Source of the DNA: Acidisoma sp. PAMC 29798 | GTDB taxonomy: Bacteria; Pseudomonadota; Alphaproteobacteria; Acetobacterales; Acetobacteraceae | Reading direction: 5' to 3' | Assembly: GCF_030252425.1 (NCBI RefSeq) | Contig: NZ_CP126994.1 | Coordinates: 744,001 to 808,000, forward strand | DNA: 64,000 nucleotides | Shown: positions 1-64,000 of the stretch, piece by piece | Layout: each line of letters begins with the position of its first letter | Numbering within the stretch: the first letter of the stretch is position 1 | Translations under genes and position numbers: made by a program | The notes under the pieces: generated by a model | The model's database searches: none | Seen by the model: the letters and a program-made list of their open reading frames with translations, nothing else | Told to the model about the DNA's origin: nothing

Positions 1-755
1 TCGAAGCGGGTGTGGAAGCGGTGCGCGCGCGGCTTAAGGTTTTGGCTGCTGAGGGCTGTGGCATGGCCATCGTCGATGCGGTCTTCGACCATCATCTCCA
101 CACCATTGGCATGGTGGCGCTCGGCTATCCGCTGTCGACCGGCGCCTCCGGCCTCGGGCTTGGCCTCGCCGTTGCGCTGATCGCCTCGGGCCGCGTGTCC
201 GCAACGATCGCAGCGTCCGAGACGGCGGCGCCGGTTGGCGGATACGCCGCGATGCTTGCCGGCAGTTGCTCCGCCGCCACGCTGGCGCAGATCGACGCGG
301 TGGCGGATCGGGTTCCCGTGCTGCGGCTGGAGGCGGAGGCTTTGCTCGCTGACCCGCACGCCGAAGTCGCGGCCGCGCTGGCTTGGGCTGTGCCGAAACT
401 CGCGGCCGGTCCCGTGCTCATCGCCAGCTCTGCGACGCCCGACCGCGTGTCGGCCCTGCGGTCGCGCCCGGACGCGGAGAGCACCGGCCATGTCATTGAG
501 CAGGCGATGGCAGGCCTCGCCGCCGGGCTGGTCGAGGCCGGAACGCGGCGGCTGATCGTCGCGGGCGGAGAGACCTCAGGCGCGGTCGTCGATCGGCTTG
601 GTGTCTCGGGCTTTCTGATCGGCGCGGAAATTGCCCCAGGCGTTCCGGTGCTGCGGACCATGGCTGAGGGGCGGCCGGATATGTTGATGGCGCTGAAATC
701 CGGCAATTTCGGCGGGCCGAGCTTCTTCACGGATGCCCTTGCCCTGATGGACTAA
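1..755 (+). CDS. otnK: 3-oxo-tetronate kinase (DUF1537 family), 3' part
   Basis: This is the C-terminal part (about 250 residues) of a four-carbon acid sugar kinase. The frame is open to the left edge (first full codon at base 3), so the gene is cut by the window and is not necessarily broken. OtnK enzymes use ATP to phosphorylate 3-oxo-tetronates during breakdown of erythronate or threonate. The visible half is the nucleotide-binding domain. It has the glycine-rich stretch LSTGASGLGLGL and the loop GGETSGAVVDRLGV, and ends with KSGNFGGPSFF, all typical of OtnK. A second kinase of the same superfamily follows 93 bases downstream, with PdxA2 and a DeoR regulator after it, which supports a role in sugar-acid catabolism. 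The exact substrate cannot be read from the sequence. Confidence 0.85.
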   Translation, partial: EAGVEAVRARLKVLAAEGCGMAIVDAVFDHHLHTIGMVALGYPLSTGASGLGLGLAVALIASGRVSATIAASETAAPVGGYAAMLAGSCSAATLAQIDAVADRVPVLRLEAEALLADPHAEVAAALAWAVPKLAAGPVLIASSATPDRVSALRSRPDAESTGHVIEQAMAGLAAGLVEAGTRRLIVAGGETSGAVVDRLGVSGFLIGAEIAPGVPVLRTMAEGRPDMLMALKSGNFGGPSFFTDALALMD

Positions 756-808
756 GGATGAATTTGCGCACAACGCGCAGATAATGCTTGTGAGGCAGCA
801 TCAGACTC

Positions 809-837
809 CCGATATTGCGTTATTCGCGCAATATCGG
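809..837. promoter_or_regulatory. Perfect inverted repeat overlapping the dtnK ribosome binding site
   Basis: Two 11-base arms, CCGATATTGCG (809-819) and CGCAATATCGG (827-837), are perfect reverse complements around a 7-base spacer. The right arm runs into GGAG (836-839), the only good Shine-Dalgarno sequence for the ATG at 849. It could be an operator for the DeoR-type repressor encoded at 3100, or an RNA hairpin masking the ribosome binding site. There is no T-run, so a simple terminator for the upstream gene is less likely. A smaller repeat, TGCGC/GCGCA, lies at 765-779. Confidence 0.6.
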
Positions 838-848
838 AGTAACCTGCG

Positions 849-2089
849 ATGGACGCGAGACCGCCCGAACGCTGGCTGATCCTCGCCGATGACCTCACCG
901 GCGCAGCCGATTGCGCCATCGCCTTTGCACGCCAGGGCGCGCAGGCTCTGGTCGCCTGGGGGCCCCACGCATCCGACAGCGAAGTTCTCGCCCTAGATGC
1001 CGATTCGCGCCGGCTTTCGCCGGCGGAAGCCGCAGCGCGCCATGCGGCCTTGCTCATGGCGCACCACAGGCCCGGTATTGGCATGTTCAAGAAGATTGAT
1101 TCGACCCTTCGTGGGCAGCCGGCGGCGGAATTGGCCGAAACCGTGCGCGTGATGCGCGGGCGGGGCCATCGCGGCCTGGCCATCGTTGCACCGGCCTTTC
1201 CCGATACTGGCCGCACGACCAGCGGGGGCGTGATCCACCTGCACGGGCAACGCCTGGAGGAAACGCCGCTCTGGGCGCGCGACCATAGCTATCCGACTGC
1301 CGACCTCGCCGCCGTCCTGCGGCAGGCCGGCTTGCGCGTGGCCCATGCCAATCTTGCCACCCTCCGAGCGGGGGCGGAGGCGGTCGTTCGAAATGCGCTC
1401 GACTCCGACATCGATGCCCTGGTTTGCGACGCCGAAACCGCCAAGGATCTCGCACTCATCGCCGCGGTGACGCGACCCTTCGCGGCACAGGTCTTCTGGG
1501 TCGGCTCGGGCGGTCTCGCCCAGGCCTTGGCGCGACGGGGAGAGGGTGTTCCAGTCGTCATGCCCGTCGATGTCACTGGCGGTATTCTGTTCGTCGTCGG
1601 CAGCATCGCCGAAGCATCCCGCGCGGCGGCGGCCATGCTGGGGGCGGATGAAACGGTCACCACCATCGCGATCCTGCCGGAGACCTTGCGCGCCGGGCCG
1701 GAGGATGCCGCCTGGCAGGCGGCGGCGGACATTGCCGCGACGCTCGGCGCGGGACAGGACGTGCTGGTAGAAATTGCGGCGGATGCGGCTTCCGCCGATC
1801 TGTCTCAGGGTGCGATCCTGGCCCGGCAACTTGCCCGTTTGCTGCAGCCGGCAGCGCCGCATATCGGCGCCCTTTTCGCGACCGGCGGAGAGACGGCTTT
1901 GGCCTTGCTGGATGCCCTCGGCGTGACTGGTATTCGCATGATCGAGGAGATCGAGCCCGGTGTCCCCCTCGGTCTGACGCGGGGCGCCTTGACCGTGCCC
2001 GTCATCACCAAAGCCGGCGCCTTTGGCGACGGTGGAACCCTGCATCGCTGCCTGTCCCATTTGCGCCGCTTGCGGCCGGAGATTGCATC

Positions 2090-2093
<4 letters not shown>
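849..2093 (+). CDS. dtnK: Four-carbon acid sugar kinase, probable D-threonate kinase type
   Basis: A full-length DUF1537 kinase of 414 residues. The N-terminal substrate domain starts with ILADDLTGAADCA and contains KKIDSTLRGQPAAEL near residue 80. The C-terminal ATP-binding domain contains ATGGETALALL and ends with ITKAGAFGDGGTL. Known DtnK enzymes make 4-phospho-D-threonate, which a PdxA2 dehydrogenase converts to dihydroxyacetone phosphate. The next gene is exactly that PdxA-type enzyme and overlaps by ATGA (2090-2093), so coupled translation is likely. The start at 849 follows GGAG at 836-839. D-threonate as substrate is an inference from the pairing with PdxA2; D-erythronate is also possible. 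Confidence 0.8.
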
Positions 2094-3099
<1,006 letters not shown>

Positions 3100-3100
<1 letters not shown>

Positions 3101-3867
3101 TGCGGCAGGGCCGCAGTCGCCGGGACCTCATCCTGGCCGAAGTCGCGGGCGGGGAGGCCGATGTCGATCGGCTGGCGCGCCGCTTCGGCGTCTCGGCCTC
3201 GACCATCCGGCGCGACTTGCAGCGGCTGTCGGCGACCCGCGCCGTGACCCGTACCTATGGCGGCGCCATCCTGGCGCCGGTCGCGGCGTCTGTTGTCGAG
3301 GAAAGCTTCCAAGCCCGCCGCGAAGTCAATCGCGATGCGAAGGCGGCCATTGCCGCCGCCGCTTTGGCCGTGCTGCGGGACGGCGAGCGCCTGATCCTTG
3401 ATGGTGGATCGACGGTGGAGGCGATGGGGCCGGGGCTGCGCCACCGCCGCCATCTCATTATCACCAACAACATGCCGCTGCTGCCCGTGCTGGTCGCGGC
3501 GCCCGACATCGAGGTCGTGGTGCTGGGCGGCATGGTGCGGCCGATGAGCCTCGCGACGACGGGTCCCATGGCCGAGCAGGCGCTGCGGCAAGTGACCGCA
3601 GACCGCTGCTTCATGAGCGCCGATGGCCTCGTTGCCGGGCGCGGATTGTGCGAAGCGACCTTGGAGCAGGTGACGCTCAAGTCGCTCATGATGACCCAGG
3701 CGACGGAGCTGTTCGTGCTCGCCGATGCCTCGAAACTGGGCCGGACCAGCCAGCCCTTCTGGGCGGCGCTCGATCGGCCCTGGACATTGATCACCGATGC
3801 CGCCGCCGACCCGGCGCAATGCCGGTTGTGCGAGAGTGTCGGCGCCAGGGTGATCCGCGCCGGCTAA
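3100..3867 (+). CDS. DeoR-family transcriptional regulator
   Basis: A 255-residue DeoR/GlpR-type regulator, probably a repressor that senses a phosphorylated intermediate of the sugar-acid pathway. The N-terminal winged helix-turn-helix (about residues 5-55) has the characteristic RRFGVSASTIRRDL recognition helix followed by TYGGA. The C-terminal DeoR sensor domain contains ILDGGSTVEAM and LVLADASKLG-like text (FVLADASKLG). Its ATG overlaps the pdxA2 stop codon by one base, so it is the last gene of the operon. The inverted repeat at 809-837 is a candidate binding site. The 3' end overlaps the convergent gene at 3864 by four bases. Confidence 0.85.
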
Positions 3868-4835
3868 TGCATCCGCGGGGTCTTGAACATAGAATGCCAC
3901 TCCGCCGTCACGATCGGGACCTGTCGCATTTGGTCGTCACGCTGCACCGCCAGGGTGATCCGGCCGCCGGGTGAGCCGCAGGCCCAAAGGGCACGCCAAA
4001 GCTCAGCCAGTGTCGTGATGGCCTCGCCTTCGACGGCCATCACGTGATCGCCTTTTCGCAACCCGGCATGTTCGGCCGGGCCGCCCGTCGCGACACCGCC
4101 GATGACCACGGTCTCCTCATCCTCCGCCGCATAAATGCCGATATAGGGGCGCGGGGTCCGGTTCGCCCGGCCATGTTGGCGCAAAGCATCCAGGATCGGG
4201 TGCAGCAGGTTGATCGGGACGATCATATTCATGTCGTGCCTGCGCCCTTCCGCATCGCTCTGCTGCAAGGCCAGCGACCCGACGCCGAGCAGCGTTCCGT
4301 CTTTCCCGATGAGGGCGCCACCGCCCCAAAAGGGATGGGCGGGCGCCGTGAAGATTGCGTCGTCAAGCAGATATTCCCAGTAGCCGGCGAATTCCTGCCG
4401 GCTGGCGATTTTGGTCTCGATCGCGGCAGGCCGCCCGCCGGCGGAGGCAAAGAGCGCGTCCTGACCCGTTGCCGCTGCGTCGCTATTCCCGAGTTCCAGC
4501 TTCGGTAGAGTGAGCTTGCCCAGCGGCTGCACCAAGCCGAAGCCCGTTGCATTGTCATAGGCCAGGGCATGGCCCGGCATGGTTCGACCGTCGGCCGCTG
4601 TGATCCACACTGTCTCAGCCTCGACGATCAGGTAGCTCATCGTCAGCAGCAAACCGTCATCGCCGATCACGATGCCCGAACCCTCCCGCTCGGTTCCGAG
4701 CGCCGGGGCCGTAAAGGCATCCTGGGGAATGATGGCGCGCAATCCCACTACACTGCTCAAGACCGTTTCCAAATCAAAGGCATAGTCGGCAGGATCGGGT
4801 TGCAGAGCCGCTGGAATCTTCGGTTCTTTGGTCAT
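3864..4835 (-). CDS. HtrA/DegP-like S1C protein with lost catalytic triad, PDZ domain
   Basis: A 323-residue protein with the fold pattern of an HtrA serine protease followed by a PDZ domain (about residues 228-315: YIGI...GGPAEHAGLRKGDHVMAVEG). The catalytic positions do not match an active protease. The usual NNHVV segment reads MSYLIV (Tyr68 for His), the TDLA segment reads TGFG (Gly98 for Asp), and the GNSGGP segment reads FWGGGA (Gly171 for Ser). No signal peptide or membrane segment is obvious, so it may be cytoplasmic. It is probably a non-proteolytic scaffold or substrate-binding protein. The frame is clean over its whole length, which argues against random decay. Partner and role are unknown. 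Confidence 0.7.
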   Translation of the reverse strand: MTKEPKIPAALQPDPADYAFDLETVLSSVVGLRAIIPQDAFTAPALGTEREGSGIVIGDDGLLLTMSYLIVEAETVWITAADGRTMPGHALAYDNATGFGLVQPLGKLTLPKLELGNSDAAATGQDALFASAGGRPAAIETKIASRQEFAGYWEYLLDDAIFTAPAHPFWGGGALIGKDGTLLGVGSLALQQSDAEGRRHDMNMIVPINLLHPILDALRQHGRANRTPRPYIGIYAAEDEETVVIGGVATGGPAEHAGLRKGDHVMAVEGEAITTLAELWRALWACGSPGGRITLAVQRDDQMRQVPIVTAEWHSMFKTPRMH

Positions 4836-4935
4836 GCTTGGTCTTTCGTCTCAGGATGCCATCATCACGTATCGTCACCATAAGGTGTGCGCCGGTGCGT
4901 CGCGCAATCTCTACCGGGCCGCTATCCTAGCGCTC

Positions 4936-5643
4936 ATGGACCAGACGACCACGGCGCCACGATCGCTGGACGATATCCCGGATGCGTTATGGCCTCTCTA
5001 CGCACCTCTGGTTGAGGCGCGGGGCACGTTTGTGCTGGGGCAGCTGGGCCAATCGCTGGACGGGCGTATCGCGACACCCACAGGCCATTCCCGCACCATC
5101 GGCGGCGCCGAGGGGATCACGCATCTGCATCGGTTGCGGGCGATGTCGGATGCCGTGGTCGTGGGCATCGGCACGGTGCTCGCCGACGACCCGCAACTGA
5201 CACCCCGTCGGGTCGCTGGTCCGCACCCCGTGCGGGTGGTGATCGACCCGAACGGCCGGCTGCCGAGGGATGCGCGCATGCTGGCGGAGGATGGTGTGCG
5301 CTGCATCGTCATCCAATCCCGTGACAGGCCGCGCGCGCGGGGTGTGGAGGCGATCACCTTGCCGGAGAGAGACGGTCGGATCGATGTTCATGCCATCGTC
5401 GCGGCCCTGGCGGAGCGTGGCTTGCGTCGGCTGCTGATCGAGGGTGGCGGCCATACCGTGTCGGCGTTTCTGGCGGCGGGCGCGCTGAACCGGCTGCATG
5501 TCTGCGTGACACCGGTGCTGATCGGCTCGGGTCTGACGGGCCTGTGCCTGCCGCCGATCGCGCATATGGATGAGGCGATGCGGCCACGCTGCACCACCCA
5601 TATTTTGGGTGACGATGTGCTGTTCGACATCGCCTTTGACTAA
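4936..5643 (+). CDS. RibD C-terminal-type reductase
   Basis: A 235-residue stand-alone RibD C-terminal (dihydrofolate-reductase-like) domain protein. This fold uses NADPH to reduce the ribose side chain of a pyrimidine intermediate, or related pterin-like substrates. Typical segments are LGQSLDGRIATPTGHS, AVVVGIGTVLADDPQLTPR, PVRVVIDPNGRLP and RLLIEGGGHTVSAFL. The deaminase half of RibD is absent, so it is probably not the main riboflavin enzyme. ATG 4936 was chosen over an upstream in-frame start at 4828, because that one would overlap the divergent gene at 4835 and adds no domain sequence. It converges with the glycosyltransferase at 5648 (4-base gap), and may act with the PTPS homologue there. 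Confidence 0.75.
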   Translation: MDQTTTAPRSLDDIPDALWPLYAPLVEARGTFVLGQLGQSLDGRIATPTGHSRTIGGAEGITHLHRLRAMSDAVVVGIGTVLADDPQLTPRRVAGPHPVRVVIDPNGRLPRDARMLAEDGVRCIVIQSRDRPRARGVEAITLPERDGRIDVHAIVAALAERGLRRLLIEGGGHTVSAFLAAGALNRLHVCVTPVLIGSGLTGLCLPPIAHMDEAMRPRCTTHILGDDVLFDIAFD

Positions 5644-5647
5644 ACCC

Positions 5648-6673
5648 TTACAGCCGGCGCAGACGATCCGCGACGCTGTCGGCGGTGGCATCCCAACGGG
5701 GCAGGACCGCGCTGCGGGCGGCCACCGCCGCCTTGTCGCGGGCAGGCGGATCGGTCAACAGATGGCGCAGCGCCGCCGCAAGAGCGATCGGATCGTCCGG
5801 CGGCACAAGTGCGCCGGCGGCTTCCGGCACCACGGACGGGATGGCGCCCGCGCGCGTGCCGATGACCGGCAGGCCATGGGCAAGGGCTTCGGCATAGGCC
5901 ATGCCGAAACCCTCGTGCCGACTGGCGAGAACGAAGAGATCGGCACCGGCATAGAGGGCGCCGGCATCCTCCACTTCGCCCGTCAGCGTGATCCGACCGT
6001 TCAGCCCGGCGGTGGCGATGTGCGTGGACAAAGCCCGTGCCGTTTCCGGCGCCCGATCGAGGCTGCCGGCGATGGTGCAGCGCCAGGGGAGATCGGCGAT
6101 ACGCACCAGAGCTGCAACCAGGATGTCATGCCCCTTGCGCGGCGTGACGCTACCGAGGGCGAGCAAATGCGGTGGGTCTCCGATTCTGGGTGCCGCGGGC
6201 GCGGGGTCGGTGCCCGGCGGTGCGACCAGCAGCCGTTGGGCGGGCACATCATAGTCCCGGCGCAGGGTCTCGGCCGTCTCAGTGCTGGTGGTGATGACCG
6301 CGCACGCATGCCGCAGCGCTGCGCGTTCCGAGGCGAACAGGCCGGGTGCGGCGCCGTTTTCCAAAGCGAGCGGATGATGGATCAATGCCACCAGCCGCAG
6401 ACGCTGGCCCTCGGCGGCGGCGAGTGCCGGCATGGCGCCGAAGGCGAGGCCATCGATGATGACGATGTCGCCATCGGGTTGTGCGGCGAGGGCCGCGGCG
6501 ACCACGGCCAGATCCGCCTCGGTCGGGGTGGGGAAGCGGCCCGGCCAGGACAGAGGACGAACGGCGATGCCGCGCGCCGACAGCTCGGCGATCAGCCGCC
6601 GGTCATAGCCATAGCCGCCGGTGCGCGTGTCGAGTGCGCCGGGCACCGCGAAGCCAATCGCCTCAAGCGACAT
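5648..6673 (-). CDS. Glycosyltransferase, family 4 (GT-B)
   Basis: A 341-residue glycosyltransferase of the GT4 type, which transfers a sugar from a nucleotide sugar with retention. The nucleotide-binding C-terminal half contains LALGSVTPRKGHDILV and the motif RHEGFGMAYAEALAHGLP with the paired glutamates of GT4 enzymes. Start 6673 (MSLEAIGFAV) was chosen. The earlier in-frame ATG at 6745 would overlap the upstream gene by 83 bases and encodes a Ser/Arg-rich tail unlike the family; the chosen start overlaps by 11 bases. It follows the PTPS-like gene in one transcript, so its acceptor may be a pterin-like compound rather than a polysaccharide. The acceptor is unproven. Confidence 0.75.
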   Translation of the reverse strand: MSLEAIGFAVPGALDTRTGGYGYDRRLIAELSARGIAVRPLSWPGRFPTPTEADLAVVAAALAAQPDGDIVIIDGLAFGAMPALAAAEGQRLRLVALIHHPLALENGAAPGLFASERAALRHACAVITTSTETAETLRRDYDVPAQRLLVAPPGTDPAPAAPRIGDPPHLLALGSVTPRKGHDILVAALVRIADLPWRCTIAGSLDRAPETARALSTHIATAGLNGRITLTGEVEDAGALYAGADLFVLASRHEGFGMAYAEALAHGLPVIGTRAGAIPSVVPEAAGALVPPDDPIALAAALRHLLTDPPARDKAAVAARSAVLPRWDATADSVADRLRRL

Positions 6674-7064
6674 CCGCCTCATACCAGCCCTTGGCGACAT
6701 GAGATTCGGTAAGCGTGACGCGCATGCGGCTGATGCCTTCCGCATAGGGGCCGAGCCAGCCGTCTCGCCGCGCCTGCGCCATGCGGTCGAAGATGAGGCG
6801 CGACAGAAATTCCGTCGTCGTCAATTGGCCGGCGAGGGCGGGGTCTTCATCGAGATTGGCGTAATTGAGCGGCGCGAGGGCTTTGTGCAGCGCCTCCAAC
6901 GCGCGGCCGATATCGACGACGATATTATCCGGCGGCAATGCGGCGCGGAAGAAGGTGACATCGACGATGAAGGTGGCGCCATGCAGTTTCTGCGCGGGAC
7001 CGAAAACCGGCGATGGCAGGCTGTGGGCGATCATGATGTGGTCACGAACTTCGACGGCGTACAT
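6663..7064 (-). CDS. 6-pyruvoyltetrahydropterin synthase/QueD homologue with altered active site
   Basis: A 133-residue member of the PTPS/QueD superfamily by overall pattern: IAHSL (His14), LHGATFIVDV (His28), PLNYANLDEDP, TTTEFLSRLIF and VTLTESHV near the end. Key residues differ from working PTPS or QueD. The LHGH zinc motif reads LHGA (Ala30), the catalytic LDH reads LNY (Asn67-Tyr68), and no catalytic cysteine precedes LHG. The glutamate that anchors the pterin ring (Glu120) and the TTE segment are kept. It probably binds a pterin-like ligand but cannot use the standard mechanism. It is 3 bases from the MDR gene upstream and overlaps the glycosyltransferase downstream. Annotation as 6-carboxytetrahydropterin synthase would be unsafe. 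Confidence 0.7.
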   Translation of the reverse strand: MYAVEVRDHIMIAHSLPSPVFGPAQKLHGATFIVDVTFFRAALPPDNIVVDIGRALEALHKALAPLNYANLDEDPALAGQLTTTEFLSRLIFDRMAQARRDGWLGPYAEGISRMRVTLTESHVAKGWYEADVA

Positions 7065-7067
7065 GGT

Positions 7068-8039
7068 TCACTCCGGCTCATAGAGAATGCGGTGGAACAG
7101 GGCGCCGGCTTGGCCGAGAATGGCAGGCAAGGCGGCGGGAAGAGCGGCGAAGGGTGTCGTCTCGCGCACGAGAACGTCCAGGCGCGGATCGGCGGCGAGG
7201 GACAGGGCGCGGGTGAGGCGGCGGTTGTGGCTCCAACGTGCACGCCGGCTCAGCGAAACGGCGCCGACCTGGGAACTTCGCAGGCTCAGACGCTGACTGT
7301 GGAAAGCGCCGCCGAGCGGCAGCGTGACGGCGGCGTCGCCATGCCAGCTCAACTCGATCACCTCGGCCTCGAAGCCCGCGAGCGTGAGGGCGAGCGCCAG
7401 GCCGGCACCGGTGCCGGAGGCGTGGACGACGATATCGCAGTCTGTGGGCGCATCGTTGGGGATGGCGAAGCGGATGCCGAGCGCCTCCGCCACCGCTGCG
7501 CGGCCGGGATCGATGTCGATCAGCGTGACGTCGCTCGCCGGCATGGCGGCGCAGAGCCAGGCGGTGAGCAGGCCGATGGTGCCGCCGCCAACCACCGCGA
7601 TGCGGTCGCCGATGCGGGGCGCCGCATCCCATGTCGCGTTCAGCGCCGTTTCGATCTGCGCCGCGAGCACGGCGCGCTGCGTTGGCACGTCATCCGGCAC
7701 GGGGATTGCGGCGGTCTCTGGCAAGGTGAAGGCGGTTTGATGCGGATGCAGGCAAAACACCCGCTCGCCGATGCGCGCTTCGGGGCCATGCGTGATCAAC
7801 CCGACCATCGCGTAGCCGTATTTTACCGGAAAGGGGAAATCGCCCCCCTGAAACGGGGCGTGCATGCGCGCCCATTCGCTCTCGGGCACCTTGCCGGCAA
7901 AGACCAAGGCTTCCGTGCCGCGACTGATGCCGCTTTGCAGGGCCCGCACCCGCACCTGTCCGGGTACCGGCAAGGGCGCGTCAGCTGCGCGGAGTTCGGC
8001 CTGACCCGGTCCCACGAACCAGAGAGCGTTATCGGTCAC
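7068..8039 (-). CDS. MDR-superfamily dehydrogenase (zinc-alcohol-dehydrogenase-like, BchC-like)
   Basis: A 323-residue medium-chain dehydrogenase/reductase. The N-terminal part has SGISRGTEALVFAG where zinc alcohol dehydrogenases carry their catalytic cysteine; this SGIS-GTE form without Cys is also seen in BchC-like proteins. The nucleotide-binding domain has the dinucleotide motif AVVGGGTIGLLTAW followed by an acidic residue (LIDID), which favours NAD. Start is GTG at 8039, only two bases from the start of the divergent mdoH gene. It leads a three-gene minus-strand run with the PTPS homologue and the glycosyltransferase, so it probably oxidises or reduces a pathway intermediate there. The substrate is unknown. 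Confidence 0.7.
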   Translation of the reverse strand: MTDNALWFVGPGQAELRAADAPLPVPGQVRVRALQSGISRGTEALVFAGKVPESEWARMHAPFQGGDFPFPVKYGYAMVGLITHGPEARIGERVFCLHPHQTAFTLPETAAIPVPDDVPTQRAVLAAQIETALNATWDAAPRIGDRIAVVGGGTIGLLTAWLCAAMPASDVTLIDIDPGRAAVAEALGIRFAIPNDAPTDCDIVVHASGTGAGLALALTLAGFEAEVIELSWHGDAAVTLPLGGAFHSQRLSLRSSQVGAVSLSRRARWSHNRRLTRALSLAADPRLDVLVRETTPFAALPAALPAILGQAGALFHRILYEPE

Positions 8040-8041
8040 GA

Positions 8042-9715
8042 ATGCTGATGTCCATCGAGGAGAAGAAACTGCGCGGCCGGCGCGCGGTGGTGCTCGCGCT
8101 CAATCTCGTCAGTTGGGTCGGGTTTGGCCTGATCATGGCGCGCATCATTGGCGGACGTGGATGGTCCTGGGAAGGGGCGGTGATCCTGGCGCTGTTCCTG
8201 ATCGGCTTGCCCTGGACGCTGCTGGCCTTTTGGAACTCGCTCATCGGCTTCGTGATTCTCCGCTCCACGCAGGATGCGGCGGTATACACCAATCCGGCTT
8301 TGCAGGCGACGCCGGCCGATGCGCCGATCACCCTGCGCACTGCCATTTGCATCGCCATCCGCCATGAGAATGTCGCTCGCGTCGCAAACAATCTCGCCGC
8401 CATGCGACACAGTTTGGGCGCGCAGGACAAGTTCGAGTTCCATGTCCTCAGCGACAGCAGCCGGCCAGACATGTGCGCGGCGGAAGCGGCGGCGTTCGGG
8501 GGCGACCCTGACCTTCATTATCGCCGTCGTGCCATCAACACCGGCTATAAGGCCGGAAACCTGCGTGATTTTGCGCTGGCCCATCAGGGTCGGATCGATT
8601 GCATGCTTGCGCTCGATGCCGACAGCCTGATGTCGGGTGCCGCCATCCTGCGCCTCGCCCGTGTCATGCAAGCTAATCCGCGTCTCGGCATTCTGCAGAC
8701 GCTGGTCGTGGGGCGACCCGCCGCGAGCCCCTTCGCGCGCATCTTCCAGTTCGGCATGCGCCACGGCATGCGCACCCATACGGTAGGGATCGCCTGGTGG
8801 CAGGGGCCGAGCGGACCCTATTGGGGCCACAACGCCATCATCCGGCTGCGGCCCTTCGTCGATCATTGCGCGCTGCCGGTGCTGAGTGACCGTCTGCCGC
8901 TCGGCGGTCATGTCTTGAGCCATGATCAGGTCGAGGCGGCGCTGATGCGTGCGGGCGGTTTCGATGCGCGGGTCATCGCCGATGAATTCGGCAGTTGGGA
9001 GGAAAACCCGCCGCGCCTGCCCGATTTCATCCGGCGGGACCTGCGGTGGTGCCAGGGCAACCTGCAATACCTGCGCCTGATTGGTGGATTGAAGCTGCGG
9101 CCGATGGGCCGCTTCCAGCTCGTCAACGCCATCGCCATGTATGCCGGTGCGCCGACATCAATCGTGATGCTGACGGTGGGACTGCTCAACGGGTTACATG
9201 GCGCGCGGGGCCATATTCCCGAAAGCCTCGCCTTCGGCCTCTATTTCGGCATGTTGGCGCTGGGTTTTGCGCCGCGCCTGCTCGGCGTCTGCGACGTTTT
9301 GCTGCGCCCGGCCGAGCGCCGGCGCTGGGGCGGCGCCGCGCGGCTACTGGCGGGGGCTGTGGCGGACGGGCTTTTCACCCTCATGATCGGTCCGGTGATG
9401 ATGGTGGCGCAGACGCGCTTCATCGTCGGCCTCGTCTTCGGCCAGCGCATCATTTGGGAAGCGCAGCAGCGGGACGACGATATCGTGCCGCTCGCTGAGG
9501 CGGTGCGCGGCTTGTGGCCGCAACTGCTGCTCGGCCTGTGCTTCGCTGCGGGCCTGTGGAAGCTGGCGCCGGGCGCCTTGCCCTGGGCATTGCCGACGCT
9601 CGCCGGCTCCCTGCTCGCCATCCCCTTCGCCTGCGTCACGGCCATGCCGCGCCTCGGGCGTTGGATGCAGCGGACAGGGCTTTGCGCCGTGCCGGGCGGA
9701 GACGATATCGGCTAA
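8042..9715 (+). CDS. mdoH: Glucans biosynthesis glucosyltransferase (MdoH/OpgH type)
   Basis: A 557-residue inner-membrane processive GT2 enzyme that uses UDP-glucose to make osmoregulated periplasmic glucans. Two N-terminal membrane segments (about residues 14-75) precede the cytoplasmic catalytic domain, which has NTGYKAGNLRDFA, the metal-binding LDADSLMSG, and the strongly conserved runs FQFGMRHGMRTHT, WWQGPSGPYWGHNA, LGGHVLSHDQVEAALMR and DLRWCQGNLQYL. C-terminal membrane segments follow. It is shorter than E. coli OpgH, and no mdoG neighbour is present. The ATG at 8042 is followed by another ATG at 8048; neither has a strong Shine-Dalgarno. The stop codon overlaps cydX on the other strand. 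Confidence 0.9.
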   Translation: MLMSIEEKKLRGRRAVVLALNLVSWVGFGLIMARIIGGRGWSWEGAVILALFLIGLPWTLLAFWNSLIGFVILRSTQDAAVYTNPALQATPADAPITLRTAICIAIRHENVARVANNLAAMRHSLGAQDKFEFHVLSDSSRPDMCAAEAAAFGGDPDLHYRRRAINTGYKAGNLRDFALAHQGRIDCMLALDADSLMSGAAILRLARVMQANPRLGILQTLVVGRPAASPFARIFQFGMRHGMRTHTVGIAWWQGPSGPYWGHNAIIRLRPFVDHCALPVLSDRLPLGGHVLSHDQVEAALMRAGGFDARVIADEFGSWEENPPRLPDFIRRDLRWCQGNLQYLRLIGGLKLRPMGRFQLVNAIAMYAGAPTSIVMLTVGLLNGLHGARGHIPESLAFGLYFGMLALGFAPRLLGVCDVLLRPAERRRWGGAARLLAGAVADGLFTLMIGPVMMVAQTRFIVGLVFGQRIIWEAQQRDDDIVPLAEAVRGLWPQLLLGLCFAAGLWKLAPGALPWALPTLAGSLLAIPFACVTAMPRLGRWMQRTGLCAVPGGDDIG

Positions 9716-9834
9716 TGCTCGACGTGCAATTCCTCACCTTCGTCGAGGGGCATGTCGAACTCATGCCACAAGCCGTTCACGACACCGAAGAGCACCGCGA
9801 GACCGACGCCGAGAACCCAGGCGAAATACCACAT
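9712..9834 (-). CDS. cydX: Cytochrome bd oxidase small subunit CydX
   Basis: A 40-residue protein with one membrane helix: it begins MWYFAWVLGVGLAV and continues VNGLWHEFDM, which matches the CydX/YbgT family closely (start MWYF.W.LG, then W-E after the helix). CydX binds CydAB and stabilises the haem site of the quinol oxidase. The ATG lies 12 bases after the cydB stop codon, so it is the third gene of cydABX. Its TAG overlaps the mdoH stop region on the opposite strand (9712-9715). It is too short for ordinary gene calling. Confidence 0.9.
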   Translation of the reverse strand: MWYFAWVLGVGLAVLFGVVNGLWHEFDMPLDEGEELHVEH

Positions 9835-9845
9835 GATCCGGATCC

Positions 9846-11003
9846 TCAGTAAAAGTCTGGGTTTGTTGCCACGTCATGCGTCGTTACCTTGCCCCACATG
9901 ACCCGGTACACCCAGGCCGTGTAGAGTAAGACGAGGGGTAGGAAGATGATCGTGGAGATCAGCATGATGAAGAGTGTCGTCAGGCTGGACGACCCATTCC
10001 AGACCGTGATACTGGAATGGGCGTCGATCGAACTCGGCAGGATGTACGGAAACATCGACAGTCCGACAGTCGCGATGATGCCGAAGGTCGAAAGCGCCGA
10101 ACCGACCAGGGCCGCACCTTCGTACCGCCGACGAATGCCAATCAAGGCGAAACCGGCACCGACGAAGCCCAGGACAGGCGCGATCAGAAACCACGGATGC
10201 AGGCCGTAATTCGCAAGCCAGGCGCCAACCTGTCGCACGCTTTCCGTGTGCAGCGGATTGGAGGGGCCGTCGACGGCGGTCGCGACCGTGATGTGATAGC
10301 CGATGGCGCCGTACGCGACCCACAAGCCGCCAAGTGCGAACAATACCGGCGAGAGGATTGCGGCGCAGGTGCCAACCGTGCGGGCGCGGGTGTTCACCGT
10401 TCCAGACTCGGTCTTCACGGACAGGAAGGCGCTTCCGTGCAGCACGACCATGGCAACCGAGAGCAGACCGCAGAGCAACGCGAAGGGCGAGAACAATTGG
10501 AGCAGGCTGCCATCATAGAAATTCCGCAAGTCGCTGTCGTAGCGAAAGGGAATGCCCAGCAGTGTATTGCCGACCGCAACGCCGAAGACCAGCGGGGGCA
10601 CCACGCCGCCGATAAACAGCGCCCAGTCCCAGCTTGAACGCCACAGCGCGCCGGGACGCTTGGATCGGTATTTGAAGCCGACCGGCCGCAGAATAAGCGA
10701 AGCCAGGAGCAGGAACATCGCGAGATAGAAGCCCGAGAAGCTCACCGCATAGACCAGAGGCCATGCCGCGAAAATCGCGCCGCCGCCGAGGATGAACCAG
10801 ACCTGGTTGCCTTCCCAGGTCGGCCCCACCGTGTTGATTATCATCCGGCGTTCCGCGTCATTGCGGCCGACGAAGGGCAGCAAGGTCGCGACGCCAAAAT
10901 CCCAGCCATCCGTCAGCGCGAAGCCGATGAGCAGGATGCCCATCAGCGCCCACCAGATGACGCGCAGGGTCATGTAGTCGAGAGGAATGTCGCTGGCACT
11001 CAT
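9846..11003 (-). CDS. cydB: Cytochrome bd ubiquinol oxidase subunit II
   Basis: A 385-residue polytopic membrane protein, subunit II of the cytochrome bd oxidase, which passes electrons from quinol to oxygen without pumping protons and works at low oxygen. Recognisable segments are GFALTDGWDFGVATLLPF near residue 27, TVGPTWEGNQVWFILGGG, and the late FLPLVLLYTAWVYRVMWGKV. Length agrees with E. coli CydB (379). It lies 15 bases after cydA and 12 bases before cydX, so the three genes are co-transcribed. Confidence 0.97.
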   Translation of the reverse strand: MSASDIPLDYMTLRVIWWALMGILLIGFALTDGWDFGVATLLPFVGRNDAERRMIINTVGPTWEGNQVWFILGGGAIFAAWPLVYAVSFSGFYLAMFLLLASLILRPVGFKYRSKRPGALWRSSWDWALFIGGVVPPLVFGVAVGNTLLGIPFRYDSDLRNFYDGSLLQLFSPFALLCGLLSVAMVVLHGSAFLSVKTESGTVNTRARTVGTCAAILSPVLFALGGLWVAYGAIGYHITVATAVDGPSNPLHTESVRQVGAWLANYGLHPWFLIAPVLGFVGAGFALIGIRRRYEGAALVGSALSTFGIIATVGLSMFPYILPSSIDAHSSITVWNGSSSLTTLFIMLISTIIFLPLVLLYTAWVYRVMWGKVTTHDVATNPDFY

Positions 11004-11018
11004 GATGCTGGTCCTTTC

Positions 11019-12587
11019 TCAAGCCGCCATCGGCGTGGCGGGAAGGGCGACGGGCAAGGGCGCGGGATCTTCATGCACGGCATAGGGACCGCGCCGCACC
11101 GTGCGCAGGATCAAGCCGAATTCGACCACGGCGAGCGTGCCGTAGAGGAGCGTGAAGCCGACGATGGTGGCCCAAAGCGCGCCTCGGCTGAGCGAGGAGG
11201 CGGCGAGACCCGTTGGCAGCACACCGTCGATCGCCCATGGCTGGCGGCCGAATTCTGCGATGACCCAGCCTAGCTCGGTTGAGATCCATGGCAGTGGAAT
11301 GCTGAGGGCGGCGATCCACAGGAACCAGCGTACATTGTAGCGTCGCAGGCTGCTCAGGATGAAGGCCGTCGCAAACAGCAGGATGAAGAACATACCGAGG
11401 CCGGCCATGATGCGGAAAGACCAGAACATGACGGGCACATCCGGCACCGTATCCCAGGCGGCATCGGTGATCTGTTGCGCCGTCGCGATGGTGGGATCGG
11501 GCATGGTTCGCTTGAGCAGCAGCGCATAGCCGAGATCCGCGCCATGAAGTTTCAGCGTGCCGAGCGCGGCGGCATCAGTTGGCGTCTGTTTCAACACCTG
11601 CACGGCCGCATAGGCGAGCAGGCCGGATTCGATCTTGTCCCGGTTTGACAGCACAAGCTCGGACATGCCGGTGATCTGCGTATCCAGGCTGCGCGTGCCG
11701 ATGAGGCCCAGAACCCAGGGAATATGCACCGCATAGCGCGTGGTATGCGTGGCCATATCCGGCCAACCAACGAGCGTGATGCCTGCCGGCGCAGGCTCGG
11801 TATGCCAGGCGGCTTCGATGGCCGCGAGTTTCATCTTCTGGTTTTCGCCGATCGTATAGCCGCTCTCATCGCCGAGCACGACGACGGAGAGGGAGGCGGC
11901 GAGGCCGAAGGCGGAGGCGACGATCATCGAGCGTCGCGCGAAGGCGACGTGATGGCCACGCAGCAGGTAGATCGCCGAAATTCCCAGCACGGCCATGGAT
12001 GCGATGACATAGCCGGCGCTGACGGTATGGACGAACTTCGCCTGTGCGGTCGGGTTGAACAGCACGGCGTAGAAGTCCGTCACTTCCATACGCATCGTCT
12101 GCGGATTAAAGCGCGCGCCGACAGGATTCTGCATCCAGCCATTGGCGATGAGAATCCAGAGCGCGGACAGATTGGTGCCGAGCGCCACCATGAAGGTGAC
12201 GAACAGATGGCCGGGCTTGGATAGCCGCTGCCAGCCGAAGAACATCAACCCGACGAAGGTGGCTTCGAGGAAGAAGGCCATCAGCCCCTCGATCGCCAGC
12301 GGTGCGCCGAAGATGTCACCGGCATAGCGCGAGAAATATGACCAGTTGGTGCCGAACTCGAATTCCATCGTGAGACCGGTCGCGACGCCGAGGACGAAAT
12401 TTATGCCGAAGATCACGCCCCAGAAACGCGTAATGGTGCGCCAGATCGGGCGTCCGCTCATCACATAGATGCTCTCCATAATGACCAGCATGAAGGACAT
12501 GCCGAGCGTCAGGGGCACGAACAGAAAGTGATACAGTGCGACCAGCGCAAATTGGAGTCGTGAAAGGTCGACGATGCCGGGATCCAT
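11019..12587 (-). CDS. cydA: Cytochrome bd ubiquinol oxidase subunit I
   Basis: A 522-residue subunit I holding the three haems and the quinol site. Ligands align with E. coli: His20 (ALYHFLFVPLTLGM) and His187 (KFVHTVSAGY) for haems b595/b558, Met394 (FRIM) for b558, and Glu100/Glu108 in IEGLMAFFLE. The quinol loop contains GDESGYTIGENQKMKLAAIE and is of the long type, as in E. coli. The C-terminal part keeps GRQPWAI and VLPT. The gene is divergent from cydDC; the FNR box at 12665-12678 lies 78 bases upstream of its ATG, so induction under low oxygen is expected. Confidence 0.97.
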   Translation of the reverse strand: MDPGIVDLSRLQFALVALYHFLFVPLTLGMSFMLVIMESIYVMSGRPIWRTITRFWGVIFGINFVLGVATGLTMEFEFGTNWSYFSRYAGDIFGAPLAIEGLMAFFLEATFVGLMFFGWQRLSKPGHLFVTFMVALGTNLSALWILIANGWMQNPVGARFNPQTMRMEVTDFYAVLFNPTAQAKFVHTVSAGYVIASMAVLGISAIYLLRGHHVAFARRSMIVASAFGLAASLSVVVLGDESGYTIGENQKMKLAAIEAAWHTEPAPAGITLVGWPDMATHTTRYAVHIPWVLGLIGTRSLDTQITGMSELVLSNRDKIESGLLAYAAVQVLKQTPTDAAALGTLKLHGADLGYALLLKRTMPDPTIATAQQITDAAWDTVPDVPVMFWSFRIMAGLGMFFILLFATAFILSSLRRYNVRWFLWIAALSIPLPWISTELGWVIAEFGRQPWAIDGVLPTGLAASSLSRGALWATIVGFTLLYGTLAVVEFGLILRTVRRGPYAVHEDPAPLPVALPATPMAA

Positions 12588-12664
12588 CGGATAAGCCGCT
12601 CCTGATCTGTCCCCGCCGAAGGGCCGAGGTTGCCCTTCCGTAATCTGAAGGTGCGGGCTTGGCC

Positions 12665-12678
12665 TTGATTTGGATCAA
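12665..12678. promoter_or_regulatory. Perfect FNR/Anr-type box between cydA and cydD
   Basis: TTGATTTGGATCAA is an exact match to the FNR consensus TTGAT-N4-ATCAA. The symmetry extends to CCTTGAT/ATCAAGG (12663-12680). It sits in the 125-base region between the divergent cydA (start 12587) and cydD (start 12713). The distance to cydA suits an activator at about -41.5 with a 40-base leader; at cydD the box is only 35 bases from the ATG. An FNR/FixK/Anr-type regulator would be the binder; none is encoded in this window. Confidence 0.85.
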
Positions 12679-12712
12679 GGCCTGCGCGGCCGCCCTGCGG
12701 CACCTTGCGCTC

Positions 12713-14374
12713 ATGGCACATGACGCTTCGGATCCATTGAAGGCACAACGCCGCGCCTGGTTGAAGGCGGTGGCGGCCGGTGGCGGCCGCAACAGCCGCA
12801 TGGCGGGTTGGATGCTCATCCTCGACAGTCTCGCCGCCATCGGTTTCGCGGCGGCGCTCGCCTTCGGGTTAACCAGTCTGCCGCATGGTCTCAATGCCGC
12901 CTTGCCCTGGCTCATCCTCGGCGTCGCGAGTGCCGCCGCGCGCGGTGTGTGCGGCTTGATGTCGGCGCGTTTTGGCGCGGCGGCCGCGCGGGTCGCGAAG
13001 GCCGCGTTGCGGGACCGCATCGTGCGCGCGACATTGGCATTGCCCATTGGCTCTCGGCCCGCGACCGGCGCGCTGATGACGGCGGCGATCGACAAGGTGG
13101 AAACGCTGGATGGCTATATCGCCCGTTTCCTGCCGGCGAAAACGGCGGTTGCGGGCACATTGCTCGTGTTGATCGCGGCGGCATGGGCGAGCCTCGTCGG
13201 GGCCGCGATTCTCGCCTTCACCATGCTGCCGTTTGTGGTGCTTATGATCCTGGCCGGCGGGGCGGCTGCGGATAAGGCGCGCGCGCAGTTCGTGGCGATG
13301 ATGCGCCTTGGCGCGCTCTTCGCGGACCGCATGCGTATCCTGCCGCTGGTGCTGGTTTTCCAGGCGGAGGACGCGGAAACGCAGCGGCTGACGGTGGCGG
13401 CGGATGAGCTACGCCGACGCACCATGGGTGTGCTGCGCATCGCCTTCATCAGCTCCGCCGGATTGGAGTTCTTCGCTGCCCTGTCGGTCGCCCTCGTCGC
13501 CGTCTATGTCGGCTTCAATTTGCTCGGGCTGCTGCCATCCTTCGTGCCGGAGCATCTGGTGCTCGGCCGCGCCTTCTTCGTGCTGGCTTTGGCGCCGGAA
13601 TTCTATGCTCCGCTGCGTCGCATGGCTGCCGCCTATCACGACCGCCAGGCAGCCGAGACGGTGGCGGATGGTTTGATGGCGCTGGAAGCGATGGCGCCAG
13701 TTGCAGACATCGTAGCGCCTCGCTTGACCACGCCGCCGCGCATTCGCTTCGACCATGTCGGGTTGCGCTATCCCGGCGAAGACCGCGCGGCGCTCGCCGA
13801 TTTGCACATCGATGTCGCACCCGGGCAAATCCTGGCCCTAGTAGGGCCGAGCGGTGTTGGCAAGACAACGGCGCTAAACCTGTTGCTCTGCCTGATGCCG
13901 CCATCGCATGGCGACATCACCATTGATGGTGCGCGTCTCTCGGACATGGGCGCATTGACGGCGTCGGTGTCCTGGATCGGCCAGGTGCCGGTGATCATGC
14001 CGGCCAGCATCGCCGCGAATATCGCGCTCTCCCGACCCGATGCGATACGCGCCGACATCGCAGCGGCGGCGGAACAGGCAGGCCTGGGCGCCATGCTCGC
14101 CGGTCGGCCGGAGGGGCTCGACACGATCCTTAATGAGCGTGGCAGCGGGCTTTCGGGCGGCGAGCGCCAGCGCATTGCCTTGGCGCGCGCGCTGCTCAAG
14201 CCGTCATCGATTCTGCTCATGGATGAGCCGACCGCGCATGTCGATGCGATGGCGGAAGGCGCGTTGATCGCCGCCATCAAGCGTGGTGCGCGGGGGCGCA
14301 CGACGGTGATCGCCACGCATTCCGAGCGTCTGGCGGCGATCGCCGACACCGTCTTGCGATTGGAAATGGCATGA
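12713..14374 (+). CDS. cydD: Thiol reductant ABC exporter subunit CydD (copy 1)
   Basis: A 553-residue half-transporter with an N-terminal membrane domain (to about residue 320) and a C-terminal ATPase domain: Walker A LVGPSGVGKTTALN, signature GLSGGERQRIALARAL and Walker B ILLMDEPTAH. CydDC exports glutathione or cysteine and is needed to assemble cytochrome bd. ATG 12713 (MAHDASD) was chosen; the longer frame from 12659 would start on a TTG and run across the FNR box. It overlaps cydC by ATGA and is divergent from cydABX, so the oxidase and its assembly factor share one control region. Confidence 0.9.
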   Translation: MAHDASDPLKAQRRAWLKAVAAGGGRNSRMAGWMLILDSLAAIGFAAALAFGLTSLPHGLNAALPWLILGVASAAARGVCGLMSARFGAAAARVAKAALRDRIVRATLALPIGSRPATGALMTAAIDKVETLDGYIARFLPAKTAVAGTLLVLIAAAWASLVGAAILAFTMLPFVVLMILAGGAAADKARAQFVAMMRLGALFADRMRILPLVLVFQAEDAETQRLTVAADELRRRTMGVLRIAFISSAGLEFFAALSVALVAVYVGFNLLGLLPSFVPEHLVLGRAFFVLALAPEFYAPLRRMAAAYHDRQAAETVADGLMALEAMAPVADIVAPRLTTPPRIRFDHVGLRYPGEDRAALADLHIDVAPGQILALVGPSGVGKTTALNLLLCLMPPSHGDITIDGARLSDMGALTASVSWIGQVPVIMPASIAANIALSRPDAIRADIAAAAEQAGLGAMLAGRPEGLDTILNERGSGLSGGERQRIALARALLKPSSILLMDEPTAHVDAMAEGALIAAIKRGARGRTTVIATHSERLAAIADTVLRLEMA

Positions 14375-15990
14375 CCGTTCTCGGCACCCTCATCGCTGCC
14401 GAGCGGCGGCGGCAAAGGCGCGGTCTCGCCCTCGCGGCTTTGGCGGCAGCGGTCGTGACCTCCGCTTCCGTGCTGCTGCTCGGCCTGTCCGGTTGGTTCA
14501 TCACTGGCGCCGCCTTGGCCGGTATCGCGGGTCCGGTCGTCGCCAGCGCCTTCAACTATATGCTGCCCGCCGTCGGCATCCGCTTGTTCGCGATCCTGCG
14601 CACAGGCGGACGTTACGTGGAGCGGGTCGCAGGGCATGAGGCGGCGTTCCGTGCCCTCGCGCGTCTGCGTCCGGCACTGTTTCGCGCTATCCTTGCTGCA
14701 CCCGTCGCTACGGCTTTGGGTCTGACCGTGGGCGATGCCTCGATGCGCATGGTGCAGGATGTGGACGCCATCGAGGCGCGTTTCGTGCGCCTCTCTGCGC
14801 CCTGGGGTGCGGTGGCCGGCCTCATTGCCGGCATGGCGCTGCTCATTCCCGCCGGCATCGCGCCTGCTGTGGCGACGCTGCTTGTGCTGGCAATGGCCGT
14901 GGTCGCGACATGGTTTTTGGCGCGGGCGTCCGAGACTTCGGGTCGTGCCGTGCAGCGCGCCAATGCGCGCCTCAAGCAGGAATACGCCACGATCGCCGCG
15001 GCCTCCGCCGAATTGCGTGCCTATGGCCTCGGCGATTGGGCCGCGACGCGTATTGCCACCGAAGGCGAGGCGCTGTTGACGGCGCAAGCCCGTGTCACGG
15101 CCTGGGGCGGCTGGTTCGCGCTCGTGCAGGGCGCGGCGCCGGGTATCGCCGCCATGGCGGCGCTTAGCTTGAGCGTGCATGCGCCGCTGCCATTGGCGGC
15201 GATGGCGGCCTTGGGTGCGGCGATGACCGTGGAGGGTGCCGGCGCCTGGCTGCGAGGATTTGAAGTGCGCGGAAGCCTCGCGGAATCCGAGGTGCGGCTC
15301 GATGCGGTCTTGAGCGCGACCGTTCCCGTGGTCACGCCACAAACCATGCGCGATCCGCCGGACATTGCGCTGTCATCGGCGCACTTCGTGCCGGGCACCA
15401 TCGTCGGGCTGAGCGCGCCCTCCGGCAGCGGCAAGACGACGCTGCTGGAGCGGTTGGTGGGTCTGCGCGTCAGCGGCGACGCGCCCATCGCGGTCGGCGG
15501 CGTCGACATCGCCGAAGCGTCGACTGCTCAACTGCGGGCCTGCTTCGCCTATGCGCCGCAGGATGCGGCGCTGCTCTCGGGCACTGTGCGCGAAAACCTG
15601 TCGCTCGCGAGCCCTGCTGCGACGGAGGCGGAACTATGGGCCGCGTTGCAGGATGCTTGCCTGGATGAGCGTGTGAGGGGATTGCCTGCTGGCCTGGAGA
15701 GCTGGGTGGGTGAGAATGGCGCAGCCCTTTCGGGGGGCGAGCGTCGTCGTCTCGGCCTGGCGCGTGCCTATTTGCGCGACGCGCCCTGGATGTTGCTGGA
15801 TGAGCCGACCGCCGGCCTTGACCTTATGACCGAGAGCCGGGTGATCGAAGCATTGCGGGCACGACTGGCGCGCAGCGGGCAGGGCGCCCTGATCGTGTCG
15901 CACCGTCCTGCACCTTTGGCGATCTGCCATGTGGTGCAGCACGGTGTGGACGGCCCCGCCGTCGCGGTCCCGTTAGGCGTCGCCGCCTGA
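14371..15990 (+). CDS. cydC: Thiol reductant ABC exporter subunit CydC (copy 1)
   Basis: The 539-residue partner of CydD. The membrane domain includes LRTGGRYVERVAGHEA, a CydC-like segment. The ATPase domain has Walker A LSAPSGSGKTTLLE, signature ALSGGERRRLGLARAY and Walker B WMLLDEPTAGLD. It starts inside the cydD stop codon (ATGA, 14371-14374), so the two halves of the heterodimer are translated together. It converges with the cytochrome gene at 15996, leaving only five bases. Confidence 0.9.
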   Translation: MTVLGTLIAAERRRQRRGLALAALAAAVVTSASVLLLGLSGWFITGAALAGIAGPVVASAFNYMLPAVGIRLFAILRTGGRYVERVAGHEAAFRALARLRPALFRAILAAPVATALGLTVGDASMRMVQDVDAIEARFVRLSAPWGAVAGLIAGMALLIPAGIAPAVATLLVLAMAVVATWFLARASETSGRAVQRANARLKQEYATIAAASAELRAYGLGDWAATRIATEGEALLTAQARVTAWGGWFALVQGAAPGIAAMAALSLSVHAPLPLAAMAALGAAMTVEGAGAWLRGFEVRGSLAESEVRLDAVLSATVPVVTPQTMRDPPDIALSSAHFVPGTIVGLSAPSGSGKTTLLERLVGLRVSGDAPIAVGGVDIAEASTAQLRACFAYAPQDAALLSGTVRENLSLASPAATEAELWAALQDACLDERVRGLPAGLESWVGENGAALSGGERRRLGLARAYLRDAPWMLLDEPTAGLDLMTESRVIEALRARLARSGQGALIVSHRPAPLAICHVVQHGVDGPAVAVPLGVAA

Positions 15991-15995
15991 CGGCA

Positions 15996-17231
15996 TCACG
16001 ACCCGCCGAAAGGCGGTCCGCTTTTCGCATCGGGCGATTGCCGGGCATCGCCGATCTGTTTTGGCGTCACCTGACCCTGGCGGGCGCTGAACTGGCCGAT
16101 GACGTAATTAGCGGCAGCCGCGAGTTCCTCGTTAGTATAGGCGCCCGTGAACCGATGCATGAACATCAGGCCGTGATCGGTGTCGATCTGGCTGCCGTTC
16201 GCCAACACCTGCACCATGTTGATGGCCGTCACGTCGCCGGTACTATGCGAACCACCCAGTGCGGCCCAGGGTGATTGCCGTCCGGTGCCGTTCGGCAGAT
16301 GGCATCCGGCGCAGGCCCGGATGAAGATATGCTCCCCGAGCGACGCCGTCGTGATGGGCGTAACGGTCGCGGGCACGGCGCCCGGCCCATCCGACCGCGC
16401 GGGAATGCTGCGAAGATAGGTCACCATCGCGGCGATATCGTCCGGCTTCAGATAGCGCAGGCTGTATTCCACGGCCTCCGCCATGGGGCCGGAGGCCGGG
16501 CCATGGCCGGGCGCCTTGCCGGTCGAGAGGTATTCCGCCAAGGCGCCGTCGGACCAGGCGCCGAGGCCATGAACGGGGTCATTGGTCAGGTTATAGGCAA
16601 GCCAATTGGCTTGCACGGCACCGGCGAATTGCCGCCCACTTTTCGCCTGCATGAAGTTGCGGGGCGTGTGGCATTCGCCGCAATGGCCCAGAGCCTCGAC
16701 CAGATAGGCACCGCGATTCCACGCCGCCGATTGCGAGGCATCGGTTTGCAGGCGCGAATCTGGGTTGTTGACGAGGTTCCAAAACACCATCAGCCAGCGC
16801 TGGTTGAAGGGGAAGCCAAAGTTGTTGGGCCGCGCTTCGGCATGAACCGCCGGCAGCGTGAAGAGATAGGCCTTGATCGACAGAGCGTCGTCATCGCTCA
16901 TCTTGGTATAGGACGGATAGGGCATCGCCGGGTACAGATGCTGCCCGCGACGGCCGACGCCACGATGAATGACGCGCAGCCATTGCGCATCGGTGTATTG
17001 CCCAATCCCCGTCTCGGCATCCGGGGTGATATTGGGCGAGTAGAGCACGCCGAAAGGCAGTTTGAATTCACGACCGCCAGCGAAGGCGGTGCCGTTTGGC
17101 ATGGTGTGGCAAGCGGCGCAATCGGCCGCCCGCGTCAGGTATTCGCCGCGCTGAACAAGATCGGACGGCGCTGCCTGGGCGACGACGGGAAGCCCGATCG
17201 TCAATGCGAGGGCGAGCAGAAAACGCCTCAT
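15996..17231 (-). CDS. Three-haem c-type cytochrome, electron acceptor of the adjacent Mo dehydrogenase
   Basis: A 411-residue periplasmic cytochrome with a signal peptide (residues 1-20, cut near AQA-AP) and three CXXCH haem sites: CAACH at 38-42, CGECH at 184-188 and CAGCH at 307-311. The three-domain layout is that of the cytochrome subunits of alcohol, gluconate and aldehyde dehydrogenases of acetic acid bacteria. Its ATG overlaps the stop of the molybdenum large subunit by four bases. It probably passes electrons from that enzyme to ubiquinone or a terminal oxidase. No membrane anchor is obvious beyond the signal peptide. Confidence 0.88.
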   Translation of the reverse strand: MRRFLLALALTIGLPVVAQAAPSDLVQRGEYLTRAADCAACHTMPNGTAFAGGREFKLPFGVLYSPNITPDAETGIGQYTDAQWLRVIHRGVGRRGQHLYPAMPYPSYTKMSDDDALSIKAYLFTLPAVHAEARPNNFGFPFNQRWLMVFWNLVNNPDSRLQTDASQSAAWNRGAYLVEALGHCGECHTPRNFMQAKSGRQFAGAVQANWLAYNLTNDPVHGLGAWSDGALAEYLSTGKAPGHGPASGPMAEAVEYSLRYLKPDDIAAMVTYLRSIPARSDGPGAVPATVTPITTASLGEHIFIRACAGCHLPNGTGRQSPWAALGGSHSTGDVTAINMVQVLANGSQIDTDHGLMFMHRFTGAYTNEELAAAANYVIGQFSARQGQVTPKQIGDARQSPDAKSGPPFGGS

Positions 17232-19426
17232 GAGGACACCAACTGTCCCGTGCCGAAGGGTATTCGGCGCAAGCGCCGTCCCGTAGCGGCGAAGATGGCA
17301 TTTGCGAGGGCGGGCGCGGCCGCGACCGTCCCCGTCTCCCCGATGCCGCCGATTTCACCGTCGGGATTGTGGACGATATGGACTTCGACCTTTGGCGCCT
17401 CATCGATTCGCATGATGCGGTAGTCGTGGAAGTTGCTTTGATCGACGCGGCCATTGGTCAGGGTGATTTCGCTGTACAGCGCCATCGTCAGACCGAAGAT
17501 GAGGCCGCCCTGCACCTGCGCCGCCAAGGTATCGGGATTGACCACGGGTCCGCAATCCACCGCGACATCGGCGCGAATCAGCTGCACCTCCCCATCGCTG
17601 CCGACAGCGACTTCCAGCACCGTCGCCATATAGGTCTGGAAGGCATATTGTAGCGCCACACCACGGCCATGGCCCGCCGGCAAAGCGCCGCCCCAGCCGG
17701 ATTTCTGCGAGACGAGATCGAGCACGCCGAGGGCGCGGGGATTCTTCGTCAGCAGCTTGCGGCGGAAGGCGATCGGGTCCTGCTTCGCGGCAGCCGCCAA
17801 TTCATCCATGAAGCCTTCCATGACGAAGACATTATGGGTGGGCCCAACGCCGCGCCACCACAGTGTCGTGACGGCATCGGGCTCGGACTGAACCCAGGCG
17901 ACCTGATGGGTCGGAAACTCATAGGGTGTATCGGCCGAACCTTCGACCGTATCAGGGTCAAGCTTGCCGCCCTCCTGCATACCCGGCGGTGCCCAGCGTG
18001 CCAGAACGGAGGAGCCGGTGGTGCGGTGCGACCAGCCGGTGACATTGCCGGAGGCATCGAGACCCGCCGAGATCTTGTCATAATAATACGGCCGATACAG
18101 ATCGTGCCGAATATCCTCCTCACGCGTCCAGATCAGCTTCACCGGATAAGGAACGTGCTTGGCGATCCGCGCCGCTTGGGTGATGCTATCGACATCGAGG
18201 CGACGGCCGAAGGCGCCGCCCATGAACTGGTTGTAGACGCGCACACTGTCCTGCGGCAGGCCGGTTTCCTTCGCCACCGTCATTTGCGCGCGCACCGGCA
18301 CCTGCGTGCCGACCCAAACATCGGCGCCATCGGGGCGGACATGGATGGTAGTGTTCATCGGCTCCATCGGCGCATGCGCCAGGAAGGGAAGCTGGTAGAC
18401 GGCGTCATGCTGGGACGCGGCGCCTTTAATCGCGCCATCGACATCGCCGACCTTCTTGGCGATGAAGCCGTCCTTGTTCGAATCCTGGGCGAGGGTGGCG
18501 ATCATGCCTTTGGTATCGGTTTGTCCGTTCGGCCCGTCATCCCAGACAGGGTTCGCGGCCTGCAACCCCTTCATCGCCGCCCACATGTGATCGCCAATGA
18601 CGGCCACGACATTGTCGAGTTGCACGACGTCGCGCACGCCCGGCACGGCGCGGGCGGCTTTTTCGTCAATCCGCACCAGCTTGCCGCCCAGCACCGGGCT
18701 TGCAGCCACGGTGCCGATCTTCATGCCGGGCACCTTGATGTCCATGCCGAAGACCGAGGTGCCGTTGACCTTCGCCGGCGTATCCAGCCTACGCGGGGAG
18801 GTGCCGATGAGCTTGAACTGCGAGGAGGGTTTGAGCGCGACATGCGTCGGCACCGGCTGCTTGGCAGCGTCATTGGCGAGATCGCCGTAAGCAAGGGTCT
18901 GCCCGGTCGGCCCATGCACCACGCCGCGCGCAGCCGTGCAGGTTGACGGATCAACAGACCATTTCGCGGCAGCAGCGGCGATCAGCATCATTCGCGCGGC
19001 GGCACCGGCCTCACGCAAGGGCTTCCAACTGCCACGAATGGAGGCGGAGCCGCCGGTTGCCTGCTCCCCCAGCAACGGATCAGTATAGAGCTTGAGGTTG
19101 GGCGGCGCCGCCTCGACCATGATCTGGTCCATGCCGACTTCGAGTTCTTCGGCGAGCAGCGTCGATGCACCCGTGTAGATGCCCTGGCCGCATTCGGTAT
19201 TGCGCATGATGAAGGTGATGACGCCCTTCGGATCAATGCGGATGAAGGCATTGGGCTCGAAATCGCCATCGAAATCCGGTGGCGTCATCGGCGTCGCCTG
19301 CGCCAGGTATTGTGACGCGCTGGCGGTGGAGATGAGATGCATGCCGATCATCAGACCGCCGCCCGTGGCGAGGGTTGCTTTGAGCAGGCCGCGGCGGGAG
19401 AGTGTACGGGGTGCGACGGCGTTCAT
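17228..19426 (-). CDS. Molybdopterin-binding dehydrogenase large subunit (IorB/AldH-like)
   Basis: A 732-residue molybdenum hydroxylase of the xanthine-oxidase family, close to isoquinoline 1-oxidoreductase beta and to the aldehyde dehydrogenase large subunit of acetic acid bacteria. A twin-arginine signal (SRRGLLKATLATGGG) sends the folded protein to the periplasm. Molybdopterin contacts include NTECGQGIYTG, FMGGAFGRR and WWRGVGPTHN; IGGIGETGT near the C-terminus carries the catalytic glutamate. Start 19426 was chosen: it lies one base after the small-subunit stop and places the Tat signal at the N-terminus; the open frame to 19543 only overlaps the small subunit. Substrate (aldehyde, N-heterocycle or nicotinate) cannot be decided. 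Confidence 0.85.
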   Translation of the reverse strand: MNAVAPRTLSRRGLLKATLATGGGLMIGMHLISTASASQYLAQATPMTPPDFDGDFEPNAFIRIDPKGVITFIMRNTECGQGIYTGASTLLAEELEVGMDQIMVEAAPPNLKLYTDPLLGEQATGGSASIRGSWKPLREAGAAARMMLIAAAAAKWSVDPSTCTAARGVVHGPTGQTLAYGDLANDAAKQPVPTHVALKPSSQFKLIGTSPRRLDTPAKVNGTSVFGMDIKVPGMKIGTVAASPVLGGKLVRIDEKAARAVPGVRDVVQLDNVVAVIGDHMWAAMKGLQAANPVWDDGPNGQTDTKGMIATLAQDSNKDGFIAKKVGDVDGAIKGAASQHDAVYQLPFLAHAPMEPMNTTIHVRPDGADVWVGTQVPVRAQMTVAKETGLPQDSVRVYNQFMGGAFGRRLDVDSITQAARIAKHVPYPVKLIWTREEDIRHDLYRPYYYDKISAGLDASGNVTGWSHRTTGSSVLARWAPPGMQEGGKLDPDTVEGSADTPYEFPTHQVAWVQSEPDAVTTLWWRGVGPTHNVFVMEGFMDELAAAAKQDPIAFRRKLLTKNPRALGVLDLVSQKSGWGGALPAGHGRGVALQYAFQTYMATVLEVAVGSDGEVQLIRADVAVDCGPVVNPDTLAAQVQGGLIFGLTMALYSEITLTNGRVDQSNFHDYRIMRIDEAPKVEVHIVHNPDGEIGGIGETGTVAAAPALANAIFAATGRRLRRIPFGTGQLVSS

Positions 19427-19427
19427 C

Positions 19428-19880
19428 TCACGCCTCCGCCGCTGCATGGATGGCCGCGCGGATGCGCACATAGGTACCGCAGCGACAGATATTGCCGGCC
19501 ATCGCCATGTCGATATCGGCGTCGCTCGGCTTGGGTGTTGCATCGAGCAGGGCGGTCGCGGCCATGATCTGGCCGGACTGACAATAGCCGCATTGGACGA
19601 CTTCGTGGTCTAGCCAAGCCTTCTGGATCTTCGCACCGCTCGGCGTGTCCCCCACTGCTTCGATCGTGGTGATGGGCTGGCCCGCCACACTCGCGGCCGG
19701 AAGGAGGCAAGACCGCACGGCGTTGCTACCGACATGGACGGTGCAGGCGCCGCATTGCGCGATGCCACAGCCGAACTTGGTTCCGGTCATGCCGAGCACA
19801 TCCCGCAGCACCCAAAGCAGGGGCATATCCGGCGGTACATCGACATCATGCGTGTTGCCGTTAATCATGAGTTGGAACAT
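19428..19880 (-). CDS. [2Fe-2S] small subunit of the Mo dehydrogenase (IorA/AldF-like)
   Basis: A 150-residue protein with two iron-sulfur centres typical of molybdenum hydroxylase small subunits. The plant-ferredoxin cluster ligands lie in [14 protein letters not shown]; the second cluster in the C-terminal helical domain is bound by [10 protein letters not shown] and ICRCGTY. It has no signal peptide and is probably carried to the periplasm with the Tat-targeted large subunit. It is the first gene of a three-gene operon (small subunit, large subunit, cytochrome) read on the minus strand. The 237-base gap upstream separates it from a divergent oxidoreductase. Confidence 0.88.
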
Positions 19881-20117
19881 GCCGATGGTCCTTCCGCGTG
19901 AGCGCGATCGCCGGTCAACCTACCAGCATCGCGGAAGCATGAGCAGATCGCCCCTTCATCGGTGCGATCCATGCAGCCATATGGATTTTAAGAGATATCC
20001 GAGATGGCTTCTGGAACCTTCGGGGATTCGAAGGGCAGGGACGTGCCCGAGGCTGTCGCTGCCCGTTACACGATCCCGTGAAGGGATGCCGATTACGATT
20101 GCGATAAGGATGCCGTT

Positions 20118-21704
20118 ATGCGCGCACAAACATTACGCTCCGCCCATCCCCTCGCGATCGGCATCTGGGATGTGGCAGCGGCTTCGGCGATTCCTGACGG
20201 TGGCTTGCTCGCCGTCCAGGTCGGGGAGCAGGCCTTGTTGCTCAGCCGTGTTGGTGAGGAGGTGCATGCTGTCAGCGGAACCTGCCCACACGCCGGCGCA
20301 CCCTTGGCTGAGGGAGTCCGCTGCGGGCACCACATCGTGTGCCCGTGGCACAAGGCGAGCTTCGATCTGCGCACGGGCGCCCGCATGGAACCGCCGGCGG
20401 TGGACGGTCTGCGGCGGTTTCCGGCACGCATTGTGGGCGGACGCGTGCTGCTGACACCGCCGGGCGACCTGACAGAGCCGGTCGCAGGCCCCGCAGACAG
20501 CCGTTGCTTCGTTATCCTGGGCGCCGGCGCGGCGGGGCAATCCGCCGCGCAGACCCTGCGCGCGGAGGGCTTTGGCGGCCGCCTGGTGATGATCAGCCGT
20601 GAGGATGCGCTGCCCTATGACCGCACCATCCTGAGCAAATACACCCTCTCTGGCCAAGAAGGCGGTGAGAAGACGCCCTTGCAGGAGGCGTCCTTCTACG
20701 AGCGTCATCGCATTGAGCGTCGCATGGCGGAGGTGACGCAACTCGACACCGTCGCGGGCAGCGTGTCCTTCGAGGATGGCAGCATGCTTGCCTATGACGC
20801 CGCACTTGTGGCGACAGGGGGTGTGCCCCGCCGGCCCGATCTGCCCGGGGCGGAGCTTGCGGGGATCTTCCTGCTGCGCGCCCCGGCCGATGCCGAGGCG
20901 ATTCTGGCGGCCACCCAGAGCGCCCGGCATGTGGTCGTGGTCGGCGGCGGGTTCATTGGCATGGAAGCGGCGGCGAGCCTTCGGGAGCGGGGGCTCGACG
21001 TGACCGTCGTCCTGCCTGAGGCGGTGCCCTTCGAAAAGCAGGTCGGGCGGGATATCGGCGCCGTGTTCGCGCGCCTGCATGAGGAGAAGGGCGTGGTGCT
21101 GCGCAGCCACCAAACCGTCGCGGCGTTTGAGGGCGAGGGGCGGGTGCGGGCGGTTCTGTTGGAGGGTGGGGAGCGTATCGCCGCCGACCTGGTTGTGCTG
21201 GGTTCGGGCATCACCCCGGCGACCGGCTTCATCCAGGGACTCGACATGACGGACGACGGCGGAGTCGCAGTGGACCGGTTCCTCTGCGCCCGCGACGGGC
21301 TTTACGCCGCTGGCGATCTGGCGTCCTTCCCGATTTTTGGGGACGGCCCGGACACCCGGATCGAGCATTGGCGCGTGGCCCAGCAACAAGGGCGGGCCGC
21401 TGCGCTGAACATGCTCGGCCGCCGCGTGGCCTTCGAGGCCGTGCCCTATTTCTGGACGATCCACTTCCTCAAGCGTCTCGACTATGTCGGGCACGCGACC
21501 GAGTGGGACGATATCCTTGTTGATGGCAGCTTAGAAAAGCCCGAATTCGTAGCGCTCATGGTCAAAGGGGGCCGGGTCGTGGCTGCACTCGGCTGGGACC
21601 GGGACGCGGATATGGCGCGGCTGCTGTGCCTGCTGGAACACCGTCGGGATTGGGCACCGCATGCCCTTCTGGCCGCGCTGGCCAAGGTGCCGTCGGTCAC
21701 GTGA
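20118..21704 (+). CDS. Rieske-AIF-type FAD/NAD(P) oxidoreductase
   Basis: A 528-residue fusion. Residues about 15-110 form a Rieske [2Fe-2S] domain with ligands in CPHAGAPL and CPWHKASFD. The rest is a pyridine-nucleotide disulfide-type reductase with FAD motif VILGAGAAGQSAAQ, a central ATGG motif, the NAD motif VVVVGGGFIGMEAA and the FAD-binding YAAGDLASFP. This is the layout of AIFL-type proteins and of ferredoxin-NAD reductases of oxygenase systems. It stands alone between the Mo dehydrogenase operon and HU, so no oxygenase partner is visible. It may act in redox defence or electron transfer; its true partner is unknown. Confidence 0.8.
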   Translation: MRAQTLRSAHPLAIGIWDVAAASAIPDGGLLAVQVGEQALLLSRVGEEVHAVSGTCPHAGAPLAEGVRCGHHIVCPWHKASFDLRTGARMEPPAVDGLRRFPARIVGGRVLLTPPGDLTEPVAGPADSRCFVILGAGAAGQSAAQTLRAEGFGGRLVMISREDALPYDRTILSKYTLSGQEGGEKTPLQEASFYERHRIERRMAEVTQLDTVAGSVSFEDGSMLAYDAALVATGGVPRRPDLPGAELAGIFLLRAPADAEAILAATQSARHVVVVGGGFIGMEAAASLRERGLDVTVVLPEAVPFEKQVGRDIGAVFARLHEEKGVVLRSHQTVAAFEGEGRVRAVLLEGGERIAADLVVLGSGITPATGFIQGLDMTDDGGVAVDRFLCARDGLYAAGDLASFPIFGDGPDTRIEHWRVAQQQGRAAALNMLGRRVAFEAVPYFWTIHFLKRLDYVGHATEWDDILVDGSLEKPEFVALMVKGGRVVAALGWDRDADMARLLCLLEHRRDWAPHALLAALAKVPSVT

Positions 21705-21821
21705 GAGCCCATGTTTCCGGGGGTGCTCACGTTTTCGCGAACTTGAAAAAGCCCGAGATTGCGTGACATTGGGGCGCGGCCATGCTTCCTGCACCCCTCA
21801 CTCACGTCAGGACGAAACTCT

Positions 21822-22097
21822 ATGACCTTTAACGAACTCATCGATCACGTGGCTAAGACGACCGGTATGGGCAAGGAAGGCGTCAAGAAGATTCTCGACA
21901 CCACTGTGCATACCCTGGTCGAGCAGGCGAAGGCCGGCGAAGACGCCGTCATCGCCGGCTACGGCCAGTTCAAGGTGAAGGACACCCCGGCTCGCCAGGG
22001 TCGTAACCCCGGCACCGGCGCGACCATCGAAATCGCCGCCGCCCGCAAGGTTGCCTTTACGCCCGCGAAGGCCCTCAAGGACGCCTTGAAGGCCTAA
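21822..22097 (+). CDS. hup: HU-family DNA-binding protein
   Basis: A 91-residue histone-like protein. It begins MTFNELIDHVAKTTGM, has the dimerisation helices, a GYGQFKVKDTPARQGRNPGTG arm region (given here only as the GYGQF and RQGRNPGTG segments) and ends in a Lys/Ala-rich helix (TPAKALKDALKA). HU bends DNA and helps compact the nucleoid. ATG 21822 was chosen because the upstream extension to 21759 encodes no HU sequence. A long inverted repeat follows 14 bases after the stop and may end the transcript. Confidence 0.93.
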   Translation: MTFNELIDHVAKTTGMGKEGVKKILDTTVHTLVEQAKAGEDAVIAGYGQFKVKDTPARQGRNPGTGATIEIAAARKVAFTPAKALKDALKA

Positions 22098-22111
22098 GAC
22101 CCGCGTCTCGT

Positions 22112-22183
22112 GGCGGAATACGCTCCGCTTTTCCGCCCTACGCGCGCCATGCCTGTAGGGCGAAAATCGTAGCGCATTCCGCC
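22112..22183. repeat. Long imperfect extragenic palindrome (REP-like) after HU
   Basis: A 30-base left arm starting GGCGGAATACGCTCCGC (22112-22141) pairs with a 29-base right arm ending CGCATTCCGCC (22155-22183) around a 13-base loop, with few mismatches. It fills most of the gap between hup and the convergent amidase gene. The GGCGGAAT...ATTCCGCC core with a GTAGGGCG tip resembles extragenic palindromes that occur in many copies in proteobacterial genomes. It could also act as a two-way transcription terminator. Confidence 0.7.
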
Positions 22184-22190
22184 GGCGGAC

Positions 22191-23705
22191 TCAGAACTCC
22201 CGCCAATTGCCGCTGCCCTCAAAGGCGGCGGCGGCGGCGTAGATGGTGCTCTCGTCCCAATGCTTGCCGATCAGCATGGCGCCCACGGGCAGCCCGTCAC
22301 TGAGGCCGCAAGGGATCGACATGGCCGGATGGCCCGTCACATCCGTCGGCGCCGTATTGGCGATCATCTCGAAAGCCCGCATGACATAGGTGGTCAGATC
22401 GGCATCGGCGTCGGGAATGGGCGTCGCGACCATCGGCAAGGTCGGCATCAGCAGTAAATCATACTGACCAAGCGCCGTGTCATAGGCAGCGCCGAGACGA
22501 CGGGCGATGTTCTGCGCCTTGGCGTAGAAACGTCCGCGGTAATGCTTGGTGAAATACTCCCCGACGAACATGCTGATCTTCAGTGAGTCCGAAAGATCAT
22601 TGGCGCGCTCCCGCCAGGACGCATGCGCATCCATCAGGCCGACATTGTATTGGCCCTTCCAATTGAAGCCCATGCCGTTGCCATGCATCATCTGCACTTG
22701 CAGACCCTCGTTTCCGATCGGTGACCAGATGTCCTTGCCGATTCGATGCATGGGCACGGACACCTCTTCGACGACCGCACCCAGTTCGGCGAAGCGGGCG
22801 CCGGCGGCACGCACCTTCGCGTCGACACCCTCCTGCGAATTCGCCCAGCCAAAGCCTTCCGTGACGATGCCGATGCGCATGCCCTGCACACCGCGCCCCA
22901 GCGCCTCGGTATAGCGCGCGGTCTTGCAGCCGGCCTGGCGCGGGTCCAGCCCGTCCGGCCCCGCCAGCACTTCCAGAAGCAGCGCATTGTCGGCGACCGT
23001 CGCGGTCATCGGGCCGGTATGGTCGATCGTCGTTTCGATCGGCATCACGCCGGTATAGGGCACCAGACCCCAGGTGCCTTTCATGCCGTAAATGCCGCAG
23101 AAGGAGGCGGGGATGCGGATCGAGCCGCCCTGGTCTCCGCCAATGGCGAAATCGACGTCCCCGGCGGCGACGAGAGCGGCCGAGCCGGAGGAGGAGCCAC
23201 CGGCCGAATAGCCCCGCTTATGCGGGTTATGCACGGGGCCGAGTGCGCCGGTATGGCTGCCGCCGGACAGGCAGAAGGCCTCGCAATGCGCCTTGCCCAG
23301 AATCGTGGCGCCGGCATCCAGCATGCGCGTGACGATGGTCGCATCCTGATCGGGCATATAGCCTTCGAGTGTGGCGGAGCCGTTCATCATCGGCACACCG
23401 GCGAGGCAGACATTGTCCTTCAGCGCGACGGTCTTGCCGAGCAGCGGCCCGCTTTCGGCGCCTTTGACGATGGATTTGACATACCAGGCGTTGTGCGGGT
23501 TTTCGGCGCCGATGGGCTGATAGCCCGGCGTGCGCGGATAGGTGACGATGGGCTTCTCGTCGGGCAGTTCATCGACGATCGTGTAGGACGCGACGGCCGC
23601 ATCCATGAGGCTGTGGAACTCCAACAGCCGTTCCGGCGTCAAGGTCATGCCAAGGTCGAAGACAATATCTTCAAGCTGGGAAAGGGTCGGTTTCTCGATA
23701 CTCAT
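22191..23705 (-). CDS. Amidase (amidase-signature family)
   Basis: A 504-residue hydrolase of the amidase-signature family, which cleaves amides by a Ser-cisSer-Lys triad. All three are present: Lys96 in VALKDNV, the cis-serine in [13 protein letters not shown] (about Ser171-172), and the nucleophile Ser195 in [14 protein letters not shown]. The N-terminal extension of about 90 residues before the core is typical of the enantioselective amidases that act on small aliphatic or aromatic amides. It follows a cupin gene by 13 bases and is divergent from a UrtABCDE-like importer, suggesting uptake and hydrolysis of a short amide as nitrogen source. Confidence 0.88.
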
Positions 23706-23718
23706 CTCGTTGCGTCTT

Positions 23719-24036
23719 TCACAAAAAGCCTATCGCCTGGGGTCGCTTTATCTCGATCTCGATAAAGGACAGGAAATGGTCTGAACCGTTCATCACGTCA
23801 TGCTCAATGCCGGGCGGCCGATCGTAGCTCTGCCCCTTTTCGAGATGCACATCGGTCACTTCATGTCCGTTATGGACACGCAATGTTCCCGCCATCAGCA
23901 TCACGACGAAATAGGGCCAGCCATGAACGTGCCAGCCGGTGACGGCGCCCGGTGCGAAATCCCATCGCGTGATGCGCAGGTCCTCGTCATCGCGTTGAAC
24001 GACGGGCACCGCCGGAATGGTGCAGGTGAAGGCCAT
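23719..24036 (-). CDS. Small cupin-domain protein
   Basis: A 105-residue single-cupin protein. The first cupin motif is [19 protein letters not shown], with metal-binding histidines in WHVHG; the second contains [16 protein letters not shown]. It lies directly upstream of the amidase (13-base gap) and is probably co-transcribed. Small cupins beside catabolic genes are often metal-dependent isomerases or ligand sensors; nothing here fixes the role. It may process the amide substrate or its acid product. Confidence 0.7.
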
Positions 24037-24225
24037 GGCTATGCTCCAATCGGAGCCTTAGCATCCGACGTTTTGCCTGGGGCGGCAACATGGCTGGTTA
24101 GGTTTTCATCATTTGTCCGGATTTCCCCGCGCATTGTTCAGGAAATGAGCAGTCGAGACTCAGGCATTTGCGAGATCGCCTCTTTGTTTGGCGCACCCTT
24201 GGGCATCGGGCCCGGCGGGGCCGGG

Positions 24226-24241
24226 TGGCATAGGCCTTGCA
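24226..24241 (+). promoter_or_regulatory. Sigma-54 (RpoN) promoter upstream of the amide/urea-type importer
   Basis: TGGCATAGGCCTTGCA matches the -24/-12 consensus TGGCAC-N5-TTGCA with one mismatch (T for C). The invariant GG (24227-24228) and GC (24239-24240) are correctly 12 bases apart. A start site near 24252 would give a leader of about 65 bases before the ATG at 24317. RpoN control is common for nitrogen-source importers driven by NtrC, which fits the gene served. No clear NtrC site was found upstream. Confidence 0.7.
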
Positions 24242-24316
24242 TCAGCAAAGGTGAGATTGGCCGCGTGCGGCAGATCCCTGACCCTCTCGCTTGCCCATTA
24301 CCCTAAGGACATTCGC

Positions 24317-25567
24317 ATGGACCGATCGACCACTACGCGCCGCGGCTTCGTGAAGATGGGGGCCGCCGTTGGCGCCGCCACACTGGCGACGCCGTTCATT
24401 GCCCGCAACGGGCTTGCCGCGACGCCGATCAAGGTCGGCTGCCTGCTCGACCAGTCCGGCGCGCTTGGCGTCACCGGCCAGCCGATGCTGCAAGCGACGC
24501 AATACGCGATCTCCGTCATCAACGACGCCGGCGGTCTTCTTGGGCGCCCGCTGCAGCTCATTACCTACGACACACAGTCCAGCATGCAGCTCTACACCCA
24601 GTATGCGCAGCAACTGGCGCTGAAGGATCGGGTCGCCGTGGTGCATGGCGGCATCACCTCCGCGTCCCGCGAAGCCATCCGCCCTGTCTTCGACCGTTTC
24701 AAGACGCTGTATTTCTACAATACCCAGTACGAAGGCGGTGTTTGCGACCGCAACATCTTCTGCACCGGCACCACGCCCGCGCAGACGGTGAGCAAGATCG
24801 TGCCCTATACGATGAAGAATTTCGGCAAGAAGGCCTATATCGTCGCGGCGGATTACAACTACGGTCAGATCACGTCCAAGTGGATGACGAAGTATACGCG
24901 TGAGGCCGGCGGCAGCATTGCTGAGATTGACTTCTTTCCGCTCGACGTCACGAACTTCTCGGCCGCCATCGGCAAGATCCAGCAGGCCTCGCCGAATGTC
25001 GTGCTGTCAGCGCTGGTCGGCGCCAACCACTTCGGCTTCTACCGCCAGTGGGCCGCCGCCGGCATGAAATCCAAGATCCCCATGGCCTCCTCGACCTTCG
25101 GCATCTCTAACGAGCTGAACACGATGGATGCGGCCACAACCGAAGGTATCGTGACCGCCTACGGCTGGTATCCGACAGTGCCGACGCCCGAGACCAAGGC
25201 CTTCCAGGACGGCATGACGAAGATGTTCGGCGCCAAGCTGCCGATGTTGAGTGAGCTGGCATCGGCCTCCTACGAAGGCATGATGTTCTGGGCCGAAGGC
25301 GTGAAGAAGGCTGGCACGGTCGATCGGGTCAAGGTCATCGACGCGCTGGAAAGCGGCCTGTCGATCGATGGTCCGGCCGGCAAGGCGGTGATGGATCCGG
25401 CGACCCATCATGTCATTCACAACACATTCCTCGCAAAGCCCGTCAATCGCGTCTGGAGCATCATGGACACCTTCCCGGCCGCCCCGCCGGCCGATACCGC
25501 AGCCGTCTGCGACTTGCTGAAATTCCCGCGCACCGACAAGCAGTTCATCGTCGACGTGAAGAGCTGA
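24317..25567 (+). CDS. Urea/amide ABC transporter substrate-binding protein (UrtA/AmiC-like)
   Basis: A 416-residue periplasmic binding protein of the UrtA/FmdD/AmiC group. A twin-arginine signal (TTRRGFVKMGAAVG, cut near GLAA) is followed by the type I fold opening IKVGCLLDQSGALGVTG. NTQYEGGVCDRNIFCTG, near residue 140, is characteristic of urea and short-chain amide receptors. ATG 24317 was chosen because AAGGAC lies six bases upstream and the Tat motif then starts correctly; a longer frame from 24188 would cross the promoter. Permeases and ATPases follow. With an amidase gene next door, short amides are a likelier ligand than urea, since no urease genes are seen. Confidence 0.87.
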   Translation: MDRSTTTRRGFVKMGAAVGAATLATPFIARNGLAATPIKVGCLLDQSGALGVTGQPMLQATQYAISVINDAGGLLGRPLQLITYDTQSSMQLYTQYAQQLALKDRVAVVHGGITSASREAIRPVFDRFKTLYFYNTQYEGGVCDRNIFCTGTTPAQTVSKIVPYTMKNFGKKAYIVAADYNYGQITSKWMTKYTREAGGSIAEIDFFPLDVTNFSAAIGKIQQASPNVVLSALVGANHFGFYRQWAAAGMKSKIPMASSTFGISNELNTMDAATTEGIVTAYGWYPTVPTPETKAFQDGMTKMFGAKLPMLSELASASYEGMMFWAEGVKKAGTVDRVKVIDALESGLSIDGPAGKAVMDPATHHVIHNTFLAKPVNRVWSIMDTFPAAPPADTAAVCDLLKFPRTDKQFIVDVKS

Positions 25568-25599
25568 TTGCGGGCGCGGGCGGAGAGGGAGACGGCGGC

Positions 25600-26466
25600 A
25601 TGGACCTGACAGGGCTCCTCGCGTTCAATGTGTTGGTTGGGGTCGGAACCCTTGCCTTGATCACCGTCGGCCTCGGCGTGATCTATGGCATGATGAAGAT
25701 CATCAACCTGGCGCATGGGGAATTCATGATGCTGGGCGCCTATGCGACCTATGTCTCCACCTCCGCCGGCCTGAATATCTGGATCGCCATGCTGGTTGTG
25801 GCGCCCCTGTTCGTCGGCCTCGTCGGGCTGGTGATCGAGCGCACGATCATTCGCTTTCTCTATGGCCGAATGATCGACACCATGCTGGCGACCTGGGGCC
25901 TCAGCCTTGGGTTGATCGGCCTCACGACAAGCATCTTTGGCAATGACCCGCGCGGAGTCTCGACCCCGCTGCATAGCTTCGCGATCGGCCGCTTCGATGC
26001 GAGCCTATATGGCATCGTCATCATCGTGGTGGCTGTCGCGGCGCTGGTGGGGCTGTTCGCCATGCTGCGCGGAACGCGGTTCGGTCTGATTGTGCGCGCA
26101 ACGATGCAGAACCCGAACATGGCAGCGGCGCTCGGTGTGGCACCGCCGATGATCTATATGGCGACCTTCGCGCTGGGCGCGGCGCTGGCGGGTCTTGCCG
26201 GCGGCGTGCTGGTGCCGATCTCGGGCGTGTCGCCGGTGATGGGCGCGGCTTTCATCGCCAAAGCCTTTATCACCGTGCTGGGCGGCGGCGCTGCCATCGT
26301 CACCGGCACCGCGCTCGCCTCCACCCTCTTTGGCATCATCAATGAACTCGTGTCCTTCAAATCCACGCCGGTGATCGGCGAAGTGGCCCTGCTGCTCGCG
26401 GCGGTGGTGATGATCCGCGTGCTGCCGCAAGGCATCACCGGTCGCTTCCTGAAGCGCAGCCTGTGA
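25600..26466 (+). CDS. urtB: Branched-chain-type ABC permease (UrtB/LivH-like)
   Basis: A 288-residue inner-membrane permease of the LivH type with about eight hydrophobic segments and the conserved early motif GLGVIYGMMKIINLAHGEFMML (shown here as GVIYGMMKIINLAHGEFMM). It forms the channel with the LivM-type protein encoded next. It lies 32 bases after the binding-protein gene and its stop overlaps the next start (GTGA). It is the short UrtB form, lacking the long N-terminal extension of cyanobacterial UrtB. Confidence 0.87.
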   Translation: MDLTGLLAFNVLVGVGTLALITVGLGVIYGMMKIINLAHGEFMMLGAYATYVSTSAGLNIWIAMLVVAPLFVGLVGLVIERTIIRFLYGRMIDTMLATWGLSLGLIGLTTSIFGNDPRGVSTPLHSFAIGRFDASLYGIVIIVVAVAALVGLFAMLRGTRFGLIVRATMQNPNMAAALGVAPPMIYMATFALGAALAGLAGGVLVPISGVSPVMGAAFIAKAFITVLGGGAAIVTGTALASTLFGIINELVSFKSTPVIGEVALLLAAVVMIRVLPQGITGRFLKRSL

Positions 26467-27539
26467 GCGCCGCCATGACACCACGCCGCAAGATGCCCGC
26501 CATTTCGGCCGGCTTCATCTCCGTCGTCATCGTCGGCATCGTGCTGCTGCTCGGCTTGCCCTATTTGACCGACACCTTTGGCCTGTTGCAGATGACGGTC
26601 TTCGCGGCCATGGCGATCTTCGCCCTCAGCCAAGGTTTCGTTTGGGGCTTCGGCGGCATTCTGTGCTTCGGCCAATCCGCCTTCCTCGGCCTCGGTGGCT
26701 ATGCCTATGCCGTCGCTGCCCTGAATATGGGCGACACGACTTGGCCGGTCATCCTGTCCGTCATCGTGCCGATGCTGTTCGCGGCGCTGCTCGGCTATTT
26801 CATGTTCTACGGTCGCATCAGCGACGCCTATATCGGCGTCATTACGCTGACCGTGACGATCATCCTGTTCAATCTGATCAACTCGACCTCGGGTGACATC
26901 TACCACATCGGGGCCGCGCCGCTCGGCGGCTTCAACGGCATCCCCTCTGTGCCGGCGCTGAACATCCCCGGCCATCCCGACGATCAGCTCGATCCGCAGG
27001 GGCTGTGGTATGCGGCGATGGGCGCGCTGATCCTGTGCTATGTCATCCTGCGCATGATCCTCGCCAGCCGGTTCGGCCGCGTGGTGGTGGCCATTCGCGA
27101 GAATGAAACGCGCGCCCAGTTGCTCGGTTACGATCCCCGTATGTTCAAGCTGCTGACCTTCGTCATCGGCGCCGGCGTCGCCGGACTCGCGGGCTGCGTC
27201 TATACCAACTGGGGCGCCTTCATCAGCCCGACCGTTTTCAACCTCACCATGTCCGCGCAGGTGATCATCTACGTGCTCATCGGCGGCCTCGGCACCTTGG
27301 TCGGGCCGATCCTCGGCGCGGTCGGCATCCAGTATCTGATCATCCTGGCCGGCGGCCAGCACGTCATCGATCCGAACCTGTTGCTCGGCGTCGTCCTCGT
27401 AGCCTTCGTGCTGCTGGTGCCGCAGGGTCTGGTGCCGGTCGTGCGGAACGTCTTTCTCCGCTTCCGCCCCATTCGGCGAGAGGTACCGGTGATGACGCCT
27501 GAACCGCCGCTTTCCGGCCATGCGGAGCCGGGGCAATGA
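26463..27539 (+). CDS. urtC: Branched-chain-type ABC permease (UrtC/LivM-like)
   Basis: A 358-residue LivM-type permease with multiple membrane segments. Segments such as FGGILCFGQSAFLGLGGYAY and IRENETRAQLLGYDPRMFKL are characteristic of the family. The start may be GTG 26463, overlapping the previous stop, or ATG 26475 (MTPRRKM); both are in frame. It overlaps the following ATPase gene by ATGA (27536-27539). Together with UrtB it forms the transmembrane pathway of the amide/urea-type importer. Confidence 0.87.
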   Translation: MSAAMTPRRKMPAISAGFISVVIVGIVLLLGLPYLTDTFGLLQMTVFAAMAIFALSQGFVWGFGGILCFGQSAFLGLGGYAYAVAALNMGDTTWPVILSVIVPMLFAALLGYFMFYGRISDAYIGVITLTVTIILFNLINSTSGDIYHIGAAPLGGFNGIPSVPALNIPGHPDDQLDPQGLWYAAMGALILCYVILRMILASRFGRVVVAIRENETRAQLLGYDPRMFKLLTFVIGAGVAGLAGCVYTNWGAFISPTVFNLTMSAQVIIYVLIGGLGTLVGPILGAVGIQYLIILAGGQHVIDPNLLLGVVLVAFVLLVPQGLVPVVRNVFLRFRPIRREVPVMTPEPPLSGHAEPGQ

Positions 27540-28255
27540 GCGTTCCTCTATTGGAGGCTCAGGGCGTCACCATGCGCTTTGGCGGTGTCGCCGCCGTGCA
27601 GGAGGTGAACTTCGTTCTGAAGGAAGTGGAGCTGCGCTGCCTGATCGGCCCCAATGGCGCCGGCAAAAGCACCTTCTTCAAGATCCTGACAGGCCAGCTG
27701 AAGCCCACGGAAGGCGTCATCCGCTTTCGCGGCAAGGACATCACCGGCATCAACCCGCATGAAATCGCGCGCCTCGGCGTCGGTATCAAGACGCAGGTGC
27801 CCAATGTCTTCAACGGCCTGACGGTGCGCGAAGGCATCGGCATCGCGGCCGGCCGGAAAAAGTCCATGCGGCGGGCCAACCAGATTGTGGAGGAGACGAT
27901 GGATCTTCTCCAGCTCACGCCGATTGCCGATCTGCTGGTGGGGCAGCTCGCCCACGGCCAGCGCCAATGGGTCGAGATCGCGACGGTGCTGGCTCAGGAA
28001 CCGGAACTGATCCTGCTCGATGAACCGGCAGCGGGCATGACGCATGAGGAGGTTTTGCGCACCTCCAAGCTGATCCAGATGATCAACCAGAAGCGGGCGC
28101 TGATCGTGGTCGAGCACGATATGCAGTTCATTCGCATGATCGCCAAGACGGTCACCGTCTTCAATCGCGGTCGCATTCTGATCGAGGATCAGGTGGACGC
28201 CGTGCTCGCCGATTCCCAGGTGCGGGACGTCTATCTTGGAAAGCAGGCCCACTAA
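27536..28255 (+). CDS. urtD: ABC transporter ATPase (UrtD/LivG-like)
   Basis: A 239-residue ATPase with Walker A LIGPNGAGKSTFFKI, a signature region reading LAHGQRQWVEIATVL (the AHGQRQ form typical of UrtD), and Walker B LILLDEPAAGMTHEE, followed by the switch histidine in VVEHDM. The alternate signature AHGQ in place of LSGGQ supports the UrtD group over generic LivG. It starts within the urtC stop codon and ends one base into the next gene. Confidence 0.88.
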   Translation: MSVPLLEAQGVTMRFGGVAAVQEVNFVLKEVELRCLIGPNGAGKSTFFKILTGQLKPTEGVIRFRGKDITGINPHEIARLGVGIKTQVPNVFNGLTVREGIGIAAGRKKSMRRANQIVEETMDLLQLTPIADLLVGQLAHGQRQWVEIATVLAQEPELILLDEPAAGMTHEEVLRTSKLIQMINQKRALIVVEHDMQFIRMIAKTVTVFNRGRILIEDQVDAVLADSQVRDVYLGKQAH

Positions 28256-28956
28256 TGCTCCAGGTCACCGATCTTCGCTCCGGCTATGGTCGCATTCCGA
28301 TCCTGGCCGGCATCACCCTCTCGGTCGCGGCGGGGGAGTTCGTCGGGATTCTTGGCCATAACGGCATGGGCAAATCGACGCTGCTGCGCACGCTGATGGG
28401 CTATTTGCCGGCAACCGGCGGGGATATTACCTTCGAGGGCCGCAGCCTGAAGGCGCTGTCACCCACGGCCCGTGCGCGCCTCGGCATCGGCTATGTGCCA
28501 CAGGGTCGTGAGATTTTCCCGAGCCTGAGCGTCTATGAAAACCTGCGCATGGGCTGCCTCCTTGCCAAGCAGGATGAGAAATCGACGATCCAGAGCATCC
28601 TTCAGGACTTTCCGAGGCTTGAGCGATTGCTGGAACGACCGGGCGGCGCGCTGTCGGGCGGTGAGCAGCAGCTTCTCGCCCTCGCGCGGTGCCTTTGCGG
28701 TGCGCCGAAGTTCATCTTGCTCGACGAGCCGACGGAAGGCATCCAGCCCTCGATCATCGAAGAAATGATTGAAACATTGCAGCGCCTCGGCCAGCAACGG
28801 TCGCTCACCATCTTGCTGGTGGAGCAGAATCTGAACTTCATCACCGCGCTGTCGCAGCGGGTGCTGATCCTTCAGAAGGGACTGATCATCCGCGAAGTGC
28901 CGCCCGATGTCGCGAAGGATCGCGTGATGATGGAAGAATATGTCGGCATGGTGTGA
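28255..28956 (+). CDS. urtE: ABC transporter ATPase (UrtE/LivF-like)
   Basis: A 233-residue second ATPase of the importer: Walker A ILGHNGMGKSTLLRTL, signature ALSGGEQQLLALARCL and Walker B FILLDEPTEGIQPSII. The NGMGK Walker loop and the EGIQPSII text are typical of UrtE/LivF. Its ATG overlaps the urtD stop by one base. It is the last gene of the five-gene unit; a convergent signalling gene ends seven bases further on. Confidence 0.88.
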   Translation: MLQVTDLRSGYGRIPILAGITLSVAAGEFVGILGHNGMGKSTLLRTLMGYLPATGGDITFEGRSLKALSPTARARLGIGYVPQGREIFPSLSVYENLRMGCLLAKQDEKSTIQSILQDFPRLERLLERPGGALSGGEQQLLALARCLCGAPKFILLDEPTEGIQPSIIEEMIETLQRLGQQRSLTILLVEQNLNFITALSQRVLILQKGLIIREVPPDVAKDRVMMEEYVGMV

Positions 28957-28963
28957 GGCGGCG

Positions 28964-31378
28964 TCAGGCACCTTTGGGTGGCGTGAACAGCGCAGCCTGC
29001 ATGCCGGCGATGGCATCCTCGGAAAAGCGGTCCATCGCCGCCGGGCGGCCGAGCAGGTAGCCCTGCACCAGATCGGCACCCTGCGTGCGGATGATCGCAA
29101 GCTGATCCTCGGTTTCCACGCCCTCGACTGTGACGGTAAGCCCGAGGTTGTGGCCGAGTGCGATGATGGCCTTGACGATCGTCGTGGCTTCTTCCCGGTG
29201 GCCGAGGTCTGGCACGAAGGATTGGTCGATCTTGATTTTGTCGAAACGAAACAAGCGCAGATAGCTGAGCGCCGAATAGCCGGTTCCGAAATCATCCAGC
29301 GCCAGGCGGATGCCCATGCTCCGCAGGCTCGACAGGATTGTCACGGCCCGCGCGGCGTCATCGATAAAGACACCTTCGGTGATTTCGATTTCAAGACGCG
29401 CAGGATCGAGACCGGTGCGGGCGAGGGCGGCGGCGACGATCGCCGGCACATCCGACGTGCGAAACTGAATCGGGGAGACGTTTACGGCAACACCGCGCGG
29501 CACTGGCCATGATGCCGCCGCAGCGCATGCCGCATCGATCGTCCAATGGCCAATTTGGCTGATCGCGCCGCTTTCCTCTGCAAGGGGGATAAAAGCACCC
29601 GGCGAAATCAGGCCACTTTGGGGATGTCGCCAGCGCAACAGAGCCTCGAAAGACGGCACATCGCCGGTGTGGCAATTCACCACGGGCTGATAGACGAGTT
29701 CTAATTCCCCGCGCTGGCTCGCATCCCGCAGTTCCTGCTGCAATTGCCGGCGTTCGAGCGTGGCGTCATTGGTGGACGCCTCAAAAAAGCGGACCGAGCC
29801 AAGGGCCGCGTCCTTGGCCTGATCCACGGCGGCGGCGGCGGCGCGGAGAAGCGCTTCCGCATCATCACCGTCACCCGGATACATGGCGACTCCGATCGAG
29901 GCGCCGATGGAGATATGCGCCCCGTCGAACAGAATGGGCCGGTCAAGCGTCCCCAGCAGCCGGTTTGCGAAGGTCGAAACCCTGCCGGGCATCTCTGCAT
30001 GGGTCAGAACGATCGCGAATTCGTCCCCGCCGATGCGGGCCAGCGTATCCGTGGCGCGCAAGGCCTGTTTCAGGCGCTGGCCGACCTCGATCAGCACGGC
30101 GTCACCGGCGGCATGACCGACCACGTCATTGATCGGTTTGAAGCGATCGAGATTGAGATGCAGAACGGCGACGCTGGTGGAATCCTGAACCGCAGCCTGC
30201 ATGGCGCGGCCCAATCGCTCCCGCAACAGGAACCGGCCCGGAAGGTCTGTCAGACGGTCATGATGGGCAAGGTGCTCGATCCGCGCTTCGTTCCGTTTGC
30301 GCTCGGACAGATCCCGCAAAGCGATTGCCGTCGCGCCAGCGCCCTGGAACTCGATTCTGCGGCTAGAGAACTCGACCGCGACCTGCTTTCCGGTCGCGGT
30401 CGTAATCGCCATCTCCTCCGGCCAATTCTCCTCGACATCATCCATTTGGTCCCGAAGCAGGACAGGCACGCTGTTTTTGGCAAAGAGCCGTTCGATCGGC
30501 ATGCCGACGATCTCTTGAACGGGCATGCCGAACAGGCGCGCGCCCGCGCTGTTCACTTCAAGAACGATGCCATGGCGCAGGATCATCATGACTTCATGGG
30601 CGAGATCGTTGAGCACACGCATGCGGGTGAATTCCTGCATCGTGCGTTCTGCGAGATGCCTTTCGACGAGCGTCGCCGCCAGGCTGATCGCGAGCAGGAC
30701 TGCGCTGACCGCCGCCACCGCAAGGGCAAGAATGCCAGAACCGAGCACATTGCCGCCGGTCGGCAGAGCCGGGCCCGGCACGACCCGAAGAGCGGCCATG
30801 CCGATGAAATGAAGCGTGAAGACCGACAGGCCGAGCCAAAACGAGACTTCGATCTGGCGCAGGAGCGTCCCGGCATGTCGGGCGCGCCCCAGCGCCAACA
30901 TTGCAAGAGCAAGGCCGCATGCGATGGAAAGGGCGACACCTTCGTGGGAAAAGGCAAGATGTCCCGGCAGCCGCATCGCGCTGACGCCGGTATAATGCAT
31001 GCCGGCGATGGCGAGGCCGAGGATCGCGCCGCCCAAGACGACGCCGACAAGCCGCAAGGCGATCAGCCGCCAGACCAGGAACGCGATCAGCACGCCCCCC
31101 ACGGCGATGGCGATCGAGGCAACCGTCGTCCTCACATCATAAGCGATGGGCATCTGCCGCATGAAGGCGAGCATGGCAATGAAGTGCAGCGTCCAGATGC
31201 TGCAGCCGAATACGGCGGCGGCGGCGATGAGCCAGCTGATGGCGGCCCGCGCCGGAAGGGCCTGCGCCCGCGTGATGAGCGTGACGGTGGAAAAGCTGCC
31301 GAGGCCGCAGATCAGCGCCGCCACAAGGACAAGTCGAAGGTCATGGTCCCGAATGATGCACGTGATACCTTGATACAT
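28964..31378 (-). CDS. MHYT-PAS-GGDEF-EAL cyclic-di-GMP signalling protein
   Basis: An 804-residue membrane protein. Residues 1-240 form an MHYT sensor with seven helices and repeated motifs LHFIAML, MHYTGVSAM and LHFIGMAAL, thought to bind copper and sense oxygen, CO or NO. A PAS domain (about 255-365) follows, then GGDEF (about 375-535) with an intact IGGDEFAIV site, and EAL (about 545-795) with FEALLRWRHP, DDFGTGYSALSYLR and VEGVETEDQ. Both cyclase and phosphodiesterase sites look complete, so the net activity cannot be predicted. Its position between the nitrogen importer and the CO dehydrogenase locus does not itself show a link. Confidence 0.9.
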   Translation of the reverse strand: MYQGITCIIRDHDLRLVLVAALICGLGSFSTVTLITRAQALPARAAISWLIAAAAVFGCSIWTLHFIAMLAFMRQMPIAYDVRTTVASIAIAVGGVLIAFLVWRLIALRLVGVVLGGAILGLAIAGMHYTGVSAMRLPGHLAFSHEGVALSIACGLALAMLALGRARHAGTLLRQIEVSFWLGLSVFTLHFIGMAALRVVPGPALPTGGNVLGSGILALAVAAVSAVLLAISLAATLVERHLAERTMQEFTRMRVLNDLAHEVMMILRHGIVLEVNSAGARLFGMPVQEIVGMPIERLFAKNSVPVLLRDQMDDVEENWPEEMAITTATGKQVAVEFSSRRIEFQGAGATAIALRDLSERKRNEARIEHLAHHDRLTDLPGRFLLRERLGRAMQAAVQDSTSVAVLHLNLDRFKPINDVVGHAAGDAVLIEVGQRLKQALRATDTLARIGGDEFAIVLTHAEMPGRVSTFANRLLGTLDRPILFDGAHISIGASIGVAMYPGDGDDAEALLRAAAAAVDQAKDAALGSVRFFEASTNDATLERRQLQQELRDASQRGELELVYQPVVNCHTGDVPSFEALLRWRHPQSGLISPGAFIPLAEESGAISQIGHWTIDAACAAAASWPVPRGVAVNVSPIQFRTSDVPAIVAAALARTGLDPARLEIEITEGVFIDDAARAVTILSSLRSMGIRLALDDFGTGYSALSYLRLFRFDKIKIDQSFVPDLGHREEATTIVKAIIALGHNLGLTVTVEGVETEDQLAIIRTQGADLVQGYLLGRPAAMDRFSEDAIAGMQAALFTPPKGA

Positions 31379-31679
31379 CTACGACTTCGGTCTGCAGGCG
31401 GGATTGGTCACAATTGGTTTAGGTCCTAGAGGTGCTGCTACATTAGGAGGAATTGCGCATTTGGATGCACAACCAAGACCATCGTAGAGGCGGCTTTCTT
31501 CCTAAGCGGTTATCGGCTCATGCACGGGTTCGGTTCAGGACCATGGGTCGCCCTGTCCGTGGTAAGATGACAGCCCAGGGTGGGGCTTGCGCATGGATTT
31601 TGTTGTGCGGTGTCAGTCTGCCGTCACAGCCTGCCATGCAGCTGCGCTTATACGCCCTCATTCACAAGGATAATCGGCA
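31379..31679. other. Intergenic region between divergent genes, no gene supported
   Basis: This 301-base gap separates the MHYT-GGDEF-EAL gene (start 31378, minus) from the SDR gene (start 31680, plus), so it should hold both promoters. An AGGAGG (31445-31450) precedes an open frame of 80-odd codons, but its translation is Arg-rich, has no domain character and runs into the SDR gene. No clear promoter, palindrome or terminator was recognised. Confidence 0.5.
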
Positions 31680-32381
31680 ATGGCGAGCTTCCCCTATCGC
31701 ACCGCACTGATCATTGGCGCGGGCGCCGGCATCAGCGCCTCTCTGGCGCGCGCTCTCACCGACGCCGGCCTCGGCGTCGGGCTCGCGGCCCGAGGCGTCG
31801 ATAAACTGGCGCCGCTGGCGGCCGAGACGGGTGCCCTGACCTTCGCCGCTGACGCAGCCGACCCCGCCTCGGTCGCAGCGCTATTCGCGGCAGCGGATGC
31901 CCAACTCGGCACGCCCGATCTCGTCATTTACAACGCCGGCGCGCGCGCGCCTGGCCCGATCGCTGATCTCGACCCCGAAACGGTCCGCCAGTCGCTCGCC
32001 GTGACCGCCTTCGGCGGGTTCCTGGCCGTGCAGCAAGCCGCGCGCCGCATGATCCCGCACCGGCATGGCGCCATCCTGCTGACAGGCGCGACCGCCAGCA
32101 CCAAGGGATTTGCACTCTCCTCCGCTTTCGCCATGGGTAAGTTCGCCTTGCGCGGGCTGGCGCAGAGCGCGGCCCGCGAACTCGGCCCGCAAGGTATTCA
32201 CGTCGCCCATTTCATCATCGACGGCGGAGTGCGGAGCGCCGCGCGGCCTGATCCTGAGGGACGGCCAGACAGCATGCTGTCTCCGGATAGCGTGGCCCAG
32301 ACCTATCTCGATGTGCTGCGCCAGCCGCGCGACGCCTGGTCGATGGAAGTGGAACTGCGGCCCTGGGTGGAGAAGTTCTGA
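31680..32381 (+). CDS. Short-chain dehydrogenase/reductase (SDR)
   Basis: A 233-residue classical-SDR-like protein. The N-terminal nucleotide motif is IIGAGAGISASLARAL (a variant of TGxxxGxG), NAG lies at about residue 84, and ILLTGATAST precedes the active-site helix. The usual YxxxK reads FAMGK, so the catalytic tyrosine is phenylalanine while lysine is kept; the same SxxFAxxK pattern with RELGPQGIHVAH is known from a subgroup of uncharacterised SDRs. AAGGA at 31666-31670 supports the start. A stem-loop repeat follows the stop. The substrate is unknown. Confidence 0.8.
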   Translation: MASFPYRTALIIGAGAGISASLARALTDAGLGVGLAARGVDKLAPLAAETGALTFAADAADPASVAALFAAADAQLGTPDLVIYNAGARAPGPIADLDPETVRQSLAVTAFGGFLAVQQAARRMIPHRHGAILLTGATASTKGFALSSAFAMGKFALRGLAQSAARELGPQGIHVAHFIIDGGVRSAARPDPEGRPDSMLSPDSVAQTYLDVLRQPRDAWSMEVELRPWVEKF

Positions 32382-32414
32382 GGTCCGCGCAAGTCTCGTT
32401 CGCGCTTACTCCCA

Positions 32415-32455
32415 CGTCATGCTCTGCCTGCGCAGAGCATGACGAAGAGACTTGG
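32415..32455. repeat. Intergenic stem-loop repeat, copy 1
   Basis: CGTCATGCTCTGC (32415-32427) and GCAGAGCATGACG (32432-32444) form a perfect 13-base stem with a 4-base loop, followed by AAGAGACTTGG. A related sequence with the same outer arm and the same following AA(G)AGACTTGG occurs at 42595-42634. Both copies lie between convergent genes. It may serve as a two-way terminator or be a REP-like dispersed repeat. Confidence 0.7.
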
Positions 32456-32483
32456 ATCACGGATCAACCTGATCGATCGAGCC

Positions 32484-33176
32484 CTAACGCACCCAGGTCA
32501 GCGTCGAGCCCCGCCGGACGGAGACGAGTTCGGCGAGGATCGACAGCGCGATCTCCGGCGCGGTGACGGCGGAAATCGGCAGGCCCACGGGCCCTTTGAT
32601 GCGCGCCAGGCTATCCGGCGCGTGGCCGAGTTCGGCCAGCCGGCCCAGCCGGGTCGCGTGCGACTTCCGCGAGCCCAGGGCGCCGATATAGAAGGCCGGC
32701 GACCGCAAGGCGCGATCCAGCGCAGGATCATCGAGCTTCGGATCATGCGTGAGCGCGATGACCGCGCTTCGGGCGTCCAGCGCCACCAGGTCCAACGCCT
32801 CGTCCGGCCAATCCTGCATCATGGCAATACCCGGAAAGCGCTCCTCCGTCGCGAGCGCCGGGCGTGGGTCGATGACGATGGTGGCGATGCCCAGAGGCTC
32901 GGCCAGACGCACCACCGCCTGGGCGATATGGACCGCGCCGATGATGAAAAGCCGCAGCGGTAGGTTATGGACATGCAGGAACCACTGCGTGCCACCAATC
33001 TCGACCGTCTCGTTGCGGTCGGTTTCGAGCGCCCGTGCCGCGACTTGATTGAGAGCGGCATCCGCGTCCGGCGAGGGCAGAATATGCTGCGCGCCATCTG
33101 GCAGGCGGGTCGCCAGCACCAAGGGCCGCTTGTCGGTTTCGGCCTGAAGCAAGGCCGCCCTGATCTCCGGCGTCAT
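32484..33176 (-). CDS. XdhC/CoxI family protein, Rossmann domain
   Basis: A 230-residue protein corresponding to the C-terminal Rossmann half of XdhC, the chaperone that sulfurates the molybdenum cofactor and inserts it into molybdenum hydroxylases. It contains LRLFIIGAVHIAQAVVRLAE, DPRPALATEERFP, HDPKLDDPAL and YIGALGSRKSHATRL, and the family ending SAVTAPEIALSILAELV. In full-length XdhC these follow a short N-terminal domain, which here is the preceding separate gene (4-base overlap at 33173-33176). It is the last gene of the cox cluster and probably matures CO dehydrogenase. Confidence 0.82.
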   Translation of the reverse strand: MTPEIRAALLQAETDKRPLVLATRLPDGAQHILPSPDADAALNQVAARALETDRNETVEIGGTQWFLHVHNLPLRLFIIGAVHIAQAVVRLAEPLGIATIVIDPRPALATEERFPGIAMMQDWPDEALDLVALDARSAVIALTHDPKLDDPALDRALRSPAFYIGALGSRKSHATRLGRLAELGHAPDSLARIKGPVGLPISAVTAPEIALSILAELVSVRRGSTLTWVR

Positions 33177-33496
33177 TCCACCTCTTCCACGAAGACCGTC
33201 AATCGACCGCCGCAGGCGAGACCGATTTCCCAGGCTTTCTCGTTCGACACGCCGTAGTCCAGCACTTGCGGGCGATGGTTGGTCAGTGTGGCGAGACCTG
33301 CTTCGGCCACCGCGCTTTCGACACAGCCACCGCTGACGGAGCCGATGATCCGGCCACTTTCGGCCACCGCCATCTGGCTGCCGACGGGCCGGGGCGAACT
33401 GCCCCAGGTGGCGATGACAGTGGCCAGGGCCACACGCTCCCCCTGATCGCGCCAGGCGCTGACCTGGCTGAGAATATCTTCCAATCCACCGCTCAT
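33173..33496 (-). CDS. XdhC/CoxI N-terminal domain protein
   Basis: A 107-residue protein equal to the XdhC_CoxI N-terminal domain: ALATVIATWGSSPRPVGSQMAV, here cited as ATVIATWGSSPRPVGSQM, then IIGSVSGGCVESAV and CGGRLTVFVEEV at the end. The conserved cysteine in SGGCVE is retained. It overlaps the following Rossmann-domain gene by ATGA, so the two halves of one XdhC are made as separate chains. Split XdhC pairs are known in other proteobacterial cox clusters, so this looks like a stable arrangement and not a frameshift. Confidence 0.82.
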   Translation of the reverse strand: MSGGLEDILSQVSAWRDQGERVALATVIATWGSSPRPVGSQMAVAESGRIIGSVSGGCVESAVAEAGLATLTNHRPQVLDYGVSNEKAWEIGLACGGRLTVFVEEVE

Positions 33497-33529
33497 GATG
33501 ATGTCCCCGTCTTCGCGTCCGTCTTCATC

Positions 33530-34381
33530 TTATTTAGGGCGGGCATCGGTCGGGGCCAAATGGCTTGCGGCCCGCTGCGTCGGGCGCCGACGTTCCCTCA
33601 CGATCTCCGCCAGGATCGACAGCGCGATCTCCTCAGCCGTGACCGCACCGAGATCGAGCCCCGCCGGCGCATGCAGCGCATCAAGCCACGGGGCCGCGCA
33701 GCCTTCCGCCTGGAGCGCCGCCTTCAGCACCGCGACCTTGCGCGCGGAGCCGACGAAGGCGGTGTAGCGCGCGCCAGTCGCGAAGGCGGCCTTCAAAGCC
33801 TCAGAATCGCCACGGCCCTGGGTCGCGACGACGATGAACTCATCGGTGGTCGCCCGCGCGCCTGTATAGCCATCCGCCAGCGCCTCTGCGGCGGCAAAGG
33901 CCGCGTGATCCGTCGCCGGTGCTTCGATCGCCACCTCAAATCCCATCAGCGGCGCCAGGGTGGCGAGCGCCATCGCAACCGGGGAGGCGCCGCAGATCCG
34001 CAGGCGCGGCAACGGCAACACCGGTTCCACGAAGACGTCCATGGTGCCCTTGCTGGCGCAGAAGTTGCGCGCGAACTGCACGCCGTTTCGCGTCTCACCG
34101 GCTTCGACCTGGCTTTCGCGCAGCTGCTCCTCCGGCTGGACGGAGACGAGGCGCGGCTGGCCATCGGCCAGGGCGTCCTTGGCGGCACGCAGCACCGCGC
34201 CACGCGCGCAGCCGCCGCCGATCCAACCCGCACCGACTGTGCCATCCGCCAGGATCACCGCCTTGGCGCCGGCCTTGACGGCGGTGGCCGAGACCGTTCG
34301 GACCACGGTCGCGAGGGCATAGGGTTCGTGACGCCGCTTCATCGCGGCAATGACATCCGCCATGTCGGCCAGGACCGTCAT
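33530..34381 (-). CDS. coxF: XdhC family protein (CoxF-like)
   Basis: A 283-residue XdhC-family protein with both domains in one chain. The N-terminal part has LATVVRTVSATAVKAGAKAV and GWIGGGCARGAVL with the conserved GGC; the C-terminal part carries RICGASPVAMALATLAP, a Rossmann entry, and the ending VTAEEIALSILAEIV. Together with the split XdhC pair downstream, the cluster encodes two XdhC systems, as the coxF and coxI genes of Oligotropha do. It overlaps the cytidylyltransferase gene by four bases. Probable role: molybdenum cofactor handling for CoxMSL. Confidence 0.75.
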   Translation of the reverse strand: MTVLADMADVIAAMKRRHEPYALATVVRTVSATAVKAGAKAVILADGTVGAGWIGGGCARGAVLRAAKDALADGQPRLVSVQPEEQLRESQVEAGETRNGVQFARNFCASKGTMDVFVEPVLPLPRLRICGASPVAMALATLAPLMGFEVAIEAPATDHAAFAAAEALADGYTGARATTDEFIVVATQGRGDSEALKAAFATGARYTAFVGSARKVAVLKAALQAEGCAAPWLDALHAPAGLDLGAVTAEEIALSILAEIVRERRRPTQRAASHLAPTDARPK

Positions 34382-34995
34382 GGGCGATCCGCCAGCGCGC
34401 GGGCTTGCAGCGCCGCGTACTCGTCCGGCGTGTCGCAGTCCCTGATAAACGCCTCATCGCCCAGCTCGATTTTCGCGACGAGATCGGGATGGCTGTCGAT
34501 CAGTCTGCGGCAGCCGACATTCAGGCCGCCGTTGGCAATTTCAGGAATGTGGTGGGCTGCGAACATCACCGGGTTGCCGCGTGCCCCGCCGCTGAAGGGC
34601 ACGAAGATCGACTTTCCCGCCTCCGCCGTCGTGTAGGCGTCGCGCAGAGCGCGAAGATGGGCCGGCGTCAGCAAGGGCTGGTCGCCGAGCACGACCATAA
34701 CGGCCTGGCAGAATTCGGTCAGGGCGCGGATACCGGTGATCACCGATCCCGGCTGGCCCTCGGCATAGGCCTCGTTATGGACGAAGCGCACCGGCAATCC
34801 CTCCAGCGCCGTGACCACATCCCCCGCCCGATAGCCTGTGACGACGACGACCTCCGCCGGTGGAATGCCGAGCACCGCGCGCACCACGCGCCGCACCATC
34901 GGTTCCCCACCGACATCGAGCAGCAGCTTGTGCCGCCCCTCCATGCGCGAGGAGAGGCCGGCGGCGAGGACCACGGCGGAAACGATCGGTGTCAC
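34378..34995 (-). CDS. mocA: MocA-type molybdenum cofactor cytidylyltransferase
   Basis: A 205-residue nucleotidyltransferase of the MobA/MocA group. The start VSAVVLAAGLSSRMEGRHKLLL is the nucleotide-binding motif (cited as VVLAAGLSSRMEGRHKLLL). VVLGDQPLLT carries the metal-binding aspartate, and GARGNPVMF and DCDTPDEY follow. MocA adds CMP to molybdopterin to give MCD, the cofactor form used by CO dehydrogenase and other molybdenum hydroxylases. It lies between coxE and the CoxF-like gene with 4-base overlaps on both sides, so the cofactor is probably finished by this operon. Confidence 0.85.
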   Translation of the reverse strand: MTPIVSAVVLAAGLSSRMEGRHKLLLDVGGEPMVRRVVRAVLGIPPAEVVVVTGYRAGDVVTALEGLPVRFVHNEAYAEGQPGSVITGIRALTEFCQAVMVVLGDQPLLTPAHLRALRDAYTTAEAGKSIFVPFSGGARGNPVMFAAHHIPEIANGGLNVGCRRLIDSHPDLVAKIELGDEAFIRDCDTPDEYAALQARALADRP

Positions 34996-36161
34996 AGCAC
35001 CTCCAACAACGACCCGAGCGCTGCCTCCAGAGTCTTCAACGAATTGGCTGCTGCGAAGAGATCGACATGGGGCAGGGCTTCCCGGATACCGCGCGCCAAA
35101 GGCTCATAGCGCGGATCGGCCTTGGCCGGATTGAACCAGGCGATGCGATGCGCGCGCCGCGACAGGGCCGCCATTTCGGCGCCGAGCACACCGGCCGGTC
35201 CGGTATCGTAGCCGTCACTCGCGATGATGACGACGGTACGCGAATTGACCAGCCGGCCATGCTGCCGGTTGAAGGCGGCCAGGCATTCGCCGATACGCGT
35301 GCCGCCGGCCCATCCGGCCGACAGCAGTTGCAGGCGTTCCTGCGCCCGCCATGGGTCGGGATCGCGGAGCGCATCCGACACATGGGTGAGTTGGGTGTGG
35401 TACAGGAAGACGTGGACATCGCCGAGTTCCAGGGCCAGCGCCCGCGCGACGCGCAGGTAGAAAAAGCTGACCAGGGACATCGACCGGCTGACATCGAGCA
35501 GCAGAACCAGGCGTGGCCGGACGCGGCGCGGCACCCGGAACCGTAAATCGTTGGGCGACCCGCCGCTCGCGACGCTCAGTCGCAAGGTGCGCCTCAGGTC
35601 GATGCGGCTGCCCCGCGCGCGGCTTTGCTCCCGCCGTGTGCGCAAGCGCTTGATCCGGCTGGCGAAGCTGCGAATGGCGGTTTCGATCGCATAGGTTTGC
35701 AGCTTGTCGTTCAGCGATCGGAAATCGGCATCCGCGATGCTGCGGGCGGCACTGGCGCCATCGCGCGCCGTGTCGTCACCGGGCAGGCCGGTGTCATCCT
35801 CCGCCTCGTCTCGCTGTAACACAGGCCCGGCGCGGCCGGCCTGGCTGCCGGCTTCATCCGAGAAGGCCACCTGTCCGGCCCCGCCGGCGCGGCTTTCGAC
35901 CAGCGCCTTGCGATTGGGCGGCATCCAGTAGCTGTCGAACAGGTCGTCGAACCGCGCCCAATCATCGGCGCGGGCACAGAGCAGGCTGCGCCAACCCCAG
36001 CGCAGCGGTTGCTCATCCATGATGCCAGTGACGGTCGCGAGCGCCACCGCGTCCTCATTCTCCCGGATGCCGATGACGAAGCCATTGCTTCGCAAGGTCG
36101 CCACGAAGCCCGCCATGCGAATGGTGGCGGCGGTTCCGGCCTCCGTCACAGTGAGGGCCAT
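34992..36161 (-). CDS. coxE: CoxE, VWA-domain accessory protein
   Basis: A 389-residue CoxE-type protein. The C-terminal half is a von Willebrand A domain with a MIDAS motif, LVLLLDVSRSMS (DxSxS), and a later SDGYDTGP. CoxE acts with the AAA ATPase CoxD in building the [CuSMoO2] centre of CO dehydrogenase. A flexible acidic stretch near residues 110-140 precedes the VWA part. It starts five bases after coxD ends and overlaps mocA by four bases. Confidence 0.88.
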   Translation of the reverse strand: MALTVTEAGTAATIRMAGFVATLRSNGFVIGIRENEDAVALATVTGIMDEQPLRWGWRSLLCARADDWARFDDLFDSYWMPPNRKALVESRAGGAGQVAFSDEAGSQAGRAGPVLQRDEAEDDTGLPGDDTARDGASAARSIADADFRSLNDKLQTYAIETAIRSFASRIKRLRTRREQSRARGSRIDLRRTLRLSVASGGSPNDLRFRVPRRVRPRLVLLLDVSRSMSLVSFFYLRVARALALELGDVHVFLYHTQLTHVSDALRDPDPWRAQERLQLLSAGWAGGTRIGECLAAFNRQHGRLVNSRTVVIIASDGYDTGPAGVLGAEMAALSRRAHRIAWFNPAKADPRYEPLARGIREALPHVDLFAAANSLKTLEAALGSLLEVL

Positions 36162-36166
36162 GCGAC

Positions 36167-37063
36167 CTAGCTTGCCAAGGCCAGTAGGCGGTCCAGCACC
36201 ACGGGCTCTATGGCGCGGACATCCTCATGCGTCTTGAGGAGCGCCGACAGGGTTTCGCGGATGCGGTCCGGCCCCGCTTCGTCGAGGCTGGAGATGCCGA
36301 GGCCGAGGATGGCGGCCGCCCAGTCCAGCGTTTCCGCCACGCCGGGCTGCTTCTTGAGGCCTTGTTGGCGCAGAGCCTGGGCGAATTCCACGATTTGCCG
36401 ACCGAGCCGATCGGCGATGCCGGGAAGCCGCAATTGCACGATCGCCAGCTCCTTCGCGAAGCTCGGATAGCTGAGATAATGATAGAGGCAGCGGCGGCGC
36501 AGCGCGTCCGACAATTCGCGCGTGGCGTTGGACGTCAAGACGACCAGCGGAATGCTGGTCGCGCGGATCGTGCCCATTTCGGGAATGCTGACCTGGTAGT
36601 CGGACAGCACTTCCAACAGAAAGGCTTCGAAGGCCTCATCGGCGCGATCGACTTCGTCGATGAGCAGAACGGGCGGCACAGCCTGCGTCAAAGCCTCCAG
36701 CAGCGGGCGCTTGAGCAGGTATTTTTCCGAGAACAGTGCGTCCTCCTCCACCCGGCTTGCACCCGCCGTTTCGGCCACGCGAATGGCAAGAAGCTGGCGC
36801 TGGTAGTTCCATTCATAAAGGGCGTGGTGAACGTCCAGCCCCTCGAAGCATTGCAGACGGATGAGCGGCGTGCCGCGCGCCCGTGCCAATGCCTTAGCAA
36901 TTTCCGTCTTGCCGACGCCGGGGTCGCCCTCAACCAGCAAAGGGCGCCCAAGATCGGCCATCAGCAGCAGTGTCGCTGCCAGGTCCCGCTCGGTGATATA
37001 GCCTGAGGCTTCGAGGCTGGTTTGCATGGCCGCGATGGCGGCCATCCGGGTCTCGGCTGTCAT
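36167..37063 (-). CDS. coxD: CoxD, MoxR-type AAA+ ATPase
   Basis: A 298-residue MoxR-class AAA+ protein: Walker A VEGDPGVGKTEIAKAL, Walker B PPVLLIDEVDRADEAFEAF, sensor 1 LVVLTSNATRELSDALRRR with the arginine finger. In Oligotropha, CoxD is needed to add sulfur and copper to the molybdenum centre of CO dehydrogenase, working with the VWA protein CoxE, which is the next gene. It overlaps coxG by ATGA (37060-37063). It is expected on the cytoplasmic side of the membrane. Confidence 0.9.
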   Translation of the reverse strand: MTAETRMAAIAAMQTSLEASGYITERDLAATLLLMADLGRPLLVEGDPGVGKTEIAKALARARGTPLIRLQCFEGLDVHHALYEWNYQRQLLAIRVAETAGASRVEEDALFSEKYLLKRPLLEALTQAVPPVLLIDEVDRADEAFEAFLLEVLSDYQVSIPEMGTIRATSIPLVVLTSNATRELSDALRRRCLYHYLSYPSFAKELAIVQLRLPGIADRLGRQIVEFAQALRQQGLKKQPGVAETLDWAAAILGLGISSLDEAGPDRIRETLSALLKTHEDVRAIEPVVLDRLLALAS

Positions 37064-37695
37064 GTCGCCTTTGTGCGACGAAACAGGCCGCCGACAAAAT
37101 CCTTGATCACCGCCCAGACCAGGGACAGCGCATTGAGCTTGATGTCGGCGGCCGGCGCCGGCGCCTGCACGGCGACAACCGGGGTCGGAGCTGCAGCGCT
37201 CGTGGTGGTGCTCATCGCGGCGACCGGCTGTGCCGCCTGGATGGCGGCGGCATGTGCACCGAGATTGGTGAAGAATTTCCCGAGCAGCACTTCCGACACG
37301 CTGTTCATCAGCCGCGCGCCGAAGGCCGCGACCTTGCCCGTGACCGAAACCTCGGACTTGCCGCTCAGGCTCGATCCGCCATCTGGCAGGGCCTGCACCC
37401 AGGCATGCAGATCGAGCGACGCGCCCGAGGTGCCGCCGGTATCCGAGCCGGTGCCGATGATATGCATGCGGCGCTCGACCGGATCGGCCGAGGCCACTTC
37501 GATATTGCCTTTAAAGCTGACCGTCGCCGGCCCGAGCTTGACGGTGACGGTGCCCTTGTAATGGGTCTCGTCCACCCGCTCAGTGATCTTCGCGCCCGGC
37601 AGGCAGGCGGCAATGCCTTCCATGTCCTTCAGCATTTCCCAGGCGAGATCCGGGGTCAGCGGCAGGTCGAGGCTTTTGTCGATGGTGATTTTCAT
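37060..37695 (-). CDS. coxG: CoxG, SRPBCC-domain CO dehydrogenase membrane partner
   Basis: A 211-residue protein with a START/SRPBCC domain in the first 150 residues (begins MKITIDKSLDLPLTPDLAWE; includes CLPGAKITERVDETHYKGTV and SVTGKVAAFGARLMNSV as shorter segments of the family), an Ala/Pro linker, and a hydrophobic C-terminal tail (LNALSLVWAVIKDFVGGLF). CoxG recruits CO dehydrogenase to the membrane, and members of the family bind quinone. It lies five bases after coxL and overlaps coxD by four bases. Confidence 0.88.
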   Translation of the reverse strand: MKITIDKSLDLPLTPDLAWEMLKDMEGIAACLPGAKITERVDETHYKGTVTVKLGPATVSFKGNIEVASADPVERRMHIIGTGSDTGGTSGASLDLHAWVQALPDGGSSLSGKSEVSVTGKVAAFGARLMNSVSEVLLGKFFTNLGAHAAAIQAAQPVAAMSTTTSAAAPTPVVAVQAPAPAADIKLNALSLVWAVIKDFVGGLFRRTKAT

Positions 37696-37700
37696 GAGGA

Positions 37701-40109
37701 TCAGCCTGCGATGTTCAGGGCCCGCAGCTGCTGCCAGGTGCGGTAGGAGTTGTGCGGCATGCCGGTATGGGTGACGCCGAGATGCGCGAAGGCATCAACC
37801 ACCGCATTGCTGAAGCAGGGGATGGAGCCGACATGCGGTGACTCGGCCACGCCCTTGGCGCCGATCGGGTGATGCGGCGACGGGGTGACGGTGAAATCCG
37901 TCTCCCAATGCGGCGTTTCCATGGTGGTCGGCAGGAAGTAATCCATCAAGGTGCCGCCGAGCACATTGCCTTGCTCGTCATAGGGCAGCTCCTGCCCGAA
38001 GGCGACGGCGAAACCTTCCGTAAGCCCGCCATGGATCTGGCCTTCGATGATCATCGGGTTGATGCGCGTCCCACAATCATCCAGGGCGTAGAAGCGACGG
38101 ACCTTGATTTCGCCGGTGCGCTTCTGGATGTCGAGCACCGTGAGATAGGCGCCGAAGGGGAAGGTGAAGTTCGGCGGATCGTAATAATCGACCGCCTCCA
38201 GACCCATCTCCATGCCTTCGGGCACGTTGTTATACGCGGCCCAGGCGATTTCCTTCATGGTCTTCGCACGCGCCGGATCGCCCTTGACGCGAAACTGGTC
38301 GAGGTCGAATTCCATATCGTCGGGCGAGACTTCCAGCAGATGCGCCGCGATCTTGCGCGCCTTCTCGCGGATCTTGTGGGAAGCGCGGGCAATGGCCGCC
38401 CCTGCGACCGGTGTCGATCGCGAACCGTAGGTACCGAGACCATAGGGCGCGGTTGACGTATCCCCTTCCTCGACATTGATCAGCGACGCCGCGATGCCGG
38501 CCTCGCTGGCAATGATCTGGGCATAGGTGGTCTGGTGGCCTTGGCCTTGGCTGATGGTGCCCATGCGCGCGATGGCCGAGCCATCGGGATGGACGCGGAT
38601 TTCACAACTGTCGAACATGCCGATGCCCAGGATGTCGCAGCTTTTGGACGGGCCGGCGCCGACAATCTCGGTAAAGGTGGTGATGCCGATGCCCATGAGC
38701 GTCGGGCAATTGGGGTCGGCGCGCTTGGCCGCCTGTTCGGCACGCAGCCCGTCATAATCGACGGCCTTCATCACCTTGCGCAGGGCGGGCTCGTAATCGC
38801 CGGAATCGTAGTCGAGACCGAGCGCCGAATGATACGGGAACTTGTCTTTGGTGATGAAGTTCCGCAGCCTGATCTCGGCTTTGTCGATGCCGAGTTTCTG
38901 CGCCAGGACATCGATCATACGCTCGATGATATAGACCGCCTCAGTGACCCGGAAGGAACAGCGGTAGGAGACGCCGCCGGGAAACTTGTTGGTATAGACG
39001 CCATCGACGGAGACATGGGCGTTCGGGATGTCATAGGATCCCGTGCAGACATGGAACATGCCCGCCGGCCATTTGGTGGGATCGGCGCAGGCATCGAAGG
39101 CCCCGTGATCGGCCAGAACATTGACGCGCATCGCTTTGATCCGCCCGTCCGTGTCGGCGGCCAATTCGCCGGTCATCCAATAGTCGCGTGCGAAGGCCGT
39201 GGTCGTCAGATTCTCGTTGCGCGATTCGATCCACTTCACGGGACGCCCGAGCACGATGGAGGCGACAATGGCGGTGACATAGCCTGGATAGACGCCGACC
39301 TTATTGCCGAACCCACCACCGATATCGGGAGAGACGATGCGGATCTTCGATTCTGGAATGGAGGAGAGCAGCCCCACAACGGTGCGCACCACATGCGGCG
39401 CCTGGGAGGTGATCCATACCGTGAGATCGCCCCGGATGGCATCGTAACTCGCAACGCAGCCGCAGGTTTCCAGCGGGCAGGGATGCACGCGCGGATAGAG
39501 CATATCCTGCTTCACCGTCACGGCCGCGTTCTCGAAGGCGCGGTCGGTGCGGTCCTTGTCGCCGATCTGCCAGTTGAAGATGTGGTTGGCGTGGCGCCGC
39601 GCACCATGGGCGCCGACATCCTTGCCCGCGAGATCCTCGCGGATCACCGTCGCATCGGCGTCCATCGCCTTATGCGGATCGACGATGGCCGGCAATTCTT
39701 CGTATTCCACTTCGACCAGTTCGGCCGCATCTGCCGCGACATAGCGGTCATCCGCGACGACAAAGGCCACTTCCTGGTTCTGGAAAACGACCTTGCCGTC
39801 CGCCAGAACCGCCTGCACGTCGCCGGCGAGCGTCGGCATCCAATGCAGTTTCAGCGGCTTCAGATCTTCGGCCGTCAACACCGCATGCACGCCGGGATGG
39901 GCCTTGGCCTTCGAGGTATCGATTGAGATGATGCGCGCATGGGCATAGGGGCTGCGCACCATGACGCCGAACAGCATGCCGGGCAGGTGGATATCATCCA
40001 CATATGTGCCACGGCCCTGAATGAAACGCGGGTCTTCGCGCCGCTTGCGCGAGCAACCGATGCCTTCGAGCCGCTCGAGGCGGCTGAGGTCGGGCGTGAT
40101 TTCGTTCAT
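37701..40109 (-). CDS. coxL: Aerobic carbon monoxide dehydrogenase large subunit (form I)
   Basis: An 802-residue molybdopterin subunit. The active-site loop reads SYRCSFR (381-387), with Cys384 at the place of Cys388 of Oligotropha, which binds the copper of the [CuSMoO2] centre. This CSFR form marks true CO dehydrogenases (form I), as opposed to the GAGR loop of form II homologues. The first loop position is Ser where Ala is usual. Catalytic Glu756 lies in GAKGVAESPHVG. Cofactor segments such as GGGFGNKVGVYPGY and QGQGHQT are present. Its start overlaps the coxS stop by one base. The enzyme oxidises CO to CO2 and feeds electrons to the quinone pool. Confidence 0.95.
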   Translation of the reverse strand: MNEITPDLSRLERLEGIGCSRKRREDPRFIQGRGTYVDDIHLPGMLFGVMVRSPYAHARIISIDTSKAKAHPGVHAVLTAEDLKPLKLHWMPTLAGDVQAVLADGKVVFQNQEVAFVVADDRYVAADAAELVEVEYEELPAIVDPHKAMDADATVIREDLAGKDVGAHGARRHANHIFNWQIGDKDRTDRAFENAAVTVKQDMLYPRVHPCPLETCGCVASYDAIRGDLTVWITSQAPHVVRTVVGLLSSIPESKIRIVSPDIGGGFGNKVGVYPGYVTAIVASIVLGRPVKWIESRNENLTTTAFARDYWMTGELAADTDGRIKAMRVNVLADHGAFDACADPTKWPAGMFHVCTGSYDIPNAHVSVDGVYTNKFPGGVSYRCSFRVTEAVYIIERMIDVLAQKLGIDKAEIRLRNFITKDKFPYHSALGLDYDSGDYEPALRKVMKAVDYDGLRAEQAAKRADPNCPTLMGIGITTFTEIVGAGPSKSCDILGIGMFDSCEIRVHPDGSAIARMGTISQGQGHQTTYAQIIASEAGIAASLINVEEGDTSTAPYGLGTYGSRSTPVAGAAIARASHKIREKARKIAAHLLEVSPDDMEFDLDQFRVKGDPARAKTMKEIAWAAYNNVPEGMEMGLEAVDYYDPPNFTFPFGAYLTVLDIQKRTGEIKVRRFYALDDCGTRINPMIIEGQIHGGLTEGFAVAFGQELPYDEQGNVLGGTLMDYFLPTTMETPHWETDFTVTPSPHHPIGAKGVAESPHVGSIPCFSNAVVDAFAHLGVTHTGMPHNSYRTWQQLRALNIAG

Positions 40110-40630
40110 CAGAGGGAAACCTCGGCCATCAGGGGATGTGACGTCTCAACCACTTCGCCGCGCAGCTTGCGGGCGGCGTATTGGATCGCCTTGATGATGT
40201 TCTGGTAGCCGGTGCAGCGACAGAGATTGCCCGCCATCCAGTAGCGGATTTCCTCCTCCGTCGGATCGGGGATTTCCTGCAGCAGGCGATAGGCGCGGGT
40301 GATCATGCCAGGCGTACAGAAGCCGCATTGTAGGCCGTGCTCCTGCATGAAGCCCTCCTGCAAGGCATGCAGCTGTCCGCCCTTGGCGAAGCCCTCGATC
40401 GTCAAAACCTGGGTCTCTTCGCACTGCACGGTCAGGATGGTGCAGGATTTGACGGACTGGCCGTCAAGATCGACGGTGCAGGCGCCGCAATGCGTGGTTT
40501 CGCAGCCGATATGCGGGCCGGTATGGGCGAGCTTGTCGCGCAAGGTATGGATCAGCAGCTCGCGCGGCTCGACCAGAACATCGACGGTGGACCCGTTGAG
40601 CGTGAAGCTGACGGCGGTCTTCTTGGCCAT
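40109..40630 (-). CDS. coxS: CO dehydrogenase [2Fe-2S] small subunit
   Basis: A 173-residue small subunit with two [2Fe-2S] clusters: ligands [15 protein letters not shown] plus the cysteine in SVKSCTILT, and [12 protein letters not shown] with [11 protein letters not shown]. It passes electrons from the molybdenum centre in CoxL to the FAD in CoxM. It sits between coxM (14-base gap) and coxL (1-base overlap), giving the M-S-L order of the Oligotropha enzyme. Length is usual (166 in Oligotropha). Confidence 0.95.
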
Positions 40631-40644
40631 GGGTGTGCTTCCTT

Positions 40645-41511
40645 TCAGGCGGCGCAGCGCAGCAGCGCCGCACGCAGCGCGCGCTCGACCATCTGGCCCG
40701 CCATGGCGCGCTTGTACTCTTCGTCGCCGCGCAGATCGGCGGCCGGCTCGCAGGCTTCCATCGCATGGCGCCCGGCTTCGGCAATGGCCGCATCATCGAC
40801 GGTCTTGCCCATGAGCGACGCCTCGGCCGCATCGGCCCGCATCGCGGCCGGCGCCACATTGGTGAGGGCGATCGACACCTCAGCGCAGACACCGCCTTCC
40901 AGGCGCAGCACAACGGCGGCGGCGGCGGTCGCGTAATCACCGGTCTTGCGTTTGAGCTTCGCATAGGAGGCGCCGCTTCCGGCCGCTGCCTTGCGAATGC
41001 GAATCTGCGTCATCACCTCGTCCGGCTCCATCGCCGTCGCATAGGTGCCGAGGAAGAAATCAGCGGCAGGCACGATACGTTCCCCGTTCGGGCCGACCAG
41101 GACGAAACTCGCCCCCAAGGCCAGCATGACGGCGGGATGATCGTTTCCGGGGTCGCCATGCGACACGTCACCGCCGATGGTGCCCTTGTAACGCACCTGA
41201 GGGTCGGCGATCTGCCGCGCCGTTTCAACCAGCAGGGGCAGATGCTCGGCGAGCAGGGCGGAGGCGACGATGTCGTGCTCCGTCGTCATCGCGCCGATGT
41301 GGATTTCATCGCCGCTCATGACGATTCCGCACAGCTCTTTGACGCGGCGCAGATCAATCAGATGATCGGGCGCCGCGAAGCGCAGCTTCATCATTGGCAG
41401 AAGACTGTGACCACCGGCCAGAAGCTTGGCCTGGTCGCCATGCTCACTCAAAAGGGCAATGACGGCCTGAAGTGTATCAGGCGCGTGATAGGCGAACGGA
41501 CGCGGGATCAT
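40645..41511 (-). CDS. coxM: CO dehydrogenase FAD-binding medium subunit
   Basis: A 288-residue flavoprotein subunit with FAD motifs [10 protein letters not shown] and [17 protein letters not shown], and the late [18 protein letters not shown] segment. ATG 41511 ([11 protein letters not shown]) was chosen over 41523: a strong GGGAGGA (41515-41521) lies between the two ATGs and can only serve the inner one, and 288 residues equals the length of the Oligotropha protein. As first gene of the cox operon it is preceded by the three-repeat operator at 41589-41636. Confidence 0.93.
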
Positions 41512-41588
41512 CGATCCTCCCATAGCTTAGTCTTTTTGGTCGTGGGATCAGGCTGGCACCCGGTCTTCGCGCTGTGCAACGGCTTTTG

Positions 41589-41636
41589 CGCCAAACCACC
41601 TGAGCGGCGCATGAAACGGGTCTGTGGTCGCGTGAA
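41589..41636 (-). promoter_or_regulatory. RcoM-type operator: three TTnnnG direct repeats, 21-bp spacing
   Basis: Read toward coxM on the minus strand, the repeats are TTCACG (41636-41631), TTCATG (41615-41610) and TTGGCG (41594-41589), each exactly 21 bases from the next, i.e. on one face of the helix. A triplet of TTnnnG repeats is the known binding pattern of RcoM, a LytTR-type CO sensor. No fourth repeat follows in register on either side. A -35-like TTGCAC (41579-41574) comes just downstream. The proximal repeat is 78 bases from the coxM ATG. Confidence 0.8.
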
Positions 41637-41752
41637 AGAGACCGCCGGGTCCTTGCGACATCGGTCGAACCTTCGTACCGTCATCGAACAGGGAGCGGCA
41701 CAGCCTCAACGGCACCCCTCAATCCAAGCGGCTCTCTGGGAGGGGATATTGC

Positions 41753-42556
41753 GTGAAGCGCGTGCTGGATAAAACGCCGCCGGAACCAAGCTTTCAGCAC
41801 AAGCTGGAACAATTTAACCCAGGTATTGTCTGGCTGGATGCCGAACGCCGAGTGACGGCGATGAACGATGTCGCGATCCAGGTGCTGCGGCCAGCGGCGG
41901 AGCCCGGACTGGGCGTACCGCTCGATGACATGTTCGGCGTCGATGTGCTGATGCTGCATCCGCAAAAAAGTCGCGAGAAGATTGCCTTCCTGTTGGGCAC
42001 AGGCGGCTATGGCGTTGCGGCCCATGGCGACAGATCGCCGCCGCCGCAGGCGATGATGATCAACATCCCAGACAGAATGCTGATGATCAAGGTGTCGCAG
42101 ATGGTGGCGGCGGACGGCACTGTCGGCACCTGCATGATCTTCTATGATTTGACGGATGTGACGACAGCGCCTCGCGCGGCTGGATATAGCGGCGACACAA
42201 CGGGTGTCGAGCCGGCGCGCTTGCTGTCACGCATTCCGGTGTATCGACACAATAGAATCATGCTCGTGGACGTCAAAGAGATCGGCCGTTTGGAAGGCGA
42301 CGGGCATTACACCACCATCGTCGGCACGGGAGATCGTTACCTCTCCAATCTGTCGCTGTCCGTTCTGGAAAGCCGGCTCGATCCGCAGCGTTTCATGCGC
42401 GTGCATCGCAGCCACATTGTCAATCTCGATTACGTCTCGGAAATCATCCGCGAGGATGATGGCTTCCTCGTCGCCTTGCAGGAGCCGCTGGGGCCGCCGG
42501 TGCCGGTCAGCAAGCAAAAGCTCGCAGCCCTGAAGGAGCGGTTCGGGCTGGTTTAG
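41753..42556 (+). CDS. rcoM: RcoM-type CO-sensing PAS-LytTR transcription regulator
   Basis: A 267-residue single-component regulator, the same length as Burkholderia xenovorans RcoM-1. Residues about 15-135 form a PAS domain with LHPQKSREKIAFLL, where His69 fits the proximal haem ligand, and MMINIPDRMLMIKV, which supplies candidate distal methionines (Met101/102). The C-terminal LytTR domain (about 165-265) has VKEIGRLEGDGHYTTI and FMRVHRSHIVNLDYV. It is divergent from coxMSL and should activate it when CO binds the haem. The GTG start follows GGGAGGGG by seven bases. The only cysteine is Cys127, so the thiolate ligand used by ferric RcoM-2 appears to be missing. Confidence 0.88.
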   Translation: MKRVLDKTPPEPSFQHKLEQFNPGIVWLDAERRVTAMNDVAIQVLRPAAEPGLGVPLDDMFGVDVLMLHPQKSREKIAFLLGTGGYGVAAHGDRSPPPQAMMINIPDRMLMIKVSQMVAADGTVGTCMIFYDLTDVTTAPRAAGYSGDTTGVEPARLLSRIPVYRHNRIMLVDVKEIGRLEGDGHYTTIVGTGDRYLSNLSLSVLESRLDPQRFMRVHRSHIVNLDYVSEIIREDDGFLVALQEPLGPPVPVSKQKLAALKERFGLV

Positions 42557-42594
42557 GCGGGATGGATTAAGTCCAAACCGCTATATACGAACCC

Positions 42595-42634
42595 CGTCAT
42601 GCTCTGCGCAGGCATGCCATGACGAAAGACTTGG
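42595..42634. repeat. Intergenic stem-loop repeat, copy 2
   Basis: CGTCATG (42595-42601) and CATGACG (42618-42624) form the outer stem; inside, CATGC (42598-42602) can instead pair with GCATG (42612-42616). The sequence GACGAAAGACTTGG follows. It shares the 13-base start CGTCATGCTCTGC and the trailing AGACTTGG with the element at 32415-32455. It lies between the convergent rcoM and esterase genes. Confidence 0.65.
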
Positions 42635-42662
42635 TCGTTGAACCGGCTCAACAATCCCTTGC

Positions 42663-43280
42663 TTAGCCGATGGTGTCCAGCCAGGCCTTCGCGAGCGTCA
42701 CGTCCGTTTGCGACAGGCCGTGGCCACCGGGCAGAACCTTGTGTTCGACGATGGCACCGCGTGCGGACAGCATCGCGGCGAGACGCGCCGGATTTTCGGT
42801 CGGCACGATCGGGTCATTGGCCCCCGACAGAATCTGCACCGGCGTGCCAGTGAGGTCTGAGCCGCCCGGCTCCGTCAGCGGCACCATCGCGCGAATGAGG
42901 CTGCCGGCGGCCAGCACGTCGGGGTGGAGCAGCATCAGCGCCGCCGCGATATTGGCGCCGTTGGAAAAGCCGACCGCGATGGGTGCGGCGAGGCCGTAGG
43001 CGGCGCGCGCCTCGGCGACGAAGGCGGCCAGCGCCTGGGCCTGAAGGCGCACATCGGCCTCGTCGAACACACCTTCCCGCAGCCGGCGGAAGAAGCGCGG
43101 CATGCCGTTTTCCAGCACCTGTCCGCGCGGCGAGAGCAAGGCCGACCCCGGCGCGATCATCCGGCCGAGGGGCAGCAGGTCGGTTTCGTCCCCGCCTGTG
43201 CCGTGCAGCAGCAACAAGGGCGGCGCGGCGGGGTCGGAACCCGGCTCGAAGCGATGAATGAAGGACAGGGCTGAGGTCAT
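42663..43280 (-). CDS. Alpha/beta hydrolase, phospholipase/carboxylesterase type
   Basis: A 205-residue serine hydrolase of the YpfH/carboxylesterase group. It has the oxyanion region LLLLHGTGGDETDLL, the nucleophile elbow GFSNGANIAA (Ser in G-F-S-N-G), the aspartate in SGANDPIVP and the histidine in PGGHGLSQ. Start 43280 (MTSALSF) was chosen: it overlaps the upstream stop by ATGA, while the longer frame to 43424 encodes only Arg-rich sequence inside the neighbouring gene. It is co-transcribed with a CoA transferase homologue. Substrate unknown. Confidence 0.82.
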   Translation of the reverse strand: MTSALSFIHRFEPGSDPAAPPLLLLHGTGGDETDLLPLGRMIAPGSALLSPRGQVLENGMPRFFRRLREGVFDEADVRLQAQALAAFVAEARAAYGLAAPIAVGFSNGANIAAALMLLHPDVLAAGSLIRAMVPLTEPGGSDLTGTPVQILSGANDPIVPTENPARLAAMLSARGAIVEHKVLPGGHGLSQTDVTLAKAWLDTIG

Positions 43281-44662
43281 GGAGCCACCTGTTGCCAAAG
43301 GGGTTGTGCGGCGCCAAGCGGCCCGGCAGGTCGATCCCAATGCATCGGCGCGCCCTCGATCGCAAGCGGTGCGCGCACGCGGCGAGCCGGGCCCCATGCG
43401 GTCTGCTCCACAGTCTCGTCCCAATCCGCATCGGTTTCGGTTTCCATGTCTTCACCGGATGGCGGTGCGCCACTGACGAGGAGAGCCGCCGTGCGTGCCA
43501 AGGAGGCGCGGGCCTCAAGACCCGCACCAGTGTCCAACCGCGCCGTCAACCCGCGCAAAACGGCGGCGGCCATCAGGTAGCCGGTCGCCTGATCCAGCGC
43601 CTGCACGGGCAAAGGGGTCGGCCGGTCGCGGCCCAGGCGGCGCATGCCGGCATCGGCGATGCCGGTGCTCATCTGCATCAGGCTGTCAAAGCCACGGCGG
43701 TCCCGCCATGGGCCGGTCCACCCATAGGCATCGAGGCTGACATCGATCAGCGTGGGATTGAGCCCCCGCCTGCGCGCGGCGCCGAAGCCGGAGGCGTCCA
43801 GCGCGCCGGGCCGATAGCCATGAACCAGCACATCCGTCTCCGCGATCAGCCGTTCGAGCATGGCGCGTCCCGCCGGTTCTCGCAGATCGAGAGGGGCGCA
43901 GCGTTTGCCGATTGTCACTTCCGGCGCCAGGGCGGGCTCGTCCCAGAAGGGCGGGTCGAGGCGCAGGACATCCGCGCCGTAGCCGGCGAGGAAGCGTGTG
44001 GCCACCGGCCCCGCGAGCACGCGTGTGAGATCAAGGACGCGGATACCGGCGAGCGGGCGCTTTGCATCGAAGGGCCATATCGGCTTCGGGCCGGACCCCA
44101 TGGCGGCGCGGTGCAGCAGCGGTTCGGCCGAGACGGCGCGGCCCTGCGGATGCGTCGCCCAATCCTCCAAAGCGCGCATTGTCGCGGCGCAGCCCCCTGC
44201 GGCGACGATGGCCGCTTCAAGATCATCGGCCTTCCAGCCTGCCGCGGCTTGTGTCACCGCCGTTTTTTCGCCCGCAACGCCGAGCACCGAAAGGGCCGCC
44301 GCGCGATGCGCCGGTGCATTGGTATGCAGCCTGATCCACGTGTCGCTCGCGGCGTAATCGCCCGCGATGGCATCCCAGGCACCCGGCGGGGACCAGCCTT
44401 CGGGGCGGAGCGATGTCGCGAACCAGATCGAGACCAAGCGGCGATCGACGATCACGCCGGGCATGCGCCCGCTGCGCGCGAAGACGAATTCTGCGACGGC
44501 CAGGCCGGCCGCACCGACCGACGCGGCGGCGAGATCGGTGACGGGAAAAACCGAGGGGAGGTCGCCCTGACCGGTGAAGGTGACGGCGGAGGGGGCATCG
44601 GGCGCGCCACCCAAGGCCTGCCAAACCTCGGGTAAAAAGGACGCAGCGTGACAAGATGTCAT
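43277..44662 (-). CDS. CoA transferase family III (CaiB/BaiF) protein
   Basis: A 461-residue protein whose second half matches class III CoA transferases: PLAGIRVLDLTRVLAGPVATRFLAGYGADVLR (cited as RVLDLTRVLAGPVATRF), then ADVLRLDPP and DLREPAGRAML. The catalytic aspartate region near the usual position reads RRGFDSLMQMSTGIAD. The first 190 residues are less typical and may be a degenerate second copy of the fold, as in two-domain members of the family. It leads a two-gene unit with the esterase. Acyl-CoA substrate unknown. Confidence 0.75.
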   Translation of the reverse strand: MTSCHAASFLPEVWQALGGAPDAPSAVTFTGQGDLPSVFPVTDLAAASVGAAGLAVAEFVFARSGRMPGVIVDRRLVSIWFATSLRPEGWSPPGAWDAIAGDYAASDTWIRLHTNAPAHRAAALSVLGVAGEKTAVTQAAAGWKADDLEAAIVAAGGCAATMRALEDWATHPQGRAVSAEPLLHRAAMGSGPKPIWPFDAKRPLAGIRVLDLTRVLAGPVATRFLAGYGADVLRLDPPFWDEPALAPEVTIGKRCAPLDLREPAGRAMLERLIAETDVLVHGYRPGALDASGFGAARRRGLNPTLIDVSLDAYGWTGPWRDRRGFDSLMQMSTGIADAGMRRLGRDRPTPLPVQALDQATGYLMAAAVLRGLTARLDTGAGLEARASLARTAALLVSGAPPSGEDMETETDADWDETVEQTAWGPARRVRAPLAIEGAPMHWDRPAGPLGAAQPLWQQVAP

Positions 44663-44748
44663 GGCTCTGCCTCGGTCGCTGGGCTTGCTGGTCGCGCGAC
44701 GGCGTTCCTTTAGTATGCCACACGCCCACAGGCGAGAAGGAGCGGCCG

Positions 44749-45402
44749 ATGATTAAGGTTCTGCGTGGGGTCGGGCTTGCCCTGATGGCGGTGATCGTCA
44801 TCGCCTTCGCGGTCGTCTCTGTGGGCGGTGGCAGCCTGCTGCCGAAATTGGAGCGGATGGCGGGGCTGGTGCCGGACGATAGTGGCGGTGGCACCGTGGC
44901 CGGCGCGTCCATCGGCGGCCCCTTCACCCTGACCAATGCGGCCACGGGCGCGACGGTCACGGACCAGACCTATCGGGGCCACTGGATGCTAGTCTATTTC
45001 GGCTACACCTTCTGCCCCGATGTCTGCCCGACCGACCTGCAGCGCATCTTCGCGGCCTTCAAGCTGATGGGGCCGAAGTCCGACAGCATCACACCGATCT
45101 TTGTCACGGTGGATCCTGCGCGTGACACGGCACCAGCGCTCGCGCGCTATGTCGCGCTGTTCAGCCCGAGGCTGATCGGCCTGACCGGCAGCCAGACGGC
45201 GATCGATTCCGTGGTCAGTGCCTATCGTGTTTATGTCTCGAAAGTGCCCGGTACGGCAGGGGCGCCCTATTTGGTGAACCACTCGGCCTTCATCTACCTG
45301 ATGAACCCAGAGGGAAATCTGGCCGGAATCTATCCGCCGGACACCAACGCCGCAGACCTCGCCCGCCTGCTCGGGCAGGCGGTCACGACGCCCGCGTCTT
45401 AA
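44749..45402 (+). CDS. SCO1/SenC family copper chaperone
   Basis: A 217-residue membrane-anchored thioredoxin-fold protein. One N-terminal helix (about residues 5-25) anchors it facing the periplasm. The copper ligands are Cys89 and Cys93 in TFCPDVCP and His178 in LVNHSAFIYL. Such proteins deliver copper to the CuA site of cytochrome c oxidase or act in thiol redox. ATG 44749 was chosen because AAGGAG lies seven bases upstream and the anchor helix follows directly. It stands alone here; no cytochrome c oxidase genes are in the window. Confidence 0.88.
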   Translation: MIKVLRGVGLALMAVIVIAFAVVSVGGGSLLPKLERMAGLVPDDSGGGTVAGASIGGPFTLTNAATGATVTDQTYRGHWMLVYFGYTFCPDVCPTDLQRIFAAFKLMGPKSDSITPIFVTVDPARDTAPALARYVALFSPRLIGLTGSQTAIDSVVSAYRVYVSKVPGTAGAPYLVNHSAFIYLMNPEGNLAGIYPPDTNAADLARLLGQAVTTPAS

Positions 45403-45429
45403 ACGCGAGCGTTGTTCTCAGCCGGACGA

Positions 45430-46569
45430 TCAGGCCGCCGGCTTTAGCACCACCTTGGTCCAACCGGCGTCGCGCTTATCGAAATGCTTGTACGCATCCG
45501 GAGCGTCATCGAGCGACAGCCGATGCGAGATGATCTTGGACGGCGTCGCCTTGCCGACCTGGATCAAGTCTCGCAACCGGCGGTTATAGGCCTTCACATT
45601 GGCCTGGCCGGTGCGGATCTGCTGGCCCTTGAACCAGAAGGCGCCGAAGTCGAAGGCCATCTTGCCTTCCTTCGCCAGGGCATCCTTCGCGCCCGGGTCC
45701 TGCGGGATGAAGACGCCGACAACACCAATGCCGCCCGTGGCCTTTGTCGAGGCGACGACACTGTTCATGGTGTAGGCATTTGCCTCGCGACCATGGCGAT
45801 CGCAGCACTGGTAGCCGACACATTCGCAGCCGCGATCGGTGCCGAGACCGTTGGTGTGGCTGAGGATCTCCTCGACCGGATCGCAGCGGCGCATATCGAC
45901 GGGAATGGCGCCCAACTGCTTGGCGAGATCGAGCCGGTCGTCATGCGCATCGACCACGAACACCCGAGCAGCCCCTTTGATCATAGCGGAATGCGCTGCC
46001 ATCAGGCCCACGGGGCCAGCGCCGTAAATGGCGACGGTCTCACCGGGGAGCAGACCCGCCAATTCGGTGGCGTGCCAACCGGTCGGGAAGATATCCGAGA
46101 GCATGACATAATCGTCCTGCTTCTCCTCGGCGTCGTCGGGCAGCGACAGGCAGTTGAAGTCCGCATAGGGCACGCGCAGAAGCTCGGCCTGGCCGCCTTC
46201 ATAGGGTCCCATTTCGGCGAAGCCATAGGCGGCGCCCGCTGTGCCGGGATTGCAGGTCAGGCAATAGCCCGTCAGGCCGCGCTCGCAGTTCTCGCAAAAG
46301 CCGCAGCCGATGTTGAAGGGCAAGCACACCCAGTCACCCTTTTTGATCCGGTCCACGCCGGGTCCAACCTCGACGACCTGGCCAAGATTTTCGTGGCCCA
46401 GGACGCGGCCTTTCTCGAAGCTCGTCCGACCCTCATACATATGCAGATCAGAGCCGCAGATGTTCGTGGTGGTCATCCGCACCACGGCATCGGTGGGCTT
46501 TTCGATCTTCGCGTCCGGCACCTTGGCGACTTTGACGTCGCGCGGCCCATTGTAGATTACTGCTTTCAT
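45430..46569 (-). CDS. fdhA: Glutathione-independent formaldehyde dehydrogenase (zinc MDR)
   Basis: A 379-residue zinc alcohol-dehydrogenase-like enzyme of the formaldehyde dehydrogenase/dismutase group. The catalytic zinc site is in NICGSDLHMYEG and GHENLG; the structural zinc cysteines in CGFCENCERGLTGYC; the NAD motif is IYGAGPVGLMAAHSA. The long loop CVGYQCCDRHGREANAY followed by a Gly/Val-rich segment is typical of this group, which keeps NAD tightly bound. ATG 46569 was chosen for its GGAG (46579-46576) and because MKAVIYNG is the family start. A structured leader lies upstream. It probably detoxifies formaldehyde; other aldehydes are possible. Confidence 0.87.
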   Translation of the reverse strand: MKAVIYNGPRDVKVAKVPDAKIEKPTDAVVRMTTTNICGSDLHMYEGRTSFEKGRVLGHENLGQVVEVGPGVDRIKKGDWVCLPFNIGCGFCENCERGLTGYCLTCNPGTAGAAYGFAEMGPYEGGQAELLRVPYADFNCLSLPDDAEEKQDDYVMLSDIFPTGWHATELAGLLPGETVAIYGAGPVGLMAAHSAMIKGAARVFVVDAHDDRLDLAKQLGAIPVDMRRCDPVEEILSHTNGLGTDRGCECVGYQCCDRHGREANAYTMNSVVASTKATGGIGVVGVFIPQDPGAKDALAKEGKMAFDFGAFWFKGQQIRTGQANVKAYNRRLRDLIQVGKATPSKIISHRLSLDDAPDAYKHFDKRDAGWTKVVLKPAA

Positions 46570-46588
46570 ACGGCGCTCCAATTCCAAA

Positions 46589-46668
46589 TGCCGTGCCTCA
46601 AGACACGGCACCCCGCACATGGCGGGGAGGGGCGACGGTTACAGCCGTGGGATTGAGGGGATGTCGCC
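46589..46668 (-). promoter_or_regulatory. Structured leader with three hairpins upstream of fdhA
   Basis: Read on the minus strand there are, in order: stem GGCGAC (46668-46663) with GTCGCC (46636-46631); a competing ACGG (46648-46645)/CCGT (46638-46635) hairpin that shares two bases with the first; stem CCCCGC/GCGGGG (46627-46611); and stem TGCCGTG/CACGGCA (46610-46589). The fdhA ATG follows 19 bases later. The crowding of perfect stems suggests a regulatory RNA leader. A decayed insertion-sequence end is another possibility. Confidence 0.5.
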
Positions 46669-46702
46669 TTCGTGACTGATTGCACTTGGATCGGCTGCGT
46701 TG

Positions 46703-47428
46703 TTAGCGCAATGCGAGGGAGTCGCCTTGCCTGAGAACGGCCTCGGCCGCGTCGGTGTAATGCGCGTCCTCATGCAGGATGAGGCCGGGAAGCATCCGGA
46801 AATCACCACGCGCGCCGTGGATCGCCTGGATCAGCAGGATGCGAGACTCTCGCCCGGCCCTCGGCCAGAGCGGGAACAGCACCCCGGCGCCGCAGCCCGC
46901 GACCGCCAGGGCGGCCAAGGTTTCGGGGAGGGCACGCGGCGGCACGACAAGCGTCAGCGTCCCGCGCGGGCGCAGCAGGCGTGCCATCGCGGCAATCCAT
47001 TGGGTCGCGAGGCCCGGTTCCGCCATTTTGGCGCGGTGCCGCAAGGCGTCCTCGGGCAGGGACCCCGCTGCATCATGCCAGGGCGGGTTCGCCATCGCAT
47101 GGTCGAACGGCGTGTCGGTTGCAGGTTGGGCAAGAATATCGCCGGTTCGCACGAACAAGTGGCTCGGGTCGTTTCGCCCAAAATTGATCGTGGCGATGGC
47201 GGCCATGGCGGGCTCGATTTCGATGCCGACCCCCGTGATGCCTGGAACACGGCGGGAAAGGCATAGCAGCCCCGCGCCAGCGCCCGTTCCCGCTTCTAGA
47301 ACCCGGTCGCCAGGCCTTGCCGGGATCGCTGCCGCCATGAAGATCGGCTCGATGCCTGTGCGATAGCCGTCGACAGGCTGCGCATAGGGCACGGCGCCGC
47401 CCAGAAGGTGGCCTTCGGTCACATCCAA
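46703..47428 (-). CDS. TrmN6-like class I SAM methyltransferase
   Basis: A methyltransferase of about 241 residues resembling tRNA1(Val) adenine-N6 methyltransferases. The opening TEGHLLGGAVPYAQPVDGYRTG matches the family start (cited as LLGGAVPYAQPVDGYRTG). The SAM motif is VLEAGTGAGAGLLCL, and the catalytic N-P-P-W lies in MANPPWHD. The start is uncertain: TTG 47428 is preferred because GGGAGG lies seven bases upstream, but TTG 47497 or GTG 47422 are in frame. Divergent from the prenyltransferase gene; such pairing of a TrmN6-like gene with octaprenyl diphosphate synthase is common in alphaproteobacteria. Confidence 0.78.
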   Translation of the reverse strand: MDVTEGHLLGGAVPYAQPVDGYRTGIEPIFMAAAIPARPGDRVLEAGTGAGAGLLCLSRRVPGITGVGIEIEPAMAAIATINFGRNDPSHLFVRTGDILAQPATDTPFDHAMANPPWHDAAGSLPEDALRHRAKMAEPGLATQWIAAMARLLRPRGTLTLVVPPRALPETLAALAVAGCGAGVLFPLWPRAGRESRILLIQAIHGARGDFRMLPGLILHEDAHYTDAAEAVLRQGDSLALR

Positions 47429-47545
47429 ACCCAAGCCTCCCCTTGCCCCCGGTAGCGATATCGATCGTTTTGTGCGATGCCCCTCGCGGTCGCACAATGA
47501 CCGTGCTTCTTACCCGCGTCTTATCACCGCAAGAAGGGTTCCAGC

Positions 47546-48574
47546 TTGGGTGTGCTCACCAGCGTGACGTCTTCGCCCACAGAGTCCGCCGCCCCGGATG
47601 CCCTCGCCGTGCTGCTGGCCTTGCTGGAGCCCGATATGGCCGCCTGTGGCCGCGCCATCGTGGCGCGCATGGACAGCCCTGTCGCGCTTATTCCCCAACT
47701 CGCTGCGCATATCGTGGCGGCCGGCGGAAAGCGCCTGCGTCCCCTCTTGACCCTGGCGGCGGCGCGGATGTGTGGCTACGCGGACGGAGACCGGCACGTG
47801 AACCTCGCGGCCTGCGTCGAATTCATCCACACCGCGACCCTGCTGCATGACGATGTGGTCGATCAAAGCATGCTTCGTCGCGGCATGGCCTCAGCCAACT
47901 CGGTCTTCGACAACAAGGCGCCCGTTCTGGTGGGTGATTTCATGTTCACCCGCGCCTTCCAGTTGATGATCGAGGACGGTTCGCTGCATGTGCTGCGCAT
48001 CCTGTCCCACGCATCCGCCACCATTGCCGAGGGCGAGGTGCTTCAACTCGTGACCCAGCATGACCTGACGACGACGGAGGAGAAATATCTCGAAGTCGTG
48101 CGCGGCAAGACTGCCGCCCTGTTCGCGGCGGCGGCGCAGGTCGGCGCCGTGGTCGCCGGCCGGCCCGAGGCCGAGGAGCGGGCGCTGGCGGAATACGGCC
48201 ATAGCCTCGGCATCGCCTTTCAGCTGGTGGATGACGCCCTGGATTACGTCGCCGATGAGGCGGTGCTGGGGAAAACGGTGGGCGACGATTTCCGCGAGGG
48301 CAAGATCACCCTGCCCATCCTCATTGCCTATCAAAAAGGCAGCGCGGAGGAGCGGCGCTTCTGGGCCAGGACCTTGGAAGACGGCGACCAGTCCGATGCG
48401 GATTTCTCCCACGCCATGGAATTGCTGGGTCGTCATGGCGCCATCGACGCCACACTGGTGCGGGCCGGCCAATTCGTGCGCCAAGCGCAGGAGTCACTGA
48501 GCCTCTTTCCGCCCTCCGCCCTGCGGCAGGCGTTGATCGACGTCGGGACCTATACCATCAGCCGCGCGCATTGA
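47546..48574 (+). CDS. ispB: Polyprenyl (octaprenyl-type) diphosphate synthase
   Basis: A 342-residue trans-isoprenyl diphosphate synthase that makes the side chain of ubiquinone. Both aspartate-rich motifs are present: LLHDDVVDQS (FARM) and QLVDDALDYV (SARM), as well as AAGGKRLRPLLTLAAARM near residue 60. Length fits IspB/SdsA/DdsA; chain length cannot be read. The start is TTG at 47546 with AAGAAGG eight bases upstream; a GTG at 47552 is an alternative. It begins close to the divergent methyltransferase gene. Confidence 0.88.
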   Translation: MGVLTSVTSSPTESAAPDALAVLLALLEPDMAACGRAIVARMDSPVALIPQLAAHIVAAGGKRLRPLLTLAAARMCGYADGDRHVNLAACVEFIHTATLLHDDVVDQSMLRRGMASANSVFDNKAPVLVGDFMFTRAFQLMIEDGSLHVLRILSHASATIAEGEVLQLVTQHDLTTTEEKYLEVVRGKTAALFAAAAQVGAVVAGRPEAEERALAEYGHSLGIAFQLVDDALDYVADEAVLGKTVGDDFREGKITLPILIAYQKGSAEERRFWARTLEDGDQSDADFSHAMELLGRHGAIDATLVRAGQFVRQAQESLSLFPPSALRQALIDVGTYTISRAH

Positions 48575-48631
48575 CGGCGGCCCATACCGGACCCACCTTC
48601 CGCTCACGATAACGGCAGAAGGAAACCCGAC

Positions 48632-49135
48632 ATGGCAGACGGCACGATCCATAATCACAAGACGAAGAACAACCTCGACGGCAATGCTAAGAAGGTGTCG
48701 ATCGACATTCTGAACGCGCGTCTGGCGGATACCATCGATCTCGCTTTGATCACGAAGCAGGCCCATTGGAACCTCAAAGGTCCGCGCTTCATCATGATCC
48801 ATGAGCTGCTGGATAACTTTCGCGATCAGATCGACGAGCATGTCGACACGATGGCCGAGCGTATCGCTCAGCTCGGCGGCACGGCCCTGGGCACCACCCA
48901 AGCCGTCGACAAGGCCACGACCGTGAAGCCCTATCCGCTCGACCTCTACAAGATCGAGGACCATCTCGCGGCGTTGATTGAGCGCTACGCAACGGTCGCC
49001 AATGCCGCCCGCAAGGCGATTGACGACACTGACGAAGCCGGTGACGCGGATACCGCCGATATCTTCACGGCAGCGTCACGCGATCTCGACAAGGCACTCT
49101 GGTTCCTGGAAGCCCATGTGCAGGAGCCGGCGTAA
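48632..49135 (+). CDS. dps: Dps-family ferritin-like DNA protection protein
   Basis: A 167-residue Dps protein, a dodecamer that oxidises and stores iron and shields DNA in stationary phase or oxidative stress. The inter-subunit ferroxidase site is present: His and Trp in TKQAHWNLKGP, and Asp/Glu in FRDQIDEHVDTMAERI. The N-terminus is Lys- and Asn-rich (HNHKTKNNLDGNAKK), fitting a DNA-binding tail. It has its own AGAAGGAAA upstream and is followed by a strong hairpin at 49168-49201. Confidence 0.92.
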   Translation: MADGTIHNHKTKNNLDGNAKKVSIDILNARLADTIDLALITKQAHWNLKGPRFIMIHELLDNFRDQIDEHVDTMAERIAQLGGTALGTTQAVDKATTVKPYPLDLYKIEDHLAALIERYATVANAARKAIDDTDEAGDADTADIFTAASRDLDKALWFLEAHVQEPA

Positions 49136-49167
49136 GACCGCCTGCTAACGAAAATGTAGACTGTTAA

Positions 49168-49201
49168 CGAGACGGCCCCGCTGGGCAGCGGGGCCGTCTC
49201 G
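49168..49201. terminator. Strong GC hairpin after dps
   Basis: A perfect 15-base stem, CGAGACGGCCCCGCT (49168-49182) with AGCGGGGCCGTCTCG (49187-49201), and a 4-base loop GGGC. It lies 33 bases after the dps stop and 17 bases before the ATG of the second cydD. No T-run follows, so termination may need Rho or the stem may stabilise the dps mRNA. Confidence 0.7.
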
Positions 49202-49218
49202 CGCTATGCCCAATCCCG

Positions 49219-50943
49219 ATGGATTCCTCGAAAAAAGCGGTCAGTGCGTGGTTGCGTCAGCAGGGTGACATCGGTCGCCGTGTCGCGGCCGGCGCCATTG
49301 CATTCGGACTTCTCGGCGCCCTTTTCGGCATCATCCAGGCGGCTGCAGCAGCTGATCTTCTGCGCGCCCTCATTCTTCCGAGAGACCAACCGGTTGTCGT
49401 CGCCGCGCTCATTTTCGCGCTCAGTGCGATCGCGCGCGCGACACTGGGCATCATGGCCGACACCGCGAGCTTCGCTGCCGGTGCCGCAGGTCGCCGGCGG
49501 TTGCGCAGCGAAGTCATGGCGCGGTTGCTCTCGGTTGGGCCGAGCCTGCTCCGGCAGGGCCACAGCGCGCAGCTGGCCGGCATCGTCGTCGATCGGATCG
49601 AAGCGCTGGACGGGCTCTTTGCGCGCTGGATCCCCAGCGCCTTCCTGGCTGTCGCCGCCCCCTTGCTCATCGTCATTGCCGCCGCCATCGCCGATCCGTT
49701 TTCGGCGCTGATTTTGGGTCTGTGCGGCCTCTTCGTGCCCGTCGGCATGGCCGTCGCAGGCATCGGCGCCGCCGTGGCGTCGCGGTCCCAGATGACCGCG
49801 ATGATGCGGCTCCAGGCCCGCTTCGTGGACCGGATGCGGGGCATCGGCACCATCGTGCTGGCTGGCCGCGCCGACGCTGAAGCCGCGTCCCTTGGTGTCG
49901 CGGCGGATGAGTTGCGGCGGCGCACGATGCGCGTGCTGCGCGTCGCCTTCCTGTCCTCGGCCGCGCTCGACTGTGCCGCGGCGCTGGCCCTTGTGGTCAT
50001 CGCCATCCAGCAGGGCGTTCTGCTGCTCCATGCCCCCAGCGGATCGGCCGAAACGGGCGCGCAGGCCGGCCGGGCCCTGTTCCTGCTGCTGCTGGTGCCG
50101 GAATTCTTTGCGCCGCTGCGCAACTTCGCCCTCGCCTATCAGGACCGCTCAAGCGGGGTTGCAGCGGCGGAGGCCCTGATTGCGCTGCCGGCCGCCGATC
50201 ATGACGCGGCGTCGATCCTGGCCGAACCGCCGGCGGCCGCGCCGACCACGGTGGCCGCGCATGGCATCGGTGTGGCCTTCGAGGATGTACATCTGACCTG
50301 GGACAAGGGCCGCGGCCCGGCGTTGGACGGCATCAGCTTTCGCCTGCCGGCGGGTGGCTGCCTTATCCTCGCAGGGCCGTCGGGCGCTGGGAAATCGACG
50401 GTCATCGAAATCCTGCTCGGCTTCGTGCGGCCCGATAGCGGGCGCGTCATGCTCAACGGCATGGATATCGCCAGCATCGTGCCACAGGCGTTGTCGCGAC
50501 TGACAGCCTGGATCGGCCAGAAGCCGGTGCTGTTCGCGGCCTCCATCCGCGACAATATCCGCTTTGCGCGGCCTGAGGCGAGCGGCAGTGAGTTCGAGGA
50601 AGCGGTCCGCATGGCGAGCGTCGAAAGCTTCGTCGCCGACTTGCCCCAAGGGTTGGACACGATGATCGGCGAGGGCGGCTACGGCCTGTCCGGCGGGCAG
50701 GCGCAACGCATCGCCATCGCCCGCGCCTTTCTGAAGAACGCCCCGTTATTGTTGCTGGACGAACCGACGGCCCATCTCGACCCGGCGACCGAAGCGGAAG
50801 TCTTTGAAAGCCTGCGGCGCCTCGCGGTTGGGCGCACCGTGGTGATGGCGAGCCATTCGGCCCAGGCCCATCTTCTCAGTGGACGGCGGCTGAACATGGC
50901 CAACGGGCGCTTGCTGCCCACCGACCAGCGCGGCGTCGCGTGA
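49219..50943 (+). CDS. CydD-type ABC exporter subunit (copy 2)
   Basis: A 574-residue half-transporter of the CydD type, the second in this window. The membrane domain contains RFVDRMRGIGTIVLAGRADA and VAADELRRRTMRVLRVAFLS, the latter nearly shared with copy 1 (VAADELRRRTMGVLRIAFIS). The ATPase domain has Walker A LAGPSGAGKSTVIE, signature GLSGGQAQRIAIARAF and Walker B LLLLDEPTAHLD. It overlaps the CydC-type gene by ATGA. It is not next to oxidase genes, so it may export thiols for another purpose. No clear Shine-Dalgarno precedes ATG 49219. Confidence 0.83.
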   Translation: MDSSKKAVSAWLRQQGDIGRRVAAGAIAFGLLGALFGIIQAAAAADLLRALILPRDQPVVVAALIFALSAIARATLGIMADTASFAAGAAGRRRLRSEVMARLLSVGPSLLRQGHSAQLAGIVVDRIEALDGLFARWIPSAFLAVAAPLLIVIAAAIADPFSALILGLCGLFVPVGMAVAGIGAAVASRSQMTAMMRLQARFVDRMRGIGTIVLAGRADAEAASLGVAADELRRRTMRVLRVAFLSSAALDCAAALALVVIAIQQGVLLLHAPSGSAETGAQAGRALFLLLLVPEFFAPLRNFALAYQDRSSGVAAAEALIALPAADHDAASILAEPPAAAPTTVAAHGIGVAFEDVHLTWDKGRGPALDGISFRLPAGGCLILAGPSGAGKSTVIEILLGFVRPDSGRVMLNGMDIASIVPQALSRLTAWIGQKPVLFAASIRDNIRFARPEASGSEFEEAVRMASVESFVADLPQGLDTMIGEGGYGLSGGQAQRIAIARAFLKNAPLLLLDEPTAHLDPATEAEVFESLRRLAVGRTVVMASHSAQAHLLSGRRLNMANGRLLPTDQRGVA

Positions 50944-52568
50944 CCGATATCATCGCCATCTTCCGTCTCTGGCGGAACCGTGCCGGAGGGATGGCGGCGG
51001 GCATCGGCCTGTCATTGCTGGCGCTCGCGGCCGGGCTCGCGATGATGGCCTTTGCCGGCCGATTGACGGCGGTGGCTGTGGTTGCCGGCGTGCTGGCGGC
51101 ACCACTCATTCTGCGCCTCACCGGCGTCGCCCGTGTCGTGCTGCGCTATGTGGAGCGCGTCGTGACGCATGACGCGACATTCCGCGCACTCGCGGACCTG
51201 CGGGTCTGGTTCTTCGCCGGCGTAGCCGAGCGGGCGGCGGGCGGCCTCGGCTTTCGCCGCAGCGGCGACGTGCTGTCGCGCATGGTGAGCGACGTGGACG
51301 CGCTGGACGGGCTTTATTCCCGCATCGTCGTGCCGCTCGCCGGCACCATTCTGATCCTGCCAGTGCTGGTGATCGTGCTCGCGATGCGCAACGGGCTGCT
51401 CGCCGTCGCGGTCGCCTTCTTGTTTGTGGTCGCGGCTTTCGTCATGCCGGGGATGGCCGCGCGGGGCACGGCGGCGGCGGGCGATCGCCTGTCCCAGGCT
51501 TTGTCGGGCCTACGCGTTTCAGTGCTCGATGCCCTGACCGGCTTGCGTGAAGTGCGCGTCTTCGGCGCCGAGGGCCGCATGCTGGCCGCGATGCAGGCGC
51601 GGGAGGCGAGCCTTCTGGCGGCCCAGCGCCAGGTCGCGCGCCATGCCCGCTGGGCACAGGCCGCGTCTTTCCTGGTTGCCCAGGCCGCCATTCTGCTGGT
51701 GCTGTTGACGGTCGGCGCACCGCCTGCCGCCGCCGTGGGCGCCGCCTTCCTCACCATCGCCGCCTTCGAGGCGATCGGCGGCTTGCCCCGAGCCGGCGCG
51801 CTGGCCGGTTACGCCATCGCTGGTGCCCGCCGGGTGCGGGCTATTGCCTTGGAGCCGATGATCGCGCCGGAACCGGCCGCGCCCGTGCCCCTGCCGAGGG
51901 ACACGACGCTGCGGTTCGAGGGTATCCGCTTTCGCTGGCAGGCCGAGCGCGCAATGGTGATGGATGGCTTGACGATGGACATCCCGGCCGGGTCCCGGGT
52001 CGCGATCCTCGGCCCATCGGGCTGCGGTAAATCGACCTTGGCGGCGCTCGCTCTACGGCTGGCGGTACCGGAGGAGGGACGCGTTCTGCTCGGCGGCGTC
52101 GATATCGCGCTGCTACGGGCGGCCGACCTGCGGTCGCGGGTCGCGCTGCTATCCCAGCATACGCATCTGTTCGACGATTCGATCCGAGCCAATCTTCTGT
52201 TGGCGCGGCCGGATGCCGATGAACCGGCGCTGTGGGCCGCGCTCGACGCGGCGCAGATTGGGGACATGGTGCGCGGCCTGCCGGAACGGCTGGATACCTG
52301 GGTCGGGGAGGGTGGTTTCCGCTTCTCCGGTGGTCAGGGACGCAGGCTTGCCCTGGCGCGGGCGCTGCTGTCGCCGGCGCTGGTTCTCATTCTGGACGAA
52401 CCTTGTGCAGGCCTGGATCTGGAGACGGAACAGGCCTTTCTGAAAACGCTCAACGACCTCGGTCGGGGGCGGACCTTCATTCTCATTGCGCATCGCTTGA
52501 CCGGGGTGGAACGGTTGGACCGGATCTGGCGTCTGTCAGGTGGCCATGCGGTGGCCGCGACAGCCTGA
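50940..52568 (+). CDS. CydC-type ABC exporter subunit (copy 2)
   Basis: A 542-residue partner of the preceding CydD-type gene. The membrane domain has VVLRYVERVVTHDATFRAL, the CydC-like RYVERV segment also found in copy 1. The ATPase part has Walker A ILGPSGCGKSTLAAL, signature RFSGGQGRRLALARAL and Walker B LVLILDEPCAGLD. Copies 1 and 2 differ throughout, so the duplication is old or one pair was acquired separately. Confidence 0.83.
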   Translation: MTDIIAIFRLWRNRAGGMAAGIGLSLLALAAGLAMMAFAGRLTAVAVVAGVLAAPLILRLTGVARVVLRYVERVVTHDATFRALADLRVWFFAGVAERAAGGLGFRRSGDVLSRMVSDVDALDGLYSRIVVPLAGTILILPVLVIVLAMRNGLLAVAVAFLFVVAAFVMPGMAARGTAAAGDRLSQALSGLRVSVLDALTGLREVRVFGAEGRMLAAMQAREASLLAAQRQVARHARWAQAASFLVAQAAILLVLLTVGAPPAAAVGAAFLTIAAFEAIGGLPRAGALAGYAIAGARRVRAIALEPMIAPEPAAPVPLPRDTTLRFEGIRFRWQAERAMVMDGLTMDIPAGSRVAILGPSGCGKSTLAALALRLAVPEEGRVLLGGVDIALLRAADLRSRVALLSQHTHLFDDSIRANLLLARPDADEPALWAALDAAQIGDMVRGLPERLDTWVGEGGFRFSGGQGRRLALARALLSPALVLILDEPCAGLDLETEQAFLKTLNDLGRGRTFILIAHRLTGVERLDRIWRLSGGHAVAATA

Positions 52569-52631
52569 CGTCACTTGACGGACAGCGCTCCGTAAGGCTC
52601 CGGTAAGTCCCATAATCCTGGAGAGACTGTC

Positions 52632-53039
52632 ATGCGTCGTCGAGCCGCGATCTTAGTCGTGATGTTGGCCGGTCTCACCGGATGCGCCTATGTTTCCAAG
52701 CAATATCACCCCGCCATGCCGACCTTCCTGGTCTTCTTCAGCCCTTGGTCCTCGACCTTGGACGCGGGCGGTGCCCAGACGACGTCAACCGCTGCGGCTG
52801 CCGCCTTGAAAGACCCCGATGCGACCGTCCAGGTCGTGGGTTTCGCCAGCACCATCGGCTCGGATGCCGCGAACCAGACCTTGGCCCAGCAGCGAGCCGC
52901 CGCAGTGGAGGCGCAGCTCATTGCCGACGGCGTGGATGCAAGCCGCGTCACTGCCATGTCGCGCGGCGCCACCACCTATCAGTTCACCCCGCAGGAATCC
53001 CGACGCGTGGAGATCGATATCGTTCACGCCGGCTTCTGA
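52632..53039 (+). CDS. OmpA-family lipoprotein
   Basis: A 135-residue lipoprotein: signal peptide with lipobox LTGC (cysteine at residue 18), then a short OmpA-C-like domain. The domain has FFSPWSSTLDAGG near its start, a GFAST-type strand (VQVVGFASTIGSD), LAQQRAAAVEAQLIADGV, and the ending ESRRVEIDIV, which matches the peptidoglycan-binding fold (NRRVE region). It probably ties the outer membrane to peptidoglycan. It stands alone after the cydDC copy 2 unit. Confidence 0.82.
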   Translation: MRRRAAILVVMLAGLTGCAYVSKQYHPAMPTFLVFFSPWSSTLDAGGAQTTSTAAAAALKDPDATVQVVGFASTIGSDAANQTLAQQRAAAVEAQLIADGVDASRVTAMSRGATTYQFTPQESRRVEIDIVHAGF

Positions 53040-53139
53040 TGTGTTTTCTCGCGGTCGCGTGAAGAGGATGCTTGCGTAGAGGATCTCTAAAAAGGCATGA
53101 AAGGCAGCAGGATACAGCGCGGCGTTGGAGTATAAGATC

Positions 53140-53532
53140 ATGTCGATCGCGGTGATGATGAAGCGCCGGTTGCGGGCTGCCGTGCCGCCGCTCATCTTTC
53201 TTTTGCTGGCGGTTTACTTTGGCTGGAATGCGACGCGGGGTGATCGCGGCTTGGTCGCCCAGCAGCAAGACAAGCTCGACCTTGCGGCGGCGCAGGTGCA
53301 GCTCGCGAGCGCCAACGCCGATGTCATGCGATGGGAAGCGAAGATCGATGGGCTTGGCGACAAGGCCTTGGATCTCGATGCGCTGGATGGTCAGGCGCGG
53401 AGCATGCTCAATCTGGTCGATCCGCGCGATCTGGTTGTCATGACCAGTACCGGAACCGAATCCGGCGCCGCCCCGATGCTCGGCGCCTCCACCGGGGCGG
53501 ACCAAGGCGCGCCAGTTAACCCCGGGCAGTAA
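53140..53532 (+). CDS. ftsB: Septum formation initiator family protein (FtsB/DivIC-like)
   Basis: A 130-residue protein with one membrane helix (about residues 12-30, PPLIFLLLAVYFGWNATRGD) followed by a coiled coil (LVAQQQDKLDLAAAQVQLAS...) and a conserved LDGQARSMLNLVDPRDLVV segment. This is the layout of alphaproteobacterial FtsB-like proteins, which join the division complex with FtsL and FtsQ. ATG 53140 was chosen, with GGAG nine bases upstream; the frame extends to a TTG at 53125. The usual neighbours eno and pdhA are absent in the window. Confidence 0.78.
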   Translation: MSIAVMMKRRLRAAVPPLIFLLLAVYFGWNATRGDRGLVAQQQDKLDLAAAQVQLASANADVMRWEAKIDGLGDKALDLDALDGQARSMLNLVDPRDLVVMTSTGTESGAAPMLGASTGADQGAPVNPGQ

Positions 53533-53574
53533 CGCTTGGATGGCGGATAAGCGCAGAGTCATCCGCCATCCAAG

Positions 53575-54747
53575 TCAGCCCAGCGCCGCGACGGCTTTCA
53601 TGACGCCGCGCAGCTCGGCCAAGCCTTTCAGGCGACCGACATAGGAATAGCCCGGGTTGCTGCGGCGCTCGCCGTCATTGCCCAGCAGGTGGCCGTGGTC
53701 CGGTCGCATCGGGATCGGCCGGTCATCGTCCGCTGCCGCCCGGCGCGTCTCCTCCCGCATCAAAGCCGCAATGACCGCCACCATATCCACGTCTCCGTCG
53801 AGATGGTCCGACTCGGTGAAGGACCCGTTCCCGTCCCGGCTGACATTGCGCAGATGGACGAAATGGATGCGGTGACCGAAGGCCTCCACCATCGTCGGCA
53901 CATCATTGTCGGCGCGCGACCCATAGGAGCCGGCACAGAGCGTCAGCCCATTGGCCGGGTGATCGACACCGTCGAGAATCGCTTCCGCATCCGACACGGT
54001 GGAGACGATGCGCGGCAGGCCGAATAGCGGCATCGGTGGATCGTCTGGATGGATGGCGAGATTGACGCCGACCTCCGCCGCCACCGGCACCACCTCCGCG
54101 AGGAAGGCGAGCAGGTTCGCGCGCATGTCGGCGGCGGTGATGCCGTCGAAGGCCGCGATCCGGTCGCGGATGCCCTCGCGGCTATAGCTGTCTTCGCCGC
54201 CCGGCAGGCCTGCGATAATATTGGTTTCGAGTGTCGCGATCTCGGCCTCGGTCTTCTCCGCCAGCACCGCGCGGGCGCGTTCGAGCAGTAGGTCGGGATA
54301 GTCGTGCTCGGCGCCGGCCCGCTTCAGGACATAGGCGTCGTAGGCGACGAATTCGGCGAGATCGAACCGCAAGGCGCGGCCCGTGCTCGGCATGGCGAAC
54401 ATCAAGTCGGTGCGTGTCCAGTCCACGACAGGCATGAAATTGTAGCAGACGGTGGGAATGCCGGCGCGGCCCAGATTGGCCAGGCTGTCCTTCCAGGCAT
54501 CGATAGACTGCCGCCACGGCCCCGATCGCATCTTGACGGAACTAGGAACGGGGATGGATTCGCACACGTTCCAGGTGAGACCTGCCGCGGCGATCATCGC
54601 CTTGCGCGTCGCGATATCCTCGGGTGTCCAGGCACGACCGTCGTAGATGTGGTGGAGCGCTGTGACGACGCCGGTGGCACCCGCCTGACGGACGTGACCC
54701 AGCGAAATCGGGTCCTCCGGACCGAACCACCGCCAGCTTTGCTGCAT
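53575..54747 (-). CDS. uxuA: Mannonate dehydratase
   Basis: A 390-residue UxuA enzyme that removes water from D-mannonate to give 2-keto-3-deoxygluconate in glucuronate breakdown. The start MQQSWRWFGPEDPISLGHVR and the run GATGVVTALHHI match the family; conserved metal and active-site segments NVCESIPV, CYNFMPVVDWTRTDL, AIHPDDPP, LCAGSYGSR and HLRNV follow, ending with RPDHGH. ATG 54747 was chosen because GGAGGT lies seven bases upstream and it matches the start of E. coli UxuA. No other uronate genes are nearby. Confidence 0.92.
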   Translation of the reverse strand: MQQSWRWFGPEDPISLGHVRQAGATGVVTALHHIYDGRAWTPEDIATRKAMIAAAGLTWNVCESIPVPSSVKMRSGPWRQSIDAWKDSLANLGRAGIPTVCYNFMPVVDWTRTDLMFAMPSTGRALRFDLAEFVAYDAYVLKRAGAEHDYPDLLLERARAVLAEKTEAEIATLETNIIAGLPGGEDSYSREGIRDRIAAFDGITAADMRANLLAFLAEVVPVAAEVGVNLAIHPDDPPMPLFGLPRIVSTVSDAEAILDGVDHPANGLTLCAGSYGSRADNDVPTMVEAFGHRIHFVHLRNVSRDGNGSFTESDHLDGDVDMVAVIAALMREETRRAAADDDRPIPMRPDHGHLLGNDGERRSNPGYSYVGRLKGLAELRGVMKAVAALG

Positions 54748-54911
54748 CGTTTTGACCTCCGCCATTTGCGCCAAAGGCTCGGCGCTTATGCATGAAGCGT
54801 CAACGGGCGGCGCGCCCGCCCGAGATGCGGTCGCTCACGAACACATGAGCGCCCTGGTAGCGCGCATGGGCGGACCCGACTTGTGGTGCAAGTTTAATGG
54901 GACGCAATGAC

Positions 54912-55115
54912 ATGACCTTTCTTCGCGTGATCCAAATCTCGTTCATCGTGGCACCGCTCGCTTTGGCGGCGTGCAGCCGGGCCGCATCCGATGGTGCGCC
55001 TGGCCCCTTGCCGAACGGGGCCGCCGGCGGTGCAGCGGCGAGCGCTGGCTCGGCATCGCCCAATGGTGGGGGTAGTGGCGCTGCAGGCGCCGCCGGCGCC
55101 GGGGCTGCGAAATAG
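54912..55115 (+). CDS. Small Gly/Ala/Ser-rich lipoprotein
   Basis: A 67-residue predicted lipoprotein. A hydrophobic signal ends in LALAACS, a fair lipobox, giving a mature part of only about 45 residues that is almost wholly Gly, Ala, Ser and Pro. The frame can also start at ATG 54897, five codons earlier. No domain is recognised. It ends one base before the start of the next gene. Low-complexity lipoproteins of this kind are common but hard to prove as genes. Confidence 0.45.
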   Translation: MTFLRVIQISFIVAPLALAACSRAASDGAPGPLPNGAAGGAAASAGSASPNGGGSGAAGAAGAGAAK

Positions 55116-55116
55116 C

Positions 55117-55653
55117 ATGTCTGGCGAGGACGAGAGGATCCGCGTCCAGCAGCCCGCGGGTGGTCTACGCACGGCGTCTCTCAGGGCATCCTTCGCTCAG
55201 TCGGACGCCATGCAGAAGGCGATCGACGATCTCGAAATGAGCGGCTTCAACCGGGCGGATATCAGCGTCATCCAGGGCGGCGACCCAACGGTGCCGATCC
55301 CTGAAGGCGGCGATCTCGAGGCGCCCTACAATGAGGAGGATGCGCGCCAGGCCCGTACTCTCCAGGCAAGCGGTGCCGCGAGTGTGGCGGCTTTGGCCGC
55401 GGCGGGCGTGACCATCGCGACCGGTGGCTTGGCCGCTATTGCCATTGGCGCGGCGGTCGTGGCGGGCGCCGCTGCGGGTGGTGCCACGCATGTGCTCAGC
55501 ACGGCCGCGAATAGTGCCGAGCAGGAAGGCCGTGAGGCCCATGCGGCCCAGGGCCTGCTGACGCTGTCCGTTCAAGTGCCGACGCCCGATAAGCAAGCTA
55601 AGGCCGAGGCTATTCTTCACGCTGCCGGTGCGACGGCCGTCACTATGGTCTAG
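55117..55653 (+). CDS. YflT-like stress-domain protein with Ala/Gly-rich hydrophobic segment
   Basis: A 178-residue protein. After a short polar start, residues about 30-60 (SFAQSDAMQKAIDDLEMSGF, RADISVI) resemble the general stress protein YflT domain, which often precedes glycine-zipper-like membrane segments. Residues about 85-130 are hydrophobic Ala/Gly-rich (AALAAAGVTIATGGLAAIAI) and may insert in a membrane. The C-terminal part (TLSVQVPTPDKQAKAEAIL) looks like a second small alpha/beta domain. ATG 55117 was chosen for its position just after the lipoprotein stop. Function unknown; a stress role is inferred from the resemblance. Confidence 0.6.
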   Translation: MSGEDERIRVQQPAGGLRTASLRASFAQSDAMQKAIDDLEMSGFNRADISVIQGGDPTVPIPEGGDLEAPYNEEDARQARTLQASGAASVAALAAAGVTIATGGLAAIAIGAAVVAGAAAGGATHVLSTAANSAEQEGREAHAAQGLLTLSVQVPTPDKQAKAEAILHAAGATAVTMV

Positions 55654-55669
55654 GCGCGGCGTCGCGCCT
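55652..55669. terminator. Hairpin between convergent genes
   Basis: AGGCGCG (55652-55658) and CGCGCCT (55663-55669) form a 7-base stem with a GCGT loop. It begins within the stop codon of the YflT-like gene and touches the stop of the convergent MarR gene, so it could end both transcripts. There is no long T-run. Confidence 0.45.
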
Positions 55670-56118
55670 TAGCTCAAAGCTTCGATCAGCTTCTTCAGCA
55701 AGGCGATCAAGTCCGGTTTGGCGTCACCCACAATGACGTCCAGCCGCGTCTCATGTCTTTCGACATGCGGCATCAACACATCGAGCGCATCTTCACCCGC
55801 TTGTGTGAGGTGAAGCGTGACGCTCCGCCGATCCTTGGCAGAACTTTCACGCAGGATCAGACCTTCCTTTTCCAGGGCCGTGATAAGCGGACTGATTGTG
55901 GACTTGTCCCGCCCGATCGCACGGCAAATCTCGATCTGCGAAAGACCAGGATTGAGGCGGATGATCATCAGCGTCGCAAAGCGCCCAGTTTTGAAGTCGG
56001 GCTGGCTGGAACTCGCGATGAAGGCCCGCAAAACCGCCTCCTGCGCCATGCGCAGATGAAGGCCTATGTAGTCCTCCAGCAGACCCAGATGGATGGCCGG
56101 GTCGGGCGATTTGTTCAC
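55669..56118 (-). CDS. MarR-family transcriptional regulator
   Basis: A 149-residue MarR regulator with a winged helix-turn-helix in the middle (LSQIEICRAIGRDKSTISPL) and the wing motif DRRSVTLHLTQAGED. MarR proteins usually repress nearby efflux or degradation genes and respond to phenolic compounds. It lies 70 bases downstream of nothing and upstream of no co-directional gene closer than the chromate transporter pair, which ends 69 bases before its start; the pair reads in the same direction but lies upstream of it, so one unit chr-chr-marR is possible. Its target is unknown. Confidence 0.85.
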   Translation of the reverse strand: MNKSPDPAIHLGLLEDYIGLHLRMAQEAVLRAFIASSSQPDFKTGRFATLMIIRLNPGLSQIEICRAIGRDKSTISPLITALEKEGLILRESSAKDRRSVTLHLTQAGEDALDVLMPHVERHETRLDVIVGDAKPDLIALLKKLIEALS

Positions 56119-56187
56119 GCGCTCGCTCTACGGTTTAGTTTGAATACAAACTTAATCACATTCGGACCCTTTGTCCACAGGTTCCAC

Positions 56188-56709
56188 TCAGAAGAAGCCG
56201 AGCAGGCCGGCGCCTGCGGTCAGGCCGAGGAACCAAAGGGGATGGCGTTTCGTGCCGAGCGTGCCCGCGACCACGACGGCCGCCAAAGTCACGGCCCGCC
56301 AATCGACCGCTGCGGCACGGACCAGTAAAAACCCTGCCGCCAGCATCAGCCCCGCCGTGACAGGCACAAGCCCCGCCTGAACGACGCGGCGCCAACGGCG
56401 GTCCCGGAACCGGACCCAGATGCCGCCGACGATATAGGCGAGCGTGACGGCAGGAAGCAGGAAGGCGAGTGTCGCGACGAGCGCCCCATAAATGCCCGCG
56501 ATGTGCCAGCCGAACAGCGTCACCGCCAGCATGTTCGGACCCGGCGCCGCCTGTGCAAGCGCATAGAGCCGTACGAACTCCGTCGTGCTGAGCCAGTGCT
56601 GCTGATGTACCAGCGCGCGCTCCATGGCCGGCAGCGTGGTCGAGGCGCCGCCGATCGCGAGGAAGGACAGTTCGGCGAAGATCAACGCCAAGGCGAGCAG
56701 ATGCGTCAT
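56188..56709 (-). CDS. Chromate transporter (ChrA family), second half
   Basis: A 173-residue membrane protein equal to one CHR domain. It has the family motifs FLAIGGASTTLPAMERA and AQAAPGPNMLAVTLFGW, and several hydrophobic helices. Start 56709 was chosen because it overlaps the preceding CHR gene by ATGA; the open frame reaching 57093 is only antisense-like sequence in the neighbour. Short-chain CHR proteins work as pairs of unlike halves. Named for chromate efflux, though many family members have other or unknown anions. Confidence 0.82.
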   Translation of the reverse strand: MTHLLALALIFAELSFLAIGGASTTLPAMERALVHQQHWLSTTEFVRLYALAQAAPGPNMLAVTLFGWHIAGIYGALVATLAFLLPAVTLAYIVGGIWVRFRDRRWRRVVQAGLVPVTAGLMLAAGFLLVRAAAVDWRAVTLAAVVVAGTLGTKRHPLWFLGLTAGAGLLGFF

Positions 56710-57263
56710 TCCCGGATGCTCCAGCCGGCGAGGGCGATGCTCGCGGGGACGAGCACGCAGAGGCTGAACAGGAAGGGCAGCCGAAAGACCCCGAGAGCCG
56801 CGAAACTGGCGGCCGCCACCGCCAGACCGCGCGGGGAGGCGCGAAGGGGCAGGGCGATCTTGATGGCGGTCGCCAGCACCAGGCCGGCGGCGCCGGCGGA
56901 GAGCCCTGTCACGAGATGGCGGACCGGGGGCAGATTGCCGTAGCGGCCATAGGCCGTACCAATGGCGAGCACGATGCCGATCGGCGCGCCCAGCAGGCCC
57001 ACTAGGGCCGCGACGCTGCCGCGCACACCGCATACCCGCGATCCGAAGATCACCGCTAGATTGGCGACATTCGCCCCTGGCAGGAACTGACACAGGGCAA
57101 GAAGTTCATTGAACTCGGCGGGTGTCTGCCAGCGCCGTTCCTCCACCATGACCCGCCGGATCATCGGCAGAACGCCACCGAAGCCCATCAGGCCAGCGCG
57201 AAAGAAGGCCCGGAAGAGCGCAAAGGCACTGAGGCGAAAGGGGAAGGCTTCGGGCTGCTGCAT
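56706..57263 (-). CDS. Chromate transporter (ChrA family), first half
   Basis: A 185-residue CHR-domain membrane protein. It has the typical start FRAFFRAGLMGFGGVLPMI, then EFNELLALCQFLPGANVANLA with the PGANV/PGPN motif, and several helices. With the next gene, overlapping by four bases, it makes a two-chain version of the usual two-domain ChrA. A MarR-type gene follows the pair in the same direction. Confidence 0.84.
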   Translation of the reverse strand: MQQPEAFPFRLSAFALFRAFFRAGLMGFGGVLPMIRRVMVEERRWQTPAEFNELLALCQFLPGANVANLAVIFGSRVCGVRGSVAALVGLLGAPIGIVLAIGTAYGRYGNLPPVRHLVTGLSAGAAGLVLATAIKIALPLRASPRGLAVAAASFAALGVFRLPFLFSLCVLVPASIALAGWSIRE

Positions 57264-57299
57264 CGTTCAAGCAGGTATAGGGACGCAGGCTCCGGCCGG

Positions 57300-58205
57300 C
57301 TACGCCTGCTGTCCCCGCACGTCGATGTCATGCAGGAAGCCGGCGAGATGCGGCTGCGTTGTGTTCGCGGTGTCGCGCAGAATGCCGACATTATAGGTTT
57401 CGCGCTTGGCCGGTTCACGAATGGCGACCATCGGGTCTTCGCCATCACGCACATAGCCCAACGAGAAGCAGCCGAGTTGATAGCCCATCAGCTTCAACAG
57501 ATCGTCCGGTAGTGTTTTGGCAACGTCGAGCGGCGTCGAGAGATACTGGTTCTCCTCCTGCCGGACCCAGCCCACGGCATAGGTGAGGTTGACGGCCTGT
57601 CGCACGACGTCAGACCTATTGCGGCCAGCACCGTGAAAGACCTTGCCGGTGTAGAAGAGCGCCGAGCCACGCTTCATGACGGCGGGATAGGCCTCCGCCA
57701 TATCGTATTTCTTACGGTTGCTGAGATGGCTTTTCGGCACGACGCGGGTGGCGCCCATCTCTTCGGTGTAGTCGCTCAGTGCCCAGAGGATATTGCACTG
57801 GATGTCGTAGTCGAGTGGGAAGGGGAAGAAATCCCAGGCGACCTCATCCTGATGCAGTTTCTGCGCAGGTGACCCCGGATGGACCGAAATGATTTGGGTG
57901 AGGTGGAGCTGAAAGGTGGAGGCCTTTCGTAGAACGATGCCGGCGGTCTCGAGCGCAATCGGGTTCATGATCAAGGCGCGCGCCGCGGGTGATCTTGCAA
58001 TCAGCGCGCCCGTGCGTTTGGTCTGCAGACCCAGAAAGCTGTCCTGCCCGAACATCGAAGTCTCGATGTAAGGCGCCATCTCGTCCGCGATGCTGTCCAT
58101 CAGGCCTGACGGCGCCAATTCATCGACGATGGCATAGCCATCGGTTCTGAGGGCGGCGGAGATGTCGTCCGCCGTGGCCGAAGCCGGGAAATGGATAAGC
58201 TCCAT
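57300..58205 (-). CDS. Phytanoyl-CoA dioxygenase family protein
   Basis: A 301-residue Fe(II)/2-oxoglutarate-dependent oxygenase of the PhyH type. The iron ligands are His118 and Asp120 in KLHQDEVAWDFF and His191 in KVFHGAGRNRS; Arg202 shortly after fits the 2-oxoglutarate contact. The family hydroxylates small molecules and acyl groups; the substrate cannot be told. It stands alone, 36 bases from the chromate genes on one side and with a hairpin upstream at 58269. Confidence 0.83.
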   Translation of the reverse strand: MELIHFPASATADDISAALRTDGYAIVDELAPSGLMDSIADEMAPYIETSMFGQDSFLGLQTKRTGALIARSPAARALIMNPIALETAGIVLRKASTFQLHLTQIISVHPGSPAQKLHQDEVAWDFFPFPLDYDIQCNILWALSDYTEEMGATRVVPKSHLSNRKKYDMAEAYPAVMKRGSALFYTGKVFHGAGRNRSDVVRQAVNLTYAVGWVRQEENQYLSTPLDVAKTLPDDLLKLMGYQLGCFSLGYVRDGEDPMVAIREPAKRETYNVGILRDTANTTQPHLAGFLHDIDVRGQQA

Positions 58206-58268
58206 GAAACAACTCCGGATCGCAGGGGAGCCTCTGATGCGTCTGGGTCGTGAAGACGCCGCGAAGAT

Positions 58269-58295
58269 GGGGCCGCGATAAACGCGCGCGGCCCC
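58269..58295. terminator. GC-rich hairpin downstream of the Met/His-rich gene
   Basis: GGGGCCGCG (58269-58277) pairs with CGCGGCCCC (58287-58295) around a 9-base loop. It lies 25 bases after the stop of the minus-strand Met/His-rich gene (58320) and before the PhyH gene on the same strand, so it may end that transcript. No T-run is present. Confidence 0.5.
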
Positions 58296-58319
58296 GGTCC
58301 TCGATCTTGTGAGCGGAGT

Positions 58320-58607
58320 TTAGGACGACGTGGCGGGGGACATCGGCGAGGTCAGTTCCTTGCCATTCAGCATATCGGCCGAATGATCGGCGCCGGACGG
58401 GCCATTCATGTCCATGGGCTTGCCGGAATGGGCCATCATCTTGTGGTGGGCCATCATCATCTTGTGGTGCATCATCGGCTTCTTCATGCCCATTCCCATG
58501 CTGCTGGCGGGGGCAGGTGCGGCCGGCGTGGTCGACTGCGCCCAGGCGGATGCGGAACCGAGAAGGGCGACGGCGCAGGTCGCCGAGAGGAGCCAGGTCG
58601 TTTTCAT
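58320..58607 (-). CDS. Methionine/histidine-rich exported protein
   Basis: A 95-residue protein with a signal peptide (MKTTWLLSATCAVALLG..., cut near SAWA-QS). The mature part is a short Ala/Pro/Ser stretch, then a block of Met and His with repeats KKPMMHHKMMMAHHKMMAH, and an acidic tail ending SPMSPATSS. Such Met/His clusters bind copper or silver in periplasmic metal proteins, so metal handling is an inference. ATG 58607 was chosen since GGAGA lies just upstream and gives a clean signal peptide; the frame to 58751 adds only charged sequence. No known family recognised. Confidence 0.75.
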   Translation of the reverse strand: MKTTWLLSATCAVALLGSASAWAQSTTPAAPAPASSMGMGMKKPMMHHKMMMAHHKMMAHSGKPMDMNGPSGADHSADMLNGKELTSPMSPATSS

Positions 58608-58744
58608 GTCGTTCTCCGTATGTCGTTGAGGACCGAGATTGGCCGGCATCACAGCATCTGTGATCCCCGCTGATATGGGCGGGTTACGCCCGCCGTTAAG
58701 GGCAGAATCGTTACGTCCGGGCCACTCATCAATCTGACACCTAT

Positions 58745-58758
58745 CTGTCATGTGACAG
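58745..58758. promoter_or_regulatory. Small palindrome upstream of the hydrolase gene
   Basis: CTGTCA (58745-58750) and TGACAG (58753-58758) are perfect reverse complements with a 2-base centre; TGACAC lies just before. It sits in the 207-base divergent region between the Met/His-rich gene and the hydrolase at 58815. It could be an operator half-site pair. No regulator can be named. Confidence 0.3.
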
Positions 58759-58814
58759 TTCCGTGGCGTTTTTTTCTATGCGGGGGGTCCCCCGGATGGT
58801 AGCCCAGAGCGGTC

Positions 58815-59834
58815 ATGAACATCGTCTCCCGGCAGAACGCGACCTTCCCCACCATTTCGGGTTTGCCTAGTCCGCGCGCGTTTTTGCGTGGTCGCTTCGG
58901 CGGACCGCAGCATCGTCGGCCCCATGCGAGGATGCGCGTGACGGACGGCGTCTTCGTGATGTCGGATGGCGCGCTGCTGCCGTATCGGGAATGGCTGCCA
59001 GATGTGGCACCCGACATCGTCATACTCGCCCTGCACGGCATTAATGACAGCGCGGATGCCTGGGAAGCACCCTCCGGACTGTTCGTCGACGCGGGCATTG
59101 CCGTGATCGCGCCGGATCAACGTGGTTTCGGCGCGGCGGCGGGGCGTGGGCGCTGGCATGGCACCGAGGTCATGGTCGATGACGCGCTGACGATGGTGGA
59201 CCAGACCCGCGCGCGTTTCCCCGATGCGCGTCTTTATCTCGCTGGCGAAAGCATGGGTGCCGCCGTGCTGATGGTTCTTGCGGCCAAACAGGCCCGGCTC
59301 GCGGTCGATGGCTATATTCTGAGCGCCCCGGCGGTCTGGGGGCGGCGCGAAATGGGCGCGGCCTACCGGATGTCACTCTGGCTGGCCCATAAGACGGTGC
59401 CATGGCTGCGATTGAGCGCAACGGGCCTTGGCATCAAGCCAAGCGACAACAACGCCGTTCTTCGTCGCTCTTCCCATTCCGGTGTCGCGATCCGCTCGGC
59501 CAGTATTGATGCCCTCAAGGGGCTGGCCGATTTGATGGACGAGGCCTTGGCGGCCGCCGGCAATAGCCGTGCGCCGACCTTGTTCCTGTATGGCGGTCGC
59601 GACCAATTGGTGCCGAAACACGCCATGGCGTCGTGCTGGCGCGTGGAGCAGGCCGCGAGCGGTCGCAACCAGGTCTTCGCTTTCTACCCCAATGGCTACC
59701 ATCTGTTGCAGCGCGACCACGCGGGCGCGGTGGTGACACGCGACATCGTCAATTGGTTGAGCGATGCGGCAGCCCCTCTGCCCTCAGGCGCCGACGCCAA
59801 AGCCGCCGACTGGCTCGAAGGTCTCGCCGCTTAG
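58815..59834 (+). CDS. Alpha/beta hydrolase (lysophospholipase/monoglyceride lipase type)
   Basis: A 339-residue serine hydrolase. The hydrolase core runs from about residue 42 (VTDGVFVMSDGALLPYREW) with LALHGINDSADAW at the oxyanion hole, DQRGFGAAAGRGRW, the nucleophile elbow YLAGESMGAAV, the aspartate in LYGGRDQLVP and the histidine in PNGYHLLQRD. The lid region is moderate in size. The N-terminal 40 residues are Arg-rich and outside the fold, so the true start may be ATG 58932; 58815 is the longest option. Substrate probably a lipid ester. Confidence 0.83.
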   Translation: MNIVSRQNATFPTISGLPSPRAFLRGRFGGPQHRRPHARMRVTDGVFVMSDGALLPYREWLPDVAPDIVILALHGINDSADAWEAPSGLFVDAGIAVIAPDQRGFGAAAGRGRWHGTEVMVDDALTMVDQTRARFPDARLYLAGESMGAAVLMVLAAKQARLAVDGYILSAPAVWGRREMGAAYRMSLWLAHKTVPWLRLSATGLGIKPSDNNAVLRRSSHSGVAIRSASIDALKGLADLMDEALAAAGNSRAPTLFLYGGRDQLVPKHAMASCWRVEQAASGRNQVFAFYPNGYHLLQRDHAGAVVTRDIVNWLSDAAAPLPSGADAKAADWLEGLAA

Positions 59835-59927
59835 CTCTCGCGGCTAAGCAAAGATGTCATAAAACGAACACGGGGAGCCTCTGCATCGCCTCCCAGATCT
59901 GGCACAGATAACTAGATCGGGTGCCTG

Positions 59928-61328
59928 ATGCTGATTCACATGATGCCGTCTTCGGACGTCGTGATCGCGATGCTGGTCGTTTGCTTCATCATGGTTTTGT
60001 TGTTCGAGGCGACGAACGGCTTCCATGATACATCAAACGCCGTCGCCACTGTCATTTACACCAATACGCTGAAGCCTGTTCCGGCTGTGATCTGGTCCGG
60101 CATCATGAACTTCATCGGCGTGCTGGTCGGCGGCATCGCCGTGGCCTACGCCCTGGTGGAGATCTTGCCGCCCGATGTGCTGACACCGCCGAATGGTGCG
60201 CCGGCGCTGCCAATGCTGGTGTCGATTTTCGTGTCGGCCCTGTTCTGGAACATCCTCACCTGGGCGTTCGGCATTCCGAACTCCTCGTCGCATTGCATCA
60301 TCGGCTCCCTCGTCGGCGTCGCCTGCGCCGACGCCATCCTGCAATCGCGCAGCCTGTCGCAGGGTGTAGACTGGCAGCAGATCCGCACGGTCCTGATCGG
60401 TCTGGCGATTTCCCCGGTGCTGGGCTTCGTGCTCGCTGGCGGCTTATACGGCATCCTGCGTCTCGTCGTGCGGCGCGGTGAGCTTCTGGAACCGCCTGAG
60501 GGCGACAAGCCGCCGGTCTGGTGGCTGCGTGGACTTCTGGTGCTGACCTGCACCTCCGTCAGCTTCTCTCACGGTACCAATGACGGCCAGAAGAGCATCG
60601 GCCTGATCATGCTGACCGTCATCGGTCTGCTGCCGGCGACCTTCGCGCTCAACCCCCATGCCGGGCCTGCCTTGCAGCAGTTGAGCGCCAATGCGCGGAT
60701 AGCCGAACCCCTCATCGCAAGCTATGGGGACGATCGGAAGCAAGCGGGATTGGATGCGGCCAAGGCGCTAGAAGGCTTTAAGCCGGCCGACGCCACGTCA
60801 GCCCTGACCGAGACGCCGGCCCAGGTGCAGTTGCGCACGCAGCGACGCGGTCAGGTATTTGCGGTGCTCTCGCAGCTGAAGCATGTCACTGAAAACCCCG
60901 CAGCCAGCAAAGCGGATAAGGCCAAGGCCAAGTCCTTGCGCAAGGTGATGGGGCCGCCGGTGCAATATGCGCCGATATGGGTGCGCGTGCTGAGTGCGCT
61001 GTGCCTCGGTATCGGCACCATGGTGGGCTATAAGCGCGTTGTGCGGACCTTGGGGGAACGCCTTGGCAAATCGCATATGACGCCGGGGCAGGGGGCGAGC
61101 GCCGAACTCATCGGCTCCATTCTGATCGGCACAGCAGGCTTCACGGGTCTGCCGGTGAGCACGACGCATATCATCACCTCCGGCATCGCCGGCACGATGG
61201 TGAGCGGCGGCCAGGGCGTCGAGCGGGGCATGCTGCTGCGGATCGCGGCGGCCTGGGTCTTCACCCTGCCCGCCACGATGCTGATCGCGGGGGGGCTGTT
61301 CTACGTGCTCGACAATCCGCACTTCTAG
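59928..61328 (+). CDS. pit: PiT-family inorganic phosphate transporter
   Basis: A 466-residue membrane protein of the PiT family, which takes up metal-phosphate with protons. It shows the two signature repeats: FEATNGFHDTSNAVATVIYT near residue 25 and SFSHGTNDGQKSIGLIMLT near residue 210, and the paired GIPNSSSHCIIGS and GLPVSTTHIITS motifs. A soluble loop (about 255-335) lies in the middle. No phoU-like gene precedes it, so the usual PhoU-Pit pair is absent here. Confidence 0.93.
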   Translation: MLIHMMPSSDVVIAMLVVCFIMVLLFEATNGFHDTSNAVATVIYTNTLKPVPAVIWSGIMNFIGVLVGGIAVAYALVEILPPDVLTPPNGAPALPMLVSIFVSALFWNILTWAFGIPNSSSHCIIGSLVGVACADAILQSRSLSQGVDWQQIRTVLIGLAISPVLGFVLAGGLYGILRLVVRRGELLEPPEGDKPPVWWLRGLLVLTCTSVSFSHGTNDGQKSIGLIMLTVIGLLPATFALNPHAGPALQQLSANARIAEPLIASYGDDRKQAGLDAAKALEGFKPADATSALTETPAQVQLRTQRRGQVFAVLSQLKHVTENPAASKADKAKAKSLRKVMGPPVQYAPIWVRVLSALCLGIGTMVGYKRVVRTLGERLGKSHMTPGQGASAELIGSILIGTAGFTGLPVSTTHIITSGIAGTMVSGGQGVERGMLLRIAAAWVFTLPATMLIAGGLFYVLDNPHF

Positions 61329-61346
61329 CGGATTGTCTTCCGCCGT

Positions 61347-61376
61347 CCGCGCTCCGTCAGCGGATGAGGAGCGCGG
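61347..61376. terminator. Hairpin between convergent pit and DUF2938 genes
   Basis: CCGCGCTCC (61347-61355) pairs with GGAGCGCGG (61368-61376) around a 12-base loop. It lies 18 bases after the pit stop and covers the end of the convergent gene, so it could end both transcripts. No T-run is seen. Confidence 0.45.
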
Positions 61377-61836
61377 TGCCATAGAGCCCTAATGCGAAAA
61401 AGGTATGGGCGACCAGGTTCATGAATCGGACCATGTTCGGACGCGGGGTCTTGGACGCCGCCCAGCCGATGCCGAGGCCCGGCTGGAGCAGGAACCAGCC
61501 ACCCGCCACGGTGAGGATGCCCCAAATCCAGGCCGGCAGAAACGTGGGATGGGCAAGCCAGGGGTGGCCCATGAAGACCACGAAGATGATGCCGTACAGA
61601 ATGCCGACGACGTAATGGCCGATCCAGCCGAGGGTCAGCTCATGGGCATAAGGCTCGGCCGCGCCGATGCTGTCATGGAAAACCTGCCCGTGGCGAAGGT
61701 GCCAGAACCAGCGGCCCACGGGCGCCCAGTTCGGCGCCGATTGGCCCGGAAAGCGGGACAGGACGATCGCCCAGATATCCATAAGGATCGTCGCGCCGAC
61801 GCCGATCACGGCACCGCGCCAAAGAAGGTCTAGCAT
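61357..61836 (-). CDS. DUF2938 family membrane protein
   Basis: A 159-residue membrane protein with four or five hydrophobic segments. Conserved text of the family includes GATILMDIWAIVLSRFPGQ, NWAPVGRWFWHLRHG, and GIGWAASKTPRPNMVRFMNL near the C-terminus. Function of DUF2938 is unknown. It converges with pit and is divergent from the small gene at 62002. Confidence 0.8.
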   Translation of the reverse strand: MLDLLWRGAVIGVGATILMDIWAIVLSRFPGQSAPNWAPVGRWFWHLRHGQVFHDSIGAAEPYAHELTLGWIGHYVVGILYGIIFVVFMGHPWLAHPTFLPAWIWGILTVAGGWFLLQPGLGIGWAASKTPRPNMVRFMNLVAHTFFALGLYGTALLIR

Positions 61837-62001
61837 AGAGGATCAGGCTCGCTGTCAGCTGTTGAACGCGGAGCGACAGAAGCATCGCGGATGGCGGGGG
61901 CGCAAGGACCCCGCTCTCAATAAGTCAGGCGCGTGACAACACCTCCCCCCGCGCCTAGCCTCGATTCGCTACCAAAAAGACGACCCCAAGGGAGATTGAC
62001 C

Positions 62002-62181
62002 ATGACCAATTCCACCCAGACCTCGGTCGAGATGGCGCACCTCATCCGCGCCGGGGAGGCACAGGCCGCCGCGACGCTGACCGCCTTGGTGCTCGGCACC
62101 ATCAAGACTGCCGAAACCATTCCCGGCGTTATCCTCACCTACAAGGAAGTCTATCGGGCAATGTTCGGCCGCGAGCCCTGA
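62002..62181 (+). CDS. Small hypothetical protein (59 aa)
   Basis: A 59-residue protein (begins MTNSTQTSVEMAHLIRAGEA, ends YRAMFGREP). AAGGGAG at 61988-61994 sits seven bases before the ATG, a good ribosome binding site. It is predicted helical with a mildly hydrophobic centre (AAATLTALVLGTI). No family is recognised. The frame extends upstream to 61933 but without a start supported by a binding site. Confidence 0.6.
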   Translation: MTNSTQTSVEMAHLIRAGEAQAAATLTALVLGTIKTAETIPGVILTYKEVYRAMFGREP

Positions 62182-62234
62182 GGGCGCGGCGGCCCAAGCC
62201 TCATGCGGTGAGACTTATACCGTTTGCCCCACTG

Positions 62235-62265
62235 CCGAACCTTCCCGGAAGGCGCGAAGGTTCGG
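62235..62265. promoter_or_regulatory. Perfect hairpin between two small genes
   Basis: CCGAACCTTC (62235-62244) and GAAGGTTCGG (62256-62265) form a 10-base perfect stem with an 11-base loop. It lies 54 bases after one small gene and 31 bases before the next ATG (62296). It may end the first transcript, or act as a leader structure for the second. Confidence 0.5.
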
Positions 62266-62295
62266 CCACGGCGACTCGAAACGAGGAGGCTGAGC

Positions 62296-62454
62296 ATGGC
62301 GATCTGTCCCTTCCATTGGCTGTCGAAACTCACTGTCGGTGAGGTGCCGGCGCAGTCCACACGCTGGGAGGAGGAGCTGCCGTCCATTCTGGCGGCCGCC
62401 GAGGTGGCCTTCGATCAGCTCTCCCGTCGTTGCGGGGGCGCGTTGACCCTCTAA
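62296..62454 (+). CDS. Small hypothetical protein (52 aa)
   Basis: A 52-residue protein beginning MAICPFHWLSKLTVGEV. A strong GAGGAGG (62283-62289) lies six bases before the ATG, the best evidence that it is real. Two or three cysteines and a Trp-rich opening are visible; no family is recognised. It follows the hairpin at 62235-62265 and precedes the larger unknown gene at 62544. Confidence 0.5.
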   Translation: MAICPFHWLSKLTVGEVPAQSTRWEEELPSILAAAEVAFDQLSRRCGGALTL

Positions 62455-62543
62455 GCGATCCCCTCCGTTACAGTTTCCTTGCGCGGGATCGGGATCGGCG
62501 ATCTGTTGCGGGCGATCATGTCGATCATCGACGGAGTCGCCCG

Positions 62544-63485
62544 ATGAACCTGGATCGGCTGGGGAAGGTTTGGGCGCTGACCCGCAGCGCGAACGCTGGG
62601 GAAGCTGCGGCGGCCCGTGAACGCGCCCGCATCATGGTGGAGCGCGAGGGCAAGACCCTGGCCGATATTCCGTCTCTGCTGCGCGGCAAGCCGATTCCGA
62701 CAGACGCGCCCCGGCCCAGCCCGAGCGGCTTCACCCCAACCGATATGAGCAACCCCGCCCATCGGCGGCCCGAGACGCCAGCCGAGAAGAAGCGGCGCGC
62801 CGAACGATCCCGCAAGGAAAAGCCGGCCCGCGACGACGCTCTGCGCCGCCATGGCGGCATCGATGGCGTGCTGGTCTGGACGGAGAAGGAGCAGCTGCTC
62901 CGCGCGGCCGTGGCACCTTGGTCGGTCTTCCAGCCGCCGCCCCATCAGCGTTGGACCAAAAGCATCGACGGGCATGAGGTAACGACACCGGGGCCGCCGC
63001 CCGCCCGGGTGGTGCGCGCCCTATCGGACGCCTATCCACTGCCCAGGACCATTTCCGAAGCGGCGGGTGAGTATGGGATGTGGCAGAGCCGGGATCGCGA
63101 CGTCGGCCTGGCGGTGGAAGCCTCGGACAATCCGCAGCTCGACCTTTCCGCCGAAATACGCCGCGATATCGTGCGAAGGCTGATGGAGGTCGATCTCCGT
63201 GCGCAATCGGTGGCGGAGGTGTTGATCCGCCAGCGGCATCTGGTGGAGATGGACACCATCGGCGACCCCGATATCGAAAAGGCGGTGCTGCTCGACCTGG
63301 AGAGCCTGGAGGCGGCCGGACAGCGGACGCGCGCCGCTGAGGCCGCAGCCGCCAAGCCTGAGCGTGCCAGGGCCACGGAGCCGCCTCCGGCTGCTCCGAA
63401 AACAGCCGCGCCACCGCCCAAGCCGCAGGCAAAGAGGGCAAAAGCCAGGCCTATCAAGCCCGTGCAGCCAGACATGTTCGGCTAA
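62544..63485 (+). CDS. Hypothetical protein with DUF2786-like N-terminus and Pro/Ala/Lys-rich tail
   Basis: A 313-residue protein. Residues about 5-45 (VWALTRSANAGEAAAARERA) resemble the DUF2786 helix pair, which has a similar KLLALA-EAxxAxxxA pattern. A charged Lys/Arg stretch (about 80-100) and a helical middle domain follow. The last 60 residues are Ala, Pro and Lys rich and end in PVQPDMFG, where QPDMF resembles a DNA polymerase clamp-binding motif (Q-x-D/S-L/M-F). ATG 62544 was chosen, with GGAG ten bases upstream; upstream sequence to 62430 has no better start. Function unknown; a DNA-related role is an inference. Confidence 0.65.
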   Translation: MNLDRLGKVWALTRSANAGEAAAARERARIMVEREGKTLADIPSLLRGKPIPTDAPRPSPSGFTPTDMSNPAHRRPETPAEKKRRAERSRKEKPARDDALRRHGGIDGVLVWTEKEQLLRAAVAPWSVFQPPPHQRWTKSIDGHEVTTPGPPPARVVRALSDAYPLPRTISEAAGEYGMWQSRDRDVGLAVEASDNPQLDLSAEIRRDIVRRLMEVDLRAQSVAEVLIRQRHLVEMDTIGDPDIEKAVLLDLESLEAAGQRTRAAEAAAAKPERARATEPPPAAPKTAAPPPKPQAKRAKARPIKPVQPDMFG

Positions 63486-63842
63486 GGACTCCGCCTGCCA
63501 CGAGGCGCTTCCAAAAAACTATTGCCTTGCAGCCACTTCTGGCTCAGGTTTTGCATCCATACATTCGCCGCAGAGCGCCAGGACAGGGTCGTGGATGCTC
63601 TGCCACGCCCTCCGAAACGCGCTCGCACGAGAGCGCGAAGTTCCGCACTCACGACACTTCGTCGTGACCTGTGGATTGCGAAGGTATCGGGGAAAATCAC
63701 GCACTTTTCGAGTCGTGAAAGAAGTTCTTAATGCAATCCTAGAGCGCGATGCGCTACAGTTGCGTGTCATCGCGGTGCGATGCTTTTTTCAGGTGTTTCG
63801 GGAATACGTTTCCGGTTCACCCATTGTTGCTGGAGATACCTT
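63486..63842. other. Long intergenic region upstream of prkA with hairpins and a possible small ORF
   Basis: This 357-base gap is visibly lower in GC than its neighbours. It holds hairpins CGCGCTC/GAGCGCG (63618-63637) and TCACGAC/GTCGTGA (63649-63667). The prkA promoter should lie at its right end; no sigma consensus was firmly recognised. A minus-strand frame with two CxxC pairs is listed separately. Confidence 0.6.
63519..63704 (-). CDS. Possible small zinc-ribbon-like ORF
   Basis: A minus-strand frame, readable from GTG 63704 (or ATG 63770), encodes VTTKCRECGTSRSRA, then a helical stretch, then LALCGECMDAKPEPEV before a stop at 63519. The two CxxC pairs about 25 residues apart would suit a zinc ribbon. 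No good ribosome binding site is visible, and the codon pattern is not compelling. It could be chance in an intergenic region; it is reported because of the paired cysteines. Confidence 0.3.
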   Translation of the reverse strand: MRDFPRYLRNPQVTTKCRECGTSRSRASAFRRAWQSIHDPVLALCGECMDAKPEPEVAARQ

Positions 63843-64000
63843 ATGGATCGACCGGACGACATTTTTTCACTCCACGCGACACTCCGTGATCAGACGCGCG
63901 AGATGGAGATGAGTCTCTCCCACTATCTCGAACTTTGCCGCGAAGATCCGGACTGTTACGCCAGTCCGGCGGAACGGATGCTGCGTGCCATCGGTGAACC
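63843..64000 (+). CDS. prkA: PrkA-type serine protein kinase, 5' part
   Basis: The first 52 codons of a PrkA (YeaG) kinase, cut by the window edge. The visible residues end DCYASPAERMLRAIGEP, matching the PrkA N-terminus (in E. coli YeaG a similar SAYANAAERLLMAIGEP). The full protein is about 640-650 residues with an AAA+ domain and a kinase domain, and acts in stress or nutrient-limitation signalling, usually in an operon with YeaH and SpoVR genes that would lie beyond the edge. GGAG precedes the ATG at 63831-63834. Confidence 0.85.
   Translation, partial: MDRPDDIFSLHATLRDQTREMEMSLSHYLELCREDPDCYASPAERMLRAIGE

Follow-up and report, generated by a model that had tools for sequence, protein, structure and literature searches.

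A predicted RcoM operator of three TTnnnG repeats between rcoM and coxM in Acidisoma sp. PAMC 29798

The RcoM footprints of Kerby and Roberts (2012) are said to comprise two regions, each with three TTnnnG repeats 21 bp apart, and this arrangement is reportedly conserved elsewhere. The part of the literature that we could consult gives the RcoM1 operator triplet as TTCNNGCA, with spacers of 12-13 bp, and describes a related case in Afipia carboxidovorans OM5, where CoxC, a LytTR regulator of the cox genes and a membrane MHYT sensor, binds three TTNNNGCN repeats that lie 18-21 bp apart and overlap the -35; CoxC represses, and the repression is relieved by CO (PMC11347149, in part). The Fe(II) heme of RcoM has His and Met as its ligands, of which CO replaces the Met, and the title of a reference cited in the same excerpt describes RcoM-2 as cysteine-ligated (PMC9670170, in part). 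RcoM-derived CO scavengers are under development, according to the accessible part of another source (PMC11160397).

We analysed a stretch of 64,000 nucleotides (here, the window) from the 4.99 Mb genome of Acidisoma sp. PAMC 29798, in which a preliminary description had pointed to a 21-bp triplet of TTCACG, TTCATG and TTGGCG on the strand that reads into coxM, beside a gene for a LytTR-type CO sensor. The triplet is present as described (Table 1). Its repeats start at 41636, 41615 and 41594 of the minus strand, a 21/21 spacing that equals two helical turns, and they sit in the 241-bp gap between rcoM and coxM, reading towards coxM. All three fit the tighter pattern TTNNNGC (TTCACGC, TTCATGC and TTGGCGC). 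We believe that the triplet is very probably the operator of the adjacent RcoM, from which CO-bound RcoM would activate coxMSLGDE.

Table 1. Features of the rcoM-cox region, in window positions
Feature	Position	Strand	Remarks
rcoM, divergent PAS-LytTR CO sensor (predicted)	41753..42556	plus	GTG start 41753; 267 aa
Putative rcoM promoter	41653..41681	plus	-35 TTGCGA 41653-41658, -10 TACCGT 41676-41681, 17-bp spacer
Repeat 1, rcoM-side, TTCACG then C	41631..41636	minus	from sequence; matrix site
Repeat 2, TTCATG then C	41610..41615	minus	spacing to repeat 1 exactly 21 bp
Repeat 3, TTGGCG then C	41589..41594	minus	exactly 21 bp from repeat 2; adjoins putative -35
Putative -35 of PcoxM, TTGCAC	41574..41579	minus	TTG at repeat 3 +15; inferred promoter
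Putative -10 of PcoxM, CAGCCT	41550..41555	minus	18-bp spacer; weak consensus match
Shine-Dalgarno GGAGG of coxM	41516..41520	minus	upstream of ATG 41511
coxM, CO dehydrogenase FAD subunit	40645..41511	minus	Pfam FAD_binding_5, CO_deh_flav_C (run from ORF start 41523)
coxS, iron-sulfur subunit	40109..40630	minus	domain search
coxL, catalytic subunit	37701..40109	minus	TIGR02416, 1435 bits, cutoff 991
coxG	37060..37695	minus	PF06240
coxD-like AAA ATPase	36167..37063	minus	AAA domain; name by position and domain
coxE	34992..36161	minus	VWA_CoxE

Repeats of this kind might arise by chance in a GC-rich intergenic region, and some counts lean that way. The strict TTnnnG pattern at 21/21 occurs four times in the window, three of them outside the gap, against 0.20 expected from shuffles, and arbitrary equally spaced repeats are about as common in shuffles as in the gap: a blind search of the gap for XYnnnZ repeats at one equal spacing of 15-30 found 2, against 0.96 (sd 0.97; 300 shuffles), which is not significant. 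The remark in the preliminary description that the triplet was found independently of any database therefore carries no weight. What makes the site persuasive is its match to an operator described before, together with its conservation; in a blind search it does not stand out. When the 241-bp gap was shuffled 20,000 times with its dinucleotides preserved, the exact TTnnnG triplet appeared on either strand in 0.1% of cases, or in 0.7% when spacings of 20-22 bp were allowed. The TTNNNGC triplet has a single occurrence in the window, that of the rcoM-coxM gap, even with spacings of 20-22 bp. The other strict triplets, which lack the GC extension, lie at 22043-22090 and 58420-58488; they possibly reflect chance or codon periodicity (21 bp corresponds to seven codons).

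We then scored these sequences with a three-repeat matrix whose training set was 38 sites, taken from 22 of the 23 betaproteobacterial rcoM-coxM gaps and none of them from Acetobacteraceae. Sites were the best non-overlapping ones, at score thresholds of our own choice (24, then 20 bits), and the 38 training sites were selected by the very matrix that they built, so that the independent test is that of the six Acetobacteraceae gaps. Operator counts leave out a partial gene (L030) and loci that duplicate the window or another locus (L001, L031-L035, L038, L040); two CoxC-type loci (L036, L037) and four distant ones (L039, L041-L043) also stand outside them and were scanned separately. The window triplet ranked first among 127,878 window positions, scoring 18.7 bits where the next independent site scored 5.6, and beyond the gaps at least 10 bits were reached at only 4 of 408,024 positions from 29 sources, the highest being 17.6. 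In the other five Acetobacteraceae loci (L002-L006) the best scores were 15.0, 22.2, 10.6, 16.2 and 7.2 bits, and in all six the best score was the top site of its own source. The numbers of gap shuffles per 1000 that matched or exceeded these scores were 0, 1, 0, 2, 1 and 16 (window, then L002-L006). The 7.2-bit site of L006 is out of register, and the matrix scored L005 best at 20/21.

A lack of conservation in related cox loci would have contradicted the preliminary description, but matrix sites were present in 22 of the 23 betaproteobacterial ones: two sites in 16, one in six and none above threshold in L008. The spacings of the 38 sites were 21/21 (17), 21/20 (16), 20/20 (3) and 20/21 (2). 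In the 16 gaps with two triplets, those of L011 and L023 included, both triplets read to coxM; the coxM-proximal site is 21/20 in 12/16 and the distal one 21/21 in 13/16. The Acetobacteraceae carry one triplet per gap, whereas 16/23 betaproteobacterial loci carry two. Conservation within Acetobacteraceae holds for repeats 2 and 3, which in the alignment fit TTnnnG at exactly 21 bp in 6/6 gaps, and fails in part for repeat 1, which departs from the pattern in L002 (CTCACG), L004 and L006 and conforms to it in the other three gaps (the window, L003 and L005). Among distant RcoM loci (33-43% identity), L039 and L043 gave 27.6 and 25.6 bits, both with 20/20 triplets beside the RcoM genes (at about 1422-1462 and about 1391-1431), and L041 and L042 only 14.0 and 11.5 bits. 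With the matrix rank, the conservation in relatives and, as described below, a conserved TTG at a constant distance, a chance origin of the window repeats is hardly credible.

A search for further targets was carried out with two models. The first (R1), a sequence-only one built from all 44 sites with that of the window among them, did not recover the window site in either the genome or the window, probably because Burkholderia spacer sequence dominates the model. Its matches, 14 elsewhere in the genome (E 0.08 to 9) and a single weak one within the window (29721-29758; 12.5 bits, E 0.013), were dropped. The second (R2), from 11 of the 44 sites, all 21/21, gave the window site an E of 2.8e-4, this site being itself in the training set, and found eight other places in the genome, all with E of 0.4 or more (150 of 2189 candidates scored). 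These searches showed no further RcoM target in this genome, where weak ones may exist.

The regulator gene encodes an RcoM, as judged from its sequence and a structural model, which supports the RcoM reading of the preliminary description. Its C-terminal LytTR domain (residues 168-264, PF04397) was found with E 7.6e-23. Pfam gave no PAS match and no MHYT domain was matched in the protein, nor did a sequence search of the PDB at E 0.01 return a relative. An AlphaFold model (16-sequence alignment, pLDDT 77.9) matched LytTR structures and PAS domains, among them the heme-PAS structures of Aer2 (6ceq, E 2.2e-4) and FixL (8js6, E 4.9e-4); since LytTR takes the C-terminal part, the PAS fold is presumably N-terminal. 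By alignment, H69 and M101 are the equivalents of His74 and Met104 of RcoM-1 from Paraburkholderia xenovorans LB400, in a numbering that we assume to be counted from His74 and anchored on the motif HPEKSR. We take Cys94 to ligate the ferric heme in the LB400 RcoMs studied so far, but not to define an RcoM; it is present in 23/23 betaproteobacterial rows (L007-L029) and absent in 6/6 Acetobacteraceae; in distant rows it is absent in L039, L042 and L043 and present in L041. L004 and L006 have Gly as the aligned residue and the other four (the window, L002, L003 and L005) have His, an assignment that leans on the alignment because the loop (before SPPP) varies in length, and none of the six Acetobacteraceae RcoMs has a Cys in that loop. 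Similarly, Cys127, present in 21/23 betaproteobacterial rows, is absent in 6/6 Acetobacteraceae and replaced by Val in the window.

RcoM-like matches (E 1e-20) were found in 8 of 397 sampled Acetobacteraceae genomes, our own included; two of these were of the CoxC type, leaving six with RcoM. Within the genus, three of five sampled genomes have RcoM, and the same three have a CoxL of the window's type, a co-occurrence in favor of the operator reading. At E 1e-30 the class sample gave 2/385 and the phylum sample 5/398, again with our own genome, and among 72,556 plasmid records three carried RcoM (Caballeronia and Paraburkholderia). The closest relatives of the window RcoM in the genome collection searched, both at 79% identity, are those of Acidisoma cellulosilyticum (L002) and of isolate G5_19 (L003), which has been reclassified as Acidisoma according to the available part of the source (PMC10715153). 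In a tree of 33 rows, the six Acetobacteraceae RcoMs grouped together (100/99), separately from the Burkholderiaceae rows, with a long-branch warning and with L019 not resolved from this group. A recent transfer from Burkholderiales was considered, and the tree held no sign of it. In two other Acetobacteraceae genomes, a CoxC-type MHYT-LytTR gene lies directly upstream of coxM (L036, 445-1590; L037, 162-1316), and their gaps hold two TTCGnG repeats 20 bp apart plus a degenerate third.

The operator precedes the minus-strand genes in the order coxM, coxS, coxL, coxG, coxD-like and coxE. The start of coxM is most likely the ATG at 41511 (MIPRPF..) and not the ORF start at 41523, and it is conserved as (A/G)TGAT in 28/28 loci (L002-L029). 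Beyond coxE there is an XdhC/CoxI-family gene (33530-34381) and, about 3.6 kb away, a gene for an MHYT-PAS-GGDEF-EAL protein (28964-31378, minus), which had no close counterpart in four genus relatives (best 41%, with the MHYT part absent); MHYT is the CO-sensing domain of CoxC.

Downstream of repeat 3, a TTG stands at +15 in 6/6 Acetobacteraceae, and an A at +40 and a T at +44, positions 2 and 6 of the putative -10, are equally invariant. None of 20,000 mononucleotide shuffles put TTG at one offset in at least five of the six sequences, which are related and so not independent. In the betaproteobacterial coxM-proximal sites TTG lies at +14 in 18/22 and at +15 in three, and is missing in L027. 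Since the TTG is fixed while the coxM start lies anywhere between 83 and 167 bp from repeat 3 in the six Acetobacteraceae, the operator appears to be locked to the promoter and not to the gene start. A consensus promoter scan found nothing in the gap, neither PcoxM nor the rcoM candidate; activator-dependent promoters are commonly missed by such generic scans, and the promoter gains no support from that.

The same distances bear on whether the site mainly serves rcoM, which would then regulate itself from the divergent promoter, or acts to the same extent on both promoters. A CTTGCG-N17-TAnnnT layout pointing into rcoM is conserved beyond repeat 1 in 3/3 Acidisoma loci, as autoregulation would have it, but its distance from repeat 1 varies (15, 11 and 22) against the coxM-side TTG fixed at 15 in 6/6; moreover, CTTGCG was not found in the three Acidocella/Acidiphilium loci and the repeats read towards coxM, so that we regard a main or equal role at rcoM as unlikely. 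A weak terminator-like stem (41643-41660, minus), directly upstream of repeat 1, overlaps the candidate rcoM promoter; one was found against a shuffle mean of 0.2, and it is probably due to chance.

Activation of the cox operon, the reading that we favor, would proceed as follows. CO would bind to the ferrous heme in the PAS domain of RcoM and take the place of its ligand Met101, the counterpart of Met104 in RcoM-1. RcoM subunits would then fill all three repeats with their LytTR domains, which would line up along one side of the helix. Repeat 3 closely precedes a weak -35, and the bound protein would recruit RNA polymerase to PcoxM and so switch on coxMSLGDE. Alternatively, the site could act by CO-relieved repression. 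CoxC of A. carboxidovorans, with a similar TTNNNGCN triplet and a LytTR domain of its own, is a repressor in the consulted part of the source (PMC11347149), and repeat 3 of the window is near the putative -35. However, no MHYT domain was matched in the window regulator, whose sequence is that of an RcoM, and the putative -35 (TTG at +15) lies outside the repeats while the CoxC operator overlaps its own -35; repression is accordingly very unlikely here.

The RcoM triplet layout is already published, and the Acetobacteraceae site is a further example of it, in acid-loving bacteria. The new details, which come from sequence comparison, appear to be the single triplet (against two in 16/23 betaproteobacterial loci) and an RcoM without Cys94 in 6/6. 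Our search found no report of RcoM in Acidisoma, Acidocella, Acidiphilium or Acetobacteraceae, a thin search with subscription journals mostly outside it, and the accessible part of a paper on Acidisoma and CO dehydrogenase does not mention RcoM (PMC10715153). We tentatively suggest, with more doubt than conviction, that Acetobacteraceae carry a reduced RcoM switch, in which one triplet, set at a constant distance from one cox promoter, is combined with a sensor that has naturally lost Cys94 to His or Gly; if so, the oxidized heme would be ligated differently, and the redox gate of the LB400 proteins would be changed or absent. A matrix blind to acidophilic Alphaproteobacteria extends the RcoM operator rule to them from Betaproteobacteria, and the comparison suggests that the constrained features are the spacing of 21 bp and how far the site lies from the promoter. 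RcoMs that lack Cys94 by nature are available for comparison in work on the heme ligand switch, as well as on CO scavengers derived from RcoM.

Among the closest known systems is that of RcoM-1 in P. xenovorans LB400, where the rcoM-coxM gap likewise holds three direct repeats with a TTnnnG core, at intervals of about 21 bp. The layout claimed for the window agrees with the published triplet and spacing as far as the consulted part of the source goes, since each window repeat has 5/6 of the fixed letters of TTCNNGCA and the spacers are of 13 bp (PMC11347149). The LB400 loci in our set (L011, L023) show triplets too, but two in each gap where the window has one, and their third repeat is TTCGGGAAA and that of the window TTGGCGCAA. 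The window RcoM shares with RcoM-1 and RcoM-2 of LB400 (56% and 54% identity) the predicted PAS-LytTR layout and the equivalents of His74 and Met104, and differs from both in having His at the position of Cys94 and Val at that of Cys127. With CoxC, the locus has in common a similar TTNNNGCN triplet and a LytTR regulator, whereas the MHYT domain, by which CoxC is described in the available part of that work (PMC11347149), is absent from the regulator of the window.
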